Below the pieces are notes generated by a model, which was not told the origin of the DNA, did not search any database, and saw only the letters and a program-made list of their open reading frames with translations. A stretch of DNA of 64,000 nucleotides, from NCBI RefSeq assembly GCF_000219535.2, contig NZ_CP007806.1, forward strand, positions 3,134,501 through 3,198,500. The letters are read 5' to 3'. The DNA is from Brevibacillus laterosporus LMG 15441. GTDB lineage: Bacteria > Bacillota > Bacilli > Brevibacillales > Brevibacillaceae. The translations under genes and the position numbers were made by a program. Shown here one piece after another: positions 1 through 64,000 of the stretch. How positions within the stretch are numbered: position 1 is the first letter of the stretch; every line of letters starts with the position of its first letter.

Positions 1-59
1 CGGCCATCTTTGTATGGTTAGGAATCATTTTACATAAGAGTTCAACAAAGTTTAACATT

Positions 60-1877
60 CTAAGATTGATATAAATTTACCAATTGGTGGTTAGGGTAGA
101 AGGTTTGGAGAATTTGCTCCACAGGCAGCCCCAGCTTATCAAGTGTCGAGGCACCATATTGACTCATCCCCACGCCATGACCATTTCCGCCGCCATAAAT
201 GATGACATTTTGAAGATTGCCTTGCTCATTACGACTTACTTCAAAGGCAACAAAGCCGGATGGTAACAGGCTGTAGTTCTTCATTGCTAGTTTAGCGTCA
301 TAGTGAGAGGAATCACCCGCGGTTCGATGAAGAATGACATCTCCACCACCGGTATAGGTCTTAGAAGGACGGAGTAAATAACGTACATTGTAATCCTTCA
401 CTACCTTAAAGGTACCATTACTTCCTTCCAAAATAAGCTCCTGAATGTTTCCATTCTCACCACGTTTGCTCACATAAAGATTATATAGGTCACCTACACC
501 GCTAGAAGGAATGGCTCCCTTCACGAAATTCCCATCGCCATTACTGATAAATACTCCATTTGGATCAGCGGCAGCACGAGCAGCTAGATTTTTATTAATC
601 GTATTTTGTAGCTCCCCTTTCGATAACTCAACCTTCCAGCGGAAAAATGGAGATTGGGAATCTACGCTCACGATTGATAAATCTTTGACAAACGAAAGCA
701 TATCTTCCTCACTTGAAATGGCTACTGGCAAAAATCCTTGTTTCTTTTGAGATTCCATAACAAAGCTCTGTGGAATCAAATAGGGTACACCGCTTCCTGG
801 AAATTGTTGTGTAATCGGATCAGGCCAAATTTCATGACGACCTGCCACCACTCCAGCAGATGATGAAAAGTAGCGTGCATCAACTAGCTCATCCCGATAC
901 TTCATGATGAGACCTGCTGTTGCCTCTACTGCTCTCGTCACTTTCGCATTTTCTAGAGTATTGTTGTAAACCTGGCTCATCGTACTATCATCTACATGAA
1001 AGCCTTTTGCCGCATAACGATTACTGTAGTAGTCGCTTAGTGCATATGTACGGGCTGCGATTGCCTGTGCTTTTAATGCTTCATCCCCGAAGGATGCTGG
1101 CATCTCGCTCGGTACGACTTGAAGCAAATATTGCTCAAGCGACAATTCATTGATGATAGATAGCTTACCGAAGGACACAGATGGTTTAACTTCCAGCACA
1201 CCTCGATATTTAGGTGTTCCTTGTGCTCGCTTGAGACTTAGCACCTCAGTCAGTCCATCTTTATTATCAGCAGGTACTACATAAAGACGTTCCGACATAG
1301 AAACGAGCGTTTGATTATTAACACTAACAGTTAAACTGTTTCCTTGATTCGTAATGTTTACAACTTGATTAGGTGCAACCTCAAACTGCTGATTCGTTCT
1401 TTTATCAATAAGGTACAAGCCCTCCGCTGACTTTGCTTGGAACGTAGTGTGATCAAGTGAACCAAAGCCTGTATTGTACAATCCTATGCGCATCCGATCG
1501 GCACGTGTTTCTCCCTCTAGGACCAACATATTGACTTGATTTTGTCCATTTACATAAACTCTGACATTTTCCGCACCGACACGCACATCTGCCAAAGATT
1601 TTGGAACAAGCGAATCGCCAGATAATTGATAAACTTGTGCCTCGTTTGCTAACGTAAGGAACCCCGACCGTTCCAATTCAATTGTTTTCTTTGCCGTATC
1701 CTTCACCATAATTTTCTCGGTGAGATACGTTCCTTGATTCATTTGATCCATGGATCGGTATGCATCTTTGTTACTAGCCACAAGCACAGGGGCTTTTAGC
1801 TGGCTTGCCAAAGCACTCGGTGTGATGGCCGTTGACATGAGCACCACCAATGACAGGATCGAACTTGTTTTTTTCAT
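60..1877 (-). CDS. SpoIID/LytB-domain secreted protein
   Basis: Predicted exported protein of 605 residues. Residues 1-24 form a signal peptide (basic start, hydrophobic core, ALA before the likely cut). The C-terminal half is a SpoIID/LytB domain: it opens near residue 245 with a segment containing VVPSEMP, where Glu258 matches the catalytic Glu of SpoIID lytic transglycosylases. It continues with KAQAIAARTYAL and ends with the family hallmark GHGVGMSQYGA. The domain cleaves glycan strands lacking stem peptides in SpoIID; here the role (sporulation or vegetative wall) is inferred. At 605 residues it is much longer than SpoIID (about 340) because of an extra N-terminal half of unknown function, about residues 25-225. 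The ATG follows AAAGGAG. No spoIIQ, spoIIIA or lytA/C neighbour is seen, so it is not called spoIID itself. Confidence 0.88.
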   Translation of the reverse strand: MKKTSSILSLVVLMSTAITPSALASQLKAPVLVASNKDAYRSMDQMNQGTYLTEKIMVKDTAKKTIELERSGFLTLANEAQVYQLSGDSLVPKSLADVRVGAENVRVYVNGQNQVNMLVLEGETRADRMRIGLYNTGFGSLDHTTFQAKSAEGLYLIDKRTNQQFEVAPNQVVNITNQGNSLTVSVNNQTLVSMSERLYVVPADNKDGLTEVLSLKRAQGTPKYRGVLEVKPSVSFGKLSIINELSLEQYLLQVVPSEMPASFGDEALKAQAIAARTYALSDYYSNRYAAKGFHVDDSTMSQVYNNTLENAKVTRAVEATAGLIMKYRDELVDARYFSSSAGVVAGRHEIWPDPITQQFPGSGVPYLIPQSFVMESQKKQGFLPVAISSEEDMLSFVKDLSIVSVDSQSPFFRWKVELSKGELQNTINKNLAARAAADPNGVFISNGDGNFVKGAIPSSGVGDLYNLYVSKRGENGNIQELILEGSNGTFKVVKDYNVRYLLRPSKTYTGGGDVILHRTAGDSSHYDAKLAMKNYSLLPSGFVAFEVSRNEQGNLQNVIIYGGGNGHGVGMSQYGASTLDKLGLPVEQILQTFYPNHQLVNLYQS

Positions 1878-2198
1878 GTTGTAGCTCCTTTCAGTTCCTA
1901 TACAAGGCCTGTCCCCTTAAAAGGTCTTTATCAGGCAAGCATTTGCTACCCTTTGTGTTTTTTTGGATAACTTTCCCTTCTATGTTTAGACTCAAGACAT
2001 GCCAAATAGTTTCACTTAATTTGAAAAAAAATATTTTAAAAATGCTCAAATCCATATGTAATGCGTATATATAATCAAAAATAAGTTCCTATTTTTTAGT
2101 ATTACTAAACTTTTAAAAGATAAATTTCATTCATTTTTTTGGATTTTTTCTACATTAAATCTTTCCGCTGCTTTTTTACGATTATGTTACTCCTATAT
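1878..2198. other. AT-rich intergenic region
   Basis: About 320 bases between the SpoIID-domain gene and the terminator of the next gene. It holds the ribosome site AAAGGAG of the SpoIID-domain gene and long A/T runs that could carry its promoter. I see no convincing ORF, RNA gene or repeat. Confidence 0.5.
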
Positions 2199-2243
2199 AA
2201 AAAGGGTTGAGGAACCAGCAACACTATGCTGAAGCCCAACCCT
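2199..2243 (-). terminator. Rho-independent terminator
   Basis: Read on the minus strand, AGGGTTG pairs with CAACCCT, with an inner CAGCA/TGCTG stem. A TTTTTATA tract follows. It sits just after the small gene at 2263 and supports that gene being transcribed. Confidence 0.7.
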
Positions 2244-2262
2244 GCTAACATTAAATATAAAG

Positions 2263-2466
2263 CTAGCCACGCTCATTTTGGGAAGAAAGCGTACTGGCAT
2301 ATAGCGAAAATACTTCACGAATAAACACATCTTTTCCAAAAGGTAACTGAGGAAATAAAAAAATGAGCTGATCTACCTGGTTTTTTACACGATAAGGAAT
2401 GGAGAAATCATCAAGTATTTTTTTAATTTGACCCCCATCCTCCCAGCTTACTTGATAACCAATCAT
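2263..2466 (-). CDS. Small hypothetical protein
   Basis: I do not recognise this family. The reading frame is open from 2496 (GTG), but the ATG at 2466 is 12 bases behind a perfect AGGAGG, so a 67-residue product is preferred. It is a mixed, mildly acidic soluble-looking protein with no signal peptide or membrane segment and a central hydrophobic patch (QLIFLFPQLPF). It is flanked by its own terminator (2199-2243) and stands apart from the PfkB gene upstream, so it looks monocistronic. A ribosome site plus terminator make it a probable real gene of unknown function. Confidence 0.6.
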   Translation of the reverse strand: MIGYQVSWEDGGQIKKILDDFSIPYRVKNQVDQLIFLFPQLPFGKDVFIREVFSLYASTLSSQNERG

Positions 2467-2611
2467 TGCTTTTACCTGCCTCCTAGCGCTGTCCACGGCA
2501 TCGCCTTTTTGCTAATCAGTATGCCTAATGGTTAGGAAGGAAATACGACAAATGGATTATATCGTAAATAATGCTCTTACCTAGTGACGAGCTATGAAAA
2601 AATGATGCTAT

Positions 2612-2641
2612 AAAAAAAGAACTAACCACAAGGGTTAGTTC
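2612..2641 (-). terminator. Rho-independent terminator of the PfkB gene
   Basis: GAACTAACC pairs with GGTTAGTTC (9 bp, 5-base loop). On the minus strand it is followed by TTTTTTT. It begins 8 bases after the stop codon of the kinase gene. Confidence 0.9.
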
Positions 2642-2648
2642 CTTATCC

Positions 2649-3623
2649 CTACGCCTGACCTACTAATTTATGCCGAAAAAGTAAGTCATGCATCTCTTGA
2701 TTTTGTTCAATTTTCTCCATTAAGTCAGGGCAGATGCTTTCTGTTGACTCAATTGTCCATCCTGCTACTCTGGTACCGCATATAACCGCCTCTTGAAGAG
2801 TTAAACCAGTGGATAGCCCCATGACAATACCAGAGAAGTAAGCATCCCCAGCACCGCTGCAATCAACTAGATTCACAGGGAATACAGGCTGATGCCCTTT
2901 AGCTCCCGTCTTCTTGTCATAGAATACAGAGCCTTTCTCACCCAATGTAATAACCATTTGCTGTAATCCAGAATGCTTCATGTAGTCAGTAAGTACTGCT
3001 AATTGACCCGCAATTTCCATATTGGTAAAATCAATACCAAAAATTTTGTCCGCTTCATAATTATTACAAACAAAACAATCAAACTCATGTAGTAGCTCTG
3101 GATGCTCAAGCACGATTTCCATATTAGCTGGCAAACCATAGATTGGTTTGTTATGCTTTTTGGCTAAGCTCGTGATATGAGAAATGATCTCGTGATTTAA
3201 GTCCAACTCCGTAATAATATGTGAGGAGGCTTGAACAATCTCTTCTCCTCTATCCTTGATCAATTGTTCCATCTGTTTTAAATCTGGCATTTGAGAGATA
3301 GAGCCTTGTAATTCTCCAGTCTCATCCAAAATAACCATCCACATTCCCATTCCACCGTGCTTGGTATAATGAGAATAATCCGTACTTACATTTGCTGCTT
3401 TCAAACGATTCTCAACGTCTGGCCCCATACCGGTGGTCTCTAGTACCGATACAAAAGCGGTTGGACAGCCCGCTCTCCCAAGATTTTCAGCAATGTTACG
3501 TCCTACTCCGCCATGAACAAATTGGACATTCCCTAGATTCCGGTTTTTGGCCTCATATGCTTGAAACGGAAATCCTTTCACATCCATAAAAACTGTTCCT
3601 AGAACAGAGAGAAAAAGACTCAT
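2649..3623 (-). CDS. PfkB-family carbohydrate/nucleoside kinase (PsuK-like)
   Basis: Ribokinase-fold sugar or nucleoside kinase using ATP. The substrate motif GGVGRNIAENLGRAG near the N-terminus resembles pseudouridine kinase (PsuK/YeiC). The anion hole and catalytic base lie in DCSGAGDAYFSG (Asp260 counting from the start used here). The frame is open from 3683, but that ATG has no ribosome site; the ATG at 3623 follows AGGGGT and starts directly in the core strand LFLSVLGTVFMD, giving 324 residues. No psuG (pseudouridine-5'-phosphate glycosidase) lies next to it, so the substrate stays uncertain. It appears monocistronic. Confidence 0.85.
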   Translation of the reverse strand: MSLFLSVLGTVFMDVKGFPFQAYEAKNRNLGNVQFVHGGVGRNIAENLGRAGCPTAFVSVLETTGMGPDVENRLKAANVSTDYSHYTKHGGMGMWMVILDETGELQGSISQMPDLKQMEQLIKDRGEEIVQASSHIITELDLNHEIISHITSLAKKHNKPIYGLPANMEIVLEHPELLHEFDCFVCNNYEADKIFGIDFTNMEIAGQLAVLTDYMKHSGLQQMVITLGEKGSVFYDKKTGAKGHQPVFPVNLVDCSGAGDAYFSGIVMGLSTGLTLQEAVICGTRVAGWTIESTESICPDLMEKIEQNQEMHDLLFRHKLVGQA

Positions 3624-3830
3624 AATCACTAGACCCCTGTCTTTATATTGTTTTATGTCATTGATAACTAATCCATATGCCATTTACATTATTGTAATAT
3701 TACCTTATTAGACAACATTCAACAATAGTTAAATGGAAAAACGGTTCGGCAATACCTGCTTATCGAAGAAAAACATGGTGCTACTGTATACAAATGAAAT
3801 CTACGTTTGCCATACGCTTTACCTTCAAAA

Positions 3831-3874
3831 GTAAAAGAGCGAACAAGAAACATTCCGCGTTTCTCCATTCGCTC
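3831..3874 (-). terminator. Rho-independent terminator
   Basis: On the minus strand GAGCGAA pairs with TTCGCTC, extended inward by an AGAAAC/GTTTCT stem. TTTTACTTTT follows. It lies downstream of the small basic gene at 3901. Confidence 0.8.
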
Positions 3875-3900
3875 ATGCCAAGCTTTAATTGTTAGAACTC

Positions 3901-4083
3901 CTATGAGCCGCCTGTTCTTCTACGTTGATTGTTAGGCTTCTTGTTGTTTTGCGTCTTTAGTACTTTAGTTGATTGATTTCCTTTTTGAAAATCCTTGTCA
4001 CTTGCCTGTTGTTTTTTCTGAGCTAGTCGTTGTTTCATCGCTTCAGCTAGACTAATTTTTTTTGGAGCTTGTTCATCTGACAT
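3901..4083 (-). CDS. Small basic, disordered protein
   Basis: 60 residues, very rich in Lys, Gln, Asn and Arg with a C-terminal NNQRRRTGGS. It starts with ATG after GAAGGTG and ends just before a strong terminator, so it is a credible gene. The N-terminal third (ISLAEAMKQRLAQKK) should form a helix; the rest looks disordered. I do not recognise a named family. The charge suggests nucleic-acid or ribosome contact, which is inference only. Confidence 0.65.
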   Translation of the reverse strand: MSDEQAPKKISLAEAMKQRLAQKKQQASDKDFQKGNQSTKVLKTQNNKKPNNQRRRTGGS

Positions 4084-4150
4084 AAATTTACACCTTCTTC
4101 ATCGAAAACTACTTTCTATTGTATAGCTTTTTATGAAAGCGTTCAATAAC

Positions 4151-5374
4151 CTATTTTTCTAGCAAAATCTGCAATTCTTCTCGTGCATAGGTATGAATTT
4201 GATCTGGGTTATAAGTAGAAGCTGCACCACCTTGGGCAATCAATGCGTTCCCCCCACCCTTTCCTTCGACTCGTGGTAGAATACGCTTTACCCACGTGTT
4301 CATCTCAACATCTGCCTCTTTTCCACAAGCACAGACAAATTGCTGTTTCGTACCACCTGTGATCAAAAGAACAATGGCATTCGCTTCCTGCCCAGTTATA
4401 AGCTGTGCTATTTTTTGTAGCTCAGATAAGGGCCGCTCTTCATACCGTTGCGTAATCAACATTCTGTCAGCTAGTTGTTCTGCTTGACGAATCAGCATGT
4501 CCTTCTCATGGGAGAACAACGCTTCTTTTACTTGCAACAGCTCGTCAGCTAGTTCTTTTTGCTCCGTATGTAATCGTAAGAGGGCCTCCTGCAACCCAGC
4601 TTCATTTGTTTGTAGAAGACGGCTAACCTGTCTTAACAGGGCATGCTTATCATGCAATCGCTCTACTGTTCGTTTTCCTACTGTAAACTCTAAGCGAATA
4701 TGCCCCTTATGCTTTTCCCACTGCAAAATAAGGATTGGTCCTACTTCACCAGTGCGATTAGGATGCGTCCCTCCACAAGGATTGTAGTCAAAGTCAGGAA
4801 TAATCACTAAACGAATATCTTCTTCAACAGTAGGTTTTTTACGTAACGGATATTTCTCCAGCTCTTCCTCATGTACAAAACGTGCGATGATATCACGATT
4901 CTCAAACACGATCTGATTCGCATAGGCTTCCACTTCTTTTGCCATCTCTTCGGTTAATTCTTTTATATCCAAATCGATGGTACAGGTTTCTTGTCCTAAA
5001 TGAAAGCCGATGGTAGAGGCACGATACTCCTCAGCAAAGGCTGCGGACAAAATATGTTGTCCTGCATGCTGCTGCATATGATCGAAGCGTCGATCCCAAT
5101 CAATGCTCATCTGAATCTGTTTTTGGTCTGAATGGAGTGGGTTTTCTATTTGATGCCAGACCACGCCCTCTCTATCTTCTACATCTAGTACCTTATGCTG
5201 CCCTATGTATCCTGTATCGTGTGGCTGACCCCCACCTGTTGGATAAAAGATGGTTTGATCAAACGCAACCCAGTTTTTCTGAAATTCATCGGTGACTTGG
5301 TGTAAGACGGTGGCTGTACATTCCCGCCAATAAGGATTTTGATAGTAGAGTTTGGTTGTCGCTGAAATTAACAT
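4151..5374 (-). CDS. alaX: AlaX-type alanyl-tRNA editing protein with DHHA1 domain
   Basis: Trans-editing hydrolase that removes Ser or Gly from mischarged tRNA(Ala), 407 residues from the preferred start. The editing core resembles the C-terminal part of AlaRS: GGGQPHDTG, the zinc ligands HAGQH and the Cys-containing CGGTHPNRTGE. A coiled-coil stretch (about residues 245-300) leads to a C-terminal DHHA1 domain with the Gly-rich GKGGGNALIAQGG, so it is the long AlaX form. The frame is open from 5434, but the ATG at 5374 follows GGAGGTG at ideal spacing and begins the conserved strand. It stands alone. Confidence 0.9.
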   Translation of the reverse strand: MLISATTKLYYQNPYWRECTATVLHQVTDEFQKNWVAFDQTIFYPTGGGQPHDTGYIGQHKVLDVEDREGVVWHQIENPLHSDQKQIQMSIDWDRRFDHMQQHAGQHILSAAFAEEYRASTIGFHLGQETCTIDLDIKELTEEMAKEVEAYANQIVFENRDIIARFVHEEELEKYPLRKKPTVEEDIRLVIIPDFDYNPCGGTHPNRTGEVGPILILQWEKHKGHIRLEFTVGKRTVERLHDKHALLRQVSRLLQTNEAGLQEALLRLHTEQKELADELLQVKEALFSHEKDMLIRQAEQLADRMLITQRYEERPLSELQKIAQLITGQEANAIVLLITGGTKQQFVCACGKEADVEMNTWVKRILPRVEGKGGGNALIAQGGAASTYNPDQIHTYAREELQILLEK

Positions 5375-5872
5375 GCTACTCACACCTCCGCCTCTATTAT
5401 AGAGGGAACCATGTAAAAAGAGCAAAAGAAGCACAATATTCGGATAGCAAATCTATGAAAATAGTTCACAGCGATCCAAACGCTGATAATCTTTCATTAC
5501 AAACATCTTAGTTATGTAAACCTTTGTTGAGGCCTTTTCCATACGTAGTTACTTTATAACTAAAGCATAACGTCCAATAAATGCAAATCTCAGCATGACT
5601 CACCAGTGAAATGGAAATTTACACAATGAAAACAAAAGCAATCGGGAATTGTTGAACACGAAATACGAAAACGATCTCAAAAATCATTTATTTATAAAGT
5701 ATTTTCAGTCCAAAAAGCAGCGACATAATCTGTACAAGTCCGCTTGTATAAGGTAAAATTATACATAATAGACAAACGTTTCAAATACAATTTGATACGT
5801 AAACAAAAGTAATCTATTTCAAAACTGTTCTTACATTACGGCAAAAAAATAACTTGGAAATGAGGTTATCTG
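5375..5872. other. Intergenic region with a short palindrome
   Basis: About 500 bases between divergent genes (alaX leftwards, acyl-CoA ligase rightwards). It carries the alaX ribosome site at its left end and GAGGT before the ligase ATG. A perfect palindrome TACAAG-TCCG-CTTGTA lies at 5733-5748, about 125 bases upstream of the ligase, and could be an operator. No RNA gene or T-box features are seen. Confidence 0.45.
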
Positions 5873-7378
5873 ATGAATACCTTACACACAATGTTAAAAA
5901 TTCGTGCTGAAAAAACACCTGATTTGGAAGCTCTTGTTGGTGGGTCCACTCGCTATTCATTTCAAATGTATAACGAAAGAGTCAATCAATTGGCACATTA
6001 TTTATTGGAAAACGGTATACAAAAAGGTGATCGGGTAGCCATCATGTGTAAAAACAATCACCCTTTTCCGACCATCATGATGGCAGCATTATGCATAGGA
6101 GCAATCGTTGTCCCCTTAAATCTTACCTACTCCTCTTATGAATTGGAAGGCATCCTCAATACATCTAAGCCGAAAATACTTTTCTATGACCAGGAATTTG
6201 CAAACGCACTTCCCAAAAATGATCTACTCCCCACTTCGATATTAATAGGCATAGGAATGGATACCTCAACAGCTTTTGAAGAAATCTTTAGTGGCAACTA
6301 TCCTTCTTCGCCCCCTTCTGTAACCGTAAATGAAAACGATACAGCATTTTACTGCTTTACTTCAGGAACCACTGGCAATCCAAAAGCTTGCGAGCTCATC
6401 CATCGTACTTTCTCTGAATCATTTAATGAAATGCTTTCTTATCCCCATGCTCATCAAAATGAACGTTTTCTTGCCGTCCATCATCTCTACCATCTAAGTT
6501 CGATTAATAACATGCTATATAGTATCGTTGCTGGAAATACGCTGGTCTTTTTGCATGATTACGATCCCATAAAAATTTGGGAGATGATTGATCAAGAAAA
6601 CATTACGATGATGATTGCTTTCCCTTATATTTTTACCTATATGCTACAAGAATTTAAAAAAAGCCAAAGAAAAACAACATCACTAAAAACTGTCAGCACA
6701 GGAGGCACAAAGGTTCCTTCTACCTTAATTAAGCACTATCACGAATTAGGAATTACAATGTCAGTCACTTATGGATGCACGGAAGCAATCGGAGTTAGCT
6801 TCTATACTCCTGAAATGGGGCTGGAAAAAACCGAATCTGCCGGAAAGCTCCTGCCAAAAGTTGTATGTAAAATTATCCATCCCCAAACAGGCGAGGAGTT
6901 GCCTATTGGAGAAGTTGGGGAGATTGTAGTGAAAAGCCCTTATGTATTTAAAGGCTATTGGAATAATCCTGAAGCCACTAATCAGGTGCTGAGAGAAGGC
7001 TGGCTACATACTGGTGATAGCGGTAAATTTGATGAGGATGGTTTTTTGTATATTATGGGTAGATATAAGGATGTTATTGTATCTGGTGGAAGAAATGTCT
7101 ATCCCGATCAGGTAGAAGATGTCATCATGCAAATACCACAGGTTCTAGAAGCAGCAGTAGTCGCTGCTCCTGATGAAATGTTAGGTGAAATCCCACGCGC
7201 CTATATTGTGAAGGAAGTCGGAAGTAGCCTTTCGGAGGAAAACGTTATCGAATATTGTAAACAAAGACTCGCTCTTTATAAGATCCCTCAAATTAGATTC
7301 ACTGATGCTCTACCGAAGAATAGCTTAGGAAAGGTGCTAAAACAAAGCTTACGAGAACGATCACTTGTCATGGAATAA
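5873..7378 (+). CDS. Acyl-CoA ligase (AMP-forming), class I adenylate-forming enzyme
   Basis: ATP-dependent activation of a carboxylic acid to acyl-AMP and then acyl-CoA, 501 residues. ATP-binding motif TSGTTGNPKA lies near residues 165-175, the A5 motif (YGCTEA) near 300, TGDSGKFDEDGFLYIMGR with the hinge near 385-400, and the C-terminal Lys motif PKNSLGKVLK near 488. The best family match is medium/long-chain fatty-acid-CoA ligase; the true substrate cannot be read from sequence. The ATG follows GAGGT. It is monocistronic, with a terminator at 7501-7546. No thiolation domain or NRPS neighbour is present. Confidence 0.85.
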   Translation: MNTLHTMLKIRAEKTPDLEALVGGSTRYSFQMYNERVNQLAHYLLENGIQKGDRVAIMCKNNHPFPTIMMAALCIGAIVVPLNLTYSSYELEGILNTSKPKILFYDQEFANALPKNDLLPTSILIGIGMDTSTAFEEIFSGNYPSSPPSVTVNENDTAFYCFTSGTTGNPKACELIHRTFSESFNEMLSYPHAHQNERFLAVHHLYHLSSINNMLYSIVAGNTLVFLHDYDPIKIWEMIDQENITMMIAFPYIFTYMLQEFKKSQRKTTSLKTVSTGGTKVPSTLIKHYHELGITMSVTYGCTEAIGVSFYTPEMGLEKTESAGKLLPKVVCKIIHPQTGEELPIGEVGEIVVKSPYVFKGYWNNPEATNQVLREGWLHTGDSGKFDEDGFLYIMGRYKDVIVSGGRNVYPDQVEDVIMQIPQVLEAAVVAAPDEMLGEIPRAYIVKEVGSSLSEENVIEYCKQRLALYKIPQIRFTDALPKNSLGKVLKQSLRERSLVME

Positions 7379-7770
7379 CAGATTTGTCGTTTACAAGCCA
7401 GTAGTCGTCTGCTTTGTTAAGAAGCTATTCCAGCGAAAAACAAACTGACTTTTATAACAATTCATCCACTTATAAGCGATATGAATACCTTTTTGTATAT
7501 AAAAAACTTGGAAACATGGAGAGTCTTCTCTTCTTGTTCCAAGTTTTTGTTTCTTTATGAGAAGAATGAGCTTCTGTTAGTCGGCAAACGCTTTACTAAG
7601 TATCCATTTTACAAATGTAGATTTTCTTAAAGAAGAGATTTTCACCTTTTAGGGCAAACTAATGAACACATTGTTACAAAAATGTGTTAAAATTGTGTTA
7701 TTCTTAAGAAAGACACAAAAATTTCACTTGTTTTCTTTCAAGATTTTTACTTTTAGAGGGAGGTTCCAAC
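7379..7770. other. Intergenic region
   Basis: Contains the terminator of the acyl-CoA ligase (7501-7546) and, towards 7770, the region that must hold the promoter of the 26-codon ORF, ending in GAGGGAGG. I see no other gene. Confidence 0.45.
7501..7546 (+). terminator. Rho-independent terminator
   Basis: AAAAACTTGGAA pairs with TTCCAAGTTTTT across a loop of about 22 bases and is followed by a T-rich tail. It lies about 120 bases after the acyl-CoA ligase stop. Confidence 0.8.
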
Positions 7771-7851
7771 ATGTTCACACTCCTAATTTGTATTATTATT
7801 GTAGCCATTGGAGGCGGTTTCTTTTTGTTGGGTCAAAAAAGAAGCTCGTAA
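7771..7851 (+). CDS. 26-residue single-span membrane micro-protein
   Basis: ATG preceded by GAGGGAGG at ideal spacing. It encodes 26 residues: a hydrophobic span (FTLLICIIIVAIGG then GFFLLG) followed by the basic tail QKRSS and TAA. This is the typical layout of bacterial small membrane proteins with the positive tail in the cytoplasm. A terminator-like hairpin follows at 7981-8006. I do not recognise a family. The strong ribosome site and the coherent single span are the evidence; expression is not shown. Confidence 0.55.
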   Translation: MFTLLICIIIVAIGGGFFLLGQKRSS

Positions 7852-7980
7852 AGCACACACCATCTACGCTTCACGATCTTCTTTTTGGGGAGTAGGATTT
7901 CTTTTTGAAGCTATTATGGATACTCATCAGGAATGTACAATTGGATCATTTTTTCATCCCACGAGACATTCCCCTAAACT

Positions 7981-8006
7981 ACTGCTTTCTGAAGAGCAGT
8001 TTTTTG
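7981..8006 (+). terminator. Rho-independent terminator
   Basis: ACTGCT pairs with AGCAGT, followed by TTTTTT. A second overlapping AGAGCA/TGCTCT pairing ends in TTTTTT a little further on. It could end the transcript of the 26-residue ORF. Confidence 0.6.
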
Positions 8007-8074
8007 CTCTGCTCTTTTTTAATAAGCAATCAAATCGCCCGATATATTGGGAAAGCTTCTAGATTATAGCCACA

Positions 8075-8132
8075 CAGCAAAAAGACAGCCACGTAAATAC
8101 CACTATCTGGCGGCATAACGGACTGTCTATTC
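8075..8132 (-). terminator. Terminator of the ykfC end of the operon
   Basis: On the minus strand GACAG pairs with CTGTC over a long loop, followed by TTTTTG. It lies directly after the ykfC-like stop codon. Confidence 0.5.
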
Positions 8133-8135
8133 TTT

Positions 8136-9128
8136 TTATTTATCGTCGTGAATAAAAACAGGGCTTGTTAAATGCCAGTAGCGCCGAGCAATACATAGTT
8201 CCGGCTCGTATTCGGGATGTCCAGTAATTTCTAGCTCTTCTACACAACGTCCTGTCTTAGGAGCGTGAAGCATCCGTGTACCTCCCAGCGAGATGGCCAC
8301 GTGATGAACAGCACCCTTCCCTTGTTCATAGGCAAAAAACAATAAGTCTCCTGGTTGTACCTTATCTAACGGTATCTCTTGCCCAAATGTAGCCTGATTG
8401 GAGGCATCTCGAGGAATTATTTTGCCAAATGCTTTATGCATGGAATAGGCAAACCCTGAACAATCATAGCCGAACGAAGAAGTCCCAGCCCACAGATAGG
8501 GCAGTCCAAGAAACTGCCTACCAGCGTGCACAATCAGCTCCCCTGAAACATCGCTCTTCTCGCCACGTGTACGGATAGACACATCTGCCTTTTGTAGCCA
8601 CCGCTCCCCGATGGGGGTCTGTACCCGAACCCACATCTCTTCTTGTTCAACGACAGGCAATTCAGTTAGGTAGCTCAATTCAAGCTCAATTGCTTTAGAA
8701 GGAAGCTTAGCTTCCCCGGTAACGGGCCCTTCCTTTTCAACATACAAGCACGCCTTATTGACTTGTACGACGGCAATTAGCTCTTCCGGGGTGGAAATGG
8801 GCCAATTCACCAGAGCCAATTGGGCACGAGGCATCCAGCCTGGATAACCCTTCTTATTTTTTAGAGTAGGCTGGTCACTGACAAGGACTTTTACCCAATC
8901 CCCAGCCTCTTCCTCTACATGAACAATCGTTCCAAACAAAACCTGCGTCTGTGTCTTGTTTGCCTCACAAAGCTCCAGCCGTTCGTGATAGCCAAGAACA
9001 CGCAACCACTCAGAGAGCTGTGCCGGATTTTGTAGGGCAGGCAGATCTAACTCGCGTGGTGATTCTGGAGACGTCCAAAGGGTTGCTACATTTACACTAA
9101 CAACATACTGCTGTTCATATGTAATCAT
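8136..9128 (-). CDS. ykfC: NlpC/P60 endopeptidase (YkfC-like, murein peptide recycling)
   Basis: 330 residues, similar in length to the three-domain YkfC of Bacillus. Two SH3b-like domains fill about residues 1-195. The NlpC/P60 domain (about 200-320) shows the catalytic Cys223 in YDCSGFAYS, the conserved PGDLLFF, and the His of HHVAIS. YkfC cuts between gamma-D-Glu and the diamino acid of L-Ala-gamma-D-Glu-containing peptides. No signal peptide is visible, which fits a cytoplasmic recycling role. It overlaps the epimerase gene by 4 bases (ATGA), so the two are translationally coupled. Together they would convert imported muropeptides to L-Ala-D-Glu and then L-Ala-L-Glu. Confidence 0.9.
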   Translation of the reverse strand: MITYEQQYVVSVNVATLWTSPESPRELDLPALQNPAQLSEWLRVLGYHERLELCEANKTQTQVLFGTIVHVEEEAGDWVKVLVSDQPTLKNKKGYPGWMPRAQLALVNWPISTPEELIAVVQVNKACLYVEKEGPVTGEAKLPSKAIELELSYLTELPVVEQEEMWVRVQTPIGERWLQKADVSIRTRGEKSDVSGELIVHAGRQFLGLPYLWAGTSSFGYDCSGFAYSMHKAFGKIIPRDASNQATFGQEIPLDKVQPGDLLFFAYEQGKGAVHHVAISLGGTRMLHAPKTGRCVEELEITGHPEYEPELCIARRYWHLTSPVFIHDDK

Positions 9129-10216
9129 GTGTGTTCTACCTCCAGCACATCAGTTATACCTAGTCCGGGGGCATCTGTTAGCTTCATGCAACGCCCCTCA
9201 TACACGACCCCACCTTTCACCGTATCATGCTGTAGCATTAATGGAGCATCGAAGTCAAAGCGAGTAATATTTTTCTTACTTGCGGCAAAATGAGCGGCTG
9301 CCGTGATACCCAAACGAGTCTCAATCATGCTCCCCACCATACATTCTACGCCACATAACTCTGCCAATTGATTAATTTGTTGAGCTTTATAGATTCCGCC
9401 TGCTTTCATTAATTTAATATTGATAAGATCAGCAGCGCGTGTGGTTAATACAGCATACGCGTCCTTGGGACTAAATACACTTTCATCAGCCATGATCGGT
9501 GTATCCACATGATCTGTTACCAGCTTTAGACCTTCAATATCATGTGCTTTAACTGGCTGTTCCACCAATTCTATAGCCAATCCCATCTCTTCCATCTTGC
9601 GTATCGAGCGAATCGCTTCCTTGACCCCCCAGCCCTGATTAGCATCCAGTCTAATTTTGACCTGATTGCCTACACGGTTGCGAATTTCCTGAATACGAAG
9701 GATATCATGTTCAATGTCATCTTTGCCTACCTTAATTTTTAGCGTATGAAATCCAGCCTGCAAATAGGAAACGGCGTCCTCTCCCATCTCTTGAGGGGAG
9801 TTCACACTAACCGTATAATCCGTCTCCATACTGTTTCGGAATCCTCCTAAAAACTGATACAACGGCATTTTGGCTTTTTGTGCTATTAAATCATATATAG
9901 CCATATCAACTGCTGCTTTTGCACTATAATTGCCTACCATACAGCTATGGAGCGTTTGAAAAATATCTTCATAGTTAGACAAAGATTTTCCGACTAATTG
10001 TGGCCGGATGACATGCAGGATAGCCCCCTCAATGCTATCAAGACTATCACCAGTGATCACCACAGTTGCTGGGGCTTCTCCAAATCCATGACATCCAGTA
10101 TCGGTCGACACCTTTACAATAATCGATTCTGAAGTAATTACCGTTCTCAAGGCTGTTTTAAAAGGTTTAATCAGCGGCACAAATTGACGTCTGATTTCTA
10201 TGTCAGTAATATTCAT
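9125..10216 (-). CDS. ykfB: L-Ala-D/L-Glu epimerase (enolase superfamily)
   Basis: Muconate-lactonising-enzyme-type enolase superfamily member, 363 residues, normal length for YkfB/YcjG dipeptide epimerases. Acid/base lysines are in LKIKVGK (Lys160-x-Lys162). Metal ligands are the Asp of LDANQGW, Glu of VEQPV and Asp of ADES, with the second-face lysine in KLMKAGG. It epimerises the Glu of L-Ala-D-Glu. The ATG follows GGAGG. It lies 102 bases after the ribose-type permease, with no strong terminator between (only a small TGGG/CCCA hairpin near the permease stop), so it could share the riboswitch-controlled transcript. Confidence 0.9.
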   Translation of the reverse strand: MNITDIEIRRQFVPLIKPFKTALRTVITSESIIVKVSTDTGCHGFGEAPATVVITGDSLDSIEGAILHVIRPQLVGKSLSNYEDIFQTLHSCMVGNYSAKAAVDMAIYDLIAQKAKMPLYQFLGGFRNSMETDYTVSVNSPQEMGEDAVSYLQAGFHTLKIKVGKDDIEHDILRIQEIRNRVGNQVKIRLDANQGWGVKEAIRSIRKMEEMGLAIELVEQPVKAHDIEGLKLVTDHVDTPIMADESVFSPKDAYAVLTTRAADLINIKLMKAGGIYKAQQINQLAELCGVECMVGSMIETRLGITAAAHFAASKKNITRFDFDAPLMLQHDTVKGGVVYEGRCMKLTDAPGLGITDVLEVEHT

Positions 10217-10318
10217 GAGGAACCTCCAGTTATTGGAATTATGGAATACTTCAGTAAATTACACGTTAAAATAATAAACGTAGTATACCAAAATTATCTG
10301 GGTTCGCCCATTCAAACC

Positions 10319-11320
10319 TTATCTAAAACGACGTCTCATCTGATAGTACGTTGCTGATAATGCAAAAATAAGTACAGTGCCCTTTACAATATCATGTGCA
10401 TAGTAAGGCAAATTCAGCATGGTCAAAGCATTCAGGAGTACACCGATCAGTACAGCACCTACAAAGGTCCCTCCGACATTTGGTTTGCCAGCTCCTAACA
10501 CAGAATAGCCAACAAATGCTGCCGCAACCGCATCCATTAACAAAGGGGCACCTCCATCTACCTGCCCAGTCCCGATACGTGCTGTCATTAGAACACCTGC
10601 CAAGCCACAAAAGAGTCCTGATAACAAATAAGCTAACACCCGATAGCGATCAACTGGAATTCCTGATAGACGAGCCGCTTCCTGATTGCCACCAACTGCA
10701 TAGAGTAAGCGGCCAAAACGCGTATAATGCAGAAAAATATACACCAAGACAACAGCTACTAGCATGATAATCACTGAGATGGGAATGTTGGCTATCGTTC
10801 CTTGGCCAATTTTCAAAAAGGTTGGAGATATGACTCCTGGAGCTGTTGTCTGATCTGGCATGACCATGTTAGAAGTAATGGAATACCCCTTTGTATATAC
10901 CAGATGAATTCCTTTCACAATGTAGAGAGCCGCTAAGGTAGCCAGCAAATCAGGAATCCTCACTTTTACTACCAGAAAAGCATTACATAATCCAATCAAA
11001 CCTCCTATAACTATCGGTACCAAAACGGCTAACCACACGCTTTGTTCAAACCAGACCATGATAGAGGCTGACACGACAGAAGCTAGTGAGACGATTGATC
11101 CTACTGACATGTCAAAGCCATTGACAATAAGAGTAAACGTAACTCCAATAGCAACAAGCGTAACGATAGAAATGGACTGTAAAATACCAGTAATATTGTT
11201 AAACGTGAAAAAATACTCATTTACAATGCTAAACAAAACGATGATAATCGCAATAAAACCTAATGTTCCATATCGAAATAGAAGATGTAAAAGCTTATCT
11301 TTAGCTGTTCCTTGTACCAT
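10319..11320 (-). CDS. Ribose-type ABC transporter permease (RbsC-like)
   Basis: 333 residues with about eight to ten hydrophobic segments. It carries the BPD_transp_2/RbsC features GFDMSVGSIVSLASV near residue 70 and a GLxAxxRxGxxxP-like region (ARIGTGQVDGGAPLLMDA) near 250. It forms the membrane channel of a carbohydrate-uptake (CUT2) importer. The ATG follows GGAGGACAG and sits one base after the ATPase stop, so it is tightly coupled to it. CUT2 systems normally carry ribose, autoinducer-2 or related monosaccharides. Here the SAM-I riboswitch upstream of the operon suggests a sulfur-linked substrate instead (inference). Confidence 0.9.
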   Translation of the reverse strand: MVQGTAKDKLLHLLFRYGTLGFIAIIIVLFSIVNEYFFTFNNITGILQSISIVTLVAIGVTFTLIVNGFDMSVGSIVSLASVVSASIMVWFEQSVWLAVLVPIVIGGLIGLCNAFLVVKVRIPDLLATLAALYIVKGIHLVYTKGYSITSNMVMPDQTTAPGVISPTFLKIGQGTIANIPISVIIMLVAVVLVYIFLHYTRFGRLLYAVGGNQEAARLSGIPVDRYRVLAYLLSGLFCGLAGVLMTARIGTGQVDGGAPLLMDAVAAAFVGYSVLGAGKPNVGGTFVGAVLIGVLLNALTMLNLPYYAHDIVKGTVLIFALSATYYQMRRRFR

Positions 11321-11321
11321 A

Positions 11322-12815
11322 CTACTGTCCTCCGCTCGCGTAATACATGATGGTTTCCACTGTTGCTTGTGATCGGCTTAGTTCTTTAACGAAGGACCCG
11401 TCGTACATGACCAAAATGCGATCTGCAATCCCTACAAGCTCCTCGAACTCACAAGAAAGATACACAATTCCCTTTCCATTTTTGGCCAAATTGCCGATGA
11501 TTCTATAGATTTCTGATTTCGCTCCTACGTCAACACCCTTCGTCGGCTCATCGAGAATAAAGATATCGGCTTCCGTCGCCAGCCATTTCCCAATCACTAC
11601 TTTTTGTTGATTTCCTCCACTTAATGAGCCAATAGGCAACTGCGGGTTAGCTACTTTGATCTGTAATGCTTGAATCAGCCCTTTTACAGCTTCATTTACT
11701 AACAGCGAGCGCAAGAAACCGAATCGACTATAGTTATGAAGGGTAGTCATTGTTAAATTAACAGCTACGGATTCTTCTGCCATGATGCCTTCTCGCCTAC
11801 GCTCCTCGGGAATCAAGGCAATCCCCTCATCAACAGCTACTTTTGGCGATGTACATTTCAGCTTTTTCCCTCTTTTGTACACTTCTCCTGAGGTCAGTGG
11901 GTCAGCTCCAAATAGAACCCGAGCTAATTCCGACTTTCCTGCCCCCACAAGACCCGCAATCCCTACAATTTCACCTTCATGAACCGTAAAGGAAAGGTTG
12001 CGTACTTGTGATCCAGCCACTACATTTTTACACGTAAGCAACCGCTCTCCTATTTTGACCTGCTCTTTGGGATATTCCTGAGACAATGCTTTTCCTAGCA
12101 TACTGGTAATAACCTCATGCGGATTGGTCTCTTTTGCCTGCTTGCACAAGACTAGCTCGCCGTCTCGTAAAACCGTAATTCGATTACTAATCTTAAAGAC
12201 CTCTGGCATTCTATGAGAGATAAATACGATTCCAATCCCCTGTGCCCGCAATTGTTTGATGATCTGGAACAACTGCACCGTTTCTGCTTGACTTAAAGGA
12301 GCAGTTGGTTCATCTAAAATAATAATCTTAGCCTTTTGAGCAATCGCCTTAGCTAAAAGCACCAACTGCTTTTCGGATAAAGTTAGTTCCTCGACCTTTT
12401 TTTGCACAGGTATATCGAGTCCTAGCCGCTTGAGTGCTTGGGCTGCTGTTTCCTCCAAGCTTCGCCAGTTAATAAAAGGAGATCGTCCCCTCTCTACAAA
12501 GCCCTCCAGCAGAATATTCTCTGCTACGCTTCCATATCCAATAAGTGCTGTATCCACTTCCTGATAGACACATTGGATACCATGCGCCTTGGCGTCCTGC
12601 GGCTCGGTCAGACTAACTTCTTTTCCATCTATGAAAATTTGGCCAGCATCTAATGCATAAGCACCTGTCATGATTTTCATCAATGTACTCTTGCCCGCCC
12701 CATTTGCCCCAAGCAAAGCATGAACTTCACCAGGTCTCACAGTAAAATCCACGCCGCGTAAAGCTGGGACAGAGCGAAATGCTTTTTTGATCCCCTTCAT
12801 CTCTAATGCTGTCAA
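11322..12815 (-). CDS. Ribose-type ABC transporter ATPase (RbsA-like, two ATP-binding domains)
   Basis: 497 residues with two tandem ABC domains, as in RbsA/MglA. The N-terminal half has Walker [10 protein letters not shown] and Walker B IIILDEPTAPL, with a somewhat degenerate signature (LTLSEKQLV). The C-terminal half has the degenerate Walker A GLVGAGKSEL usual for this family, signature LSGGNQQK and Walker B IFILDEPTKGV. The likely start is TTG at 12815, 5 bases behind GGGGAGAGG; the ATG five codons later is an alternative. It lies between the binding protein and the permease in one operon. Confidence 0.93.
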   Translation of the reverse strand: MTALEMKGIKKAFRSVPALRGVDFTVRPGEVHALLGANGAGKSTLMKIMTGAYALDAGQIFIDGKEVSLTEPQDAKAHGIQCVYQEVDTALIGYGSVAENILLEGFVERGRSPFINWRSLEETAAQALKRLGLDIPVQKKVEELTLSEKQLVLLAKAIAQKAKIIILDEPTAPLSQAETVQLFQIIKQLRAQGIGIVFISHRMPEVFKISNRITVLRDGELVLCKQAKETNPHEVITSMLGKALSQEYPKEQVKIGERLLTCKNVVAGSQVRNLSFTVHEGEIVGIAGLVGAGKSELARVLFGADPLTSGEVYKRGKKLKCTSPKVAVDEGIALIPEERRREGIMAEESVAVNLTMTTLHNYSRFGFLRSLLVNEAVKGLIQALQIKVANPQLPIGSLSGGNQQKVVIGKWLATEADIFILDEPTKGVDVGAKSEIYRIIGNLAKNGKGIVYLSCEFEELVGIADRILVMYDGSFVKELSRSQATVETIMYYASGGQ

Positions 12816-12856
12816 CGTGCCTCTCCCCTTTTATGGGCGGATTTTACAAGGGGTCT

Positions 12857-12888
12857 GGCAACCTCTATGCCAAACCCCATTCACCGCT
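12857..12888 (-). promoter_or_regulatory. Intercistronic hairpin
   Basis: GGGGT-TGGCA pairs with TGCCA-ACCCC in the 80-base gap between the binding-protein and ATPase genes, without a T-tract. Such hairpins often stabilise the upstream binding-protein mRNA so that it exceeds the transporter parts; that role is inferred. Confidence 0.5.
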
Positions 12889-12895
12889 ACCTTTC

Positions 12896-13969
12896 CTATT
12901 GACCCTGTGTACTCGTGCCCCATTCCTTCACGTACTTGTTCAAATCTGCCATTTTCACAGGCTCCTTAGGCAATTGTTCACGTGTGATTAGCACAGGATT
13001 TAAGCTTGCCTTATCTGGTACCTGCTCTCCCTTCAGCTTCTTAAATAAGTATCGTGCCTGTACCCGTCCAATATCAGAAGGGTCTACGGCTGCCGTGGCA
13101 ATCCATGGTGAATTTTGGTCTTGGAGCATTTGCAAATCCTCATCGCTCATATCTATGCCGTATACCTTAATTTCATTGCGTCCAGCCTGCTGTATCGCGC
13201 GTGTCGCACCTTTAGCAAATTCATTCCAAGCAGTCCAAACTGCTGTGATATCTCCTTTGTTTGGATACTGCTTCAGAATCGCTTCCATTTGCGCTTGCGT
13301 ATCAAGAGCCGTGTTAGCAGAAGCTGATCCGAATGCAGCAATTTCGTTAAAGCCTGGATTTTTGTCCATAAATGCCTTATAAGCGATTTGACGACGTTCC
13401 ATTGGAGTAAAACCAGCTACCCATATCTTCACAATATTTCCTTTGCCACCTGTGTCTTGTGCCATTTTGTTTAGTGTTTGTTCAGCCAATTTGATATCAT
13501 CTTGCTCTACTACTGTTACTCCCGGAATATCTAATCCTGTATCAAAAGCTACAATTGGAGTCTTTTGAGCCAAGGCCTTTTGAACACCTGGTGCTAAGCT
13601 ATCTGCACGTCCATGATCCAGCAAAATGCCATCAAATTGTTGGGTAACAGCCGCGTCCACATGTGAAGCCATTTTGGCAAGGTCATTATCCCCGCTTAAA
13701 ACTGTCAGTTCTCCTCCCAGCTTCTCTACCTCTTCCTTCACGCCTGCAATATATTGAGATGAAAACGAACCAATATTAAATTGCACCACCAGCGCAATTC
13801 GCTTTTTCTTAACTGTCGTAGGTTGATCCCCAGCAGTTTCACTACTTGATGCTGACACGTTATCGGCTTTTGATGTAGAAGTTACACCACAACCGCTTAG
13901 CACACTTCCTATTAAAAAGAATATTGCGAATAAATAGACGGAACCTTTGTTAATTAGACCTTTCATCAT
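12896..13969 (-). CDS. Ribose-type ABC substrate-binding lipoprotein
   Basis: 357 residues from the ATG at 13969, which follows AGGGGAG (the frame is open from 13987). A lipoprotein signal peptide ends in the lipobox LSGC near Cys26, followed by a Ser-rich linker. The body is a Peripla_BP_4 sugar-binding fold: it starts RIALVVQFNIGSF, has a QFDGILLDHGRAD segment near 110 and IKVYGIDMSD near 270. It captures substrate for the RbsA/RbsC-like pair. It is the first gene downstream of the SAM-I riboswitch. The true ligand is unknown; methylthioribose or another methionine-salvage sugar is a testable guess. Confidence 0.88.
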   Translation of the reverse strand: MMKGLINKGSVYLFAIFFLIGSVLSGCGVTSTSKADNVSASSSETAGDQPTTVKKKRIALVVQFNIGSFSSQYIAGVKEEVEKLGGELTVLSGDNDLAKMASHVDAAVTQQFDGILLDHGRADSLAPGVQKALAQKTPIVAFDTGLDIPGVTVVEQDDIKLAEQTLNKMAQDTGGKGNIVKIWVAGFTPMERRQIAYKAFMDKNPGFNEIAAFGSASANTALDTQAQMEAILKQYPNKGDITAVWTAWNEFAKGATRAIQQAGRNEIKVYGIDMSDEDLQMLQDQNSPWIATAAVDPSDIGRVQARYLFKKLKGEQVPDKASLNPVLITREQLPKEPVKMADLNKYVKEWGTSTQGQ

Positions 13970-14054
13970 GTTTCTCCCCTTTTTCATTTATCTCTTTTTG
14001 TGAAAAAATGTACAATACTCATTGGTTCAGTCATAGCTGAGTACTACTCAATAT

Positions 14055-14086
14055 AAAAAAGCCCCTTTTCCTAAGAAAAGAGGCTT
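14055..14086 (-). terminator. Riboswitch-controlled intrinsic terminator
   Basis: On the minus strand AAGCCTCTTTTC pairs with GAAAAGGGGCTT around a TTAG loop and is followed by TTTTTT. Its 5' arm (GCCTCTT) is complementary to AAGAGGC in the 3' strand of the aptamer P1 (14108-14114), so an antiterminator can form when SAM is absent. Confidence 0.92.
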
Positions 14087-14109
14087 GTGTATATGGAAAC
14101 CCACTACGC

Positions 14110-14220
14110 CTCTTATCTCTCAGGTTTCCCTGCAGGAGGTAGCACCTTGATGTCTTGTCAAACAGACATTAGGTTGCCGGGCGTCATCGGGCCAGTCCCT
14201 CAGCCAACTCTTGATAAGAG
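14110..14220 (-). ncRNA. SAM-I riboswitch (S-box) aptamer
   Basis: Read on the minus strand: P1 CTCTTATC (14213-14220) pairs with GATAAGAG (14110-14117). Between them are the S-box consensus blocks CTGAGGGA, the kink-turn region CCGATGACGCCCGGCAACC, the P3 arm TGTCT/AGACA, AAGGTGCTA, CCTGCAGG and ACCTGAGAGA. P1 and the terminator compete through the AAGAGGC segment, the standard transcription-attenuation design: SAM bound means off. It lies about 140 bases upstream of the ribose-type binding-protein gene on the same strand, so that operon should be induced when SAM or methionine is low. Confidence 0.96.
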
Positions 14221-14291
14221 AGTATTTTAAATTTTGTAACGTTTTTTCTTACAACAGATATTACACCTGGGTCCTTATCCATGTCAATAGA

Positions 14292-15512
14292 TTATTTTGC
14301 TTCACCTTCAAATTTCTTTGAACCGCCTGCATAGGTATAAATAAACACCTGCGCATTCTTATTGTCACCTTTATCATCGAAAGAAACATGTACAAACTGT
14401 CCTTTAAAATCTTGTGTTTTGTGAATGGCTTCGAATACTTGAGCACGAGTTGGCTTTTTGTTGCCATTCGCTTTAGCCGCCTCCTCAATGCCATTGATAG
14501 CTACAGCCATGGCATCGTAGCCAAACGAGGTAAATATCCCCAGCTTTTTGCCTGTTGAGCCTTCAAATTCCTGTATCCATTTCTTCCCTTCTTCTGTTGC
14601 TTTTACGTCACCAACAGTGGAGGTAAACACGATACCCTCTGCTGCAGGTCCCGCAATTGTAAACATTTCAGCAGAATCAAGACCATCAGCGCCCATAAAC
14701 ACGCCGGTAAATCCTTTTTCCCGCAACTGCTTAATTAAAATTCCTGCCTCTGCATAATAACCGCCAAAATAGACCATTTCCGGCTTCTTCGCTAACACTT
14801 GGTTCACCACTGCACTATAGTCCTTCTCACCAGCAGTCAAGCCTTCAAAACCTAGAACGCTAACACCATCCTTCTCAAATTGCTTCTTTACTTCATTGGC
14901 TAAGCCTTGGCCGTACGCTTGTTTATCATGAATGACCATTGCATTTTTTACATTCAAGGTATTTTTTGCATAAATAGCCGCTTTTCTTCCTTGTTCGTCG
15001 TCGCGTGCACAAATACGATGTGCTACTTTTTTACCTCCCTCAGTAAATTCCGGCCCTGTTGTAGAAGGCGATACCATGACCAAACCAGCTTTTTCATAAG
15101 CTGTTACAGCAGACAAGGATGAACCCGTAGTCACGTGACCTACAACCGCTACTACGTCGTTGTCGTTAATCGCCATTTGGGCGTTAACAACACCTTGTTT
15201 AGGTTCTGCTTGGTCATCTAAAGGTTTTAATTCAACGTTAAGGCCTAAGTCTTGTAGTTCCTTCTGCTTTAATTTTAGTGCATATTCGGCACCTGCTTTG
15301 GCGGAGTCACCATAATCTGAAGCTGAACCTGAGAGCGGACCAACTAACGCAATCACAATCTTGTCTCCACCTGCTGCGCCACTTCCTCCCTCACTCCCCT
15401 TCTGCTGTGAAGTGCCTGATGTCGCATTATTCCCGCCAGCACACCCTGACAAAGCTGCTCCAGCCAATAAAATTGAAGATACGATTGCAAGTGATTTTTG
15501 ATTTACTTTCAT
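14292..15512 (-). CDS. Branched-chain amino-acid-type ABC substrate-binding lipoprotein
   Basis: 406 residues from the ATG at 15512 behind AGAGGGA (frame open from 15533). A lipoprotein signal ends ALSGC, followed by a Gly/Ser/Asn linker. The body is Peripla_BP_6 (LivJ/LivK type): KIVIALVGPLSGSASDYGD, VAVVGHVTTGSSLSAV for the ligand Ser/Thr loop, and SPSTTGPEFTE. It would bind an amino acid or related compound outside the membrane. No livHMGF genes accompany it. It follows the TrpZ-like ATPase by 66 bases on the same strand and so may be a second receptor for that importer or an orphan. The SAM-I riboswitch lies beyond its stop. Confidence 0.88.
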   Translation of the reverse strand: MKVNQKSLAIVSSILLAGAALSGCAGGNNATSGTSQQKGSEGGSGAAGGDKIVIALVGPLSGSASDYGDSAKAGAEYALKLKQKELQDLGLNVELKPLDDQAEPKQGVVNAQMAINDNDVVAVVGHVTTGSSLSAVTAYEKAGLVMVSPSTTGPEFTEGGKKVAHRICARDDEQGRKAAIYAKNTLNVKNAMVIHDKQAYGQGLANEVKKQFEKDGVSVLGFEGLTAGEKDYSAVVNQVLAKKPEMVYFGGYYAEAGILIKQLREKGFTGVFMGADGLDSAEMFTIAGPAAEGIVFTSTVGDVKATEEGKKWIQEFEGSTGKKLGIFTSFGYDAMAVAINGIEEAAKANGNKKPTRAQVFEAIHKTQDFKGQFVHVSFDDKGDNKNAQVFIYTYAGGSKKFEGEAK

Positions 15513-15578
15513 GTCTTGTCCCTCTTTCGTCATTTACTTGGTTGAATATTACGAATATTTAAAAATATAAAGAGCGGC

Positions 15579-16382
15579 TTATGCTAAAATGTATCGATCT
15601 TCTGAGAAAGCTTCTCCGCCTCTTGCCTCCTCAAACGCCTGTAGTAAGTCCTTTGTTGTCATTTGTGCTTTCGTCTCTTGGGGAAGGTCCAAAATAATCC
15701 TCCCTTCATGCATCATGAATAATCGATTTCCCATATGCAGGGCCTGTTCCATGTTATGAGTAACCATAAGCGTAGTCAATTTGTTTTCTTCCACTATTTT
15801 TTTGGTCAAATCAACAATTAACTGAGCCCGTTTTGGGTCCAAAGCAGCTGTGTGTTCGTCCAGCAGTAATAATTTAGGATTGATAAACGTAGCCATCAGC
15901 AAGCTCAACGCCTGACGTTGTCCACCAGATAGAAAGCCAACCTTGGTTTTCAAACGATTTTCTAATCCTTGGTCTAATATTTTCAGCTTCTCTTGAAAAA
16001 ACGTTCTTTTTTTATTGGTTACACCCAGTGAAAGCGTACGGTGACGACCACGAGAATAAGCGATAGCCAAGTTTTCCTCAATTGTCATCTGTGGAGCTGT
16101 ACCTGCCATTGGATCTTGAAATACTCGTCCAATCAAAGCGGCTCGCTTATGCTCCCCCTGTTTCGTTACATTCTGCTGATCAATAAAAATACTTCCTGTA
16201 TCAGGGAGGATTCCACCAGATATCGTATTCATCAAAGTAGACTTTCCTGCTCCATTGCTACCAATCACTGTCACAAAATCCCCATGTTCAAGTTTTAGAT
16301 GTATGCTGCTAAGGGCAATCTTTTCATTTACGGTATTTTGATTAAACACCTTGGTTACATTGGTTATTTCTAACACGATCAT
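15579..16382 (-). CDS. ABC transporter ATPase (TrpZ-like)
   Basis: Single ABC domain of about 267 residues: Walker A GSNGAGKST, a Q-loop segment (VFQDPMAGTAPQMTIEEN), signature LSGGQRQA, Walker B LLLLDEHTAALDP (His in the place usually Pro), and the switch His in VTHNMEQA. It energises the permease encoded just upstream. The start codon overlaps the permease stop (TAATG). GGAGGG lies only two bases from that ATG, so the GTG two codons later, at ideal spacing, is an equally likely start. Confidence 0.88.
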   Translation of the reverse strand: MIVLEITNVTKVFNQNTVNEKIALSSIHLKLEHGDFVTVIGSNGAGKSTLMNTISGGILPDTGSIFIDQQNVTKQGEHKRAALIGRVFQDPMAGTAPQMTIEENLAIAYSRGRHRTLSLGVTNKKRTFFQEKLKILDQGLENRLKTKVGFLSGGQRQALSLLMATFINPKLLLLDEHTAALDPKRAQLIVDLTKKIVEENKLTTLMVTHNMEQALHMGNRLFMMHEGRIILDLPQETKAQMTTKDLLQAFEEARGGEAFSEDRYILA

Positions 16383-17293
16383 TACCCTCCTTTCACCGTT
16401 CTGCCTATTTTCCAAACACCCTTCATGATGTTCGGTAAAATTAGGGCAATGATTACAATAATTGCCGTGATCAGCTTCATATCGGACGCAAGGAAACCCT
16501 GCCGCAGAGCAAACGCAATCACCAGTCGATACACGATGGAACCAAGAATGACTGCGAGCGTAAGTCGCATTATACTTTTTGTCCCAAACAGCACCTCCCC
16601 GATAATGACGGAAGCAAGTCCGATGACGATCATTCCAATTCCCATCCCTACATCAGCAAAGCCCTGATATTGCGCTACTAAAGCACCAGAAGCAGCTACC
16701 AGCGCATTTGATAACGCCAGACCTATAATCGTAGTCGTATCTGTATTAGCCCCGAAGCTACGGATCATCCGATCATTATCGCCTGTCGCTCGAATATCTA
16801 GTCCCAGGTCTGTATGCAAAAACCAGTCCAACATTAGCTTTACAATCAACACCATGATGAGAAATACAATAGAACTCGCTACTGAGACACCATAGATTTG
16901 AAAGTCAAATATGGAGACTGCCTGGGCTTTCGTATAGAGTGTTTCCTCTCGCAACAGTGGTATATTTGATTTTTTCCCCATGATCCGTAGATTGATTGAA
17001 TATAATGCAATCATGGTTAAAATACCTGCCAGAAGGCCATTTATTTTTCCCTTTGTCGTCAGAACCCCAGTAAATACACCAGCAATCGCGCCACCTGCCA
17101 TGGCAAGTGCGGTTGCTAAAAATGGATTCATTCCGTCTACAATAAGGGTAGCTGCAATAGCTCCTCCCATGGCAAAACTACCATCCACCGTTAAATCAGG
17201 AAAATTCAGAATTCGAAAGGTTAAAAAAACGCCCAGTACCATGACTGCGAAGAGTAGTCCTTGTTCAATTGCTCCAACGATTGCAATGTTCAT
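16382..17293 (-). CDS. ABC transporter permease (TrpY-like)
   Basis: Membrane protein of 303 residues with roughly eight hydrophobic segments and the family's conserved NFPDLTVDGSFAMGGA segment near residue 35, typical of the permease partner of ABC_sub_bind receptors. It belongs to the BPD_transp_2 group. The ATG at 17293 follows GAGGGGGAAACA (the frame is open from 17338, overlapping the receptor gene). It forms a receptor-permease-ATPase operon with its neighbours. Confidence 0.87.
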   Translation of the reverse strand: MNIAIVGAIEQGLLFAVMVLGVFLTFRILNFPDLTVDGSFAMGGAIAATLIVDGMNPFLATALAMAGGAIAGVFTGVLTTKGKINGLLAGILTMIALYSINLRIMGKKSNIPLLREETLYTKAQAVSIFDFQIYGVSVASSIVFLIMVLIVKLMLDWFLHTDLGLDIRATGDNDRMIRSFGANTDTTTIIGLALSNALVAASGALVAQYQGFADVGMGIGMIVIGLASVIIGEVLFGTKSIMRLTLAVILGSIVYRLVIAFALRQGFLASDMKLITAIIVIIALILPNIMKGVWKIGRTVKGG

Positions 17294-17327
17294 TGTTTCC
17301 CCCTCTTTAACTCCCTCTGTCAATTGC

Positions 17328-18380
17328 TTATTGATCAAAGGTTTGTACAGCTTTGTCTATGAGATCCTGCGGTAATGATATGCCCATTTTTTCGGCTGCC
17401 TTTTTATTAATGACCAGCTTCATTTCCTTTTGGGATTCCACTGGCATATCGCCCACCTTCCTTTCTCCCTTAAGAATTTTAGTAGCCATATCTCCTGTTT
17501 GCGCACCGAGCAGGCTATAATCAATACCAAAAGTAGTAATGGCCCCACTCTTTACGGAATTCTCTTCTCCAGCGACCACAGGAATTTTTTGTGCTTCCGC
17601 AACACTCACAACTGCTGAGATAGAGGCTACTACCATATTATCTGTTGGCACATAAAAGGAATCCACCTTACCTACCATAGACTCTGCCGCTTGCTTTACC
17701 TCAGTTGGATTTGTGATAGCAGCTTCTATGATCGTTAGCCCTAACTTTTGAGCTGCCTCTTTCGCTTTATCTACCTGCACTTTTGAATTGACTTCCCCAG
17801 CGTTATAGATTACACCTACATTTTTTGCATCTGCTTTTACTTTTTTAATCAATGATAATTGCTCTTCTACGGGATTCATGTCTGTGGTGCCAGATACATT
17901 GCCACCTGGTTTATCCATTGATTGAACTAATCCAGCACTTACTGGATCGGTCACTGCGGTAAACAGAATAGGGATATCTGTGGTAGTTTGTGCTACTGCT
18001 TGTACAGCAGGGGTACCAATAGCAAGAATGAGATCAACCTTGTCGCCAGTGAATTTTTTGGCTATTTGAATCGCCGTATCCATATTCCCCTGTGCGGATT
18101 GAAGATCATATGCCACCGTTTTATTTTCTTCAAAACCATTTGCCTGCATTTTGGCTATAAATCCATCCCTCGCAGCATCTAAAGCTGGATGTTCGATTAT
18201 TTGCACAATTCCGACTTTAATGACTTTAGATTCATTTGTTGCAGATTGAGCTCCAGAATTTGCTCCGTTTTGGTTGCTAGCTGGAGCTGTGCCAGTCTGA
18301 CTACAGGCAGTTGCAATCAAAAGCATTAGGATTGAAAATAGGGCCAAAACGAACCTTGCCTTACTTAATTTACCTTTCAC
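17328..18380 (-). CDS. ABC substrate-binding lipoprotein (ABC_sub_bind family, TrpX-like)
   Basis: 350 residues. The signal peptide ends in the lipobox ATAC near Cys26, then a low-complexity Asn/Ala/Ser linker. The body carries ABC_sub_bind hallmarks: VGIVQIIEHPALDAARDGF, ILAIGTPAVQAVAQ, DIPILFTAVTDPV and TTFGIDYSLLGAQTG. TrpX-type receptors in streptococci serve tryptophan uptake, while related proteins bind other aromatic or small ligands, so tryptophan is only a suggestion. The start is GTG at 18380, 7 bases behind GGGGGA. No T-box or TRAP site is seen in the 110 bases upstream. Confidence 0.87.
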   Translation of the reverse strand: MKGKLSKARFVLALFSILMLLIATACSQTGTAPASNQNGANSGAQSATNESKVIKVGIVQIIEHPALDAARDGFIAKMQANGFEENKTVAYDLQSAQGNMDTAIQIAKKFTGDKVDLILAIGTPAVQAVAQTTTDIPILFTAVTDPVSAGLVQSMDKPGGNVSGTTDMNPVEEQLSLIKKVKADAKNVGVIYNAGEVNSKVQVDKAKEAAQKLGLTIIEAAITNPTEVKQAAESMVGKVDSFYVPTDNMVVASISAVVSVAEAQKIPVVAGEENSVKSGAITTFGIDYSLLGAQTGDMATKILKGERKVGDMPVESQKEMKLVINKKAAEKMGISLPQDLIDKAVQTFDQ

Positions 18381-18491
18381 ACAGAATCCCCCTTTACCTT
18401 CTACAAGTAACGATATACGTAACTATGTTACCATTAATCATTTATATTTTGAAGAGTTAGAAAATTATTTTATCGGGCTTTTACCCGATTC

Positions 18492-18815
18492 CTATTGAAA
18501 TATAGAAAGTGATTGTAGCCAAGAATATAGATCTGGTACGGATTCAAAGGCATACTTTCGTGCTACTTCTCTATCACGCTGGTAAATAATGAGACATGGG
18601 ACACTGGTAATTTTCCAGTCTTGTGCCAGTTTTTTATGAGTATTAATATTAACTCGGTAAAACACTACTGAAGGAAAGAGCTGTTCTAGCATCGTCACCA
18701 TCTGACTAGCAATTTGACAGGTTCCACACAGCGGCGTATACAGATAGAATATCGAGTATTCTGTGTGTAATAAATCTACTTGAATTACCTTTTGGACATC
18801 GATGATCTCTTTCAC
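18492..18815 (-). CDS. Thioredoxin-like protein
   Basis: About 107 residues with a thioredoxin fold. The redox motif CGTC sits in YTPLCGTCQIA near residue 30, and the cis-Pro motif is present as ITSVPCLIIY near residue 75. It is similar in size to YtpP-type cytoplasmic thioredoxin-like proteins. The frame is open from 18863, but the only good ribosome site (AGAGAGGT) precedes the GTG at 18815, which also begins at the expected first strand. It has no signal peptide. A small ATCGGG/CCCGAT hairpin follows the stop but has a poor T-tract. Confidence 0.8.
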   Translation of the reverse strand: MKEIIDVQKVIQVDLLHTEYSIFYLYTPLCGTCQIASQMVTMLEQLFPSVVFYRVNINTHKKLAQDWKITSVPCLIIYQRDREVARKYAFESVPDLYSWLQSLSIFQ

Positions 18816-18869
18816 GTTACCTCTCTTCCCCTCCTTGGCAGAATAAATTCCTGCTACTTGCATTTCTAA

Positions 18870-19021
18870 GTATACGCTAATCCAGCCATAACGCTTTGCA
18901 AAGATACTGGGTTGTATGTAGGATTTGCTCTTCTATTTATAGGGTTGTTTATTAATACTGGATCATTTCAGCAGTAATAACAATAGTTGGATTTCTGACA
19001 ATGATATTTTATGGCGAATAG
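18870..19021 (+). pseudogene. Possible frameshifted small membrane-protein remnant
   Basis: One plus-strand frame gives a hydrophobic stretch GFALLFIGLFINTGS that stops at 18975. Shifting by one base at the TTT run near 18966-18968 continues as SAVITIVGFLTMIFYGE and stop at 19021. Together this resembles a two-span small membrane protein, but there is no start codon with a ribosome site and the match is by eye only. Confidence 0.22.
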
Positions 19022-19164
19022 AAAAAATGATAATACCCGTTCTCGTTTGAATTAAACGGAGCAAGAATATTGTTAGCCCAAAAATCAATGTGGTCACAAC
19101 GTGGTTATCTGCCTTACATTGTTGTCACAAATCTGCTCTACTGCCACTTCGTGTTGGTCTTTTC

Positions 19165-19215
19165 AAATAATAAAAGTACACCACTCCATAAATAAGTGGT
19201 GTACTTTTATTATTT
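19165..19215. repeat. 21-bp perfect inverted repeat (terminator-like)
   Basis: The 21 bases at 19165-19185 (AAATAATAAAAGTACACCAC plus T) are the exact reverse complement of 19195-19215, with a 9-base loop. A/T-rich arms make it a possible bidirectional terminator, but no intact gene ends next to it. Confidence 0.75.
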
Positions 19216-19304
19216 CACAACATGATAGACAAGTTTTTACATGAAATAGCCACATGTACTACCACATGTCCTAAATATTATAGAATAAGAGTGGTTTTTC
19301 TCGT

Positions 19305-19538
19305 TTACGGCAAAGAAATCAAGTCCAATAGCTTCTTGTTACGAGCTTCACGTTCGCTTTCTTCTGCCAAGTCGTATTTTTTAAGCGCATGAAACAGTCC
19401 GTTCAAAGTCGATTGAGGCAGCTCCTTTTGTAAAAATACATGTATCTGCTCTGCCAATGCTTTCGGTAAAAAAGTCTGTTGATCCGCCCATTTTTGTAGG
19501 ACATCCGCCTGACTGTGATCTAGCTTGCATTCCCCCAT
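19305..19538 (-). CDS. Small helical hypothetical protein
   Basis: 77 residues from the ATG at 19538, 8 bases behind AGGAGG (an in-frame ATG two codons earlier is too close to that site). It is predicted to be mostly helical and acidic, with Cys4 near the start, and ends NKKLLDLISLP. There is no signal or membrane segment. I do not recognise a named family. It is a single gene, followed by T-rich sequence and preceded by the YjcZ-like micro-gene on the other strand. Confidence 0.65.
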   Translation of the reverse strand: MGECKLDHSQADVLQKWADQQTFLPKALAEQIHVFLQKELPQSTLNGLFHALKKYDLAEESEREARNKKLLDLISLP

Positions 19539-19692
19539 ATTCATTGCCTCCTTCTTATTTTCCTATCCTTACCTTAACCTGTTTCCGCCCAAGCTTCCAT
19601 CTTTTTGGGCGCAAAAATTTTATTTCCTCAATAACCATCCACCCATTTTTGACATATTGATATAGGGCAGAGACAAAGGAGGGTGATATAAC

Positions 19693-19809
19693 ATGTCAAG
19701 TATCTTTGGTGGTAATGGTTGTGGCGATTTCTCTTGTATCCTAGTGTTGTTTATTCTTTTGGTGATTATCAGTTGCTGCTGCTTCGATAATTGCAATTCT
19801 CGCTGCTAA
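19693..19809 (+). CDS. YjcZ-like Cys-rich small membrane protein
   Basis: 38 residues, starting with ATG 8 bases behind AAAGGAGGGTG, one of the strongest ribosome sites in the window. Layout: a Gly-rich head (SSIFGGNGCGDFSC), a hydrophobic span (ILVLFILLVIIS) and a Cys-rich tail (CCCFDNCNSRC). Gly-rich head plus a single LFILLxII span is the pattern of the YjcZ family of sporulation-associated micro-proteins, but the seven Cys residues are unusual for it. A strong terminator follows at 19964-19993. Assignment is by pattern, so the family link is moderate. Confidence 0.65.
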   Translation: MSSIFGGNGCGDFSCILVLFILLVIISCCCFDNCNSRC

Positions 19810-19963
19810 GCACTGAGACACCCGAACTGGAAATGGTCTACCTCGTATAGGAGCTTATATATCACGGCAGACTTATATCCATCACTAATCCTAGGTAGCT
19901 ATGAACCTAGCCATTTCCTAGGTGAGTTAGATCACCATCTCAATATGTGATTTACAGCGAAGT

Positions 19964-19993
19964 AAAAAGACGCCACATTAATGGCGTCTTTTT
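19964..19993. terminator. Bidirectional terminator
   Basis: AAAAAGACGCCA pairs exactly with TGGCGTCTTTTT (12 bp, 6-base loop). It serves the YjcZ-like gene on the plus strand and the acyl-CoA synthetase on the minus strand. Confidence 0.92.
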
Positions 19994-20016
19994 ACATATT
20001 TCCTGTATTAATTTGT

Positions 20017-21618
20017 TCACTCTGACGACCTTTCATTTTGACGTAGCTCTAGCCTTCTGATTTTACCGGAAGTAGTTTTGGGCAACTCGCTGACAAACTG
20101 AATTTTACGTGGATATTTATATGGGGCGGTCAAGCTTTTTACATGCTCCTGTAATTGTGTAATCAATTCATCAGACGCTTCCACCCCTTGTTTTAATACA
20201 ATAAAGGCTTTTACAACCTGTCCGCGATCTGGATCTGGACTAGCTACGGCTGCGCATTCTGCAACTGCTTCATGCTTTACTAACGCATCCTCTACCTCAA
20301 ACGGTCCAATCGTATAGCCAGACGAAATAATGATGTCATCAGAACGCCCCTCAAACCAAATATAGCCATCCTCGTCCTGTCGACCTTGATCCCCCGTTAC
20401 ATACCAGTCACCCCGAAACGCTCGCTGTGTCCGTATGGAATCATTCAAATACCCTTTAGATAAAGCAATCATTTTGCGATCTACTGCAATATCTCCCACT
20501 TTTCCTGTTTCCAATTCATTGCCTTCCTCGTCAATAATCGCGATTCGCACCGCTGGAGAAGGTCGTCCCATCGAGCCTGGACGCGGTTCCATACCAATAA
20601 ATGTACCTACCAGCAAAGTATTTTCCGTTTGCCCGTATCCGTCTCGTACAGTCAGGTTGAAGGTCCTGCGAAACGTATCAATGACTTCACGATTTAAAGG
20701 CTCACCGGCTGAACAAGCAGAGCGCAAAGCATTCATTTTATAATTTGCCAAATCAGGCATTTTCGCTATCAGCCTGTATTCCGTTGGAGTGGCACACATA
20801 ACGGAAATGGGATATTTTTGTAACAGGGATAAATAGGTATCAGGTCTAAATTTCCCTTTATAGACAAAAGCGGTTGCACCCTTGCCTAATGTAGATACAA
20901 AAGGACTCCATATCCATTTTGCCCATCCAGGGCTTGCTGTGGCCCATACCAGATCATTTTCTTGAACGTCAAGCCAATAGGTAGCTGCGACAGCTAAATG
21001 AGCGAACGGCCAACCGTGAACATGCATAACACCTTTAGGCCCACCAGTTGTACCTGATGTGTAAGATAGGAAGGCAAGCTCATCCGATCCTGTCTCTACG
21101 CTCTCAGCTTCTTCTGCTACACCGACTAGGATATCAGTTAGCTCCTGCCATCCCTTCCTATGCTCCCCAACTGAAATAAAACAAGTTAGTGATTCACATT
21201 CCTCTCGAATATCATCAATTTCAGATAGCAGTTCCTTTGTAGCAATAATGGCTTTCGCTTCTGCATGGTTAGCACGATACGCAATATCCTTCCCCCTTAG
21301 CATTTCAGAGCCGGGTATCACGACAGCACCCATTTTTATCAGCGCTAAATAAATTCCATATGCTTCTATCCCCCGCGGCACTAACACAAGCACTTTATCA
21401 TAGCAAGCAATTCCACAGCTTAGGAAAGCATTCACAAGCTTATTCATATAAATGCGTAATTGCTCGTAGGTAAGGATTTCTTCCTTTTCATCTTCTGAGA
21501 CAATCACAAGTGCAGCTTTCTCTGGATGAAGAAGAGCATATCTCTCTACTTCAGATGCAAAGTTATACAGTGGCGGAATCTCAACCATTCCATGTTCTCG
21601 CAGCTTATCTGTTGACAT
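20017..21618 (-). CDS. Acyl-CoA synthetase (AMP-forming, AcsA/medium-chain type)
   Basis: 533 residues of the acetyl/medium-chain acyl-CoA synthetase group. Motifs: LSYTSGTTGGPKGVMH near residue 190, ATPTEYR near 270, DGYGQTEN near 325, TGDQGRQDEDGYIWFEGRSD near 405-425, and the catalytic Lys of LPKTTSGKIRR near 520. It makes acyl-CoA from a carboxylate, ATP and CoA. The ATG follows GGGAGGGA. Its start is divergent from the amino-acid permease, with about 165 bases between them. The acyl chain cannot be read from sequence; it is a different subfamily from the ligase at 5873. Confidence 0.88.
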   Translation of the reverse strand: MSTDKLREHGMVEIPPLYNFASEVERYALLHPEKAALVIVSEDEKEEILTYEQLRIYMNKLVNAFLSCGIACYDKVLVLVPRGIEAYGIYLALIKMGAVVIPGSEMLRGKDIAYRANHAEAKAIIATKELLSEIDDIREECESLTCFISVGEHRKGWQELTDILVGVAEEAESVETGSDELAFLSYTSGTTGGPKGVMHVHGWPFAHLAVAATYWLDVQENDLVWATASPGWAKWIWSPFVSTLGKGATAFVYKGKFRPDTYLSLLQKYPISVMCATPTEYRLIAKMPDLANYKMNALRSACSAGEPLNREVIDTFRRTFNLTVRDGYGQTENTLLVGTFIGMEPRPGSMGRPSPAVRIAIIDEEGNELETGKVGDIAVDRKMIALSKGYLNDSIRTQRAFRGDWYVTGDQGRQDEDGYIWFEGRSDDIIISSGYTIGPFEVEDALVKHEAVAECAAVASPDPDRGQVVKAFIVLKQGVEASDELITQLQEHVKSLTAPYKYPRKIQFVSELPKTTSGKIRRLELRQNERSSE

Positions 21619-21719
21619 GATAAATCCCTCCCTTAGATGTAACTGTTATTTAATAAGGAATTCTATTTATTTTCTGAAAATTCCTTTTTCCGAGACAAAT
21701 ATGTAAATATCCTGTTTGA

Positions 21720-21748
21720 TTGCATAAATATTAATCATCTGCTATGAT
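21720..21748 (+). promoter_or_regulatory. Candidate sigma-A promoter of the amino-acid permease
   Basis: TTGCAT at 21720-21725 and TATGAT at 21743-21748 with a 17-base spacer, 36 bases upstream of the permease ATG. Confidence 0.55.
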
Positions 21749-21783
21749 TTGTTCGTGTTTTTTGCAACATGGAGGGAACATCA

Positions 21784-23181
21784 ATGACAACAAAAAAATG
21801 GGGAGCTTGGATGCTAACCGCCATTGTGGTAGGTAACATGGTAGGCTCAGGAATCTTTATGCTACCAGGTGCCTTAGCAAGAATAGCTAGCCCCTTGGCA
21901 GTCACCTTAGCATGGTTGCTTACCGGGTTTGGAGTCTTATTAATTGGGCTCGTCTTTGGTAATTTAGCAATTCGCCGACCTGATCTGACTGCAGGTCCAC
22001 AGAGTTATGCCTCTGCCTTATTTCGAAATCAAAGACGGGGGAAAGTATTCGGGTTTACAATTGCTTGGGGTTATTGGGTGGCGAATTGGTCAGGAAATGT
22101 AGCGATTATCACAACATTTGCCGGATATCTTTCTACCTTTTTTCCTATCATGAAACAAACTAGTGTTTTATTTCAAATTGGCTCTTTTCCGGTTGAGACT
22201 GGGAAACTCATCACCTTTTTAGTCTGTACGATTTACCTATGGGGGACGCATTTCATTTTATGCCGTAACACTTTGGTAGCCGGTAGACTTAACTTCATGG
22301 CAACAGCCACAAAAGTGGTCGGATTTGTCTTTTTCATGGTTGCTGCTCTTTCTATTTTTCAATGGTCCATGATGGGGTCGTTTTATTATCCAATGCCAGT
22401 AGCTGGTTCTACAGTAGAGCATGGATTGCTTGAACAAGTCAATCTAGCGGCTATTTCAACGCTATGGGCATTTGTTGGAATCGAGTCTGCCTCCATTTTA
22501 TCATCACGAGCTCGCTCCCAGCGAGATGTAAAAATAGCTACGATTCTTGGATTAGTAATTGTTGTCTGTATCTATGTTTTAATTACATTACTGACCATGG
22601 GTGTGCTCCCTGTCGAAGCACTGCGTCATTCAGATAAACCGCTAGCAGATGCACTCGTTGCTATTATGGGACCTGCCGGGGGCATTGTCTTAGCACTTCT
22701 AGCGATTTTTTCCCTAGTTGGGACAACGATTGGCTGGATTTTAGTTGGTTCGGAGGTATCCTATCAAGCGGCACAAGCAGGGATGTTTCCTAAAATCTTT
22801 GAAAAAACGAATCAGCATGGAAGCCCAGCTCAAGCCTTATTGATTACTAATTTGTGCACACAGCTCTTTGTTTTTTCCACCATTTCCAATACGATCGCAG
22901 GAGCCTTTACCTTTGTCATCACGGTAGCAACTCTTGCTTATCTGATCCCGTATATCGTATCTGCCCTCTTTCAATTGAAGCTGGTTTATACGGGAGAAAC
23001 CTATCGTACGGGTGAAGCACGAGCTAGGTTATTGGATGGTTGCATTGGAATTTTAGCAACGCTCTATTCAATGTGGGTGATTAAAACAGGTATTGCGGAT
23101 TTAGAAACCCTTTTACTTGGAATAGGACTTTTCTTTAGTGCTATTTTGATCTACCCTTTTGCTTTTAAGAAAGCAGTTTGA
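21784..23181 (+). CDS. APC-superfamily amino-acid permease/antiporter
   Basis: 465 residues with about 12 hydrophobic segments. The N-terminal WGAWMLTAIVVGNMVGSGIFMLPGALA is the substrate-contact helix of the basic amino acid/polyamine antiporter branch (AdiC/ArcD/PotE/CadB). Conserved WAFVGIES lies near residue 235. It probably exchanges or imports a basic amino acid or its amine; the exact substrate is open. An upstream in-frame ATG at 21769 overlaps the ribosome site ATGGAGGG, so the ATG at 21784 is preferred. Monocistronic, ended by the hairpin at 23224-23262. No decarboxylase or deiminase neighbour is present. Confidence 0.85.
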   Translation: MTTKKWGAWMLTAIVVGNMVGSGIFMLPGALARIASPLAVTLAWLLTGFGVLLIGLVFGNLAIRRPDLTAGPQSYASALFRNQRRGKVFGFTIAWGYWVANWSGNVAIITTFAGYLSTFFPIMKQTSVLFQIGSFPVETGKLITFLVCTIYLWGTHFILCRNTLVAGRLNFMATATKVVGFVFFMVAALSIFQWSMMGSFYYPMPVAGSTVEHGLLEQVNLAAISTLWAFVGIESASILSSRARSQRDVKIATILGLVIVVCIYVLITLLTMGVLPVEALRHSDKPLADALVAIMGPAGGIVLALLAIFSLVGTTIGWILVGSEVSYQAAQAGMFPKIFEKTNQHGSPAQALLITNLCTQLFVFSTISNTIAGAFTFVITVATLAYLIPYIVSALFQLKLVYTGETYRTGEARARLLDGCIGILATLYSMWVIKTGIADLETLLLGIGLFFSAILIYPFAFKKAV

Positions 23182-23223
23182 TATAGTCCAGAACAATAGC
23201 TCAAGACTTCATCGTTATATAGA

Positions 23224-23262
23224 AAAAAGCAGGAAGGAGTTTGTGCTCCTTACCTGCTTTTT
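23224..23262. terminator. Bidirectional terminator
   Basis: AAAAAGCAGG-AAGGAG pairs with CTCCTT-CCTGCTTTTT, with one bulged base. It lies between the permease (plus strand) and the 111-residue gene (minus strand). Confidence 0.88.
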
Positions 23263-23306
23263 CTGATTATCCTCTTATGTTTAGCTACTCTCGAATAGAA
23301 GTTGCC

Positions 23307-23642
23307 CTATTCCTTCTCCTCTGGATAAATCCACTCTTCTGGTTCACGAATAATAGACAGCTCATTAAAGGCTCGATAATAGGCAACATAGCTTTTATTG
23401 GCTTTTTGATATTCTACCTGATAAATCGTGTTACCCTTATTACTTTTGTCAAACGGGCTTTTTTCCAGCGGTATGACAGTGGCAGAAGTAAGCTGCCCGC
23501 CACGCTGGGCTATCTTCTGCTGGATTGTATCTATATTCGCGTCTTTTGCTTGTCTAAATCCGAGGAATGCCGCAATAACTGCTAGTACGCTTACAACCAA
23601 AAATCCGATGATCAGCAGTTTTGATTTCTTTGTACTGTCCAT
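23307..23642 (-). CDS. Single-span membrane protein of unknown function
   Basis: 111 residues. A basic N-terminus (MDSTKKSK) precedes one membrane span, residues 9-28 (LLIIGFLVVSVLAVIAAFLG). An extracytoplasmic domain of about 80 residues follows, with QVEYQKANKSYVAYYRAFNE and an acidic tail. I do not recognise the family. The ATG follows AAGGAGG, and the gene begins 17 bases after the mnmA stop, so it is probably cotranscribed with mnmA. Confidence 0.7.
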   Translation of the reverse strand: MDSTKKSKLLIIGFLVVSVLAVIAAFLGFRQAKDANIDTIQQKIAQRGGQLTSATVIPLEKSPFDKSNKGNTIYQVEYQKANKSYVAYYRAFNELSIIREPEEWIYPEEKE

Positions 23643-23659
23643 CCGGTTCCTCCTTGCGA

Positions 23660-24963
<1,304 letters not shown>

Positions 24964-24992
24964 ACTCGATTACACAAAAGGGATATGTCTTC

Positions 24993-25205
24993 TTATTGCA
25001 GTTCGTCTTCAATCTCGGAACTGAAAGAATCAATACTGTTTTCACGACGAGCATTTTTATTTTGTAGATCGGAACGCTCTTTATTGGAGATTTCGTCTTC
25101 ATGTGCTTTCAGGTAATCCTTTGTCTGACTAATATTTTGCTGTGTGTTTGCAATCATTTGTTTTAGCTTTGCAACATTGTCGGAACGATCGTCTGGTTTC
25201 GCCAT
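24993..25205 (-). CDS. tlp: Small acid-soluble spore protein Tlp
   Basis: 70 residues beginning MAKPDDRSDNVAKLKQM, the signature N-terminus of the thioredoxin-like SASP Tlp. A hydrophilic, charged helical body follows, with NKNARRENSIDSF and an acidic end. Tlp is made in the developing forespore, and its presence shows that the organism sporulates. The ATG follows GGAGGAG. The gene is single, with its own terminator; forespore control is expected from the family, but I cannot point to a clear sigma-G promoter. Confidence 0.95.
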   Translation of the reverse strand: MAKPDDRSDNVAKLKQMIANTQQNISQTKDYLKAHEDEISNKERSDLQNKNARRENSIDSFSSEIEDELQ

Positions 25206-25519
25206 AGATATTCTCTCCTCCTAAATAAATTGCTAGAATATCATATATTTTTTTCCAAAAAGGAGATTTTATTCATATCAACAGGAAATAACTTTCTATC
25301 TGCATACCTGTTTTTAGGCTTAAAACGCCCGAATATTCGAATTTCAGACGTCCTACTTTGTTCTGTTATCACCCTCGTAGCCATATTGCTATTGGTTTTT
25401 ACATTTTTTCACATCTTTTAACTTCTTGTGGTTCAATCTATCACAAGCTTCTCCATTTCATCATAAGGAGTCTGAAACCTCCGAAATGGCATAGATCTAA
25501 CTAATCTTAGCTTAGTTAA
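25206..25519. other. Intergenic region
   Basis: About 310 bases between the tlp start and the end of the 395-residue gene. It holds the tlp ribosome site, an upstream A/T-rich promoter zone, and a CTTGTG/CACAAG hairpin near 25425-25447 with no T-tract. A 63-codon plus-strand frame at 25230 lacks a ribosome site and is not called. Confidence 0.45.
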
Positions 25520-26707
25520 CTAAACAGATTCGTTGGCTGCCTGCACCCAAGCCAAGCGCCTTTCATTTACTAGGCTATAATTATAATAATATAAACAGTT
25601 TGCTCCCTCTTCTACCGCAGCTTTTACTTTCTCTATCAAATCTCCCTTTGTTTTCGTTCGTTGATGGTGCAGAGAAAGCGCAACACCAATCTCCTGTTTG
25701 GGATCATGTAATTGTAGATTTTCAAATCCGTATCGCAGGGAGTCAGTCTGGTCACCATACATTAAAGGAACAAAGCGATCGACATGGGGGGCAAGATTAC
25801 GTAACGACACTCCTTCTAAAAATGACTGGTTTACAGAGAACGGTGTCGAGGATGGAATGTAATCTATTTTTACCTGATAACGTCCTGCGATTTCATGCAA
25901 GCTAGCAATCAGGTCTGTAGTGATTTGTTCTCGGGATTGTTGATAGGCATACAATTCAGGATAAGAGAGCATCAAATAAGCAATTTGGCTACCTTCTTCT
26001 GGGAGCGGTCCGTAATCTTTGGATAACATCGGTTGTAGCAAGCGTTTGGACAATTCTTGTACAGCATCTCCATCAATGCCTCTCTCCGTCGCAATTCGTT
26101 TACATGCTGGGCAGAAGCAAAGCGAAAGTAACCATTGAGCCGCTTCACCTACATGCAACAAATTTATCTCATGATGGCCGCCATGCTTCATCATCATAAA
26201 AGAGGTTGCTTCTACCGTAATCCGATCTGGTTGAACCTGAATTAACGTATCTTCAAATAAAGCCTCTATATACTCCTTTACGTCTGGCTGAGCTGGACAT
26301 AAGCTGTATGTAAATCTATCTCTCCATACATTTTGTACACATAATTCAGGAAATTGGCTACCTATTGCAGAATTATGCACCCCTACCCACCAGGTATGAA
26401 AGTGCATATTTTGCTTCCGACAGGCTTCCCTCATCCGTGGAAACAACTCCTCCTTCGCTAACGAGCGATGTACGACTGGCTGGACTCGACCATAGCGTGT
26501 CGGATCGGGCCTAAAAAATACCCCTGCGTGCGGCACTTGTAGAAACTGTTCTGTTTGGGATTGAAAAAACCGTCCCTGATGGTAGCTACTATTTAGTACC
26601 ACCGTATCGCATCCTATTCTTTGCATATCAGATAAGATACGCTCTGTGCCGATTTCATAAACCGTCCATGCATACATAAACATCCCTTTTTGGATTGAAG
26701 TAGCCAA
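25520..26707 (-). CDS. Putative TIM-barrel glycoside-hydrolase-like protein
   Basis: 395 residues, no signal peptide. The beta/alpha pattern suits a TIM barrel: N-terminal GMFMYAWTVYEIGTERILSD, FHTWWVGVHNSA near residue 110, a strand with ITVEATSFMMM near 165, a Cys pair CFCPACKR near 200 that could bind zinc, KIDYIPSSTPF near 280, RFVPLMYGDQ near 315 and a final strand CLYYYNYS. It resembles uncharacterised glycosidase-like (GHL) proteins; no named family is certain. The start is TTG at 26707 behind GGGGGAGG; the ATG eight codons later has no room for a ribosome site. It is a single gene. Confidence 0.6.
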   Translation of the reverse strand: MATSIQKGMFMYAWTVYEIGTERILSDMQRIGCDTVVLNSSYHQGRFFQSQTEQFLQVPHAGVFFRPDPTRYGRVQPVVHRSLAKEELFPRMREACRKQNMHFHTWWVGVHNSAIGSQFPELCVQNVWRDRFTYSLCPAQPDVKEYIEALFEDTLIQVQPDRITVEATSFMMMKHGGHHEINLLHVGEAAQWLLSLCFCPACKRIATERGIDGDAVQELSKRLLQPMLSKDYGPLPEEGSQIAYLMLSYPELYAYQQSREQITTDLIASLHEIAGRYQVKIDYIPSSTPFSVNQSFLEGVSLRNLAPHVDRFVPLMYGDQTDSLRYGFENLQLHDPKQEIGVALSLHHQRTKTKGDLIEKVKAAVEEGANCLYYYNYSLVNERRLAWVQAANESV

Positions 26708-27052
26708 CCTGCCTCCCCCATTTCGCTGATGTTCTTACTCTTGATCTTGAAAGTCTTTATACAGATTCATACTGTCTGTAGTAGATTAAATGCCTTTTAG
26801 GAGCATATTTCAACCGGATCAAATGAGTGGCTAGTTTTCCCGCACTGTCATTCACTAGAAACAATGCCTTACCCCATTACACCTACTCCCGCGACCTCTT
26901 CTCTATTCAACATATGCAAGTCCCCCTCTCTTCTTTCATTATAAAAGAGAATCTCTTATCAGAGCACGATTTGATCGAATTTTCACTAAATAGTTGCATC
27001 TGTTACTAGATGGATATGTGATTATCCATCCTAACAGGAAGTACGGCTTTCA
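26708..27052. other. Intergenic region
   Basis: About 345 bases. It contains a GATGGATA/TATCCATC hairpin near 27009-27030 just beyond the tag stop, without a good T-tract, and the upstream zone of the TIM-barrel gene. No supported ORF is seen; a 60-codon plus-strand frame at 26827 lacks a ribosome site. Confidence 0.45.
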
Positions 27053-27622
27053 TTATTCTCTGGCCACTTGCTTACGATAGCAATGACAGTCTACAACGTG
27101 ATCATTTACCATTCCAACAGCCTGCATAAAGGCATAACAGATGGTAGAACCTACAAACTTAAACCCTCGCTTCTTCAGATCCTTACTTAGTTTGTCACTA
27201 ATTTCTGTAGTTACCGGAACGTCTTGTAGACTAGAAGGATGGTTTTGGATAGGATTTCCGTCTACAAATGACCATATGTATGTGCTAAACGATCCAAATT
27301 CATTTACAACATCAAAATAAGCATTGGCATTGGTAATAACAGCTTGTATTTTAAGCTTATTTCTTACAATCCCTTCATTATTCATTAGTTCTGCTATTTT
27401 CTTGTCATCGTAGGCAATAATTTTTGATGGCTCGAATTGGTCAAAGGCTAGACGATAATTTTCTCTCTTTTTTAAAATGGTGTACCAGCTAAGTCCTGCC
27501 TGAGCCCCTTCCAAATTTAAATATTCAAAGAGTAACCGATCATCATAGACTGGGACGCCCCATTCTTTGTCATGATAATCAATATACAAGGGGTCTTGAT
27601 TTACCCAACCGCATCTATTCAT
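27053..27622 (-). CDS. tag: DNA-3-methyladenine glycosylase I
   Basis: 189 residues, normal for Tag. It excises 3-methyladenine from alkylated DNA. The N-terminal MNRCGWVNQDPLYIDYHDKEWG carries the zinc Cys and the family hallmark. LEGAQAGLSWYTILKKRE follows near residues 38-55, and the C-terminal zinc ligands are in VVDCHCYR. The ATG at 27622 follows AAGGAGGAAA at ideal spacing (the frame is open from 27646). It is monocistronic and lacks an adjacent ada or alkA gene. Confidence 0.96.
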   Translation of the reverse strand: MNRCGWVNQDPLYIDYHDKEWGVPVYDDRLLFEYLNLEGAQAGLSWYTILKKRENYRLAFDQFEPSKIIAYDDKKIAELMNNEGIVRNKLKIQAVITNANAYFDVVNEFGSFSTYIWSFVDGNPIQNHPSSLQDVPVTTEISDKLSKDLKKRGFKFVGSTICYAFMQAVGMVNDHVVDCHCYRKQVARE

Positions 27623-27718
27623 CTGCTTTTCCTCCTTAATTATCATTTACCGAACAAACGTTCCTTTTCTGTAAACCTATCATATCGAATGTTAAACCTG
27701 TAAGCAAGATGTAATGCT

Positions 27719-27757
27719 AAAAAAGCACCCTTGCTCAAGATCTGCAAAGATGCTTTT
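27719..27757 (-). terminator. Terminator of the ridA operon
   Basis: On the minus strand AAGCATC pairs with GGTGCTT, followed by TTTTTAG. It lies about 25 bases after the ridA stop. Confidence 0.7.
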
Positions 27758-27781
27758 CCTAATTTATCTACTACACTATCC

Positions 27782-28162
27782 TTACTCAACGACTGCAATC
27801 GCTTCAATCTCAACTAGTGCGCCTTTAGGCAAGGCAGCAACTTGTACGCAGCTACGTGCAGGAGCGTCTTTTTGGAAATATGTATGATAAGCCTCATTCA
27901 CTTTAGCAAAGTCGTTCAAATCCTGAACAAATACAGTCGTTTTTACTACCTTCTCTAAGCTTGTCCCCGCTTCTTCTAAGATAGCCTGCAAATTTTTCAT
28001 CGCTTGATGGGTCTGCTCTTCCACTGTTGCAAATAGGTCTGCCGTACCTGGCTTAAACCCTAATTGACCTGAAGTATACACCATGCCATTTACTTTAATT
28101 GCTTGTGAGTATGGTCCAATCGCTTGAGGTGCTTTTTCGGTATGAATAACTTGTCTGTTCAT
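27782..28162 (-). CDS. ridA: RidA family enamine/imine deaminase
   Basis: 126 residues, exactly the family size. RidA hydrolyses reactive 2-aminoacrylate and other enamines formed by PLP enzymes. Motifs: GPYSQAIKVNGMVYTSGQ near residue 17 and the C-terminal PARSCVQVAALPKGALVEIEA with the catalytic Arg. The ATG follows GGGGAGGATC. It lies about 30 bases after the CoA-disulfide reductase and is probably cotranscribed with it. Confidence 0.95.
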   Translation of the reverse strand: MNRQVIHTEKAPQAIGPYSQAIKVNGMVYTSGQLGFKPGTADLFATVEEQTHQAMKNLQAILEEAGTSLEKVVKTTVFVQDLNDFAKVNEAYHTYFQKDAPARSCVQVAALPKGALVEIEAIAVVE

Positions 28163-28195
28163 AATTGATCCTCCCCTAGATTTTCTTCTCTTTGC

Positions 28196-29530
28196 TTATT
28201 CTGCTACGTTCCCCGCTATATTAAGTACATCCCATGTTCGTGAAAACGGTGGAGAGTAACATAGATCAAGCATTCCTAACTCTTCTGTTGTCAGCTTGTT
28301 GTAAATAGCGGCTGCAAGCACATCAACTCGCAGGACAGCTCCTTGTTCCCCAACGATTTGTCCACCAAGAATGACCTTTGTCTCTGCATCATAAATCAGT
28401 TTAACATGAATGTCTACCTGACCAGGATAATAATGGGTCTGATTTTTGTCACGAATCAGGATTGTGTTATAGGAGAGCCCTAGCTCCTTTGCTTCCTTTT
28501 CTGAAAGTCCTGTACGCCCCGCTTCCAAATCTAGTACCTTTATGCAGGCAGAGCCTAATGTTCCGGGAAAATGACTATTGAGACCCACTAGATTTTCGCC
28601 TACAATTCGTCCTAGCTTATTAGCTGTGGTAGCTAACGGAATGTAGACTTCTTGTTTTTTGACCAAATGATAGACCGTTGCACAATCCCCAGCGGCATAA
28701 ACGTCTGGAAGAGAAGTCTCTCCATGCCCATTAATGACAAGCGCGCCATTTTCCAGCATCGTAATCCCTGTATCTGTAAGAAACCCCGTGTTCGGACGCA
28801 CACCAGTGGCTATCACGACAAGATCAGCCGGATATTGACCTTGATCCGTTATAACCCCCTCTACCTCTATTTCTCCGACAAACCCCTGCACACGTTCCTT
28901 TGTATGTAAAAGTACACCTTTACGAAGAATTTCATCAGTCATGATATCGGTGATTTCTTCATCAAATGTTTCAGGAAGAACTCGGCTATCTGCTTGAAAT
29001 AACCTCACCTCTTTCCCTACATGCAGCATAGCTTCCACGACTTCCATTCCAATATAGCCCCCGCCGATGACCACTACTTGCTTGTATTCAGGCTTCATGA
29101 CCTTTTCTTTTAGAGCTACACCATCCTGCATACTTTTTAGCGTGAAAATGTTCACAAGGTCTTTGTTATCAAACGGTGGTATAACCGCAGACGCTCCTGT
29201 AGCAATCATAATCTTGTCATATTGATCACCAAACTCCAGGCCCGTTTTTAAAGACTTCACTCGGATGGTTTTTGACTGTGGATGTAATGCCATCACCTGA
29301 TGCTTCGTATGCACTATAATTCCCGAATCGGCAAATTGCTCCTTCGTACGGGCAATCATTTGATTGGGATTCTCAAAAAAATTTCCTACAAAATAGGGTA
29401 AACCACATGCGCCAAACGATACCTCTTCGGTCATTTCATAGACAACAATCTCTGCATCTGCATGGATTCGCTTTGCTTTCGCTGCTGCACTCATACCCGC
29501 TGCAACTCCACCAATAATGATAATTTTCAT
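28196..29530 (-). CDS. cdr: CoA-disulfide reductase (FAD-dependent)
   Basis: Flavoprotein disulfide reductase of 444 residues. N-terminal FAD motif GGVAAGMSAAAKAKR; single redox Cys in SFGACGLPYFVGNF near residue 43 (the CoADR hallmark SFxxCGxP); NAD(P)-binding GGGYIGMEV near 160; second FAD site DVYAAGDCA near 275; C-terminal dimerisation domain. It reduces CoA disulfide, or related persulfides, with NAD(P)H. There is no fused rhodanese domain. The ATG at 29530 is 8 bases behind AAGGAGA. RidA follows in the same transcript. Confidence 0.9.
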   Translation of the reverse strand: MKIIIIGGVAAGMSAAAKAKRIHADAEIVVYEMTEEVSFGACGLPYFVGNFFENPNQMIARTKEQFADSGIIVHTKHQVMALHPQSKTIRVKSLKTGLEFGDQYDKIMIATGASAVIPPFDNKDLVNIFTLKSMQDGVALKEKVMKPEYKQVVVIGGGYIGMEVVEAMLHVGKEVRLFQADSRVLPETFDEEITDIMTDEILRKGVLLHTKERVQGFVGEIEVEGVITDQGQYPADLVVIATGVRPNTGFLTDTGITMLENGALVINGHGETSLPDVYAAGDCATVYHLVKKQEVYIPLATTANKLGRIVGENLVGLNSHFPGTLGSACIKVLDLEAGRTGLSEKEAKELGLSYNTILIRDKNQTHYYPGQVDIHVKLIYDAETKVILGGQIVGEQGAVLRVDVLAAAIYNKLTTEELGMLDLCYSPPFSRTWDVLNIAGNVAE

Positions 29531-29729
29531 CCACAACTCTCCTTTTGTGTGTAATAGGTTCTTTATCTAGGCTCAAAGGGATTCTAACAGCTAGCATTGC
29601 CACCTAAGGTTGAGTGCATCCATGTATTTCTTTGTTCTACCCCTATATCTGGTAAGATGATTTTGTAAATACTGAAATAAAAAGTGCTATACTAAAAAAA
29701 TAATGAATAAGAAAACGAGGGGAAATTTT

Positions 29730-30434
29730 TTGAAAAATTATCAAACCCTGTTATTTGATGTAGATGATACACTCTTAGACTTTGGTGCAGCAGAACGCTC
29801 AGCCCTACAATTACTTTTTAAGGATCAAAACCTTCTTTTAACGCCTGAGATCGAAGCGCATTATCAGCACATAAATCAGGGTCTATGGAGAGCCTTTGAG
29901 GAAGGGAAAATAGGTCGAGATGAGGTCATAAACACACGCTTTTCCATTCTATTCAAGGAATATGATCAAGAGGTGGATGGAGTCTTATTGGAGCAGAGCT
30001 ATCGCAGCTACTTAGAAGAGGGGCATCAGCTTATGAATGGGGCCTTGGAATTGATAACAAAGCTTCACAAGCATTATGACTTATATATTGTGACAAATGG
30101 TGTTTCCAAGACACAGTATAGACGCTTACGTGATAGCGAATTATATCCACTATTTAAGGGTATTTATGTTTCGGAGGACACTGGGTTTCAGAAGCCTATG
30201 AAAGAATATTTTGATTATGTTTTTGCCCAAATCCCTAATTTCTCTGTTGAAAAAGGCTTACTGATCGGGGATTCTTTAAACGCGGATATAAAAGGCGGAC
30301 AGCTAGCCGGGCTTGACACATGCTGGTTCAATCCCGGCATGAAGCCAAATCATACGGAATTTGTGCCAACTTATCAAATCCAAAAGCTTGAAGAACTATA
30401 TCAAATCGTTAGAATCAACTCTGCCATCCTCTAA
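29730..30434 (+). CDS. yjjG: YjjG-type HAD nucleotidase
   Basis: 234 residues. HAD motif I LLFDVDDTLLDFG, motif II VTNGVS, and motif III/IV GFQKPMKEYF...IGDSLNADIKGG mark the YjjG group that dephosphorylates non-canonical pyrimidine nucleotides. An ATG at 29703 lies in frame, but the ribosome site GAGGGG fits the TTG at 29730, and the product then begins MKNYQTLLFD as in relatives. Monocistronic, ended by the hairpin at 30471-30524. Confidence 0.88.
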   Translation: MKNYQTLLFDVDDTLLDFGAAERSALQLLFKDQNLLLTPEIEAHYQHINQGLWRAFEEGKIGRDEVINTRFSILFKEYDQEVDGVLLEQSYRSYLEEGHQLMNGALELITKLHKHYDLYIVTNGVSKTQYRRLRDSELYPLFKGIYVSEDTGFQKPMKEYFDYVFAQIPNFSVEKGLLIGDSLNADIKGGQLAGLDTCWFNPGMKPNHTEFVPTYQIQKLEELYQIVRINSAIL

Positions 30435-30470
30435 CTTTGATTCAAAACGAAATCTCTATACAATAAAAAA

Positions 30471-30524
30471 CCTATCATGTAATCCATATCTTGTCACATA
30501 ACCACCTTAAGATTACATGATAGG
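30471..30524. terminator. Bidirectional terminator (14-bp stem)
   Basis: CCTATCATGTAATC at 30471-30484 is the exact reverse complement of 30511-30524, with a 26-base loop. On the minus strand it is followed by TTTTTTATTG. It separates convergent yjjG and cyuA. Confidence 0.85.
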
Positions 30525-30530
30525 GCCTAT

Positions 30531-31826
30531 TTATTTCTTCTGCTTCTTAACCATCATCTCTAGCATCAGCTCATCCATTTTACCTGAGCCTTCATTGCCT
30601 AGACGGCAGAAGTTGTCGATCGTTTTTTCTAAGCCATCATCAATAATTCCATTTGTTCCAGGTACCCCGATCCCCTGTGACGCTAACAAGGCAGATTGTA
30701 CGGCTGCACCTGTACAAGTAGACACTTTCATTGCACAGCCTGCTTTAGCCCCATCACACAGCATACCTGTTACATTCCCAATCGTATTTTGAATGGCAAA
30801 AGAAATTTGATTAAGATTACCACCGAGTAGATACGTAATTGCCGCAGCCGCGCTAGCTCCCGCAACCGTTACTCCGCATAATGCAGATAATCTGCCAAAT
30901 TTTGATTTAATCCAAATAGCTAATAAATGGCTAAAGGTAACGGCTCGAATCATCTGTTCATCGGATGATCCCAATTTATCTGCAACCGCAACCACTGGCA
31001 TTGTTACGGAAATCCCCTGATTCCCACTGCCTGAATTGGACATTACAGGTAACATAATCCCAGCCATCCTTGCATCTGAACCTGCGGCTGTTACTGACAT
31101 GGCATGCGTAATTAAGTCATCGGATAATAATCCCTTGGCAACATTATCCTTGAGGATTTTCCCTACCTGTAATCCGTAGTTGTTTTTTAGTCCCTCCATG
31201 CAGATTGCTCGATTTAGCTCAATGCTTTGCTTGACCAGAGTCAACTCATCAAGAGACACTTCCATAACAAATTGATGGATACTATCTAGCGTCAGGGTTT
31301 CACATATGTCTTTTTCTTGCCCGCCCTGCTCATGATAGTAGTCGCATTCCTTTTCAAATATAGTAGCTCCATTTACTTCAATCCGTCTGATTTCTGTATG
31401 CATATCTTCGATGATTACTTTGGCATAATCAGAGGACGAGTGGACAGTGACTTCAATATATAACTTTTTGGGCGTGTCTGCTAACTGAATCGTGACATTG
31501 CCAGCTTCAACGAATTCAAGTGCCTGTTGTTCAAATTCGGGTCCTACATTCTTCAACACTTCTAGCTTTCGTTCATGATCGCCTGCCAAAGCACCCAATG
31601 CAGCCACAAAATCAATCCCGGTTTGTTTCATGCCAGGTATTCCAACTGCCATAGCATTTTTCATCACATTCGCACTAATTGTTACATCAATAGAGGTAAT
31701 GGCGGCTTCCAGATAACTTTTGGCGACAGAGGTTGCCCAAGCAATAGCTACAGGCTCCGTACACCCAAGAGCAACAACCAATTCTTTTTCTAATAGCTGT
31801 ACAATCTTTTTGCTCATATCTCTCAT
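30531..31826 (-). CDS. cyuA: L-cysteine desulfidase / UPF0597 family (CyuA, YhaM)
   Basis: 431 residues, alpha subunit-type serine-dehydratase superfamily. It probably breaks L-cysteine into pyruvate, ammonia and sulfide with an oxygen-sensitive Fe-S cluster. N-terminal VVALGCTEPVAIAWA is the family signature. Further Cys are in LSALCGVTVAG and MLCDGAKAGCAMK, the expected cluster ligands, and GSGNQGI matches the substrate loop. The ATG follows AAGGAAG and lies 17 bases after the regulator stop, so the two form an operon. Confidence 0.9.
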   Translation of the reverse strand: MRDMSKKIVQLLEKELVVALGCTEPVAIAWATSVAKSYLEAAITSIDVTISANVMKNAMAVGIPGMKQTGIDFVAALGALAGDHERKLEVLKNVGPEFEQQALEFVEAGNVTIQLADTPKKLYIEVTVHSSSDYAKVIIEDMHTEIRRIEVNGATIFEKECDYYHEQGGQEKDICETLTLDSIHQFVMEVSLDELTLVKQSIELNRAICMEGLKNNYGLQVGKILKDNVAKGLLSDDLITHAMSVTAAGSDARMAGIMLPVMSNSGSGNQGISVTMPVVAVADKLGSSDEQMIRAVTFSHLLAIWIKSKFGRLSALCGVTVAGASAAAAITYLLGGNLNQISFAIQNTIGNVTGMLCDGAKAGCAMKVSTCTGAAVQSALLASQGIGVPGTNGIIDDGLEKTIDNFCRLGNEGSGKMDELMLEMMVKKQKK

Positions 31827-31843
31827 AGCCGTCTTCCTTTTCG

Positions 31844-32533
31844 TTAAAGTAAATCCTTCTCTTCTTCCTTGATTTTTTGCAAGTACCGGTAAATAGTTGG
31901 TTCTGAGGATTTTAATTGCTTGGAAATCGCATGTACACCGCCTTTTAACTGAAAAGCACCTTGATGGTACAATTTTTTCACAATCTCCATTTTCTCCTGT
32001 ACCGTCATCCGCTCCGGTGGTGTTGGTAGATCCATCATCGTATGGTGGATCATACTAGCAAGTACATCCTCTGCCTGACCATGCAGGTGCTCCGGCAGGT
32101 GTTCTGCATCTCTGCGTCCTGTATGCTCTACCTCTTGCGGCTGCTCCCCGATGTGTAAAAAGCTATCGATCCACTCTTTTGCTTTTTCAAAATGTTCCAC
32201 ATCCGAATTGACACACAGCACACCGATTAGCTCATTTGCTTGATTCTTAATAAAATAGCTCCATGAGCGAAAAACCTTCCCATTTTTACCGTATGCCTTA
32301 TAGTTTGCAATAAATTCCTTTTTTAAATAGGTCTTATCCTGTAGTACCTGTAGCACCAGATTCGTGGGTGCGTCTCCTACTTTTCTTCCACTAATATGCC
32401 CATTCTCAATCGCGATAATAGAGGTTTCCTGCTGAGACAAGTCATGTAAAACTACCTCTGAATGCTTGCCAAGAATGGAGGCGATAAAGGAGACAAGTGG
32501 AACATACATCTGTAGAACTGCTGTATTCTGCAT
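31844..32533 (-). CDS. YheO-type PAS/HTH transcriptional regulator
   Basis: 229 residues. The YheO PAS-like domain covers about residues 8-120 (VVLHDLSQQETSIIAIENGHISGR, SWSYFIKNQANELIGVLCVN). A C-terminal HTH follows near residues 180-225 (FQLKGGVHAISKQLKSSEPTIYRYL). Such regulators are often encoded next to amino-acid degrading enzymes, and it probably controls cyuA in response to cysteine or a related signal (inference). The ATG follows GGAGAAA. Confidence 0.88.
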   Translation of the reverse strand: MQNTAVLQMYVPLVSFIASILGKHSEVVLHDLSQQETSIIAIENGHISGRKVGDAPTNLVLQVLQDKTYLKKEFIANYKAYGKNGKVFRSWSYFIKNQANELIGVLCVNSDVEHFEKAKEWIDSFLHIGEQPQEVEHTGRRDAEHLPEHLHGQAEDVLASMIHHTMMDLPTPPERMTVQEKMEIVKKLYHQGAFQLKGGVHAISKQLKSSEPTIYRYLQKIKEEEKDLL

Positions 32534-32748
32534 GCTGTATTTCTCCGTTTTCCATCATTGTTAGCGTTAAAAAAGATAATAAGATTTTATCATCACAATA
32601 ATATTTTTTCTACATATTTTGATCCTCAAAACTGTTTAAAGATGCTGTAAATACACTTCCCCTTCTCTCTTTTGCACAAAATAAAATACGCATCTTAGGT
32701 TTGTCCATTGAGTTACTATAAATCATCCTTTATGATTCTTTTAGTAGA

Positions 32749-32763
32749 TGATAATGATAATCA
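32749..32763 (+). promoter_or_regulatory. Candidate Fur box
   Basis: TGATAATGATAATCA matches the 7-1-7 Fur consensus TGATAATNATTATCA at 14 of 15 positions. It lies 45 bases upstream of the iron-siderophore binding-protein ATG. Confidence 0.85.
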
Positions 32764-32807
32764 TTACTTTTGAAATAATATGTACATATGCTGGAGGAAC
32801 GTATATC

Positions 32808-33833
32808 ATGATCCAAGTCCGAAAAAATATCGTAAATTTGTGTATGATTGCGATGATTGGAGCTGTTGTAGCGGGGTGTGGCGGCCCTTCGGAAGCGCAA
32901 AAAAGCAGTACAGAGCAACATTCGACGCAAATCAATCAAACAAATACACCACCTACCTCTTCTGATGTTACGAAGCAGGATACGAGAGGCACAACTGTTT
33001 CAACTCGAAAATTTACAGATTATAAGGGGCATTCTGTGGATATTCCTGTTGAACCACAACGCATTATTTATCATGGAGAAACATTGAGTGATTTATTGGC
33101 CCTACAGATAAATGCTGTTGGTACATCCTCCGAATTCTTTTCAAACACCGTTTATGAAGATAAAGTCAAACAACATACTGTAGATGTTGGATTTCCGATC
33201 AATCTTGAACAAGCGTTGGGTCTTGAACCAGACTTAATTATTCTTGCAAGTACAGACGAGAAGGAATACGCACAGCTTTCTAAAATCGCGCCTACAGTTA
33301 TGTTCGATACCTTCGCACCGTTAGACGAGCGTATCACTTTATTAGGCAGTATCGTTGGAAAAGAGCAGCAAGCAAAAGAATGGCTGGCTGATTACCATGC
33401 CAAAGCTGATAAAATGTGGGATGAGCTGCACAAAAATGGGTTAGGAAATGACGAGACTGCTTCTGTGTTCACCTATTATCCCGGCAATCGCTTATTTGTT
33501 ATGGCAAGTACAGGGCTTTCACAAGTGCTATACCAGCCAAATGGCTTTAGACCAACCGCACCAATTCAAGAAATTTTAAACAATAATACTGGATTTAAAG
33601 AAATTTCTATGGAGCTTCTACCGAAATATGCCGGTGATCGGATTTTTATTCTCACTCCTATCGCTGATGAAGCGAAAAGATCTACAGAGGATTTACTACA
33701 ATCAGCAATGTGGAAGGAGCTACCTGCCGTAAAACAGGGGCATGTCTATTCCCTTGACATCGTGAAATCAGGTAGTGACGCTTTAACAAGAGAATGGCTG
33801 GTAGAAAAATTACCTAAGCTACTAAAAAAATAA
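32808..33833 (+). CDS. Iron-siderophore ABC substrate-binding lipoprotein
   Basis: 341 residues. The signal peptide ends in the lipobox VAGC near Cys21, followed by a Ser/Thr/Gln-rich linker. The body is a helical-backbone FhuD/FecB-type binding protein (Peripla_BP_2): RIIYHGETLSDLLAL, LEPDLIILAST and KIAPTVMFDTFAPLDERI. It would hand ferric siderophore to FecCD permeases, probably those at 38711-40804. The ATG follows GGAGGAACG. It is Fur-box controlled. Its body is paralogous to the C-terminal domain of the next gene. Confidence 0.93.
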   Translation: MIQVRKNIVNLCMIAMIGAVVAGCGGPSEAQKSSTEQHSTQINQTNTPPTSSDVTKQDTRGTTVSTRKFTDYKGHSVDIPVEPQRIIYHGETLSDLLALQINAVGTSSEFFSNTVYEDKVKQHTVDVGFPINLEQALGLEPDLIILASTDEKEYAQLSKIAPTVMFDTFAPLDERITLLGSIVGKEQQAKEWLADYHAKADKMWDELHKNGLGNDETASVFTYYPGNRLFVMASTGLSQVLYQPNGFRPTAPIQEILNNNTGFKEISMELLPKYAGDRIFILTPIADEAKRSTEDLLQSAMWKELPAVKQGHVYSLDIVKSGSDALTREWLVEKLPKLLKK

Positions 33834-33872
33834 AGTGGCCCTCCTTAAAAATATGTGAATAAAATACATGAA

Positions 33873-33906
33873 GAAGCTTTTCAAAGATGATTGAAAAGCT
33901 TCTTTT
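33873..33906 (+). terminator. Rho-independent terminator
   Basis: GAAGCTTTTCAA pairs exactly with TTGAAAAGCTTC (12 bp, 6-base loop), followed by TTTTCTTTTT. It separates the binding-protein gene from the Btr-like regulator. Confidence 0.92.
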
Positions 33907-33929
33907 CTTTTTATACAATGAAACACAAC

Positions 33930-33944
33930 TGATAACAATTCTCA
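33930..33944 (+). promoter_or_regulatory. Candidate Fur box of the Btr-like regulator
   Basis: TGATAACAATTCTCA matches the Fur 7-1-7 consensus at 13 of 15 positions and lies 21 bases before the regulator ATG. Confidence 0.65.
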
Positions 33945-33964
33945 CCAAAGAGGAGGAGAACAGA

Positions 33965-35617
33965 ATGACTCAGCTTACATCTACTTGTGTTCCACTCCGT
34001 TCCTTGCTTTTTCATCTGTCAGCTATTGAGATGATTAGTAAGCCAGTAGGATGGAAGTCCGAAATGGAAACCTCTCATTATCATACCCTTTTCATTTTTA
34101 GTAAGGGAAAGAGCACCGTACATATCGGCACGGACGTCTTTCAATTATTGCCTGAAAAATGCTATTCCCTTCCCCCAGGGAGTAAGGTTCAGATTGAAAA
34201 TGGATACGATAGTGAAATTCAATTCTATCAGATTACGTTTACCGTAATTCAAATAGGTGAATCCCAGCATACCACTTATTCTGGCAACATACTGCCTGAC
34301 AAACAAGAAATAACGGTATACCCATTCTCACGTTTACATCGTCTCGCCGAAGCGTTATATGCGGGAAACGGCCATTCTTCCGAGCTTGAATGGTTTAAAC
34401 AGCATCTTTATTTTCAGGATTTGCTAGGCTTTCTGTTTGAACATACTCTTCATTATAATCAGTCGTTTCATTCCACTCTCTCGGTAGAAAACACGATTCA
34501 TTATATGAAACAAAACTATATGGACAACATTACAGTTAAACAGCTTGCCCAGCTAGCTCATGTAGCTTCTTGGAAATACACAACGATCTTCCAGGAATTA
34601 ACAGGAAAGAAACCACTAGACTTTTTAACCGAGCTACGCATTAACCATTCGAAGGAATTATTAACTCATACCAACAGTCCCCTGCGCGATATTGCTTCCC
34701 AAGTCGGGTTTTCAGATGAGTATTATTTCAACCGCCGCTTTCGCCAAATGACGGGGATTGCTCCGAAGCAGTATGCTCTGATGATGCGGCGTGGGAAGGC
34801 TATTAAGGACTGGACAGGTCATGAGGTTAATATTCCCACACATCCAAAACGCATCATTTATCATGGCGAAACATATGGGGATTTGCTAGCTTTAGGCGTG
34901 AAGGCTGTCGGTGGAGGTTATGTTTTAGTGGATCACCCCATCTATAAAGATCGGGGAATTGAAGTACAAGATATCGGCTTGCCTATTAATCCTGAAAAAA
35001 CGATGGCTCTCAAGCCTGATTTGATTATTTTCGCTAATGCTGACGAAAATGAATATAAAAAAATTTCCCGAATTGCCCCTACGGTTACTTTTAATTCATT
35101 TGCGCCACTTGCTGAACGTATTCAAACTCTCGGCAAAATATTAGATAAGAAGAAAGAGGCACAAAAATGGTTAGACTGGTATGATACAAAAGCTACTAGC
35201 ATGTGGCAGCAGCTACGTTCAAAAATACCCCCCGGAGAAACCGCCTCCGTCTTTCTCTATGAACATGGCAAGCATTTGTATGTCATGGGGACTACAGGTC
35301 TTTCATCAGCACTTTATCATCCACTGGGCTTTCAACCAGTACCCAAAATACAAGAAATCCTGGATTCAGGTTCAGGTTTTATGGAAATCTCGGAGGAAGA
35401 CTTGCCACAATATGCTGGTGATCGGATTTTCATGCTTTTATCCACTAATTCAGAGTCTAGACAAGCTACCGCTGAATTAATGGACACCTCTTTATGGAAA
35501 AGCCTCCCAGCGGCTCGCAATGGATACGTATATCTGGCAGAAGCAGAGAGATGGAATTATGCAGATGCGCTGACAAGAGAGTGGTTGCTGGAAACTCTCC
35601 CCCAGCTCATTGTGTAG
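33965..35617 (+). CDS. btr: AraC-family regulator fused to a siderophore-binding domain (Btr-like)
   Basis: 550 residues with three parts. An N-terminal cupin-like AraC ligand domain fills about residues 1-130. An AraC HTH covers about 170-275 (ENTIHYMKQNYMDNITVKQLA, IASQVGFSDEYYFNRRFRQ, GIAPKQYA). A C-terminal Peripla_BP_2 domain covers about 280-545 (RIIYHGETYGDLLAL, TTGLSSALYHPLGFQP). This is the layout of Bacillus Btr, which activates siderophore uptake when its domain senses the ferric siderophore in the cytoplasm. There is no signal peptide, so the binding domain is intracellular. The ATG follows GAGGAGGAG (frame open from 33887). Confidence 0.92.
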   Translation: MTQLTSTCVPLRSLLFHLSAIEMISKPVGWKSEMETSHYHTLFIFSKGKSTVHIGTDVFQLLPEKCYSLPPGSKVQIENGYDSEIQFYQITFTVIQIGESQHTTYSGNILPDKQEITVYPFSRLHRLAEALYAGNGHSSELEWFKQHLYFQDLLGFLFEHTLHYNQSFHSTLSVENTIHYMKQNYMDNITVKQLAQLAHVASWKYTTIFQELTGKKPLDFLTELRINHSKELLTHTNSPLRDIASQVGFSDEYYFNRRFRQMTGIAPKQYALMMRRGKAIKDWTGHEVNIPTHPKRIIYHGETYGDLLALGVKAVGGGYVLVDHPIYKDRGIEVQDIGLPINPEKTMALKPDLIIFANADENEYKKISRIAPTVTFNSFAPLAERIQTLGKILDKKKEAQKWLDWYDTKATSMWQQLRSKIPPGETASVFLYEHGKHLYVMGTTGLSSALYHPLGFQPVPKIQEILDSGSGFMEISEEDLPQYAGDRIFMLLSTNSESRQATAELMDTSLWKSLPAARNGYVYLAEAERWNYADALTREWLLETLPQLIV

Positions 35618-35696
35618 TTAGCTCTAGTTTTTTAGCCGTATCATTAATCATACGAATTGACCTTATTGCTCAGCAGTACTTTTTTGTCGATACATC

Positions 35697-35737
35697 AAAA
35701 AGCAGACAGACACTCCCTATTGGTGTCTATCTGCTTT
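35697..35737. terminator. Bidirectional terminator
   Basis: AAGCAGA-AGACAC pairs with GTGTCT-TCTGCTT with one mismatch, between convergent btr and the NADP reductase. Confidence 0.82.
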
Positions 35738-35805
35738 CTGTTTACAAGATGATTCAAATGTTTTCCCGTGTAACTATCCTCCAAGCATAGCTGAAAATTC
35801 AATTA

Positions 35806-36855
35806 TCATACGTTGCGATAATTATCATCATCCAGTCCCAGTTGCTTGTTCTTTTCTTTAAAGCGAATATTGTGCGAAGAAACGTATGCCACTTTTGGTG
35901 CCTCTGGGTCTATATACAGCTTCGCACTGTTCAAAGCAAGTGCTCCGTCCGTAAATGCCCCAGCAATTAGCCGAACTTTACTATCATAATTGATGAAATC
36001 ACCAGCCGCAAAAATACCAGGTATATTGGTTTCCAGCTTTCCATTCACAACCGCCAGCTCATCCTTCATTTCTAGTCCCCATTCGACTAGCGGTCCATAA
36101 TCACATTTGAGTCCATGATTAACGATCACAGCATCCACCTCGATACGCTCGGTCTCTTCTGTTTCCATATGAGTAATCGTTACCTGCTCTATGTTCTCTC
36201 CATTACTATGAAGCTGTGTAACCGCATAAGGTGTCCGGATATCGACAGAAGATTCTCTCATAATGGAAACGTTTTTTTCATGTCCTCCAAATTGATCACG
36301 TCTATGGACAATCGTTACTTTTTCAGCAATTGGTTCTAATTCGTTCGCCCAGTCTACAGCAGAGTTACCGCCACCCGAAATAAGCACTCGCTTGCCTCGG
36401 AACACCTCTAATTCTTGAACGGTATAATGTAGGTTTGTGACCTCGTAACGGTCGGCTCCCTCAATCTCTAGCTTTTGCATGGTCAATATACCGTACCCAA
36501 TTGCTAGAATAATGGTGCGCGTATGGTGCTTCTCACCAGTTGCAGCCGTAAGAATAAACGTTCCGTCTTCTTGGCGAGAAAGCCCCGTAATTTGTTGGCC
36601 TAGTACGATTGTTGGGTCGAATGTTCTAGCTTGCTGTTCCAATTGTCCGATTAATTTTTCACACAGAATTGGGGTCATACCACCAACATCCCAGATCATT
36701 TTCTCTGGATAAATGAGCATCCGCCCCCCAAGCTCCGGCTTTGCCTCGATCAATTTTGTTTTTAGATCACGCATACCACTGTAAAAAGCGGTATACATTC
36801 CAGCCGGGCCTCCTCCAATAATCGTTACATCATATAGTTCTAACTGTTCAGTCAT
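35806..36855 (-). CDS. Ferredoxin/flavodoxin-NADP+ reductase (YumC type)
   Basis: 349 residues of the thioredoxin-reductase-like FNR group. FAD motif [16 protein letters not shown] near residue 15, [11 protein letters not shown] near 50 (no redox CxxC pair, which separates it from thioredoxin reductase), NADP motif [12 protein letters not shown] near 160 and GIFAAGDFI near 285. It moves electrons between NADPH and ferredoxin or flavodoxin. It lies about 80 bases after the exporter gene in the iron-uptake block, which hints at supplying electrons for iron release from siderophores (inference). The ATG follows GGAGATAGGG. Confidence 0.9.
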
Positions 36856-36937
36856 ATCCCTATCTCCAACCTTCTAGTCATTTTCATCCCACACATAAAT
36901 CGGGTAGCAAACAGATATTGAAGAAATAATAGAATCT

Positions 36938-38662
36938 TTACGTTCCAAACTGTGCTTCATGCAGTCTACTGTATATGCCTCCCACCGATAGTAGCTGTTG
37001 GTGACTTCCCTGTTCGATAATTCCCTGATCCGCTACTACTACGATTCGATCAGCATTTTTAATCGTTGCTAAACGATGAGCAATCACTAGCGTAGTTCTT
37101 CCTTCTGACAGCTCGGTCAACGCCTGCTGAATAGCAACCTCCGTCTCCGTATCCAATGCAGAGGTGGCTTCGTCAAGAATTAGAATTGGTGGATTTTTTA
37201 TAAAAATGCGGGCTATGGAGAGCCTTTGCTTCTGTCCTCCTGAAAGCTTAACACCCCTCTCCCCAATGGCCGTATCCAATCCATCTGGTTGAGCCAGAAT
37301 AAATTCATCAAGCCTTGCTCTTTTAACTGCCTCCCATATCTCATCCTCTGTGGCATGTAGCTTTCCGTATAGGATATTTTCACGAATGGTCCCCGAAAAT
37401 AAGAATACGTCCTGCTGTACAATCCCAATTTGTCTGCGTAAGGATTCTTGCTTAAGATTGCGAATATCCACGTTGTCAATCATAATTCTTCCAGCTTGTA
37501 CTTCATAAAAGCGCGGGAGTAAGCTGCACAGGGTTGTTTTCCCCGCCCCAGATGGACCCACAAAGGCTACTGTCTCTCCCTTGTTAATGGTTAACTGAAC
37601 GTTATTTAGTACCTTTGTTTGATTCTCATACCCAAACGAAACATTTTCAAAACGGATTGCCTCTCTAAATGCTCCCATTTCAACTGCATGCGGTGCATCC
37701 ATGATGTCGGGTTCCGTATCTAGCAATTCAACGTACCGTTTGAATCCAGCAAATCCTTGCGGGTAACTCTCAATGATCGAGTTAATTTTCTCAATCGGTC
37801 GGAAAAAGACATTGGTTAAGAGCAAAAAGCCGATAAATTCACCGTACGTAAGTTCATTATTAATGACGTACCATGTGCCGCATACCATCACAAAAACCGT
37901 TATAAATCGCATCATCATATAACTAATCGATCCATTTTTGGCAATAAGTTTATAGGAGACTAGCTTCGTTACACGAAATCTACTATTATTTACGGCAAAC
38001 TTCTTTCTCTCATGCTCCTCATTTGAAAAAGCTTTCACAACACGAATGCCACCAACATTGTCCTCTACTCGCGCATTAAAATCTCCAATATCAGTAAACA
38101 ATTGGTGAATGGCTTCGGTCATTTTTTTGTTAAAGTAAACAACAAACCAAATAATGATCGGGATGACCACAAAGGTAAACACAGCGAGTTTCCAATGGAT
38201 AAGTAACATTAACGTAAAGGAACCTATCAAGGTCATCAGCGCTACGAACAAATCTTCTGGTCCATGATGGGCCATCTCGCCAATTTGATTCATGTCATTG
38301 GTTAATCTCGACATCAGATGACCTGTTTTGTTGTTATCAAAAAAACGAAATGACAACTTCTGTATATGATCGAATAGTTTCTTACGCATATCGGTCTCAA
38401 TGTTGATACCCAGCGTATGACCCCAATAGTTGACAATATAGAGTAAAAAAGTATTCAAGGCATAAATGCCTAGCAAACCAAGCGATGCCCATAAAATAAT
38501 ATCCCATTTCCCGCCTGGCAACAGATCGTCAACAAAATAATTAACTGCAAGTGGGAAACAAAGCTCTAATAAACCAGCAATGACCGCGCAGCCAAAGTCC
38601 AGCATAAACAATTTCTTATAAGGAACATAATAGGCAAAGAAACGTTTTATCATATTTTTCAA
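36938..38662 (-). CDS. ABC exporter-type half transporter (membrane plus ATPase)
   Basis: About 574 residues. Six membrane spans (ABC_membrane, residues 15-310) are followed by an ABC domain: Walker A GPSGAGKTTL, signature LSGGQKQRLS, Walker B ILILDEATSALD, switch His in IAHRLAT. This is the MsbA/LmrA/YfiB fold that works as a dimer for lipids, drugs, peptides or siderophores. The start is uncertain: the frame opens at 38692; TTG at 38662, five bases behind AAGGGGG, fits best, and the ATG at 38653 is an alternative. It follows the FecCD permease by about 50 bases (18 from the frame opening) and is probably cotranscribed with it. Confidence 0.9.
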   Translation of the reverse strand: MKNMIKRFFAYYVPYKKLFMLDFGCAVIAGLLELCFPLAVNYFVDDLLPGGKWDIILWASLGLLGIYALNTFLLYIVNYWGHTLGINIETDMRKKLFDHIQKLSFRFFDNNKTGHLMSRLTNDMNQIGEMAHHGPEDLFVALMTLIGSFTLMLLIHWKLAVFTFVVIPIIIWFVVYFNKKMTEAIHQLFTDIGDFNARVEDNVGGIRVVKAFSNEEHERKKFAVNNSRFRVTKLVSYKLIAKNGSISYMMMRFITVFVMVCGTWYVINNELTYGEFIGFLLLTNVFFRPIEKINSIIESYPQGFAGFKRYVELLDTEPDIMDAPHAVEMGAFREAIRFENVSFGYENQTKVLNNVQLTINKGETVAFVGPSGAGKTTLCSLLPRFYEVQAGRIMIDNVDIRNLKQESLRRQIGIVQQDVFLFSGTIRENILYGKLHATEDEIWEAVKRARLDEFILAQPDGLDTAIGERGVKLSGGQKQRLSIARIFIKNPPILILDEATSALDTETEVAIQQALTELSEGRTTLVIAHRLATIKNADRIVVVADQGIIEQGSHQQLLSVGGIYSRLHEAQFGT

Positions 38663-38710
38663 TAAAGCCCCCTTCTTTGTCTTCATCACCAAAGTATGTA
38701 GATCGTCATG

Positions 38711-39745
38711 CTATGCTTTCGATCGCGCCAACAGATAGAGAAAATAAGGTGCTCCAATAACAGCTACCACAATTCCAGTCGGTATTTCTGATGGCTGTAG
38801 CATCCATCTTCCAATCGTATCTGCCGTGATGACAAGCAATGCTCCAGCTAGAGCTGCCGTGGGAATCAATATCTGATGTCGTGGACCAACCAATCTCCGT
38901 GCCAGATGCGGACCAATTAGCCCTACAAAGCCAATTCCCCCACTTACTGCGACACAAGAACCAGCAAGTCCGACTGCCGCAGCTATCAACGCTAGCTGTT
39001 CCCTTGATACAGACACGCCAAGTCCGACAGCAGCTTGTTCACCAAGGGTTAGTACGTTCATGACTCGTGCCTTATAGTACACGTATGGTAGTAATAGTAA
39101 AATCCACGGGAGTAAAGACAACACAAACTTCCAGTCAGTTCCCCATATACTCCCTGCTAACCATGTTGCTACAAACTGATATTTCTCCGGGCTGATTTTT
39201 AATGTCAAAACGATCATGGCAGCACTTATCCCTGCAGCAACCGCAATCCCACTAAGTAACAGTCTCGTGGTTGAAAGTCCCTCATATCGCTTGTAGGCAA
39301 GTGAGTAGATAAGCGCCGCAGTCAAGCCTGCACCAATCAAAGCTAGAACAGGTAATAAAAAGATCGGCGCAGCTGCTGTTGTTGGGTAAAAAGAAATAAA
39401 TAGCATTACCATCAAACCAGCACCCGCATTTATACCGAGAATACCAGGATCAGCCAATGCATTACGCGAGATTCCCTGCATCACACAGCCTGACACAGCT
39501 AAACCCGCACCAATCAAGAGCGAAATCACAATACGTGGAAGGCGAAATTCAAACAGAATTAGATTCTGCTTATCTGTACCTGCTCCAAACAGCGTCTGTA
39601 ATAGCTCCAGTGGAGACAATCGGATAAATCCCGTATTCATACTGAAAATAAAGGCAATGACAATCAAAATGCTTAAAATAGCGATCGCCGTGAACCCATG
39701 TTTTGATTTAAGCCGTTCTGTTTTCGTAGCTGTTACACTTTGCAT
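38711..39745 (-). CDS. Iron-siderophore ABC permease (FecCD family), second subunit
   Basis: 344 residues with about nine to ten membrane spans. FecCD hallmarks: LPRIVISLLIGAGLAVSGCVMQGISRNALADPGILGINAGAG is spread over residues 65-110, and GGIGFVGLIGPHLARRLVG near 270 contacts the ATPase. It pairs with the permease encoded upstream to form a heterodimeric channel. The ATG follows AAGGAGGGAG, and the gene begins 3 bases after its partner's stop. No dedicated ATPase gene is nearby, as in Bacillus, where YusV-type ATPases are shared. Confidence 0.93.
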   Translation of the reverse strand: MQSVTATKTERLKSKHGFTAIAILSILIVIAFIFSMNTGFIRLSPLELLQTLFGAGTDKQNLILFEFRLPRIVISLLIGAGLAVSGCVMQGISRNALADPGILGINAGAGLMVMLFISFYPTTAAAPIFLLPVLALIGAGLTAALIYSLAYKRYEGLSTTRLLLSGIAVAAGISAAMIVLTLKISPEKYQFVATWLAGSIWGTDWKFVLSLLPWILLLLPYVYYKARVMNVLTLGEQAAVGLGVSVSREQLALIAAAVGLAGSCVAVSGGIGFVGLIGPHLARRLVGPRHQILIPTAALAGALLVITADTIGRWMLQPSEIPTGIVVAVIGAPYFLYLLARSKA

Positions 39746-39748
39746 AGC

Positions 39749-40804
39749 TTACAGCTCCCTCCTTTCCTTACGTGCCAGATAGAGAAAGAACGGAACACCT
39801 ATCAGGGCGATTAAGGCACCAAGCGGGGTCTCAAAGGGAGGGTTAATCATTCTAGCAGCTAAATCAGCGAATACCACTAGTAAACTTCCAAGTATAGCTG
39901 AGCATGGAATGATGTAGCGATAATCGACACCCACTATATAACGGGTTAGATGAGGGATAATAAGCCCAACAAAACCTACCGCGCCGACGATCGACACCGC
40001 AGCACCTGCTAGAATCAACACAAGAAGAGTCCCCATCAGCTTTACCAAGAGGGTTTTCTGACCAAGTCCTCTTGCAACATCCTCACCTAGACTAAGCATG
40101 GTAATGGAACGCGATAAAGCAATCGCACCTATAATAGAAACAGCAATCCAAGGAAACATAATCTGAAGCTGTACCCACTTCGTCCCTGCCACGCCCCCAG
40201 CATACCAAAATGCTAAGTCCTGACCGATCCGAAAATATAGGGCAATCCCTTCGCTAAGTGCCGATAATAAGGCACTTAATGCTGCACCTGCTAACACAAG
40301 ACGAACTGGTGTTAATCCCCCTTTAGCCAGCGAGCCAATCCCGTATACCATTCCGGCTCCTAAGCCTGCACCAAGAAACGACCACATGATCAAATACATA
40401 AATGGCAGACCTGGAAAGAAGGCAAAACAAAGTGCCAGAGCAAACCCAGCTCCAGCATTAATCCCTAACAAGCCAGAATCTGCTAATGGATTACGGGTCA
40501 TTCCTTGCATAATTGCTCCTGCAACAGCAAAACAAGCCCCCACCATAGCTCCTCCAAGGACCCGTGGCAAGCGAAGCTCCTGGATGATCTGATGCTGGGT
40601 CATTTCTGGATTAAAGGCAAAAATAGATTCCCAGACAACGAAAAAATGAATATCGGCTGCCCCAAAGGAAACGGATAAAATAATTGCTAATACAAGCAAG
40701 CTCAAACCACCGATTATGATCAATGTAACTACCCAAGGACGAGATCTCACATTGATGTGATCGAGCTCTGTAACTGCTTTACTTACATTGGCCTTTTGAC
40801 TCAT
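39749..40804 (-). CDS. Iron-siderophore ABC permease (FecCD family), first subunit
   Basis: 351 residues with about nine to ten membrane spans. Motifs include LRLPRVLGGAMVGACFAVAG, MTRNPLADSGLLGINAGAGF and GFVGLIIPHLTRYIVG. The frame is open from 40867, but the ATG at 40804 follows AAGGTGG and gives the usual length. It is the first gene of the fecCD-like/exporter/(reductase) transcript and has a candidate Fur box about 120 bases upstream (40922-40936). Confidence 0.93.
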   Translation of the reverse strand: MSQKANVSKAVTELDHINVRSRPWVVTLIIIGGLSLLVLAIILSVSFGAADIHFFVVWESIFAFNPEMTQHQIIQELRLPRVLGGAMVGACFAVAGAIMQGMTRNPLADSGLLGINAGAGFALALCFAFFPGLPFMYLIMWSFLGAGLGAGMVYGIGSLAKGGLTPVRLVLAGAALSALLSALSEGIALYFRIGQDLAFWYAGGVAGTKWVQLQIMFPWIAVSIIGAIALSRSITMLSLGEDVARGLGQKTLLVKLMGTLLVLILAGAAVSIVGAVGFVGLIIPHLTRYIVGVDYRYIIPCSAILGSLLVVFADLAARMINPPFETPLGALIALIGVPFFLYLARKERREL

Positions 40805-40921
40805 TCGTGCCACCTTTTCATCAATGTAATATGTAATGGGTACTGATATGTACAAATGCATGACCAAATGGCTTCTTCCACGTGACCATGGGAAGAAACT
40901 CCTCCTGATCTTACAATTTAA

Positions 40922-40936
40922 TGAAAGTGATTCTCA
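40922..40936 (-). promoter_or_regulatory. Candidate Fur box of the FecCD operon
   Basis: TGAAAGTGATTCTCA matches the Fur 7-1-7 consensus at 12 of 15 positions, upstream of the first FecCD gene. The overlapping GATTCTCATTTTCA is also Fur-like. Confidence 0.65.
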
Positions 40937-41032
40937 TTTTCACTTTTATGATTATAGTCCACTAGCTTCCATAATGACAATGGACAAACTGAAGGATTTT
41001 TTTGTACAAAAAGAATCATCTGATATCTCATT

Positions 41033-41074
41033 CCCCAAAAAAAAGACTCGATCGTTCATACGATCAAGCCTTTT
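41033..41074 (-). terminator. Terminator of the aldehyde dehydrogenase/DUF779 operon
   Basis: On the minus strand AAAGGCTTGATCGT pairs with ACGATCGAGTCTTT (two mismatches), followed by TTTTTTT. Confidence 0.82.
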
Positions 41075-41127
41075 ACTGTCTATATCCTACTTACTAATCA
41101 TTAGCATTTCTCTTTGTATAACAAATC

Positions 41128-41469
41128 CTATTCTTCTGTAAACAATCTAGAGCGTGTTAAAAATCTAACACCCTCTGGTCCCTCCAACGAAAACATTCCT
41201 CCGCGTCCAGGAACCACATCAATAATCAGTTGGGTGTGCTTCCAATATTCATACTGGGCTTCACTCATATAAAAAGGCGTATTTCCAATCTCTCCAAGCA
41301 GTACATCATGATCGCCGATTAATAGTTCCCCCACAGGATAACACATCGGAGAACTACCATCGCAACAGCCCCCAGATTGATGAAACAAGAGGGGACCATA
41401 TTTGGCTGTAAGCTTTTCGATTAAAGCAAGCGCAGCTTCTGTTGCCAACACCTTTGGCTGCATTCCCAT
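41128..41469 (-). CDS. DUF779 protein
   Basis: 113 residues, the usual size of the DUF779 family. The Cys-rich motif HQSGGCCDGSSPMC near residue 32 is the hallmark and could bind a metal. PFYMSEAQYEYWKHTQLIIDVVPGRGG lies in two parts near 66-92. The family is regularly encoded beside NAD-dependent aldehyde dehydrogenases, as here, 49 bases downstream of one, and may help that enzyme; its activity is unknown. The ATG follows GAGGGGATA. Confidence 0.92.
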   Translation of the reverse strand: MGMQPKVLATEAALALIEKLTAKYGPLLFHQSGGCCDGSSPMCYPVGELLIGDHDVLLGEIGNTPFYMSEAQYEYWKHTQLIIDVVPGRGGMFSLEGPEGVRFLTRSRLFTEE

Positions 41470-41517
41470 GATATCCCCTCATCTCATGTTGTTTGGCTAT
41501 TATTTTTCTATGCTTGT

Positions 41518-43038
41518 TTAAAAGAACCCGAGTGCTTGGTCACTGTAGCTTACTAGGATATTTTTAGTTTGCTGATAATGTGCCAGCATCATTTTATGAT
41601 TTTCGCGTCCGATTCCAGATACTTTATACCCGCCAAAGGCCGCATGTGCTGGATAGGCATGATAGCAATTCGTCCACACACGTCCCGCTTCAATAGAACG
41701 TCCAAAACGGTATGCTTGGTTGATATCCCGTGTCCATACACCTGCCCCTAGTCCATATAAAGTGTCATTTGCAATCGACAATGCTTCCTCAGGATCGGAG
41801 AATGTCGTCACGCTCACTACCGGGCCAAAAATCTCTTCTTGGAAGATTCTCATTCGATTGTGTCCTTTAAACACAGTCGGCTTAACATAATATCCTTCTT
41901 TCAACTCTCCTCCCAGCAAATTTCGTTCTCCACCGATTAGACACTCTGCCCCTTCAGCTTTTCCTATTTCTAAATAGGACAGAATTTTTTCTACTTGCTC
42001 AAAGGAGGCCTGAGCACCAATCATCGTTTCTGTGTCCAATGGATTTCCTTGTTTGATAGAAGCTACCCGTGCAAGTGCTTTCTCCATAAATTGATCATAG
42101 ATAGATTCCTGAATAAGCGCACGGGATGGGCATGTGCAAACCTCTCCTTGATTGAGCGCAAACAAGACAAATCCTTCAATTGCCTTGTTTAAAAACGCAT
42201 CATCCTTTGCGCATACGTCTGCAAAGAATATATTTGGCGATTTACCACCTAACTCCAATGTCACAGGAATGATATTTTGTGAAGCATATTGCATGATCAG
42301 TCTTCCTGTAGTCGTTTCACCTGTAAACGCAACCTTAGCAATACGATTACTAGAGGCGAGCGGTTTACCTGCTTCCAACCCAAAACCATTGACCACATTA
42401 ACTACCCCTGGAGGTAATAAATCACCAATTAATTCCATGAGCACTAGAATTGAGGCCGGTGTTTGCTCGGCTGGCTTGAGCACCACGCAATTACCTGCTG
42501 CGAGTGCCGGTGCTAGCTTCCATATAGCCATTAACAACGGGAAGTTCCAAGGTATAATTTGCCCAACTACACCAAGTGGCTCATGAAAATGATAGGCAAC
42601 AGTGTCATGGTCAATTTGACTGATTGAGCTTTCCTGCGAGCGTAAACAACCTGCAAAATAACGGAAATGATCAACTCCAAGTGGAATATCTGCTGCTAGC
42701 GTTTCTCTCACAGGTTTTCCATTTTCCCATGTTTCAGCTACCGCAAGCATCTCTAGATTAGCCTCTATTCGATCAGCTATCTTATTTAAAATGTTTGCGC
42801 GTTCTGCTGGAGAAGTACGGCCCCACGCTTCCTTCGCCGCATGAGCTGCATCAAGTGCAAGCTCAATATCTTCAGCACTCGATCTGGCTATTTCACAAAA
42901 GACTTTACCTGTAATGGGAGTAACATTTTCAAAATATTCTCCATGAGTAGGCGCTACCCATTTACCACCTATATAATTATCATATCTACTTTTAAACGCT
43001 ACCTTGGCTCCTGATTGATTCGGATTTGCATAAATCAT
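41518..43038 (-). CDS. NAD-dependent aldehyde dehydrogenase (acetaldehyde type)
   Basis: 506 residues. It oxidises aldehydes to acids with NAD(P)+. Conserved [10 protein letters not shown] near residue 160, catalytic Glu in [13 protein letters not shown] near 270, and catalytic Cys in [11 protein letters not shown] near 303. The ECTCPSR-type context and DUF779 partner match the AldA/ExaC acetaldehyde dehydrogenase group. The ATG follows AAGGAGGTTTT. No sigma-54 enhancer gene such as acoR lies beside it. Confidence 0.93.
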
Positions 43039-43164
43039 GGGAAAACCTCCTTCATATCCTACAAATAGGGGTGATAGTTTTACCTTATGCTCAATATCTA
43101 TAAATATTATCGTAATTTTCGAAACTTTGTAAACAAAAATAGAGAGTTTGAGACTTTATTCGAC

Positions 43165-43203
43165 AAAAAAAGGGTTATCCCATAAACATGTGATAACCCT
43201 TTC
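43165..43203. terminator. Bidirectional terminator
   Basis: AAAGGGTTATC pairs with GATAACCCTTT across a 12-base loop, with an A-run on one side. On the minus strand it is followed by TTTTTTTGTCG. It lies downstream of sfp. Confidence 0.85.
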
Positions 43204-43218
43204 CTCTTGTTGTTCCAT

Positions 43219-43911
43219 TTATGCTTGTAAGAGCTTGCTAGTCAACTCTTCTATTTCTACAATTGTAATTTCCTCACAAAATTGATCCTGCTTTGTACAT
43301 ACGGCAACTTTATACATCTCATCTACGTGATAGGCTCTACAATGATAACCAGTCGGTATGTTATCAGCGTATACCGTCGCTCTGTCTAAGGCCTCCTGCT
43401 GAATCGTAAAAGAATCAAGCGGCAGTGAAAGTCCCTTCCCCACGGCTTTTATATAGCTTTCTTTATACGCCCAATAACTAAAAAAACCTTTTATTTGGTT
43501 CGCCTCAGGGAGCTGGAACAAATTCTGACGCTCTTGTTCAGAAAAAAATCGGTCAGCAATTTGTAGATTAATGGGTTTGATTTGTTGAACATCAATACCA
43601 ATTGGACTGGCACTAAAAGCAGCAACTACCCAGCTAGCTGAATGCGACACATTAAATTCGCACGCACCTTCTCCCGTAACAAAGGGCTTTCCGTATGGAT
43701 TGGTCTCATAGCGAATCTCTTCTGGCAAAATCCCCATTCGTTGAGCCAATTGCATCCGTACCAGCACCTCCCCAAGCAAGGAGCGCCATTTATCCTCCGT
43801 TTTAAGGTAACGATTTACTTTTTCCTGACGGTCCAACGGGAGCAGAGAGAGCAACTCCCGATACACCGCCTCTGAAAACGTATCGGGTACTTTTATCGCA
43901 AACACTTTCAT
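43219..43911 (-). CDS. sfp: 4'-phosphopantetheinyl transferase (Sfp type)
   Basis: 230 residues. It moves 4'-phosphopantetheine from CoA onto Ser of carrier proteins of NRPS, PKS or fatty-acid synthesis. Motifs in order: NPYGKPFV near residue 75, FNVSHSASWVV near 87, GIDVQQI near 107 (metal Asp) and FFSYWAYKESYIKAVGKGL near 150-170. The start overlaps the ywqB stop by 4 bases (ATGA), so it is translationally coupled to ywqB and ywqA. No NRPS gene is in the window; the enzyme probably serves clusters elsewhere. Confidence 0.95.
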   Translation of the reverse strand: MKVFAIKVPDTFSEAVYRELLSLLPLDRQEKVNRYLKTEDKWRSLLGEVLVRMQLAQRMGILPEEIRYETNPYGKPFVTGEGACEFNVSHSASWVVAAFSASPIGIDVQQIKPINLQIADRFFSEQERQNLFQLPEANQIKGFFSYWAYKESYIKAVGKGLSLPLDSFTIQQEALDRATVYADNIPTGYHCRAYHVDEMYKVAVCTKQDQFCEEITIVEIEELTSKLLQA

Positions 43912-44783
43912 GGCAAAGTAGCTATCTCCTCTCCAGCCTTCTTACTCACAACCCGATACACTTCTTGTAGGGCTCCAATCATCATGGCTTCTTTGCGGAC
44001 GGCAAATGCAGGCGGTCCCCAGATTAGAAGTAATTGCTCAGGTAGTATATTTTCTTGCGTAAAAGAATTTGTCATCGCAGAAAAATGAGGAGCGGTCTGA
44101 AAAAAGGTGCCGTGGTCAACCGCTCTGCGTAAAAACACAGCACCCACTTCCTCGTCTATACCTGTATGTAGCAATTCAGACGGATTGGTCGGCTCTGGTA
44201 GACTCGTAATTTCCTGTTGGCCCATTCCCTCTCCCGAATAGGCTTTACTGTGTGGCAACCACTGCTCCCGAAATCCACCTATAATATCAGCACACTGTAG
44301 CCCAAGAAATGCTAAAAATACAAATGGGTCCTCTTCCGCTTCAGCGAGCAGTTGATAATACAGAGCATATACATGTTTGCAATAACCAACCACATCTGGA
44401 CAACTACAGTGAGCATTCCATTCCTCTAATGAGTCTGGAAGAACCTCCAATTTTTGATCGGCGAAATGGGCAGCCAGTTCCCCAGAAAATGTCCCGCCTA
44501 ATAGCTGAGCTGTAAAAAGAGGCGACTGTCTGATTAAGTCCAATGCTTTTTCACGCCCTACATGCACCGGTTTTTTGGGGCTAAGTGAGACCGTGTAGTG
44601 CACCTGATTTGCCCCTGTCACTTTTGCTTTTATACCAGCCTCAACGGCTCTCCACTCTAATACTCCGCCTTCTTTGGCTTTCGTACGTCCACGCTGATTT
44701 CGCTGTGCCCCACCTGCTTTTCGAATCAATTCCTTCAAGCGAGCGATCCACTCAATCTGTACGTTCGATTTTTGCGGCTTCAC
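43908..44783 (-). CDS. ywqB: SWIM zinc-finger protein (YwqB)
   Basis: 291 residues. The SWIM zinc motif CxCx(n)CxH appears as CSCPDVVGYCKH near residues 128-139. The flanking regions are of unknown function, and the N-terminus is basic (GGAQRNQRGRTKAKEGG). SWIM proteins are the usual partner of bacterial Swi2/Snf2 ATPases, and ywqA-ywqB is a known gene pair in Bacillus. It overlaps ywqA by 4 bases upstream and sfp by 4 bases downstream. Its exact role in DNA or chromatin handling is unknown. Confidence 0.9.
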   Translation of the reverse strand: MKPQKSNVQIEWIARLKELIRKAGGAQRNQRGRTKAKEGGVLEWRAVEAGIKAKVTGANQVHYTVSLSPKKPVHVGREKALDLIRQSPLFTAQLLGGTFSGELAAHFADQKLEVLPDSLEEWNAHCSCPDVVGYCKHVYALYYQLLAEAEEDPFVFLAFLGLQCADIIGGFREQWLPHSKAYSGEGMGQQEITSLPEPTNPSELLHTGIDEEVGAVFLRRAVDHGTFFQTAPHFSAMTNSFTQENILPEQLLLIWGPPAFAVRKEAMMIGALQEVYRVVSKKAGEEIATLP

Positions 44784-47700
44784 AACAAATCATCCTCCTC
44801 TTGGCAGATCAAATCCTCACGTAGCTCAAATAAGGAGTGTAGCTCATTTGCTGATAACTCGGTAATCCATTGTTCACCAGAGTGGATCACCTGCTCTGCC
44901 AATTCCCGCTTTGATTCCATTAACTGATCAATGCGCTCCTCTAGCGTTCCCTGACAAATTAATCGGTGGACATGTACATTTTTCTTTTGCCCAATGCGAT
45001 ATGCCCGATCGGTTGCCTGGTTTTCGACAGCAGGATTCCACCACCGATCAAAATGAATCACATGATTTGCTCTGGTCAGGTTAAGACCGACACCGCCAGC
45101 TTTTAATGACAAAATAAAGATTCGCGGTCCCATACCAGACTGAAAGCGATCTATCATATCATCCCGCTCTTGTTTACTAATCCCTCCATGTAAGAAGAGA
45201 ACCTCCTCTTGTAAAACCTCACGAAAATGCTTTGCAAGCATGCTCCCCATGTCTACATATTGCGTAAACAGCAACACGGCCTCCTGCTGTTCCATTATAT
45301 CGTGAACAAGTTCGGTTACCCGCCGTACCTTACCAGAACGACGCTCTAAATGATCGGCAGACTGGTGTAAATAGAGGGCTGGATGGTCACAGATTTGTTT
45401 AAGATGAGTTAACGTAGCAAGAACATATCCACGACGTTGCATTCCTTCTACCGAATTGATTTTTTGCATCATATGATTAACGGCTGCTTGATACAAGCTA
45501 GCCTGTTCCTCTGACAGTGTGCAATACGTTTTGCTTTCAATTTTTTCTGGTAAATCCACAATAATGGTAGGGTCTGTTTTCAACCGCCGCAAAATAAAGG
45601 GCTTTACTAATTTTCGCAGAGATTCCATACGTTCCTGCTCGCGATACCTTTCAATAGGCAACGTAAATTGTGTACGAAATTGCGTTAAAGTGCCTAAATA
45701 ACCCGGATTTAAAAACTGGAAGATCGACCAAAGCTCACTTAGCCGATTTTCAATTGGTGTACCCGTCATCGCAATTCGATGCTGAGCATGTATTTTCATG
45801 GCGCTTCTCGCCTGTTTACTTTTACTGTTTTTGATATTCTGAGCCTCATCTAACACCAAGTAGGACCATTTGATTTCCATTAAATCAGCTAAATCACGGT
45901 TGACTAAGGAATAAGATGTAATCACAACATCATGTTCAGCTACTTTTGCTTGCAGTTCATTTTGGTGCAAGCGTTCTGGTCCATGGTGCGTATACACCCG
46001 TAGTGTTGGGGCAAATCTCTCTATCTCTTTACTCCAATTATTCATCAATGAGGTCGGGCACACGATTATAGCCGGTGCAGATAGCTTCTCCGCCATCAAA
46101 ACTGTAATCATCTGAATGGTTTTTCCTAGACCCATATCATCTGCCAAACAGACGCCAAAGCCTAATTTGGACATAAGCTGAAGCCAAGCATACCCACGTT
46201 TTTGGTAAGGACGCAATACTCCTTGCAGTCCCATTGGGGTGTCAATATGATCTAAATTCTGTTCAAGTCGTCCATGTAATAAGTCATCAAGAGCTGTAGG
46301 AAGTTCGAAATCAACTACAGGGATATCTTCCCATTCATCACTTGCTTCCAGCTCAGCCATTAAGTAAAGCATATCATGCAGCGTGATTTCATCTTGCTCA
46401 GCCTGTTTTAAATATTGCAGCATCCGTTTAACCGATTCCTGATTTACCTCAGTCCACTCCCCGCGTAATTGGATAAAAGGGAGCTTTGAATCGGCAATTT
46501 TCTCCAGTTCGGCCAAGCTGATTTCCTGGTCACCTAAAGCTGCTTTCGCATCAAAACGAACGATTTCATGTAAGCCTAAACGATGAATAACAGCAGAGGA
46601 ATCCGCTGCATAGAGTGAGTGATCCTGCATAACTCTAAGCTTTAAGCCTAGTCGTTTGCGTCCACGCTTTACCCACCAAGAAGGTAATTGAACACCAACT
46701 CCTTCTGCCTGCAACCGTGGAGCTATCTCTTGTAAAAAATGAAAGGCCTCTTGCACAGGAAGCTGTATTTGCTCCACTAATGCTTGGCGTAGCGTTTCTT
46801 CTAACGCTGGCATTAGTATCGACGCGCATCCCAATTGCTCCAGCAAGAATTCTTGAGCCCTACCCAGATCCTTTCCGAAAAAGGCTGTAGCCTCACCAGA
46901 CCCTAACCAGATATCCTTAGCTGAAATAAGCCGAGATGGTTCTGTGACAGGTTGTAGATACACATGCAATGTAAAAATGGACTCTTCTGCTTCTACTTCG
47001 ATCTGCTGAGGTGGTTCCAGACGTAAGTATAGGCGCATTGCATACTGTCCCACACAATCCCGCTTGTTACGTCCTTCTCCTTTTGTCCACAAATCTACTT
47101 GCTGTTTAAAGCTTTGCAGCTCCTTCGTTGTACCCTCAATAGGCTCCGTTATCCGAGTTAGTAATCCCCGTAGCCATTGCAAGGAGAAATCTCCCTTCCC
47201 CTTGCTAAGCTGTTGTCGCAGCTCTTCGCTTTCCATATCCAGCCAGTCATGTATCGTAGTTTGTATTGCATTTTGTAAAAAATCCGCCTGAATGTTGTGC
47301 GGATCTGTCATAATGTCGCTTCCACCTGTCTTCTGTGGGTCATACGCTCGACAGATAGCCGGCATTGCAAGCGCCAAGGTGTGTGAAAATGTGCGCACTT
47401 CTTCCTTGGTCAAATCTACATCCCAAATAGCGTCTGCTTCTGCATAGCCGTACCGTTTTCCTTTACGTACCTTAACACCCGGCCGGATATTTGCATGCCA
47501 TAGCATTTGCAGGGCAAATTGAGCTACCTTTTGGTAGTAATGCAAGCTATCACCTAGCAAAAAACCGCTATGCTGTAGCATTGCTTCGTCTGTTTGCCAC
47601 AGGAATGGTAAAGCTTCCTTCATAGCTATACTTAGTCCATTAATCTGTTGTACCATCAATTTTGGCTTATTGGACGGGTAATACTCCCCTTGATCAAACC

Positions 47701-47869
47701 AATATGGAACTTGAAAGGTACGGATGCCCACTTTTCCAGACTTCATCAATTTCATCTGTTGTTCGGTCGACAATTGTTCCATCCAATTACTGACGGGTAC
47801 AATCTCGCCGCCGCGCAAACAGAAAAGAAAAAAAGCATCTGGTAACCAGATACCGTGCAACGTCGTCAT
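44780..47869 (-). CDS. ywqA: Swi2/Snf2-family ATPase (YwqA, HepA-like)
   Basis: 1029 residues. An N-terminal SNF2-associated region (about 1-540) precedes the motor. Motif I DDMGLGKTIQ has Lys583, motif II is LVLDEAQNIKN near 670, motif III is MTGTPIEN near 700, and the C-terminal helicase half has FTQYVDMG, SLKAGGVGLNL and QATDRAYRIGQ. It is a dsDNA-dependent ATPase that may remodel protein-DNA complexes in repair or transcription. It is the first gene of an operon with ywqB and sfp, joined by 4-base overlaps. Confidence 0.94.
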   Translation of the reverse strand: MTTLHGIWLPDAFFLFCLRGGEIVPVSNWMEQLSTEQQMKLMKSGKVGIRTFQVPYWFDQGEYYPSNKPKLMVQQINGLSIAMKEALPFLWQTDEAMLQHSGFLLGDSLHYYQKVAQFALQMLWHANIRPGVKVRKGKRYGYAEADAIWDVDLTKEEVRTFSHTLALAMPAICRAYDPQKTGGSDIMTDPHNIQADFLQNAIQTTIHDWLDMESEELRQQLSKGKGDFSLQWLRGLLTRITEPIEGTTKELQSFKQQVDLWTKGEGRNKRDCVGQYAMRLYLRLEPPQQIEVEAEESIFTLHVYLQPVTEPSRLISAKDIWLGSGEATAFFGKDLGRAQEFLLEQLGCASILMPALEETLRQALVEQIQLPVQEAFHFLQEIAPRLQAEGVGVQLPSWWVKRGRKRLGLKLRVMQDHSLYAADSSAVIHRLGLHEIVRFDAKAALGDQEISLAELEKIADSKLPFIQLRGEWTEVNQESVKRMLQYLKQAEQDEITLHDMLYLMAELEASDEWEDIPVVDFELPTALDDLLHGRLEQNLDHIDTPMGLQGVLRPYQKRGYAWLQLMSKLGFGVCLADDMGLGKTIQMITVLMAEKLSAPAIIVCPTSLMNNWSKEIERFAPTLRVYTHHGPERLHQNELQAKVAEHDVVITSYSLVNRDLADLMEIKWSYLVLDEAQNIKNSKSKQARSAMKIHAQHRIAMTGTPIENRLSELWSIFQFLNPGYLGTLTQFRTQFTLPIERYREQERMESLRKLVKPFILRRLKTDPTIIVDLPEKIESKTYCTLSEEQASLYQAAVNHMMQKINSVEGMQRRGYVLATLTHLKQICDHPALYLHQSADHLERRSGKVRRVTELVHDIMEQQEAVLLFTQYVDMGSMLAKHFREVLQEEVLFLHGGISKQERDDMIDRFQSGMGPRIFILSLKAGGVGLNLTRANHVIHFDRWWNPAVENQATDRAYRIGQKKNVHVHRLICQGTLEERIDQLMESKRELAEQVIHSGEQWITELSANELHSLFELREDLICQEEDDLL

Positions 47870-47893
47870 TGATGCCCTCCAGCTTTTAGTAAA

Positions 47894-47919
47894 AGGGTTA
47901 ACCTTGATTGGTTAACCCT
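47894..47919. terminator. Bidirectional terminator
   Basis: AGGGTTAACC pairs exactly with GGTTAACCCT (10 bp, 6-base loop), with TTTTACT on the minus side and CTTTTCTTTTT on the plus side. It ends the ABC-F gene. Confidence 0.85.
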
Positions 47920-47932
47920 CTTTTCTTTTTCA

Positions 47933-49552
<1,620 letters not shown>

Positions 49553-49751
49553 TCAATCTCATCCTTTAATATGCATTTTCTTCTTCAAACGTATATTTTA
49601 CTACATTTACAAGTAAAAATTAACCCCTTGTATTTATTAACACCTGCCCTAACAAATTATAGCTGATGTATCCTTGCTTTTTACAGCCCAAAACCCTCCA
49701 TGCTCTGGGCCAAATTGATATTATCCACTGCCTTTTTTATTTTCTCATAAT

Positions 49752-49811
49752 AAAAAACCATCTACACGCATACTCCTTTTTAGAAAAGGAAGCATACCTC
49801 AGATGGTTTTT
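49752..49811 (-). terminator. Terminator of the ba3 oxidase operon
   Basis: AACCATCT pairs with AGATGGTT, with an inner CTCCTTTT/AAAAGGA-G stem. A TTTTTTATT tract follows on the minus strand. Confidence 0.8.
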
Positions 49812-49815
49812 ATTT

Positions 49816-51495
49816 TTACCACGTTATAAACGGTTTTGATCCAGGTGGTGCATGATCAATCAATTGGTAGATCGGATATGCATAAGCCACGATAATCAAA
49901 AATACGGCGATACCGAGCCATAAAGACCAGCGCTCTAAAATTTTTGGAGTACGTTCCACTGATTCTTGGGATTCAGCAATTGGATAATCCTCCTCGCCTT
50001 TTGGTGCCTTAAAGATGAGATAGAATAAAATTCCTACCATCAGTATTCCTGCAAAGAATAGGATAGCACCGCCAAAGCCCATTAACTGTTGGGGAGGTAT
50101 CCAGCTTAGAGCCTCCGCATTGTCAAAGTAAGTAGTGTAATCCGTACGGCGCGGCACACCCTGAAGCCCAAGATAGTGCATCGCACCTGACATGAGTAAC
50201 ATCCCAACCGACCACATGACTGCCTGCAAAATTCCTACACGATGCAAGGCAGGGGTCATTTTGCGCCCTGTTAAATTTGGCAATAACCAATACGTAATAC
50301 CAAAGAAAGTGAGCGCAATGCTAGTTCCGACCGTTAAATGGAAGTGACCTGTAACCCAGATTGTATTATGCACCACTGCGTTCATCTGGTTACTCGCATT
50401 AATAATTCCACCTGCACCCGCTGGAATGAAAGCAAGCATCCCCAGCATAGGGGCAAAGAAACGCACATCCTTCCAAGGCAATTTCGAAAACCAGCCAAAC
50501 AAGCCCTTTGCACCCTTTTTACGTCCCGATGTTTCAAATACGGCAAATAGCGAAAATGCCGTCATAAGCGAAGGGAATACTACGGTTAAAGTCAAGATTA
50601 CATGTAGCATTTTCCATTTATCTGAAATACCTGGCTCCATTAACTGGTGATGAAAGCCTACAGGAATGGAGAATAGAATAAGCAGAATAAAAGATAAACG
50701 TGCGAGCGAATCACTAAATACTTTACCACCGATTATTTTTGGAATATTAACATACCAGCAGACATAAGCAGGCATTAACCAGAAATAGACAAGTGGGTGA
50801 CCAAAATACCAAAAGAGCGTACGGCTTAGCAGGACATTCACTTCTGGTACCCAGCCAAGAGACCATGGAATGAGCTGTAGCAAGACCTCTGCTGCCACCC
50901 CTAATGTTGCAATCTGCCACAAAATCATGGTAGAAACAGCCATGAATTGAAATAGGGGAGATGTTTTTCCCTTATTTGTTTTTCTCCAATGAATGTAATT
51001 CGCAAAAATCGAATATCCGCCCATCCAGCTACCTACGACTAGTAAGGCTGACCCAATATAGAACAGTGGAGACGCTTTCATTGGTGCATAGAATGTATAC
51101 AGAACCGAGGCTTCATTGGATAGAATCGCTACTGTTGCCATCGCTGTACCCACCGTCATGAGAAGCCAACCAATCCAACCCAGCTTCAAAGCTAAAGGTG
51201 TTAGCTTTCCCTCTGATGTGCGAGCACAACCTGAGATGAAAAATCCTATAATAAAGAATGTTGTAAAAACTAGACCCAATAATACCCCGTGTGCTGTTAA
51301 AACCTGATAATAGCCTAACCAAGATGGCAAGGTTATAACCCCGCCCCGTACCAGACCTTGAAGCAAGCCGCACAAAATGGCGATAGCAAAACCAATATAC
51401 GCCACATAAATATGCGCCAACGAAAGTTTTGCAGCTGCGGCGTCTACTTTTACCACCGGTTGTGTTTTATGATATTCCTTTAATTGCGCTACCAT
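49816..51495 (-). CDS. Heme-copper oxidase subunit I (ba3 type, B family)
   Basis: 559 residues, about 13 membrane spans. It reduces oxygen at a heme-copper centre. The low-spin heme and CuB ligand His residues lie in TAHGVLLGL (near 70), FWYFGHPLVYFWLMPAYVCWY (in two parts near 228-248), VGFHHQL (near 283) and TGHFHLTVG (near 385). The short form and early His pattern fit B-family ba3 oxidases, not caa3. It is the last gene of an operon with subunits IIa and II upstream. The ATG has only a distant AAAGG. Confidence 0.92.
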   Translation of the reverse strand: MVAQLKEYHKTQPVVKVDAAAAKLSLAHIYVAYIGFAIAILCGLLQGLVRGGVITLPSWLGYYQVLTAHGVLLGLVFTTFFIIGFFISGCARTSEGKLTPLALKLGWIGWLLMTVGTAMATVAILSNEASVLYTFYAPMKASPLFYIGSALLVVGSWMGGYSIFANYIHWRKTNKGKTSPLFQFMAVSTMILWQIATLGVAAEVLLQLIPWSLGWVPEVNVLLSRTLFWYFGHPLVYFWLMPAYVCWYVNIPKIIGGKVFSDSLARLSFILLILFSIPVGFHHQLMEPGISDKWKMLHVILTLTVVFPSLMTAFSLFAVFETSGRKKGAKGLFGWFSKLPWKDVRFFAPMLGMLAFIPAGAGGIINASNQMNAVVHNTIWVTGHFHLTVGTSIALTFFGITYWLLPNLTGRKMTPALHRVGILQAVMWSVGMLLMSGAMHYLGLQGVPRRTDYTTYFDNAEALSWIPPQQLMGFGGAILFFAGILMVGILFYLIFKAPKGEEDYPIAESQESVERTPKILERWSLWLGIAVFLIIVAYAYPIYQLIDHAPPGSKPFITW

Positions 51496-51520
51496 ACTTT
51501 ATCGTCACTACCTTTCTGCA

Positions 51521-51988
51521 TCACTTCACAACAATTGTAGCTGCCATTAACTGGTGACCAGCGCCACAATATTCATTACAGAGAATTAAGTACGTTCCTG
51601 GCTTGTCAAATGTGTGAGTGACTTCGCTGATGTGACCAGGTAACACCATGATGTTGACATTTGTTTTTGGTATCTCGAAGCCGTGTACCACGTCTTTGCT
51701 CGTTACGACAAATTTAACCTTGGCACCGACTGGAACTTCAATTTGATTAGGTTGGAAAGTAAAAATAAATGATGTCATGACAAGATCGTATTCATTATCA
51801 CCAGTTTTATGAAGTCCTAGATTATCAAATGGGGCAGTTTCATCTACCTTTTTTGGGTCTATCATTTTCATATGGCTTGGCGGCATCATCCCCATTGCAT
51901 AGGCATTGACAGACAAGACGATCAAAAACAGTACAAGCGTCGCGCCCCCAACCATCAGCCAAATTTTTTCAAAGCGGTGTAAATGCAT
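51521..51988 (-). CDS. Cytochrome c oxidase subunit II (ba3 type, CuA)
   Basis: 155 residues. One N-terminal membrane span (about 12-32) anchors a cupredoxin domain on the outer face. CuA ligands: His of VHGFEIP near 114, and CNEYCGAGHQLM near 137-148 with both Cys, the second His and Met. It receives electrons from cytochrome c. No fused cytochrome c domain is present, which agrees with the ba3 type. The ATG follows GGGAGGG. Cotranscribed with subunit I, 25 bases further on. Confidence 0.94.
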   Translation of the reverse strand: MHLHRFEKIWLMVGGATLVLFLIVLSVNAYAMGMMPPSHMKMIDPKKVDETAPFDNLGLHKTGDNEYDLVMTSFIFTFQPNQIEVPVGAKVKFVVTSKDVVHGFEIPKTNVNIMVLPGHISEVTHTFDKPGTYLILCNEYCGAGHQLMAATIVVK

Positions 51989-52023
51989 AAAATACCCTCC
52001 CGTTCATTCCCTCTCTATACCAG

Positions 52024-52185
52024 CTATGCCCTGCTTAGAAAAACCCCAAATACAGCAAACCAAGTCACTGCGATAAACAGACCTACTAGAAAGACCGAAG
52101 CTAGCGTTCCTTTTAAATTTAGTTCGCCTTCCTGATGCTTCTCGTTCTCTGCCTTTTGATTCGGTTGAGTTTGGGAGCTGTTCAT
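52024..52185 (-). CDS. Cytochrome c oxidase subunit IIa-like small protein
   Basis: 53 residues from the ATG at 52185, behind GAGGAGGTCAT (the frame is open from 52278). A hydrophilic head with many Gln/Glu leads to one membrane span (LASVFLVGLFIAVTWFAVFG) near the C-terminus. Size, single helix and position directly before subunit II match the subunit IIa of ba3 oxidases. It is the first gene of the oxidase operon. Confidence 0.85.
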   Translation of the reverse strand: MNSSQTQPNQKAENEKHQEGELNLKGTLASVFLVGLFIAVTWFAVFGVFLSRA

Positions 52186-52508
52186 CCGATGACCTCCTCT
52201 CTTTTTCTTCCTTGTCATCCAGTTTTTCCTCAAAAAGGAATTGGCATTGTTTACGATTTGATTAAACCATTCCCACATTTGTAAAGGGTGTGAGATTCAT
52301 CACTTTTAGCCCTTTAGAGCTATCTAGTTTTCGCCATTGTCAAGGTTTTGACAAAATTCTATTTATTTAAAAATCATCTTAGAAAAAAGAGTGTTTTTGT
52401 GAGAAAAATGATTACTTTTTATTTTCATAATTTTACATTTTATTTCTCGTTTATTACCTTTTATATATTCTCTTTTAGTCCAAGATAAGAAAATAATAAT
52501 AGACAACG

Positions 52509-52551
52509 AAAAAAGCGGAATCTACGCATCTAACGTAAATTCCGCTTTTTT
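52509..52551. terminator. Bidirectional terminator of the tRNA cluster
   Basis: AAAAAAGCGGAAT pairs with ATTCCGCTTTTTT, with an inner TACG/CGTA stem. It lies directly after the last tRNA on the minus strand. Confidence 0.9.
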
Positions 52552-52558
52552 ATTGTAG

Positions 52559-52638
52559 TGCCGGTAGAGGGACTTGAACCCCCACGGTTTCCCTCACGAT
52601 TTTGAGTCGCGCGCGTCTGCCAATTCCGCCATACCGGC
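52559..52638 (-). tRNA. tRNA-Leu (CAA)
   Basis: Acceptor stem GCCGGTA/TACCGGC, anticodon loop CTCAAAA with anticodon CAA, long variable arm, T-loop GGTTCAAGTCC. The discriminator A is followed by CTA, so the CCA end is not encoded, unlike its four neighbours. Confidence 0.95.
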
Positions 52639-52649
52639 AAATATAAAGT

Positions 52650-52724
52650 TGGCTGGGGTACCAGGATTTGAACCTGGGAATGACGGAGTCAAAGTCCGTT
52701 GCCTTACCGCTTGGCTATACCCCA
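52650..52724 (-). tRNA. tRNA-Gln (TTG)
   Basis: Acceptor TGGGGTA/TACCCCA, anticodon loop CTTTGAC with anticodon TTG, T-loop GGTTCAAATCC, encoded GCCA end. Confidence 0.96.
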
Positions 52725-52727
52725 AAA

Positions 52728-52812
52728 TGGTGGGGAGAGACGGATTCGAACCGCCGAACCCTGAGGGAGCAGATTTACAGTCTGCCGTGTTTAGCCACTT
52801 CACTATCTCCCC
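52728..52812 (-). tRNA. tRNA-Tyr (GTA)
   Basis: Acceptor GGGGAGA/TCTCCCC, anticodon loop CTGTAAA with anticodon GTA, long variable arm typical of Tyr, encoded ACCA end. Confidence 0.96.
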
Positions 52813-52821
52813 ATAAAAAAA

Positions 52822-52897
52822 TGGTGCCGGCGATAGGACTTGAACCCACAACCCCCTGATTACAAGTCAGGTGCTCTACCAATTGAGCTACACCGGC
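52822..52897 (-). tRNA. tRNA-Thr (TGT)
   Basis: Acceptor GCCGGTG/CGCCGGC with a wobble end, anticodon loop CTTGTAA with anticodon TGT, T-loop GGTTCAAGTCC, encoded ACCA end. Confidence 0.96.
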
Positions 52898-52938
52898 ATT
52901 TTCATATTGAAAGCTTGTCTTTTCGTTATGTATGTAAA

Positions 52939-53021
52939 TGGTGCGGGTGGAGGGACTTGAACCCCCACGGTCGCCCGCCAGAACCTAAATCTGGTGCGTC
53001 TGCCAATTCCGCCACACCCGC
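52939..53021 (-). tRNA. tRNA-Leu (TAG)
   Basis: Acceptor GCGGGTG/CACCCGC, anticodon loop with TAG inside GATTTAGGTTC, long variable arm, encoded ACCA end. It is the first gene of the five-tRNA transcript. Confidence 0.95.
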
Positions 53022-53091
53022 ATGTGAGCTAAACGGTCAACAACGAGCTTTCTAGCTTGTTGTTTTTCTTCAGTACCGTTTCGGCTTTTTT

Positions 53092-53121
53092 AATATAGCA
53101 TACACTTAAATTAAAAAGCAA
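53092..53121 (-). promoter_or_regulatory. Candidate promoter of the tRNA cluster
   Basis: On the minus strand TTGCTT (53116-53121), 18 bases, then TATATT (53092-53097) preceded by TGC (extended -10). It lies about 70 bases upstream of tRNA-Leu(TAG). Confidence 0.6.
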
Positions 53122-53142
53122 GACTTTTTTATAAAAAAATTT

Positions 53143-53182
53143 GATAGCCACAATTAATCTTTAAAAATTAACTGTAGCTATC
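53143..53182. terminator. Bidirectional terminator
   Basis: GATAGC-ACA-TTAAT pairs with ATTAA-TGT-GCTATC with two mismatches. T-runs on both sides. It ends the SCP2 gene on the minus strand. Confidence 0.8.
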
Positions 53183-53230
53183 CGTTTTTTATACCTATAT
53201 AAAAGCTGTGTATTTCATAACATTCTCTCA

Positions 53231-53545
53231 TTAAGCAAGTAAGCGCTGTAATTGTAAAGCTAGTGTTATATCTCCCTTAATCTTTATTTTACCTAACATA
53301 ACAGCAGCAGTAGGATTCAATTGTTTTCGTAGGAGCTTTGCAAAATTGGTGTCAGATAGCTGGAGCGTACATTGTGCCTGATTAGAGTTTCCTTCCATTA
53401 CTTGAACCTGATTGTCACAAAATCGAACCTGATAGGTGCCTCCCCGTTCTCCACTTACATCGAATTGATAAACAGCCAACCATCCCTCAATGGTAGAAGG
53501 GTCTTGATTTATGCGATCAGCAAGTGTCTCCAATTCTTGCAACAC
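53231..53545 (-). CDS. SCP2 sterol-binding-domain protein
   Basis: 104 residues, a stand-alone SCP2 (sterol carrier protein 2-like) domain. Seen: a beta-rich middle GTYQVRFCDNQVQVMEGN, followed by QCTLQLSDTNFAKLLRKQLNP and the closing helix GKIKIKGDITLALQLQRLL, which is the family's typical end. It probably binds a lipid or acyl ligand; the substrate is unknown. The start is GTG at 53545 behind GGGGGAG. It is a single gene. Confidence 0.88.
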   Translation of the reverse strand: MLQELETLADRINQDPSTIEGWLAVYQFDVSGERGGTYQVRFCDNQVQVMEGNSNQAQCTLQLSDTNFAKLLRKQLNPTAAVMLGKIKIKGDITLALQLQRLLA

Positions 53546-53650
53546 GTGTGAACTCCCCCTTTCCCAGCCTGAGCCTATATTTTTCCTTATACTATCCTAT
53601 TCAGTAAATATCCATTATATGCCATTTTCACTTTTTCTGAAATAGAAAAA

Positions 53651-53670
53651 AGATGCCTTGATAGGCATCT
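53651..53670. repeat. Left 20-bp target duplication of the IS1182-family element
   Basis: AGATGCCTTGATAGGCATCT, itself a stem-loop (AGATGCC/GGCATCT), identical to 55203-55222. It is preceded on the plus strand by an A-run, so on the minus strand this copy still has the T-tract of a terminator. Confidence 0.92.
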
Positions 53671-53672
53671 CA

Positions 53673-53719
53673 GCGTGTAGACAAAATACCGAAAGGTATG
53701 AAGGTCTGCACGCTTTTTT
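53673..53719 (+). terminator. Terminator-like hairpin at the IS left end
   Basis: GCGTG-AGAC pairs with GTCT-CACGC, followed by TTTTTT, all inside the element and before the transposase start. It should block transcription entering from outside. Confidence 0.75.
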
Positions 53720-53747
53720 GTTGAATGTATGAATATAGTGGAAAGGA

Positions 53748-55181
53748 GTGAGTTTCTTGTTAAAAAGACAAGATGCAGAAGCCCGTTACCAACTGTCTGT
53801 GGTTTCATTAGATGAGCTTGTCCCTTCTAATCATTTAGTTCGTAAAATTGAGAAAGCAATTGATTTTACTTTTATATACGACCTTGTAAAAGACAAATAC
53901 TCGCAAGATAATGGGAGACCGAGTGTCGACCCTGTTGTATTAATCAAGATCGTATTTATTCAATATTTATTTGGAATAAAATCTATGCGTCAGACAATCA
54001 AAGAACTGGAAACGAATGTAGCTTATCGGTGGTTTATCGGTTATGACTTCACTCAACCAATTCCTCATTTCTCTACCTTCGGTAAAAATTATGCTCGTCG
54101 TTTTCAAGATACAGACCTCTTTGAAACCATTTTCGCACATATTCTTGGACAAGCTCTTAAGCATCGATTTGTTGATCCTTCTGTTATGTTTATTGATTCT
54201 ACTCATGTAAAGGCTAATGCTAATAAGAAGAAATACATAAAGACTATAGTTGAACAAGAGCCTAAAAAATATCTATCTTATTTAACAGACGAATTAAATC
54301 AGGATAGGATCGATCACGGAAAGAAGCCCTTGCCAAAAAAGTCTGAGTATATAAAAAAGGAAGTGAAGTTGAGCACTACTGATCCTGATAGTGGTTGGTT
54401 TATTAAGGATGAAAAAGAAAGATTATTTGCATATTCTTTCCATGCCGCAAGCGATAAGAACGGATTCATCTTAAGTGCAAAAGTAACAGCTGCTAATGTT
54501 CACGACAGCCAAATGTTCCAAGATGTTTTAAGTCAAGCTATTCATCAAGTAGGAAAACCGTATGCAGTAGCAGTAGATGCAGGCTATAAAACTCCTTATA
54601 TTGCTAAAACCCTCATTACGTCTGGTATACGTCCTGTAATGCCGTATACGCGACCACGTACAAAGGATGGATTCTTTAAGAGATACGAATATACTTATGA
54701 TGAATATTATGATTGCTATATTTGTCCTGCAAATGAAATATTATCTTATGAGACAACAACCCGTGAGGGGTATCGAATGTACAGATCGAATCCATCAATC
54801 TGCAAAGATTGTTCCTTTCGGAACCAATGTACAAATAGCAAGGATTCAGTGAAAAAAATTAGTCGTCATATATGGACGGAATACATAGAAGAAGCTGATC
54901 ATCTTAGACATACGCCAAAAAATAAAGAAATCTATTCAAGAAGAAAAGAAACGATTGAACGAGTATTTGCAGATTTAAAGGAAAAGCATGGCTTGAGATG
55001 GACCACTTTACGAGGGATTAAAAAAGTGACCATGCAGGTGATGCTTGTTTTTGCTTCTATGAATTTAAAAAAGCTCGCTACTTGGCTCTGGAATCCTGAA
55101 AAGGAGAAGCGTAAGCTTCTTCAATTACTGACTTTTTACCAACAAAAAATAAAACAAACTCTCCTTATATCAGTAGCATAA
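53748..55181 (+). CDS. IS1182-family DDE transposase
   Basis: 477 residues, full length with no frameshift. The N-terminal DUF772-type domain (YQLSVVSLDELVPSNHLVR...VDPVVLIKIVFIQYLFGI) precedes the DDE core: first Asp in VMFIDSTHVKANANKKK near residue 150, second Asp in AVAVDAGYKTPYIAK near 280, and Glu in ETIERVFADLKEKHGLRWT near 405. A Cys cluster (CKDCSFRNQC) sits before the last motif. The start is GTG at 53748 or, with better spacing to AAAGGAG, TTG at 53757. Codon use is more A/T-rich than in neighbouring genes. Confidence 0.95.
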   Translation: MSFLLKRQDAEARYQLSVVSLDELVPSNHLVRKIEKAIDFTFIYDLVKDKYSQDNGRPSVDPVVLIKIVFIQYLFGIKSMRQTIKELETNVAYRWFIGYDFTQPIPHFSTFGKNYARRFQDTDLFETIFAHILGQALKHRFVDPSVMFIDSTHVKANANKKKYIKTIVEQEPKKYLSYLTDELNQDRIDHGKKPLPKKSEYIKKEVKLSTTDPDSGWFIKDEKERLFAYSFHAASDKNGFILSAKVTAANVHDSQMFQDVLSQAIHQVGKPYAVAVDAGYKTPYIAKTLITSGIRPVMPYTRPRTKDGFFKRYEYTYDEYYDCYICPANEILSYETTTREGYRMYRSNPSICKDCSFRNQCTNSKDSVKKISRHIWTEYIEEADHLRHTPKNKEIYSRRKETIERVFADLKEKHGLRWTTLRGIKKVTMQVMLVFASMNLKKLATWLWNPEKEKRKLLQLLTFYQQKIKQTLLISVA

Positions 55182-55202
55182 GAAGAGTTTGTCCACAGTC
55201 TG

Positions 55203-55222
55203 AGATGCCTTGATAGGCATCT
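55203..55222. repeat. Right 20-bp target duplication of the IS1182-family element
   Basis: Exact copy of 53651-53670. Read on the minus strand it lies after yycC, but the T-tract that made it a terminator is now 1.5 kb away, beyond the element. Confidence 0.92.
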
Positions 55223-55268
55223 CTTGTAAGTGTAATCGCTTCTCGTCCAGACGAGCGTTTTTGACTAC

Positions 55269-55442
55269 TTATTTCTCCTTGCTATCCGATTCTGTCTTTT
55301 GCTCTGAGACTTCCTGCTTTGAAATCTCCATTAGCTTTTGCATCAATATATGCTGAGGCATGTGCATTAATCTTTCCAAGGGAACTCCAAGCTGTTCAGC
55401 CAACTTTACGGCTGTTTCTGCTGATATCTGTAAAGGTCTCAT
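55269..55442 (-). CDS. yycC: YycC-family small protein
   Basis: 57 residues beginning MRPLQISAETAVKLAEQLGVPLERLMHMPQHILMQKL (conserved blocks MRPLQIS, LGVP and HMPQHIL), the pattern of the Bacillus YycC family; function unknown. The C-terminus is charged and variable. The ATG at 55442 follows AGAGGTG (the frame is open from 55469). It lies about 55 bases after the thioredoxin-like gene on the same strand. Its terminator hairpin was the target of the IS1182-family insertion. Confidence 0.82.
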   Translation of the reverse strand: MRPLQISAETAVKLAEQLGVPLERLMHMPQHILMQKLMEISKQEVSEQKTESDSKEK

Positions 55443-55499
55443 CTTTTCACCTCTTGCTGTCTTTATCAATCGATCCCATTATACCACGCTCGACGCTAA

Positions 55500-56069
55500 T
55501 CATTGTATCTGACGGAATAAATCGGATAATTCTTGCACAATGACCTGCTGGTAGCCAGTCCCCTCTCCATATTGGGCAAGCATTTCCTGACGAGCCACCA
55601 TGATTTTGTCTTGATAATCGTGTGCCTCACGATCAGGGTTTTCCTGTTTAAACTCAGTCATAATTTTCTGAACATGCGCTGGACGTGGTCCCCATGTAGC
55701 AAGCACATCTGAGTCCTTGTTGCAAATAATCAACACCGGAATAGCTCGTCCTCCCATAGTTAGAAATTGATCCATCACATCCAGATGATCCTCCATGACT
55801 AATACTTCTACAGGTAAAGAAACGGCTTCTGCTACACGGAACAATACGGGTACATTCCGCACAACGTCTCCACACCATTCTGCACACAATAAGAAGGCTC
55901 GCAATCCCGCTTGCTGAACCATGGCTGCTATTTGGGAATGCTCCTTTTCTGTTTCCCACGAAAATCGCTCATACCAGCCATAGAATTCCTCTTTATTTTT
56001 CTCCATTGTTTCCATGAATTGCTGCATGGTCATTCCTGTCCCTGTTTTCGAGTGCAAGTTAATCGCCAT
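55500..56069 (-). CDS. Thioredoxin-family protein
   Basis: 189 residues. A helical N-terminal third (MTMQQFMETMEKNKEEFYGWY) precedes a thioredoxin fold with LLCAEWCGDVVRNVP near residue 60, where the active site is a CxxxC-like CAEWCGD, and the cis-Pro motif GGRAIPVLIIC near 110. It belongs to the group often annotated as thioredoxin family with a CAEWCGD motif. It probably handles cytoplasmic thiols, but the substrate is unknown. The ATG at 56069 follows AAAGGAGGAG (frame open from 56108). No signal peptide. Confidence 0.85.
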   Translation of the reverse strand: MAINLHSKTGTGMTMQQFMETMEKNKEEFYGWYERFSWETEKEHSQIAAMVQQAGLRAFLLCAEWCGDVVRNVPVLFRVAEAVSLPVEVLVMEDHLDVMDQFLTMGGRAIPVLIICNKDSDVLATWGPRPAHVQKIMTEFKQENPDREAHDYQDKIMVARQEMLAQYGEGTGYQQVIVQELSDLFRQIQ

Positions 56070-56180
56070 GATTGCTCCTCCTTTAGCATTGATTCTCTTC
56101 TGTTTCAATTCGCTAGGATGTGAGCATCTCCTCTTTGCGATCCTTTCTGTAAGTGTTAGAGATGATGCTTAACAGCAGCA

Positions 56181-56213
56181 AAAAAACCTGTGCACATTTG
56201 CTACAGGTTTTTT
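56181..56213. terminator. Bidirectional terminator
   Basis: AAAAAACCTGT pairs exactly with ACAGGTTTTTT (11 bp, 11-base loop). It ends the Gfo/Idh gene on the minus strand. Confidence 0.9.
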
Positions 56214-56221
56214 ACAACAAT

Positions 56222-57175
56222 TTATCCGGATAGATTTTGTTGGATTTGTTGGGAAATTTCTGTTGCCAGTTGCAATGCCTGCATACCTGACTCCGCTGAG
56301 ACCAAAGTGGGCGTTTTCTTCGTGATGCTTTGTAAGAAATCTATTAGCTCTGCCCGTAGTGGCTCAATCCCAGGTACAATCACTTTTTCCAAAATGTTTT
56401 GCTGGCTATAGCCATCACTTTGTTTCTCTAAGAAATTTGTAGAACGGGAAATGACCACTTTTTTATCGAGTAGATCAGCTTGAACAAACGCCTGTCTAGT
56501 TACTACTCGTAAGGTACGCACTTTTTCTTCCGTTAAATGACTAGCTGTGATTTGTGCGATAACTCCTGATTCGAATTGAAACAGTGCTACAGCATGTTTG
56601 ATTGCTCCTTGATAAGATTGACCCACCGCATGCATCCTGGCTAATGCACCCGGCTGTAAATGCTGCAAAATATATATGTCATGAAGCATAGCATCCAATA
56701 CCACATCAATTCCTTGAATACGTGGTTCCATCGGACTCATGCGGTGCATATCGATGGCGACAACCTCTTCACCCTCCAAAATAGAGCGTAACACCCCAAT
56801 AGCAGGATTAAACAGCTCGATATGCCCCACCTGCAAATGTAACTGAGCTTCTTTGGCTCGATCAATCAACTCACTGGCTTCTGCTAAAGTCGCAGTGAGA
56901 GGTTTTTCCATCAGCATATGCACCCGATGACGAATACAAGCCATTCCTACCTCAAAATGAGCAGGTATTGGAACGGCTATACTGACTGCATCTACTTGGG
57001 CCAACAGTTCATCTAGGGTAAAAAACGAAAGTATATCATATTCCCGTGCGACCTCTTGCGCCCGTTTTTGGTCTGCATCGTAAACGCCTATCAATTGGCA
57101 ATGATCGTTGAGCGAGGAGTAGACACGTACATGATGCTTGCCCATTACACCGGTTCCAATTACTCCTACCTTCAC
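56222..57175 (-). CDS. Gfo/Idh/MocA-family oxidoreductase
   Basis: 317 residues from the GTG at 57175, behind AAGGGA (the frame opens with TTG at 57199). The N-terminal Rossmann fold has VGVIGTGVMGKHHVRVY. The catalytic Lys is in MLMEKPLTA near residue 95, and the C-terminal domain has the usual His/Asp near 168-170 (MLHDIYIL). It is an NAD(P)-dependent sugar or sugar-nucleotide dehydrogenase. It lies about 75 bases after the glycosyltransferase gene on the same strand, suggesting a shared role in making a glycan. Confidence 0.88.
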   Translation of the reverse strand: MKVGVIGTGVMGKHHVRVYSSLNDHCQLIGVYDADQKRAQEVAREYDILSFFTLDELLAQVDAVSIAVPIPAHFEVGMACIRHRVHMLMEKPLTATLAEASELIDRAKEAQLHLQVGHIELFNPAIGVLRSILEGEEVVAIDMHRMSPMEPRIQGIDVVLDAMLHDIYILQHLQPGALARMHAVGQSYQGAIKHAVALFQFESGVIAQITASHLTEEKVRTLRVVTRQAFVQADLLDKKVVISRSTNFLEKQSDGYSQQNILEKVIVPGIEPLRAELIDFLQSITKKTPTLVSAESGMQALQLATEISQQIQQNLSG

Positions 57176-57273
57176 TCCACATCCCTTCTTTCCATCCAAA
57201 AACTTACAAATTCACTCAACTCTCACATTGTATGAAGTAGATGGAAAGAAGGTCACTTTTCCTGTGAAAGAAG

Positions 57274-58368
57274 TTAGCTACCTGACTCCTCCTTATTCAA
57301 CAATCCCTCTATTAGCTTTTTATTGAATAAATATTTTGGATCATTTGGTCGATACTTCCCTACTTGTTCGTTATGCTCATAGGCTTTTTCATTTTGTCCA
57401 ATGCGATTGTAGCAAACACATAATTGAATATGCGGAAGCCACGTCCAGCATGCTTCTGTAAAAAATCCCCAGCTATCCGGTCTTTTGACCTTAGTAGCTA
57501 GGTCATACCAAAAAATTGCTTTTAGATATTCCTTTTTGCCAAAAAAGATATGACCCAATCGGCAGCAAGCCTCAGCCCGTGGAGTATCATAAGAAAAGGC
57601 TTTGATTATATATTCTAATTCCTTCTCTTTATCCCCTAAGGCAACATAACAATCTGCGATCTTGTAGCACGCATTGATTTCATCCTCAATCCAGCCCTGT
57701 TTAGAATCGAGCATTTTGATATAATATTCAATCGCTTTTTCATGAAAAGAATGATCTCGTAGTTCATTTGCATAATAATACAAGTCCCTTATGGTAAATT
57801 CTTCCCCGCGCTCCAGCTTTTTTTCATAAATCCGCAAATTACGCGTCGAATACCCTTCGTGCTGATGAATCTTTTTATGAGTCACAGCAATATCACTGTC
57901 GATAATTTTTCCCCAAACAGCTAAATACTCGTGCACAGCACCAATCCATTGAAAATTATTGCTTCGTTTCACCAGACGGTTTCGGCGGAAAGACATAATA
58001 GGATTATCGAACTCATCAAAGGCAGTGTGATATTTCATGGTAACTGAGTCAACAGCCGGATCTAATGTTTCCTTCAAGGTTCGTAACCGTTCACGGTCGA
58101 TCTCCAAGAGGAAATCATCTGCATCCAGATGCAAAATATATTCTTGTGTTGCTTTCGTAAAGGCAAAATTACGAGCGGCCGAGAAATCGTCAATCCATTC
58201 AAAGAAAAAAACGCGATCCGTATACTGTTTTGCAAGCTCTACAGTCCCATCAGTCGAGCCTGTATCAATAATATTGATTTCGTCTACCAGGTCCTTTACA
58301 GAATCCAAGCATCTCGCCAAACTATCTTCCTCATTTTTCACGATCATGCATAAACTAATTGTGATCAT
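57274..58368 (-). CDS. Family 2 glycosyltransferase with TPR-like C-terminus
   Basis: 364 residues. The GT-A domain (about 1-230) starts ISLCMIVKNEEDSLARCLDS, has the nucleotide-binding IIDTGSTDGT and the metal motif HLDADDF near 90. The C-terminal part (about 215-340) has repeated helix pairs resembling tetratricopeptide repeats (YYIKMLDSKQGWIEDEINAC, AEACCRLGHIFF). This is the layout of SPBc2-type and other spore-coat or surface glycosyltransferases. It is divergent from cotH, so a spore-surface role is plausible but inferred. Confidence 0.9.
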   Translation of the reverse strand: MITISLCMIVKNEEDSLARCLDSVKDLVDEINIIDTGSTDGTVELAKQYTDRVFFFEWIDDFSAARNFAFTKATQEYILHLDADDFLLEIDRERLRTLKETLDPAVDSVTMKYHTAFDEFDNPIMSFRRNRLVKRSNNFQWIGAVHEYLAVWGKIIDSDIAVTHKKIHQHEGYSTRNLRIYEKKLERGEEFTIRDLYYYANELRDHSFHEKAIEYYIKMLDSKQGWIEDEINACYKIADCYVALGDKEKELEYIIKAFSYDTPRAEACCRLGHIFFGKKEYLKAIFWYDLATKVKRPDSWGFFTEACWTWLPHIQLCVCYNRIGQNEKAYEHNEQVGKYRPNDPKYLFNKKLIEGLLNKEESGS

Positions 58369-58516
58369 GCTGTCACCTCATGTCGCTAATTTTGCTCACT
58401 TTTGTATGTATATTTCCTGCAAATAAAAAGGTGAACTATTTCTTTATCTATTCTCAATAAAACATAGCGCCAAGAGCCCGTATTCCTCATAAGATAAAGC
58501 AGAAAGGAAGGGTTCT

Positions 58517-59611
58517 ATGGAAATTCTGTCGCACGCCTTGCCACAGGTTTATTATGTAACTGTCTCAGATGAGGGTATTGCTTACCTGGATCAGCATATC
58601 AGAGCGGATGTTCGCATAGATGCTTCCCTCTCCATCCAGCAGAAAGCGTACCCCATTCAGCTTTCCTATCGAGGTGCCCATACACGAGAATTGGCGAAAA
58701 AGTCTTATACTCTCTATTTTTCTGATGACAACCGTTTTCAGGGACAACGTGAGGTTCATCTTAATGCTGAAATGCTGGACCCCTCGTTCATGCGAAATGC
58801 CTTGTCATTTGCCTTTTTTGAGCTCCTCGGTGTCTTATCGCCTGCTACTTCGTTTGTGGTGTTATGCAAAAATGGAGTTAGTGAAGGTCTTTATCTTCAA
58901 TTAGAATCTGTCGATGAATTATTTTTACAAAGGCGTCAGCTACCACTAGGTCCAATTTTCTACGCTGTTAGTGGAAACGCTAATTTTTCCTTGTTAAGCC
59001 CCAAAACAGAGGAGGTAAAACCACGCCTAGACGCAGGGTATCGACGCAAATATGGCCAAGAGGAGGATATCCAGCTCCTCCGAGAATTGATTTATATCAT
59101 AAATACAACGCCAATAGCTGATTTTGAAGAAACCATTGCTCGATACCTTAATATCAACCAATATCTAAGTTGGCTAGCAGGGGCTGTATGCACCCAAAAT
59201 TTTGACGGTTTTATTCATAATTACGCTTTATATCGAAATTCGAGGACAGGTTTATTTGAGATTATTCCATGGGATTATGACGCCACCTGGGGACGAGATT
59301 GTAATGGAAAAGAAATGGCCTATGATTTTGTTGATATAGACGGATACAATACCTTGAGCGCTCGTCTACTAGATACTTCTACATACAGACAGCTCTACAA
59401 AGATAGAATGGCAGAAATACTAAATTCCTGGTTTACTCCCGAATATATAGGCCCTCGAATCGAGTCTCTCCATCGCCTGCTACGTCCCTACCTCCAGATT
59501 GATCCGCACAAAAAAGAAAAGCTCAACGTCTTTGACGCCGAGCCTGACTATATTTGTCGTTTTATTAACGATCGAAATCATTTTTTAAAAGGACAGCTTG
59601 ATACTTTGTAA
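58517..59611 (+). CDS. cotH: CotH kinase family protein (spore coat protein H)
   Basis: 364 residues, the size of Bacillus CotH. Motifs of the atypical kinase family: an early Arg-rich segment (LSYRGAHTRELAKKSYTLYF), NAEMLDPSFMRNALSF near 85, a Leu-rich middle, then NFDGFIHNYALY near 230 and EIIPWDYDATWGRD near 253-266, holding the metal-binding Asp residues. CotH phosphorylates spore coat proteins on Ser, and its usual substrates CotB/CotG lie beside it in Bacillus but are not seen here. The ATG follows GAAAGGAAGGG. Sporulation-timed expression is expected. Confidence 0.88.
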   Translation: MEILSHALPQVYYVTVSDEGIAYLDQHIRADVRIDASLSIQQKAYPIQLSYRGAHTRELAKKSYTLYFSDDNRFQGQREVHLNAEMLDPSFMRNALSFAFFELLGVLSPATSFVVLCKNGVSEGLYLQLESVDELFLQRRQLPLGPIFYAVSGNANFSLLSPKTEEVKPRLDAGYRRKYGQEEDIQLLRELIYIINTTPIADFEETIARYLNINQYLSWLAGAVCTQNFDGFIHNYALYRNSRTGLFEIIPWDYDATWGRDCNGKEMAYDFVDIDGYNTLSARLLDTSTYRQLYKDRMAEILNSWFTPEYIGPRIESLHRLLRPYLQIDPHKKEKLNVFDAEPDYICRFINDRNHFLKGQLDTL

Positions 59612-59670
59612 ACATATATCGCTCTTCATTTCTTGTTAGGAAATCCTGCAATAGCAGTCTTTTCGCATCG

Positions 59671-60318
59671 TTATTTTTTTGCTTTGACTACTTTATCTAG
59701 CTCTGTCTGAAACACGCCCGGTTGAATCGATCCCATTACCTTATACGTAACAACCCCATTAGGATCAATAATAAAAGTCGTTGGGATAGCGAGGATTTGG
59801 TACTGCTTTGCTACTGTTTCATCTTGATCGAAGAGAATCGGCATCGTCAGCTTATAGGTATCTACAAATCCCTTGACGGAATCTAAATCATCCGTTTTGG
59901 TCAGATTAATTGCATAAAAATCTACGTTGCCTTTATTTTTTTCATATAACTTTTGTAAATCAGCAGCTTCCATTCTACAAGGACCACACCAGCTTGCCCA
60001 GAAGTTTAGAACCAGTGGCTTCTGTCTTTGTCCCGAAAACTTGTATCTAGTTCCATCCATACTTGGAAGTTCAAAGGCAGGAGCTTTAGCCCCTTGCGCA
60101 ATGGTTGGGTTGGCTTTTGGCTCTATCTGACTAGAGACCTCTTGTTGTACTTGAGTTTTGGTTGTCTCTTTCGCCTGATGCTGTTGCTGTGGTTCAGATT
60201 TTATAGACTGTCCCAATATTGGTTGCGGAGTAGGTAGCGATTTACTTTTGACCTCGCTTTGGTAAATCGCTCCTCCTCCCAGAACGAGCAAACTGAGAAT
60301 GATAAAAACCTGCCGCAT
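59671..60318 (-). CDS. ResA/TlpA-like thiol-disulfide oxidoreductase
   Basis: 215 residues. One N-terminal signal-anchor (about 2-18) is followed by a low-complexity Gln/Lys/Thr linker and a thioredoxin-like domain with FWASWCGPCRMEAADL near residue 108 and the cis-Pro motif ILAIPTTFIIDPNGVV near 175. It reduces disulfides outside the membrane, as in cytochrome c maturation or spore envelope assembly. It follows the CcdA-like gene by 16 bases, so the two form an electron-transfer pair. Redox partner inferred from context. Confidence 0.9.
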   Translation of the reverse strand: MRQVFIILSLLVLGGGAIYQSEVKSKSLPTPQPILGQSIKSEPQQQHQAKETTKTQVQQEVSSQIEPKANPTIAQGAKAPAFELPSMDGTRYKFSGQRQKPLVLNFWASWCGPCRMEAADLQKLYEKNKGNVDFYAINLTKTDDLDSVKGFVDTYKLTMPILFDQDETVAKQYQILAIPTTFIIDPNGVVTYKVMGSIQPGVFQTELDKVVKAKK

Positions 60319-60334
60319 GCTTTATCCAGCTCCT

Positions 60335-61042
60335 TTATAAACTAGGCTGTCCAAAAATTTTAATTAAGTAGATAGAGATATCTGTTAGCTTATCAAAGTA
60401 CAGCAAAATCCCGAAAAGAACCATGATTCCCCCGCCAATTTTCATTAATTTATCCGAGTATTTCATGATCCAGCTTATCTTACTAATGAAGAAGGTCATC
60501 ACGAAGAATGGCAGGGCAAACCCTATCGTATAGGCAAGCGTATAAGTAAGGGCACTCTCTGGGTTCACCATTCCAAGCGTAATGATCCCTGACAAGATCG
60601 GCCCTACACAGGGAGTCCAGCCAGCAGCATAGGTAATTCCCACCAAGATAGAACCAGTATACCCAAGCGGACGATTGTTTATGTCCTTCTTCCATGTTTT
60701 CATCATAAAATCAAACTTTAATACCCCTGTAATTACTAATCCCATAAAAATTAATAAAATAGCACCTAGTTGCCTAATCAAATCCTTTTTTGATGCAAAT
60801 AAGCTACCAATCCATGAGGTTGACAATCCGAGCGCGATAAAGACAAGAGAGAAACCGAGAATAAAAAACAAGGTGTGTAACAATGCTTGTCGCTGAAATA
60901 CAGCTTTTCCTTGTTTCATCTCTGAAACCGAAACCCCAGTAATATAAGATAAAAAGGATGGGTATAACGGCAAGCAACAAGGTGATATAAACGAGAGAAA
61001 TCCTGCTGCGAATGCTAGCCATACTGTAAGTTGTGTATCCAT
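60335..61042 (-). CDS. ccdA: CcdA-type cytochrome c biogenesis membrane protein
   Basis: 235 residues with six membrane spans. The two redox Cys regions are FISPCCLPLYPSFLS near residue 22 and AAGWTPCVGPILSGI near 140. CcdA passes electrons from cytoplasmic thioredoxin across the membrane to extracytoplasmic ResA or StoA. It is encoded just upstream of a ResA-like gene on the same strand. The start ATG follows GGGG, and a divergent T-rich region lies upstream. Confidence 0.92.
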   Translation of the reverse strand: MDTQLTVWLAFAAGFLSFISPCCLPLYPSFLSYITGVSVSEMKQGKAVFQRQALLHTLFFILGFSLVFIALGLSTSWIGSLFASKKDLIRQLGAILLIFMGLVITGVLKFDFMMKTWKKDINNRPLGYTGSILVGITYAAGWTPCVGPILSGIITLGMVNPESALTYTLAYTIGFALPFFVMTFFISKISWIMKYSDKLMKIGGGIMVLFGILLYFDKLTDISIYLIKIFGQPSL

Positions 61043-61348
61043 AATTGGCCCCCATTTCCCAAAAGTCTCTTTCTGTTATGTATTCTAGTCCACAGATATT
61101 CATTCATGCTCCGTTCTGCATAACAGGTGAACGAAGTGTGACAAAACTCACAGCAGTACGCGGGTCATTCTTCTTCTATTTTATTTAGATAGCTGACAAA
61201 ATATCAATGACGTGAGAAGTCTTTATGAAAAGGTCATACAAGCGAGGACTCAGCAAAGAACGAGACTGAATTCACAGTATCAAGAGGAACATTTGCATTC
61301 CAAAACTGAGACCGCCTGATAGGAAATCCCACCGGCGGTCTGGTTTTC
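61043..61348. other. Intergenic region with a terminator
   Basis: About 305 bases. A terminator for the hydroxylase gene (AGACCGCC/GGCGGTCT, 61309-61341) sits at the right end. The left part must hold the ccdA promoter. I see no ORF with a ribosome site. Confidence 0.5.
61309..61341. terminator. Terminator of the phenylalanine hydroxylase gene
   Basis: AGACCGCC pairs exactly with GGCGGTCT (8 bp, 17-base loop). It is followed by GGTTTTCTT on the plus strand and CAGTTTTGG on the minus strand. Confidence 0.75.
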
Positions 61349-63115
61349 TTATTTATTTTCCAACAAAGAGAGTCCATTCGCAATCAAAACAGCTAATTCA
61401 TGATCAGCATCACCAATTTCTTTTATTTGGGCGTGAAGTCGCTGGCAGTCCGCTTCCGGGAAATGATGATCCATCATTATTTCTAAAATTTCCAATCGCA
61501 GTAGCCAATCGTTCGGATAAGAGGCATCTAGTTCTTGCCTAATAGCTTGCAAGCTCTCTGGCAGTTCCTCTTCAGCCCCTTCTTCTATCCGTAGGTTACG
61601 AACAATTTGATACAACTGCTGCTGTCTTTTTTGCACGTCTGTGTATATGGGACGACGGGTTTGGGTCTCTGAGGGTTGATGTGTACCCGATTGAAATTTT
61701 TCGCGGTCAGCAGCTCCTGCATAGACAGAGACGATCTCGGCTCCGACTGCCATATCGTAGGTCCCCCATTCTGCTTGGAACAGCATACGCTCTTGATAGC
61801 GTACACTACATTCATCGAATCCAATTAGCACCACTTTATCCTGCATACGATCAATATAGGAAACACGACCTACGACTTCAACTCCTGAAGCAAAGCATAC
61901 CACCGTTTTTTTACCTACAACTAAGTCATAGGCTTCAAGTTCGGCATCGGTCCAATCCTCTAATGGCTTCTCGTTTCCTTTTATTTTGCCTATTGGGGAA
62001 GAAAATCCATGGCTATGATAGGATTTATCATGACCCACCAGCTCAATATCTCCAAACGCGAGGGCAGTAGGTCCTCCTGTCGCTATATAAATCGCTTCCC
62101 CCTGATCATCCAAGATAAGATGATGTAGCGTACCGCTTACCTGTAGACCAGAGCTGTACACACTAGTAGTGATTTGGCCACTATTGATTGCCTTATGCAA
62201 GCTTTCAGTGCCACCAAGATGCACGGCCATTCTCTCTTTCATTTCAAGCACCGCTTCAATTAATTGATCAAAATCTCGACAAACAAACAATTGGGGCTGA
62301 GGCTTGGTGATATCAAAATCAGTTTCTATACAAGCATCGAGTGAAAACGGGATTTTTTTAACCCCATCTGTTAAGCAGCTCATGCTTTCCCCAACAGAGG
62401 ACAATAGCCCTGCTCCATAGATTTGGGGCTGATCAGCATCTCCAATTAAGCCATATTCGACTGTCCACCAATAGAGACGGGATAATTGAGTAGCTTCTGA
62501 AACCTCCGTAACCGCCGCTGTTTTCCGAGCTAGGTCTTCTTCTGCTGCAAGCACTTGTTCTTCCGTAGCATTGATATCCTCTTTTACGATAGATAAATAG
62601 CGAATCGACTCATATAACTCATAATCTGCCCGTGATGAAATGGCTTTAGAACCAATTTCTCCAAAAATTTTCAGATAGTCACGATATTTCTCGTCTTTAA
62701 TGATTGGGGCATGCCCGGCAGCTTCATGAATGATATCAGGTGCAGGTGTATAAGCCACATGATCGTAAGTACGAATGTCACAAGCGATTGGAAGGATTTG
62801 ATGAGCCTGAAAGTCAAAAAAGGAGACGGCTGGTATAAAACCATCGATACTTACTGCTCCCCAACCAATTTCCGATAAACACCGATTCATTTCACGAATA
62901 TTCGGTATTTTTTCGATACTGATACCAGATGCTTGCAAGCCATCTAAGTAAGCGGTATGGGCTCTTTTCCCTAGGAAATGATAATTCTGACGCATAACGT
63001 ATCGCCAAACAGCTTGATCTATCGGTGTATACTTGTCATAGTCTTGGTCAACAACGAATTGCTTTAAATGAACAGGAATGTTGACCAATGAAAAATCAGA
63101 TTCAATGTGACTCAT
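61349..63115 (-). CDS. phhA: Phenylalanine 4-monooxygenase, long form
   Basis: 588 residues, against about 260-300 for the common bacterial enzyme. The N-terminal half is the biopterin-dependent aromatic amino-acid hydroxylase core: PAVSFFDFQAHQILPIA, then iron ligands His130 and His135 in IIHEAAGHAP and Glu220 in WTVEYGL. The gap His135-Glu220 is about 40 residues longer than usual because of a charged helical insert (about 160-205). Residues about 330-588 form an extra C-terminal region of unknown function. It turns Phe into Tyr. No pterin-4a-carbinolamine dehydratase gene is nearby. The ATG follows GGGAGG. A cre-like site overlaps its promoter. Confidence 0.92.
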   Translation of the reverse strand: MSHIESDFSLVNIPVHLKQFVVDQDYDKYTPIDQAVWRYVMRQNYHFLGKRAHTAYLDGLQASGISIEKIPNIREMNRCLSEIGWGAVSIDGFIPAVSFFDFQAHQILPIACDIRTYDHVAYTPAPDIIHEAAGHAPIIKDEKYRDYLKIFGEIGSKAISSRADYELYESIRYLSIVKEDINATEEQVLAAEEDLARKTAAVTEVSEATQLSRLYWWTVEYGLIGDADQPQIYGAGLLSSVGESMSCLTDGVKKIPFSLDACIETDFDITKPQPQLFVCRDFDQLIEAVLEMKERMAVHLGGTESLHKAINSGQITTSVYSSGLQVSGTLHHLILDDQGEAIYIATGGPTALAFGDIELVGHDKSYHSHGFSSPIGKIKGNEKPLEDWTDAELEAYDLVVGKKTVVCFASGVEVVGRVSYIDRMQDKVVLIGFDECSVRYQERMLFQAEWGTYDMAVGAEIVSVYAGAADREKFQSGTHQPSETQTRRPIYTDVQKRQQQLYQIVRNLRIEEGAEEELPESLQAIRQELDASYPNDWLLRLEILEIMMDHHFPEADCQRLHAQIKEIGDADHELAVLIANGLSLLENK

Positions 63116-63157
63116 AACTTTATACCTCCCTTAGCAAAATAACGATATTTCGGCAAT

Positions 63158-63176
63158 AGAAAGCGCTATCATTATA
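63158..63176 (-). promoter_or_regulatory. Candidate promoter and cre site of phhA
   Basis: On the minus strand TATAAT (63171-63176) is followed at once by TGATAGCGCTTTCT (63158-63171), which resembles the CcpA operator TGWAANCGNTNWCA with the central GCGC core. No good -35 element is seen at 17 bases. Confidence 0.5.
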
Positions 63177-63294
63177 AGATTTACTATAACATCTTTTGGT
63201 GGAAAATGGAGTAAAAAAGTTTGCCTATCAAACGCCCAATTCCTATGATACTGTAACGCAGCAAGCAAGGCATCTATGCTCGCATGTAAAATCA

Positions 63295-63328
63295 AGAACC
63301 CCAATCGATACATTCAGATTGGGGTTCT
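63295..63328. terminator. Bidirectional terminator
   Basis: AGAACCCCAATC pairs exactly with GATTGGGGTTCT (12 bp, 10-base loop). It lies downstream of the right-edge gene and upstream of phhA. Confidence 0.85.
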
Positions 63329-63375
63329 ATTTGTTTTGTCGCAATCCATATGTTCCCTTTGCATGAATGCTTTCG

Positions 63376-64000
63376 TTATTCCTTAGAGGAACGTCGATTT
63401 TGTTGTTGCTCTAGCATTACATCCATCAATAAATGATCCTGCAATTGATCCATCGGGTCGATGGTTAGCAAGGCTGAGACAGCAGCAAGCGCCGCACGTA
63501 CGGTCTGATAAGAAAAAAAGGCATCTCGCTCTTCTTCACTGTAGCTAGAAATATCGGCACTTTTAACCGGGTTAGGAAAATCCGCCTCCACTCCGGCCCT
63601 ATCCATGACGACCAATGCCTGCTTAATCGCTAAAATCGCTGCGCTCACGCTTAACGAGTATTCCTTACGCAGATCATCCCAAACTTCAAAAGCAGTGCGC
63701 TCTGTATGCTCTCCATTTAAGCGAGTTATCATGCCACGTTTCCTTCCCTCCTGCAATAGCCAATCGACTAAAATGTCTGGATGGGGTGGAAACGAGTAAT
63801 ACTGCAATCGCATTTCTAGCTCTGTAGGAAAATGGCGGGCAAATCGAGCATCCTCCAGCTTCATCTCATATCGCCTAGACGGATGGTTGGGTATCATAAC
63901 GTATACTATTCCATCGCGAATAGCCGTGATTTGTAGCTTTGTTCGGGCTGGTATGCGGGCTTGTGGTGCTTTTTCCCGTCGATAATTACCTGGAATTAAT
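63376..64000 (-). CDS. Hypothetical protein, cut by the right window edge
   Basis: The frame stays open from the stop at 63376 to the window end, so the N-terminus is outside; about 207 residues are visible. An ATG at 63897 is in frame but has no ribosome site, and upstream codons continue as coding-like sequence (GNYRREKAPQARIPARTK). It is predicted to be soluble and largely helical, with LVDWLLQEGRKRGM and SVSAAILAIKQALVVMDRAG. It has an acidic Ser/Glu stretch and a Gln/Arg-rich C-terminal tail. I do not recognise the family. A terminator lies 47 bases downstream. Confidence 0.75.
   Translation of the reverse strand, partial: LIPGNYRREKAPQARIPARTKLQITAIRDGIVYVMIPNHPSRRYEMKLEDARFARHFPTELEMRLQYYSFPPHPDILVDWLLQEGRKRGMITRLNGEHTERTAFEVWDDLRKEYSLSVSAAILAIKQALVVMDRAGVEADFPNPVKSADISSYSEEERDAFFSYQTVRAALAAVSALLTIDPMDQLQDHLLMDVMLEQQQNRRSSKE

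Follow-up and report, generated by a model that had tools for sequence, protein, structure and literature searches.

The three ABC transporter genes described here are predicted to encode an importer of 5-methylthioribose (MTR) that is controlled by an S-box and feeds the methionine salvage pathway of the soil bacterium Brevibacillus laterosporus LMG 15441. We give this reading a probability of about 0.88, and we infer the substrate, the direction of control and the response to SAM. The genes, their leader and two downstream neighbours lie within a 64,000 nucleotide stretch of this genome (the window) and are listed in Table 1. A CUT2 binding protein, a double ATPase and a permease form one cluster, as importers of the MtrABC/MtnXYZ kind require. 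The initial annotation had picked out these three genes together with a dipeptide epimerase-like gene and an NlpC/P60 gene, and both the gene content and the coordinates were right.

Table 1. Features of the importer locus and its leader, with positions in the window
Feature	Position	Strand	Remarks
Candidate leader promoter, TTGACA-18-TAATAT	14258..14287	-	Sigma-70-type consensus scan, 10/12
SAM-I (S-box) riboswitch aptamer	14110..14220	-	Rfam RF00162, full length 1-108
Antiterminator, AAGAGGC (14114-14108) with GCCTCTT (14084-14078)	14078..14114	-	Constrained folding
Leader intrinsic terminator	14059..14086	-	12-bp stem, then T run
mtrB-type substrate-binding lipoprotein (Peripla_BP_4)	12896..13987	-	Predicted MTR binder
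mtrA-type CUT2 ATPase	11322..12815	-	Two ABC domains, RbsA/AraG-like, TTG start
mtrC-type CUT2 permease (BPD_transp_2)	10319..11320	-	
YkfB-like L-Ala-D/L-Glu epimerase	9125..10216	-	Enolase superfamily; neighbour, regarded as outside the importer
YkfC-like NlpC/P60 endopeptidase with SH3_YKFC_2nd	8136..9128	-	Neighbour, regarded as outside the importer

The leader carries a SAM-I riboswitch

The leader matches the Rfam SAM family (RF00162) with 76.4 bits (E 3.6e-16), which exceeds the gathering score of 44.4 bits. The intrinsic terminator has a folding energy of -17.1 kcal/mol (z -4.9 against shuffles, none of which equals it). Constrained folding yields a 7 bp antiterminator that pairs the 3' side of P1 with the 5' side of the terminator stem and excludes both structures. 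The terminator and antiterminator of the predicted expression platform are mutually exclusive, as a SAM-I riboswitch requires. The covariance model thus confirms the complete S-box aptamer that had been noticed earlier, and folding bears out the terminator and antiterminator described with it. Matches such as the candidate promoter occur in the region at chance level, and the main argument for it is its position just 5' of the aptamer. Immediately 5' of this promoter are a LIV-type binding protein gene (14292-15533) and TrpXYZ-type ABC genes (15579-18380), which together occupy 14292-18380 of the window.

The Rfam SAM model finds 10 SAM riboswitches in the genome, including the one in the window. 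Six of the others stand ahead of metK, metH, a cystathionine-synthase-type gene, a homocysteine-synthase gene, metX and an oligopeptide importer. The S-box with this Opp-type importer is at L162:1189-5097, and the gene 3' of the remaining S-box (L163) had no family match at the threshold used.

We propose that while SAM is sufficient the aptamer would keep P1, the terminator would form and the importer would be off. As SAM falls the antiterminator would form and the lipoprotein, ATPase and permease would be made. The importer would then take up external MTR, which bacteria without MTR kinase excrete. Inside the cell MtnK would phosphorylate the sugar and MtnA isomerise it, and MtnW, MtnX, MtnB and MtnD would carry it on towards methionine. 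The genome encodes all of these enzymes as well as mtnN. Here mtnK and mtnWXBD are located behind divergent S-boxes 1.4 Mb from the importer, with mtnA and mtnN elsewhere.

The S-box and the salvage genes accompany the importer in other genera

A scan of named genomes for the importer gave 80 loci, which were searched with an S-box model (R1) built from 31 sequences. The order of binding protein, ATPase and permease is kept at nearly all of these loci, the exceptions being those cut by contig ends, and the closest named orthologue of the lipoprotein (93% identity) is in B. laterosporus MSSRFCCT15. There is an S-box directly 5' of the importer at 32 of the 80 loci, and at a further nine it lies ahead of mtnK, mtnA and the importer. 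The remaining 39 comprise 37 Paenibacillus loci and two with too little upstream DNA, so that every non-Paenibacillus locus with enough upstream DNA (41/41) has an S-box. Psychrobacillus, Cytobacillus, Parageobacillus, Planomicrobium and others, and also L068, have the arrangement S-box, mtnK, mtnA, binding protein, ATPase, permease. In these relatives mtnWXBD lies opposite, behind a divergent S-box. The importer is inside such salvage clusters at L120, L121, L137, L140, L141, L143, L144, L147, L152 and L068. The SAM-responsive control and the mtn association of MtrABC/MtnXYZ importers are both found, the first as the S-box here and the second as mtn linkage in relatives, with mtn genes elsewhere in this genome.

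The 37 Paenibacillus orthologues (L076-L093, L095, L097-L104, L106, L110, L116, L117, L125-L127, L132, L146 and L150) have no S-box by model R1, and only L146 has mtnK nearby, which tells against the MTR reading. An Rfam search of seven of these loci found no known RNA in its place. A second importer of this type, with a binding protein of 47% identity and no S-box, is present in genome G009 (L066:9860-13504); by eye, it adjoins apparent sugar-catabolism genes.

The pairing of S-box and CUT2 importer is kept across genera outside Paenibacillus, and ykfB and ykfC are near the importer at only two of the 80 loci.

The binding protein resembles MTR-type proteins

The solved chains nearest to the lipoprotein in sequence are 5ULB from Yersinia enterocolitica (E 1.5e-68) and 4RY8 from Thermotoga lettingae (E 4.2e-60). 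The title of 4RY8 in the PDB is '5-methylthioribose transporter solute binding protein TLET_1677'; that of 5ULB does not name MTR. For fold comparison we used a predicted model of the lipoprotein (mean pLDDT 87). Its match to 4RY8 covers 302 residues at an rmsd of 1.5 and has a Z of 41.7, and its match to 5ULB has a Z of 41.2, compared with 32-33 for ribose-binding proteins.

The pocket was compared at the positions that we take to be the ribose contacts of ribose-binding proteins, Arg90, Asn190 and Gln235 among them. Four are kept in the lipoprotein (F75, D149, R199 and D279) and others are changed, chief among them Arg90 to T150, Asn190 to W254 and Gln235 to V301. The tryptophan at 254 is present in 80/80 orthologues, 4RY8 and 5ULB, in contrast with the asparagine of the ribose-binding protein 2IOY and of the RbsB encoded elsewhere in this genome. 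Residue 255, which adjoins this conserved tryptophan, is Asn in the lipoprotein and Asp in 80/80 named orthologues, 4RY8 and 5ULB, a point against MTR as substrate. By sequence, fold and pocket the lipoprotein is nearer to MTR-type solute binding proteins than to ribose-binding proteins, 4RY8 being MTR-type by its title.

Taken together, the two nearest structures, the mtnK-mtnA context, the conservation of the S-box and the pocket residues make MTR a well supported prediction for the substrate, and the same evidence favours the methylthioribose suggested when the locus was first annotated. MtnK and MtnA process 5-deoxyribose as well as MTR (PMC12632272), so the substrate range may extend beyond MTR. 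The importer could be a broader 5-deoxypentose transporter that takes up 5-deoxyribose, derived from 5'-deoxyadenosine, alongside MTR or in place of it. Besides the double specificity of the kinase and isomerase, a relative of 33% identity at L070 is consistent with this, because it is found without an S-box in a cluster with a DeoR regulator, a class II aldolase, mtnK and mtnA. However, control by an S-box indicates sulfur salvage, as does linkage to mtnWXBD, which are methylthio-specific, and it is an MTR transporter protein that the title of 4RY8 names. We consider the broader range unlikely. The L070 cluster (L070:6130-13684) resembles a DHAP shunt that has an importer of its own.

The ykfB and ykfC genes are probably a separate pair

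The two genes downstream of the importer are homologous to ykfB and ykfC of B. subtilis, where ykfABCD are murein peptide recycling genes; the difference here is that the pair adjoins an unrelated importer. The epimerase is designated YkfB-like only, because its best family, NF041118, gives 262 bits in comparison with a curated cut-off of 500 and the other epimerase models are also below theirs. The YkfC-like product has the domains expected of YkfC, NLPC_P60 (78.2, cut-off 23), SH3_YKFC_2nd (61.6, cut-off 27.4) and SH3_16 (29.3, cut-off 25.8).

The arrangement in the window raises the possibility that importer and ykfBC act as one unit, importing a peptide-bearing sulfur sugar, or murein peptide and MTR together. 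All the genes are on the same strand, a terminator scan of the 102 base gap between importer and ykfB (10217-10318) found no clear terminator, and the adjacency is retained in three close species. The wider gene order argues strongly against this reading, which we regard as very improbable. Both of the named loci with ykfB and ykfC close to the importer are in Brevibacillus, namely B. laterosporus and, more loosely, Brevibacillus dissolubilis (G001, L055), in which a tRNA-Leu and another ORF intervene. By eye, this ORF resembles a glutathione peroxidase. Another congener, G003 (L155:3872-10275), retains the order TrpX, TrpY, TrpZ, LIV-type binding protein, ykfB, ykfC but has neither importer nor S-box in that neighbourhood. 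A terminator-like hairpin lies in the gap, and its GCCTCTTT stem resembles the S-box terminator of the window; it is perhaps a remnant. Other genera of the family have ykfB beside peptide-transporter genes.

Since ykfBC occurs without the importer in G003 and beside peptide transporters elsewhere, the simplest reading of the gene order is that importer and ykfBC are independent and that their link is local to the B. laterosporus group and, loosely, B. dissolubilis. The pair probably serves murein-peptide recycling. A peptide-containing importer substrate, at which the initial annotation had hinted, was rejected on this gene-order evidence. Read-through of the S-box operon into ykfBC in the B. 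laterosporus group might couple murein-peptide recycling to SAM shortage; we think this highly improbable, but if true it would be a functional link not known elsewhere.

Comparison with known systems

B. subtilis MtrA (YfnA) is a single-protein transporter of the amino-acid-permease type. It shares MTR, the substrate predicted here, but is not this ABC importer. MTR influx in B. subtilis has been assigned to it (PMC5743806).

The RbsABC ribose importer has the same CUT2 architecture but differs at the Arg90, Asn190 and Gln235 positions, which are not kept here, and B. laterosporus has a separate RbsB. This protein scores 378.5 bits against the RbsB family, above the curated cut-off of 337, so ribose has another binding protein in this genome. 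An ordinary importer of ribose or another plain sugar, placed behind an S-box by chance, is hardly tenable, for although the importer is a CUT2 member and its lipoprotein a weak RbsB match (62.2 bits, below the same cut-off), the true RbsB is elsewhere, the pocket differs from that of ribose-binding proteins and the S-box is conserved across genera. Ribose was rejected as substrate on the pocket residues and the separate RbsB.

The importer belongs to an already predicted family of MTR importers under S-box or MetJ control, and the idea is not new. PMC3228920 traces the probable MTR importer mtrACB back to Bacillus cereus, where it has an S-box, and cites for this the prediction made in Gram-positive bacteria by Rodionov et al. 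(2004; its reference 26). In enterobacteria mtrACB is controlled by MetJ, and as of 2011 it was functionally uncharacterised (PMC3228920); the MTR uptake genes are called mtnXYZ in a paper on the MetJ regulon (PMC4239095). The undescribed uptake system proposed at the outset had thus been predicted before under both names. Our literature searches found neither a characterised MTR ABC importer nor a later direct test. The importer resembles mtrACB/mtnXYZ in being a three-gene CUT2 system with SAM-responsive control, exerted by the S-box in B. cereus and by MetJ in enterics, and an association with mtn genes. It differs in that it sits apart from the mtn genes, has ykfBC downstream and is found in the B. 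laterosporus group.

The conservation of the S-box across genera, the gene context and the pocket pattern support what has long been predicted, an ABC importer for MTR. The analysis also names a specific binding protein as a candidate for assay and sets the muropeptide genes apart from the importer. TLET_1677 (4RY8) supplies the structure of a relative of this binding protein: it shares the fold, 37% identity and the pocket pattern with W254, but it comes from another phylum and differs at some pocket positions (S76/F, T150/L and V301/T, lipoprotein/TLET_1677).
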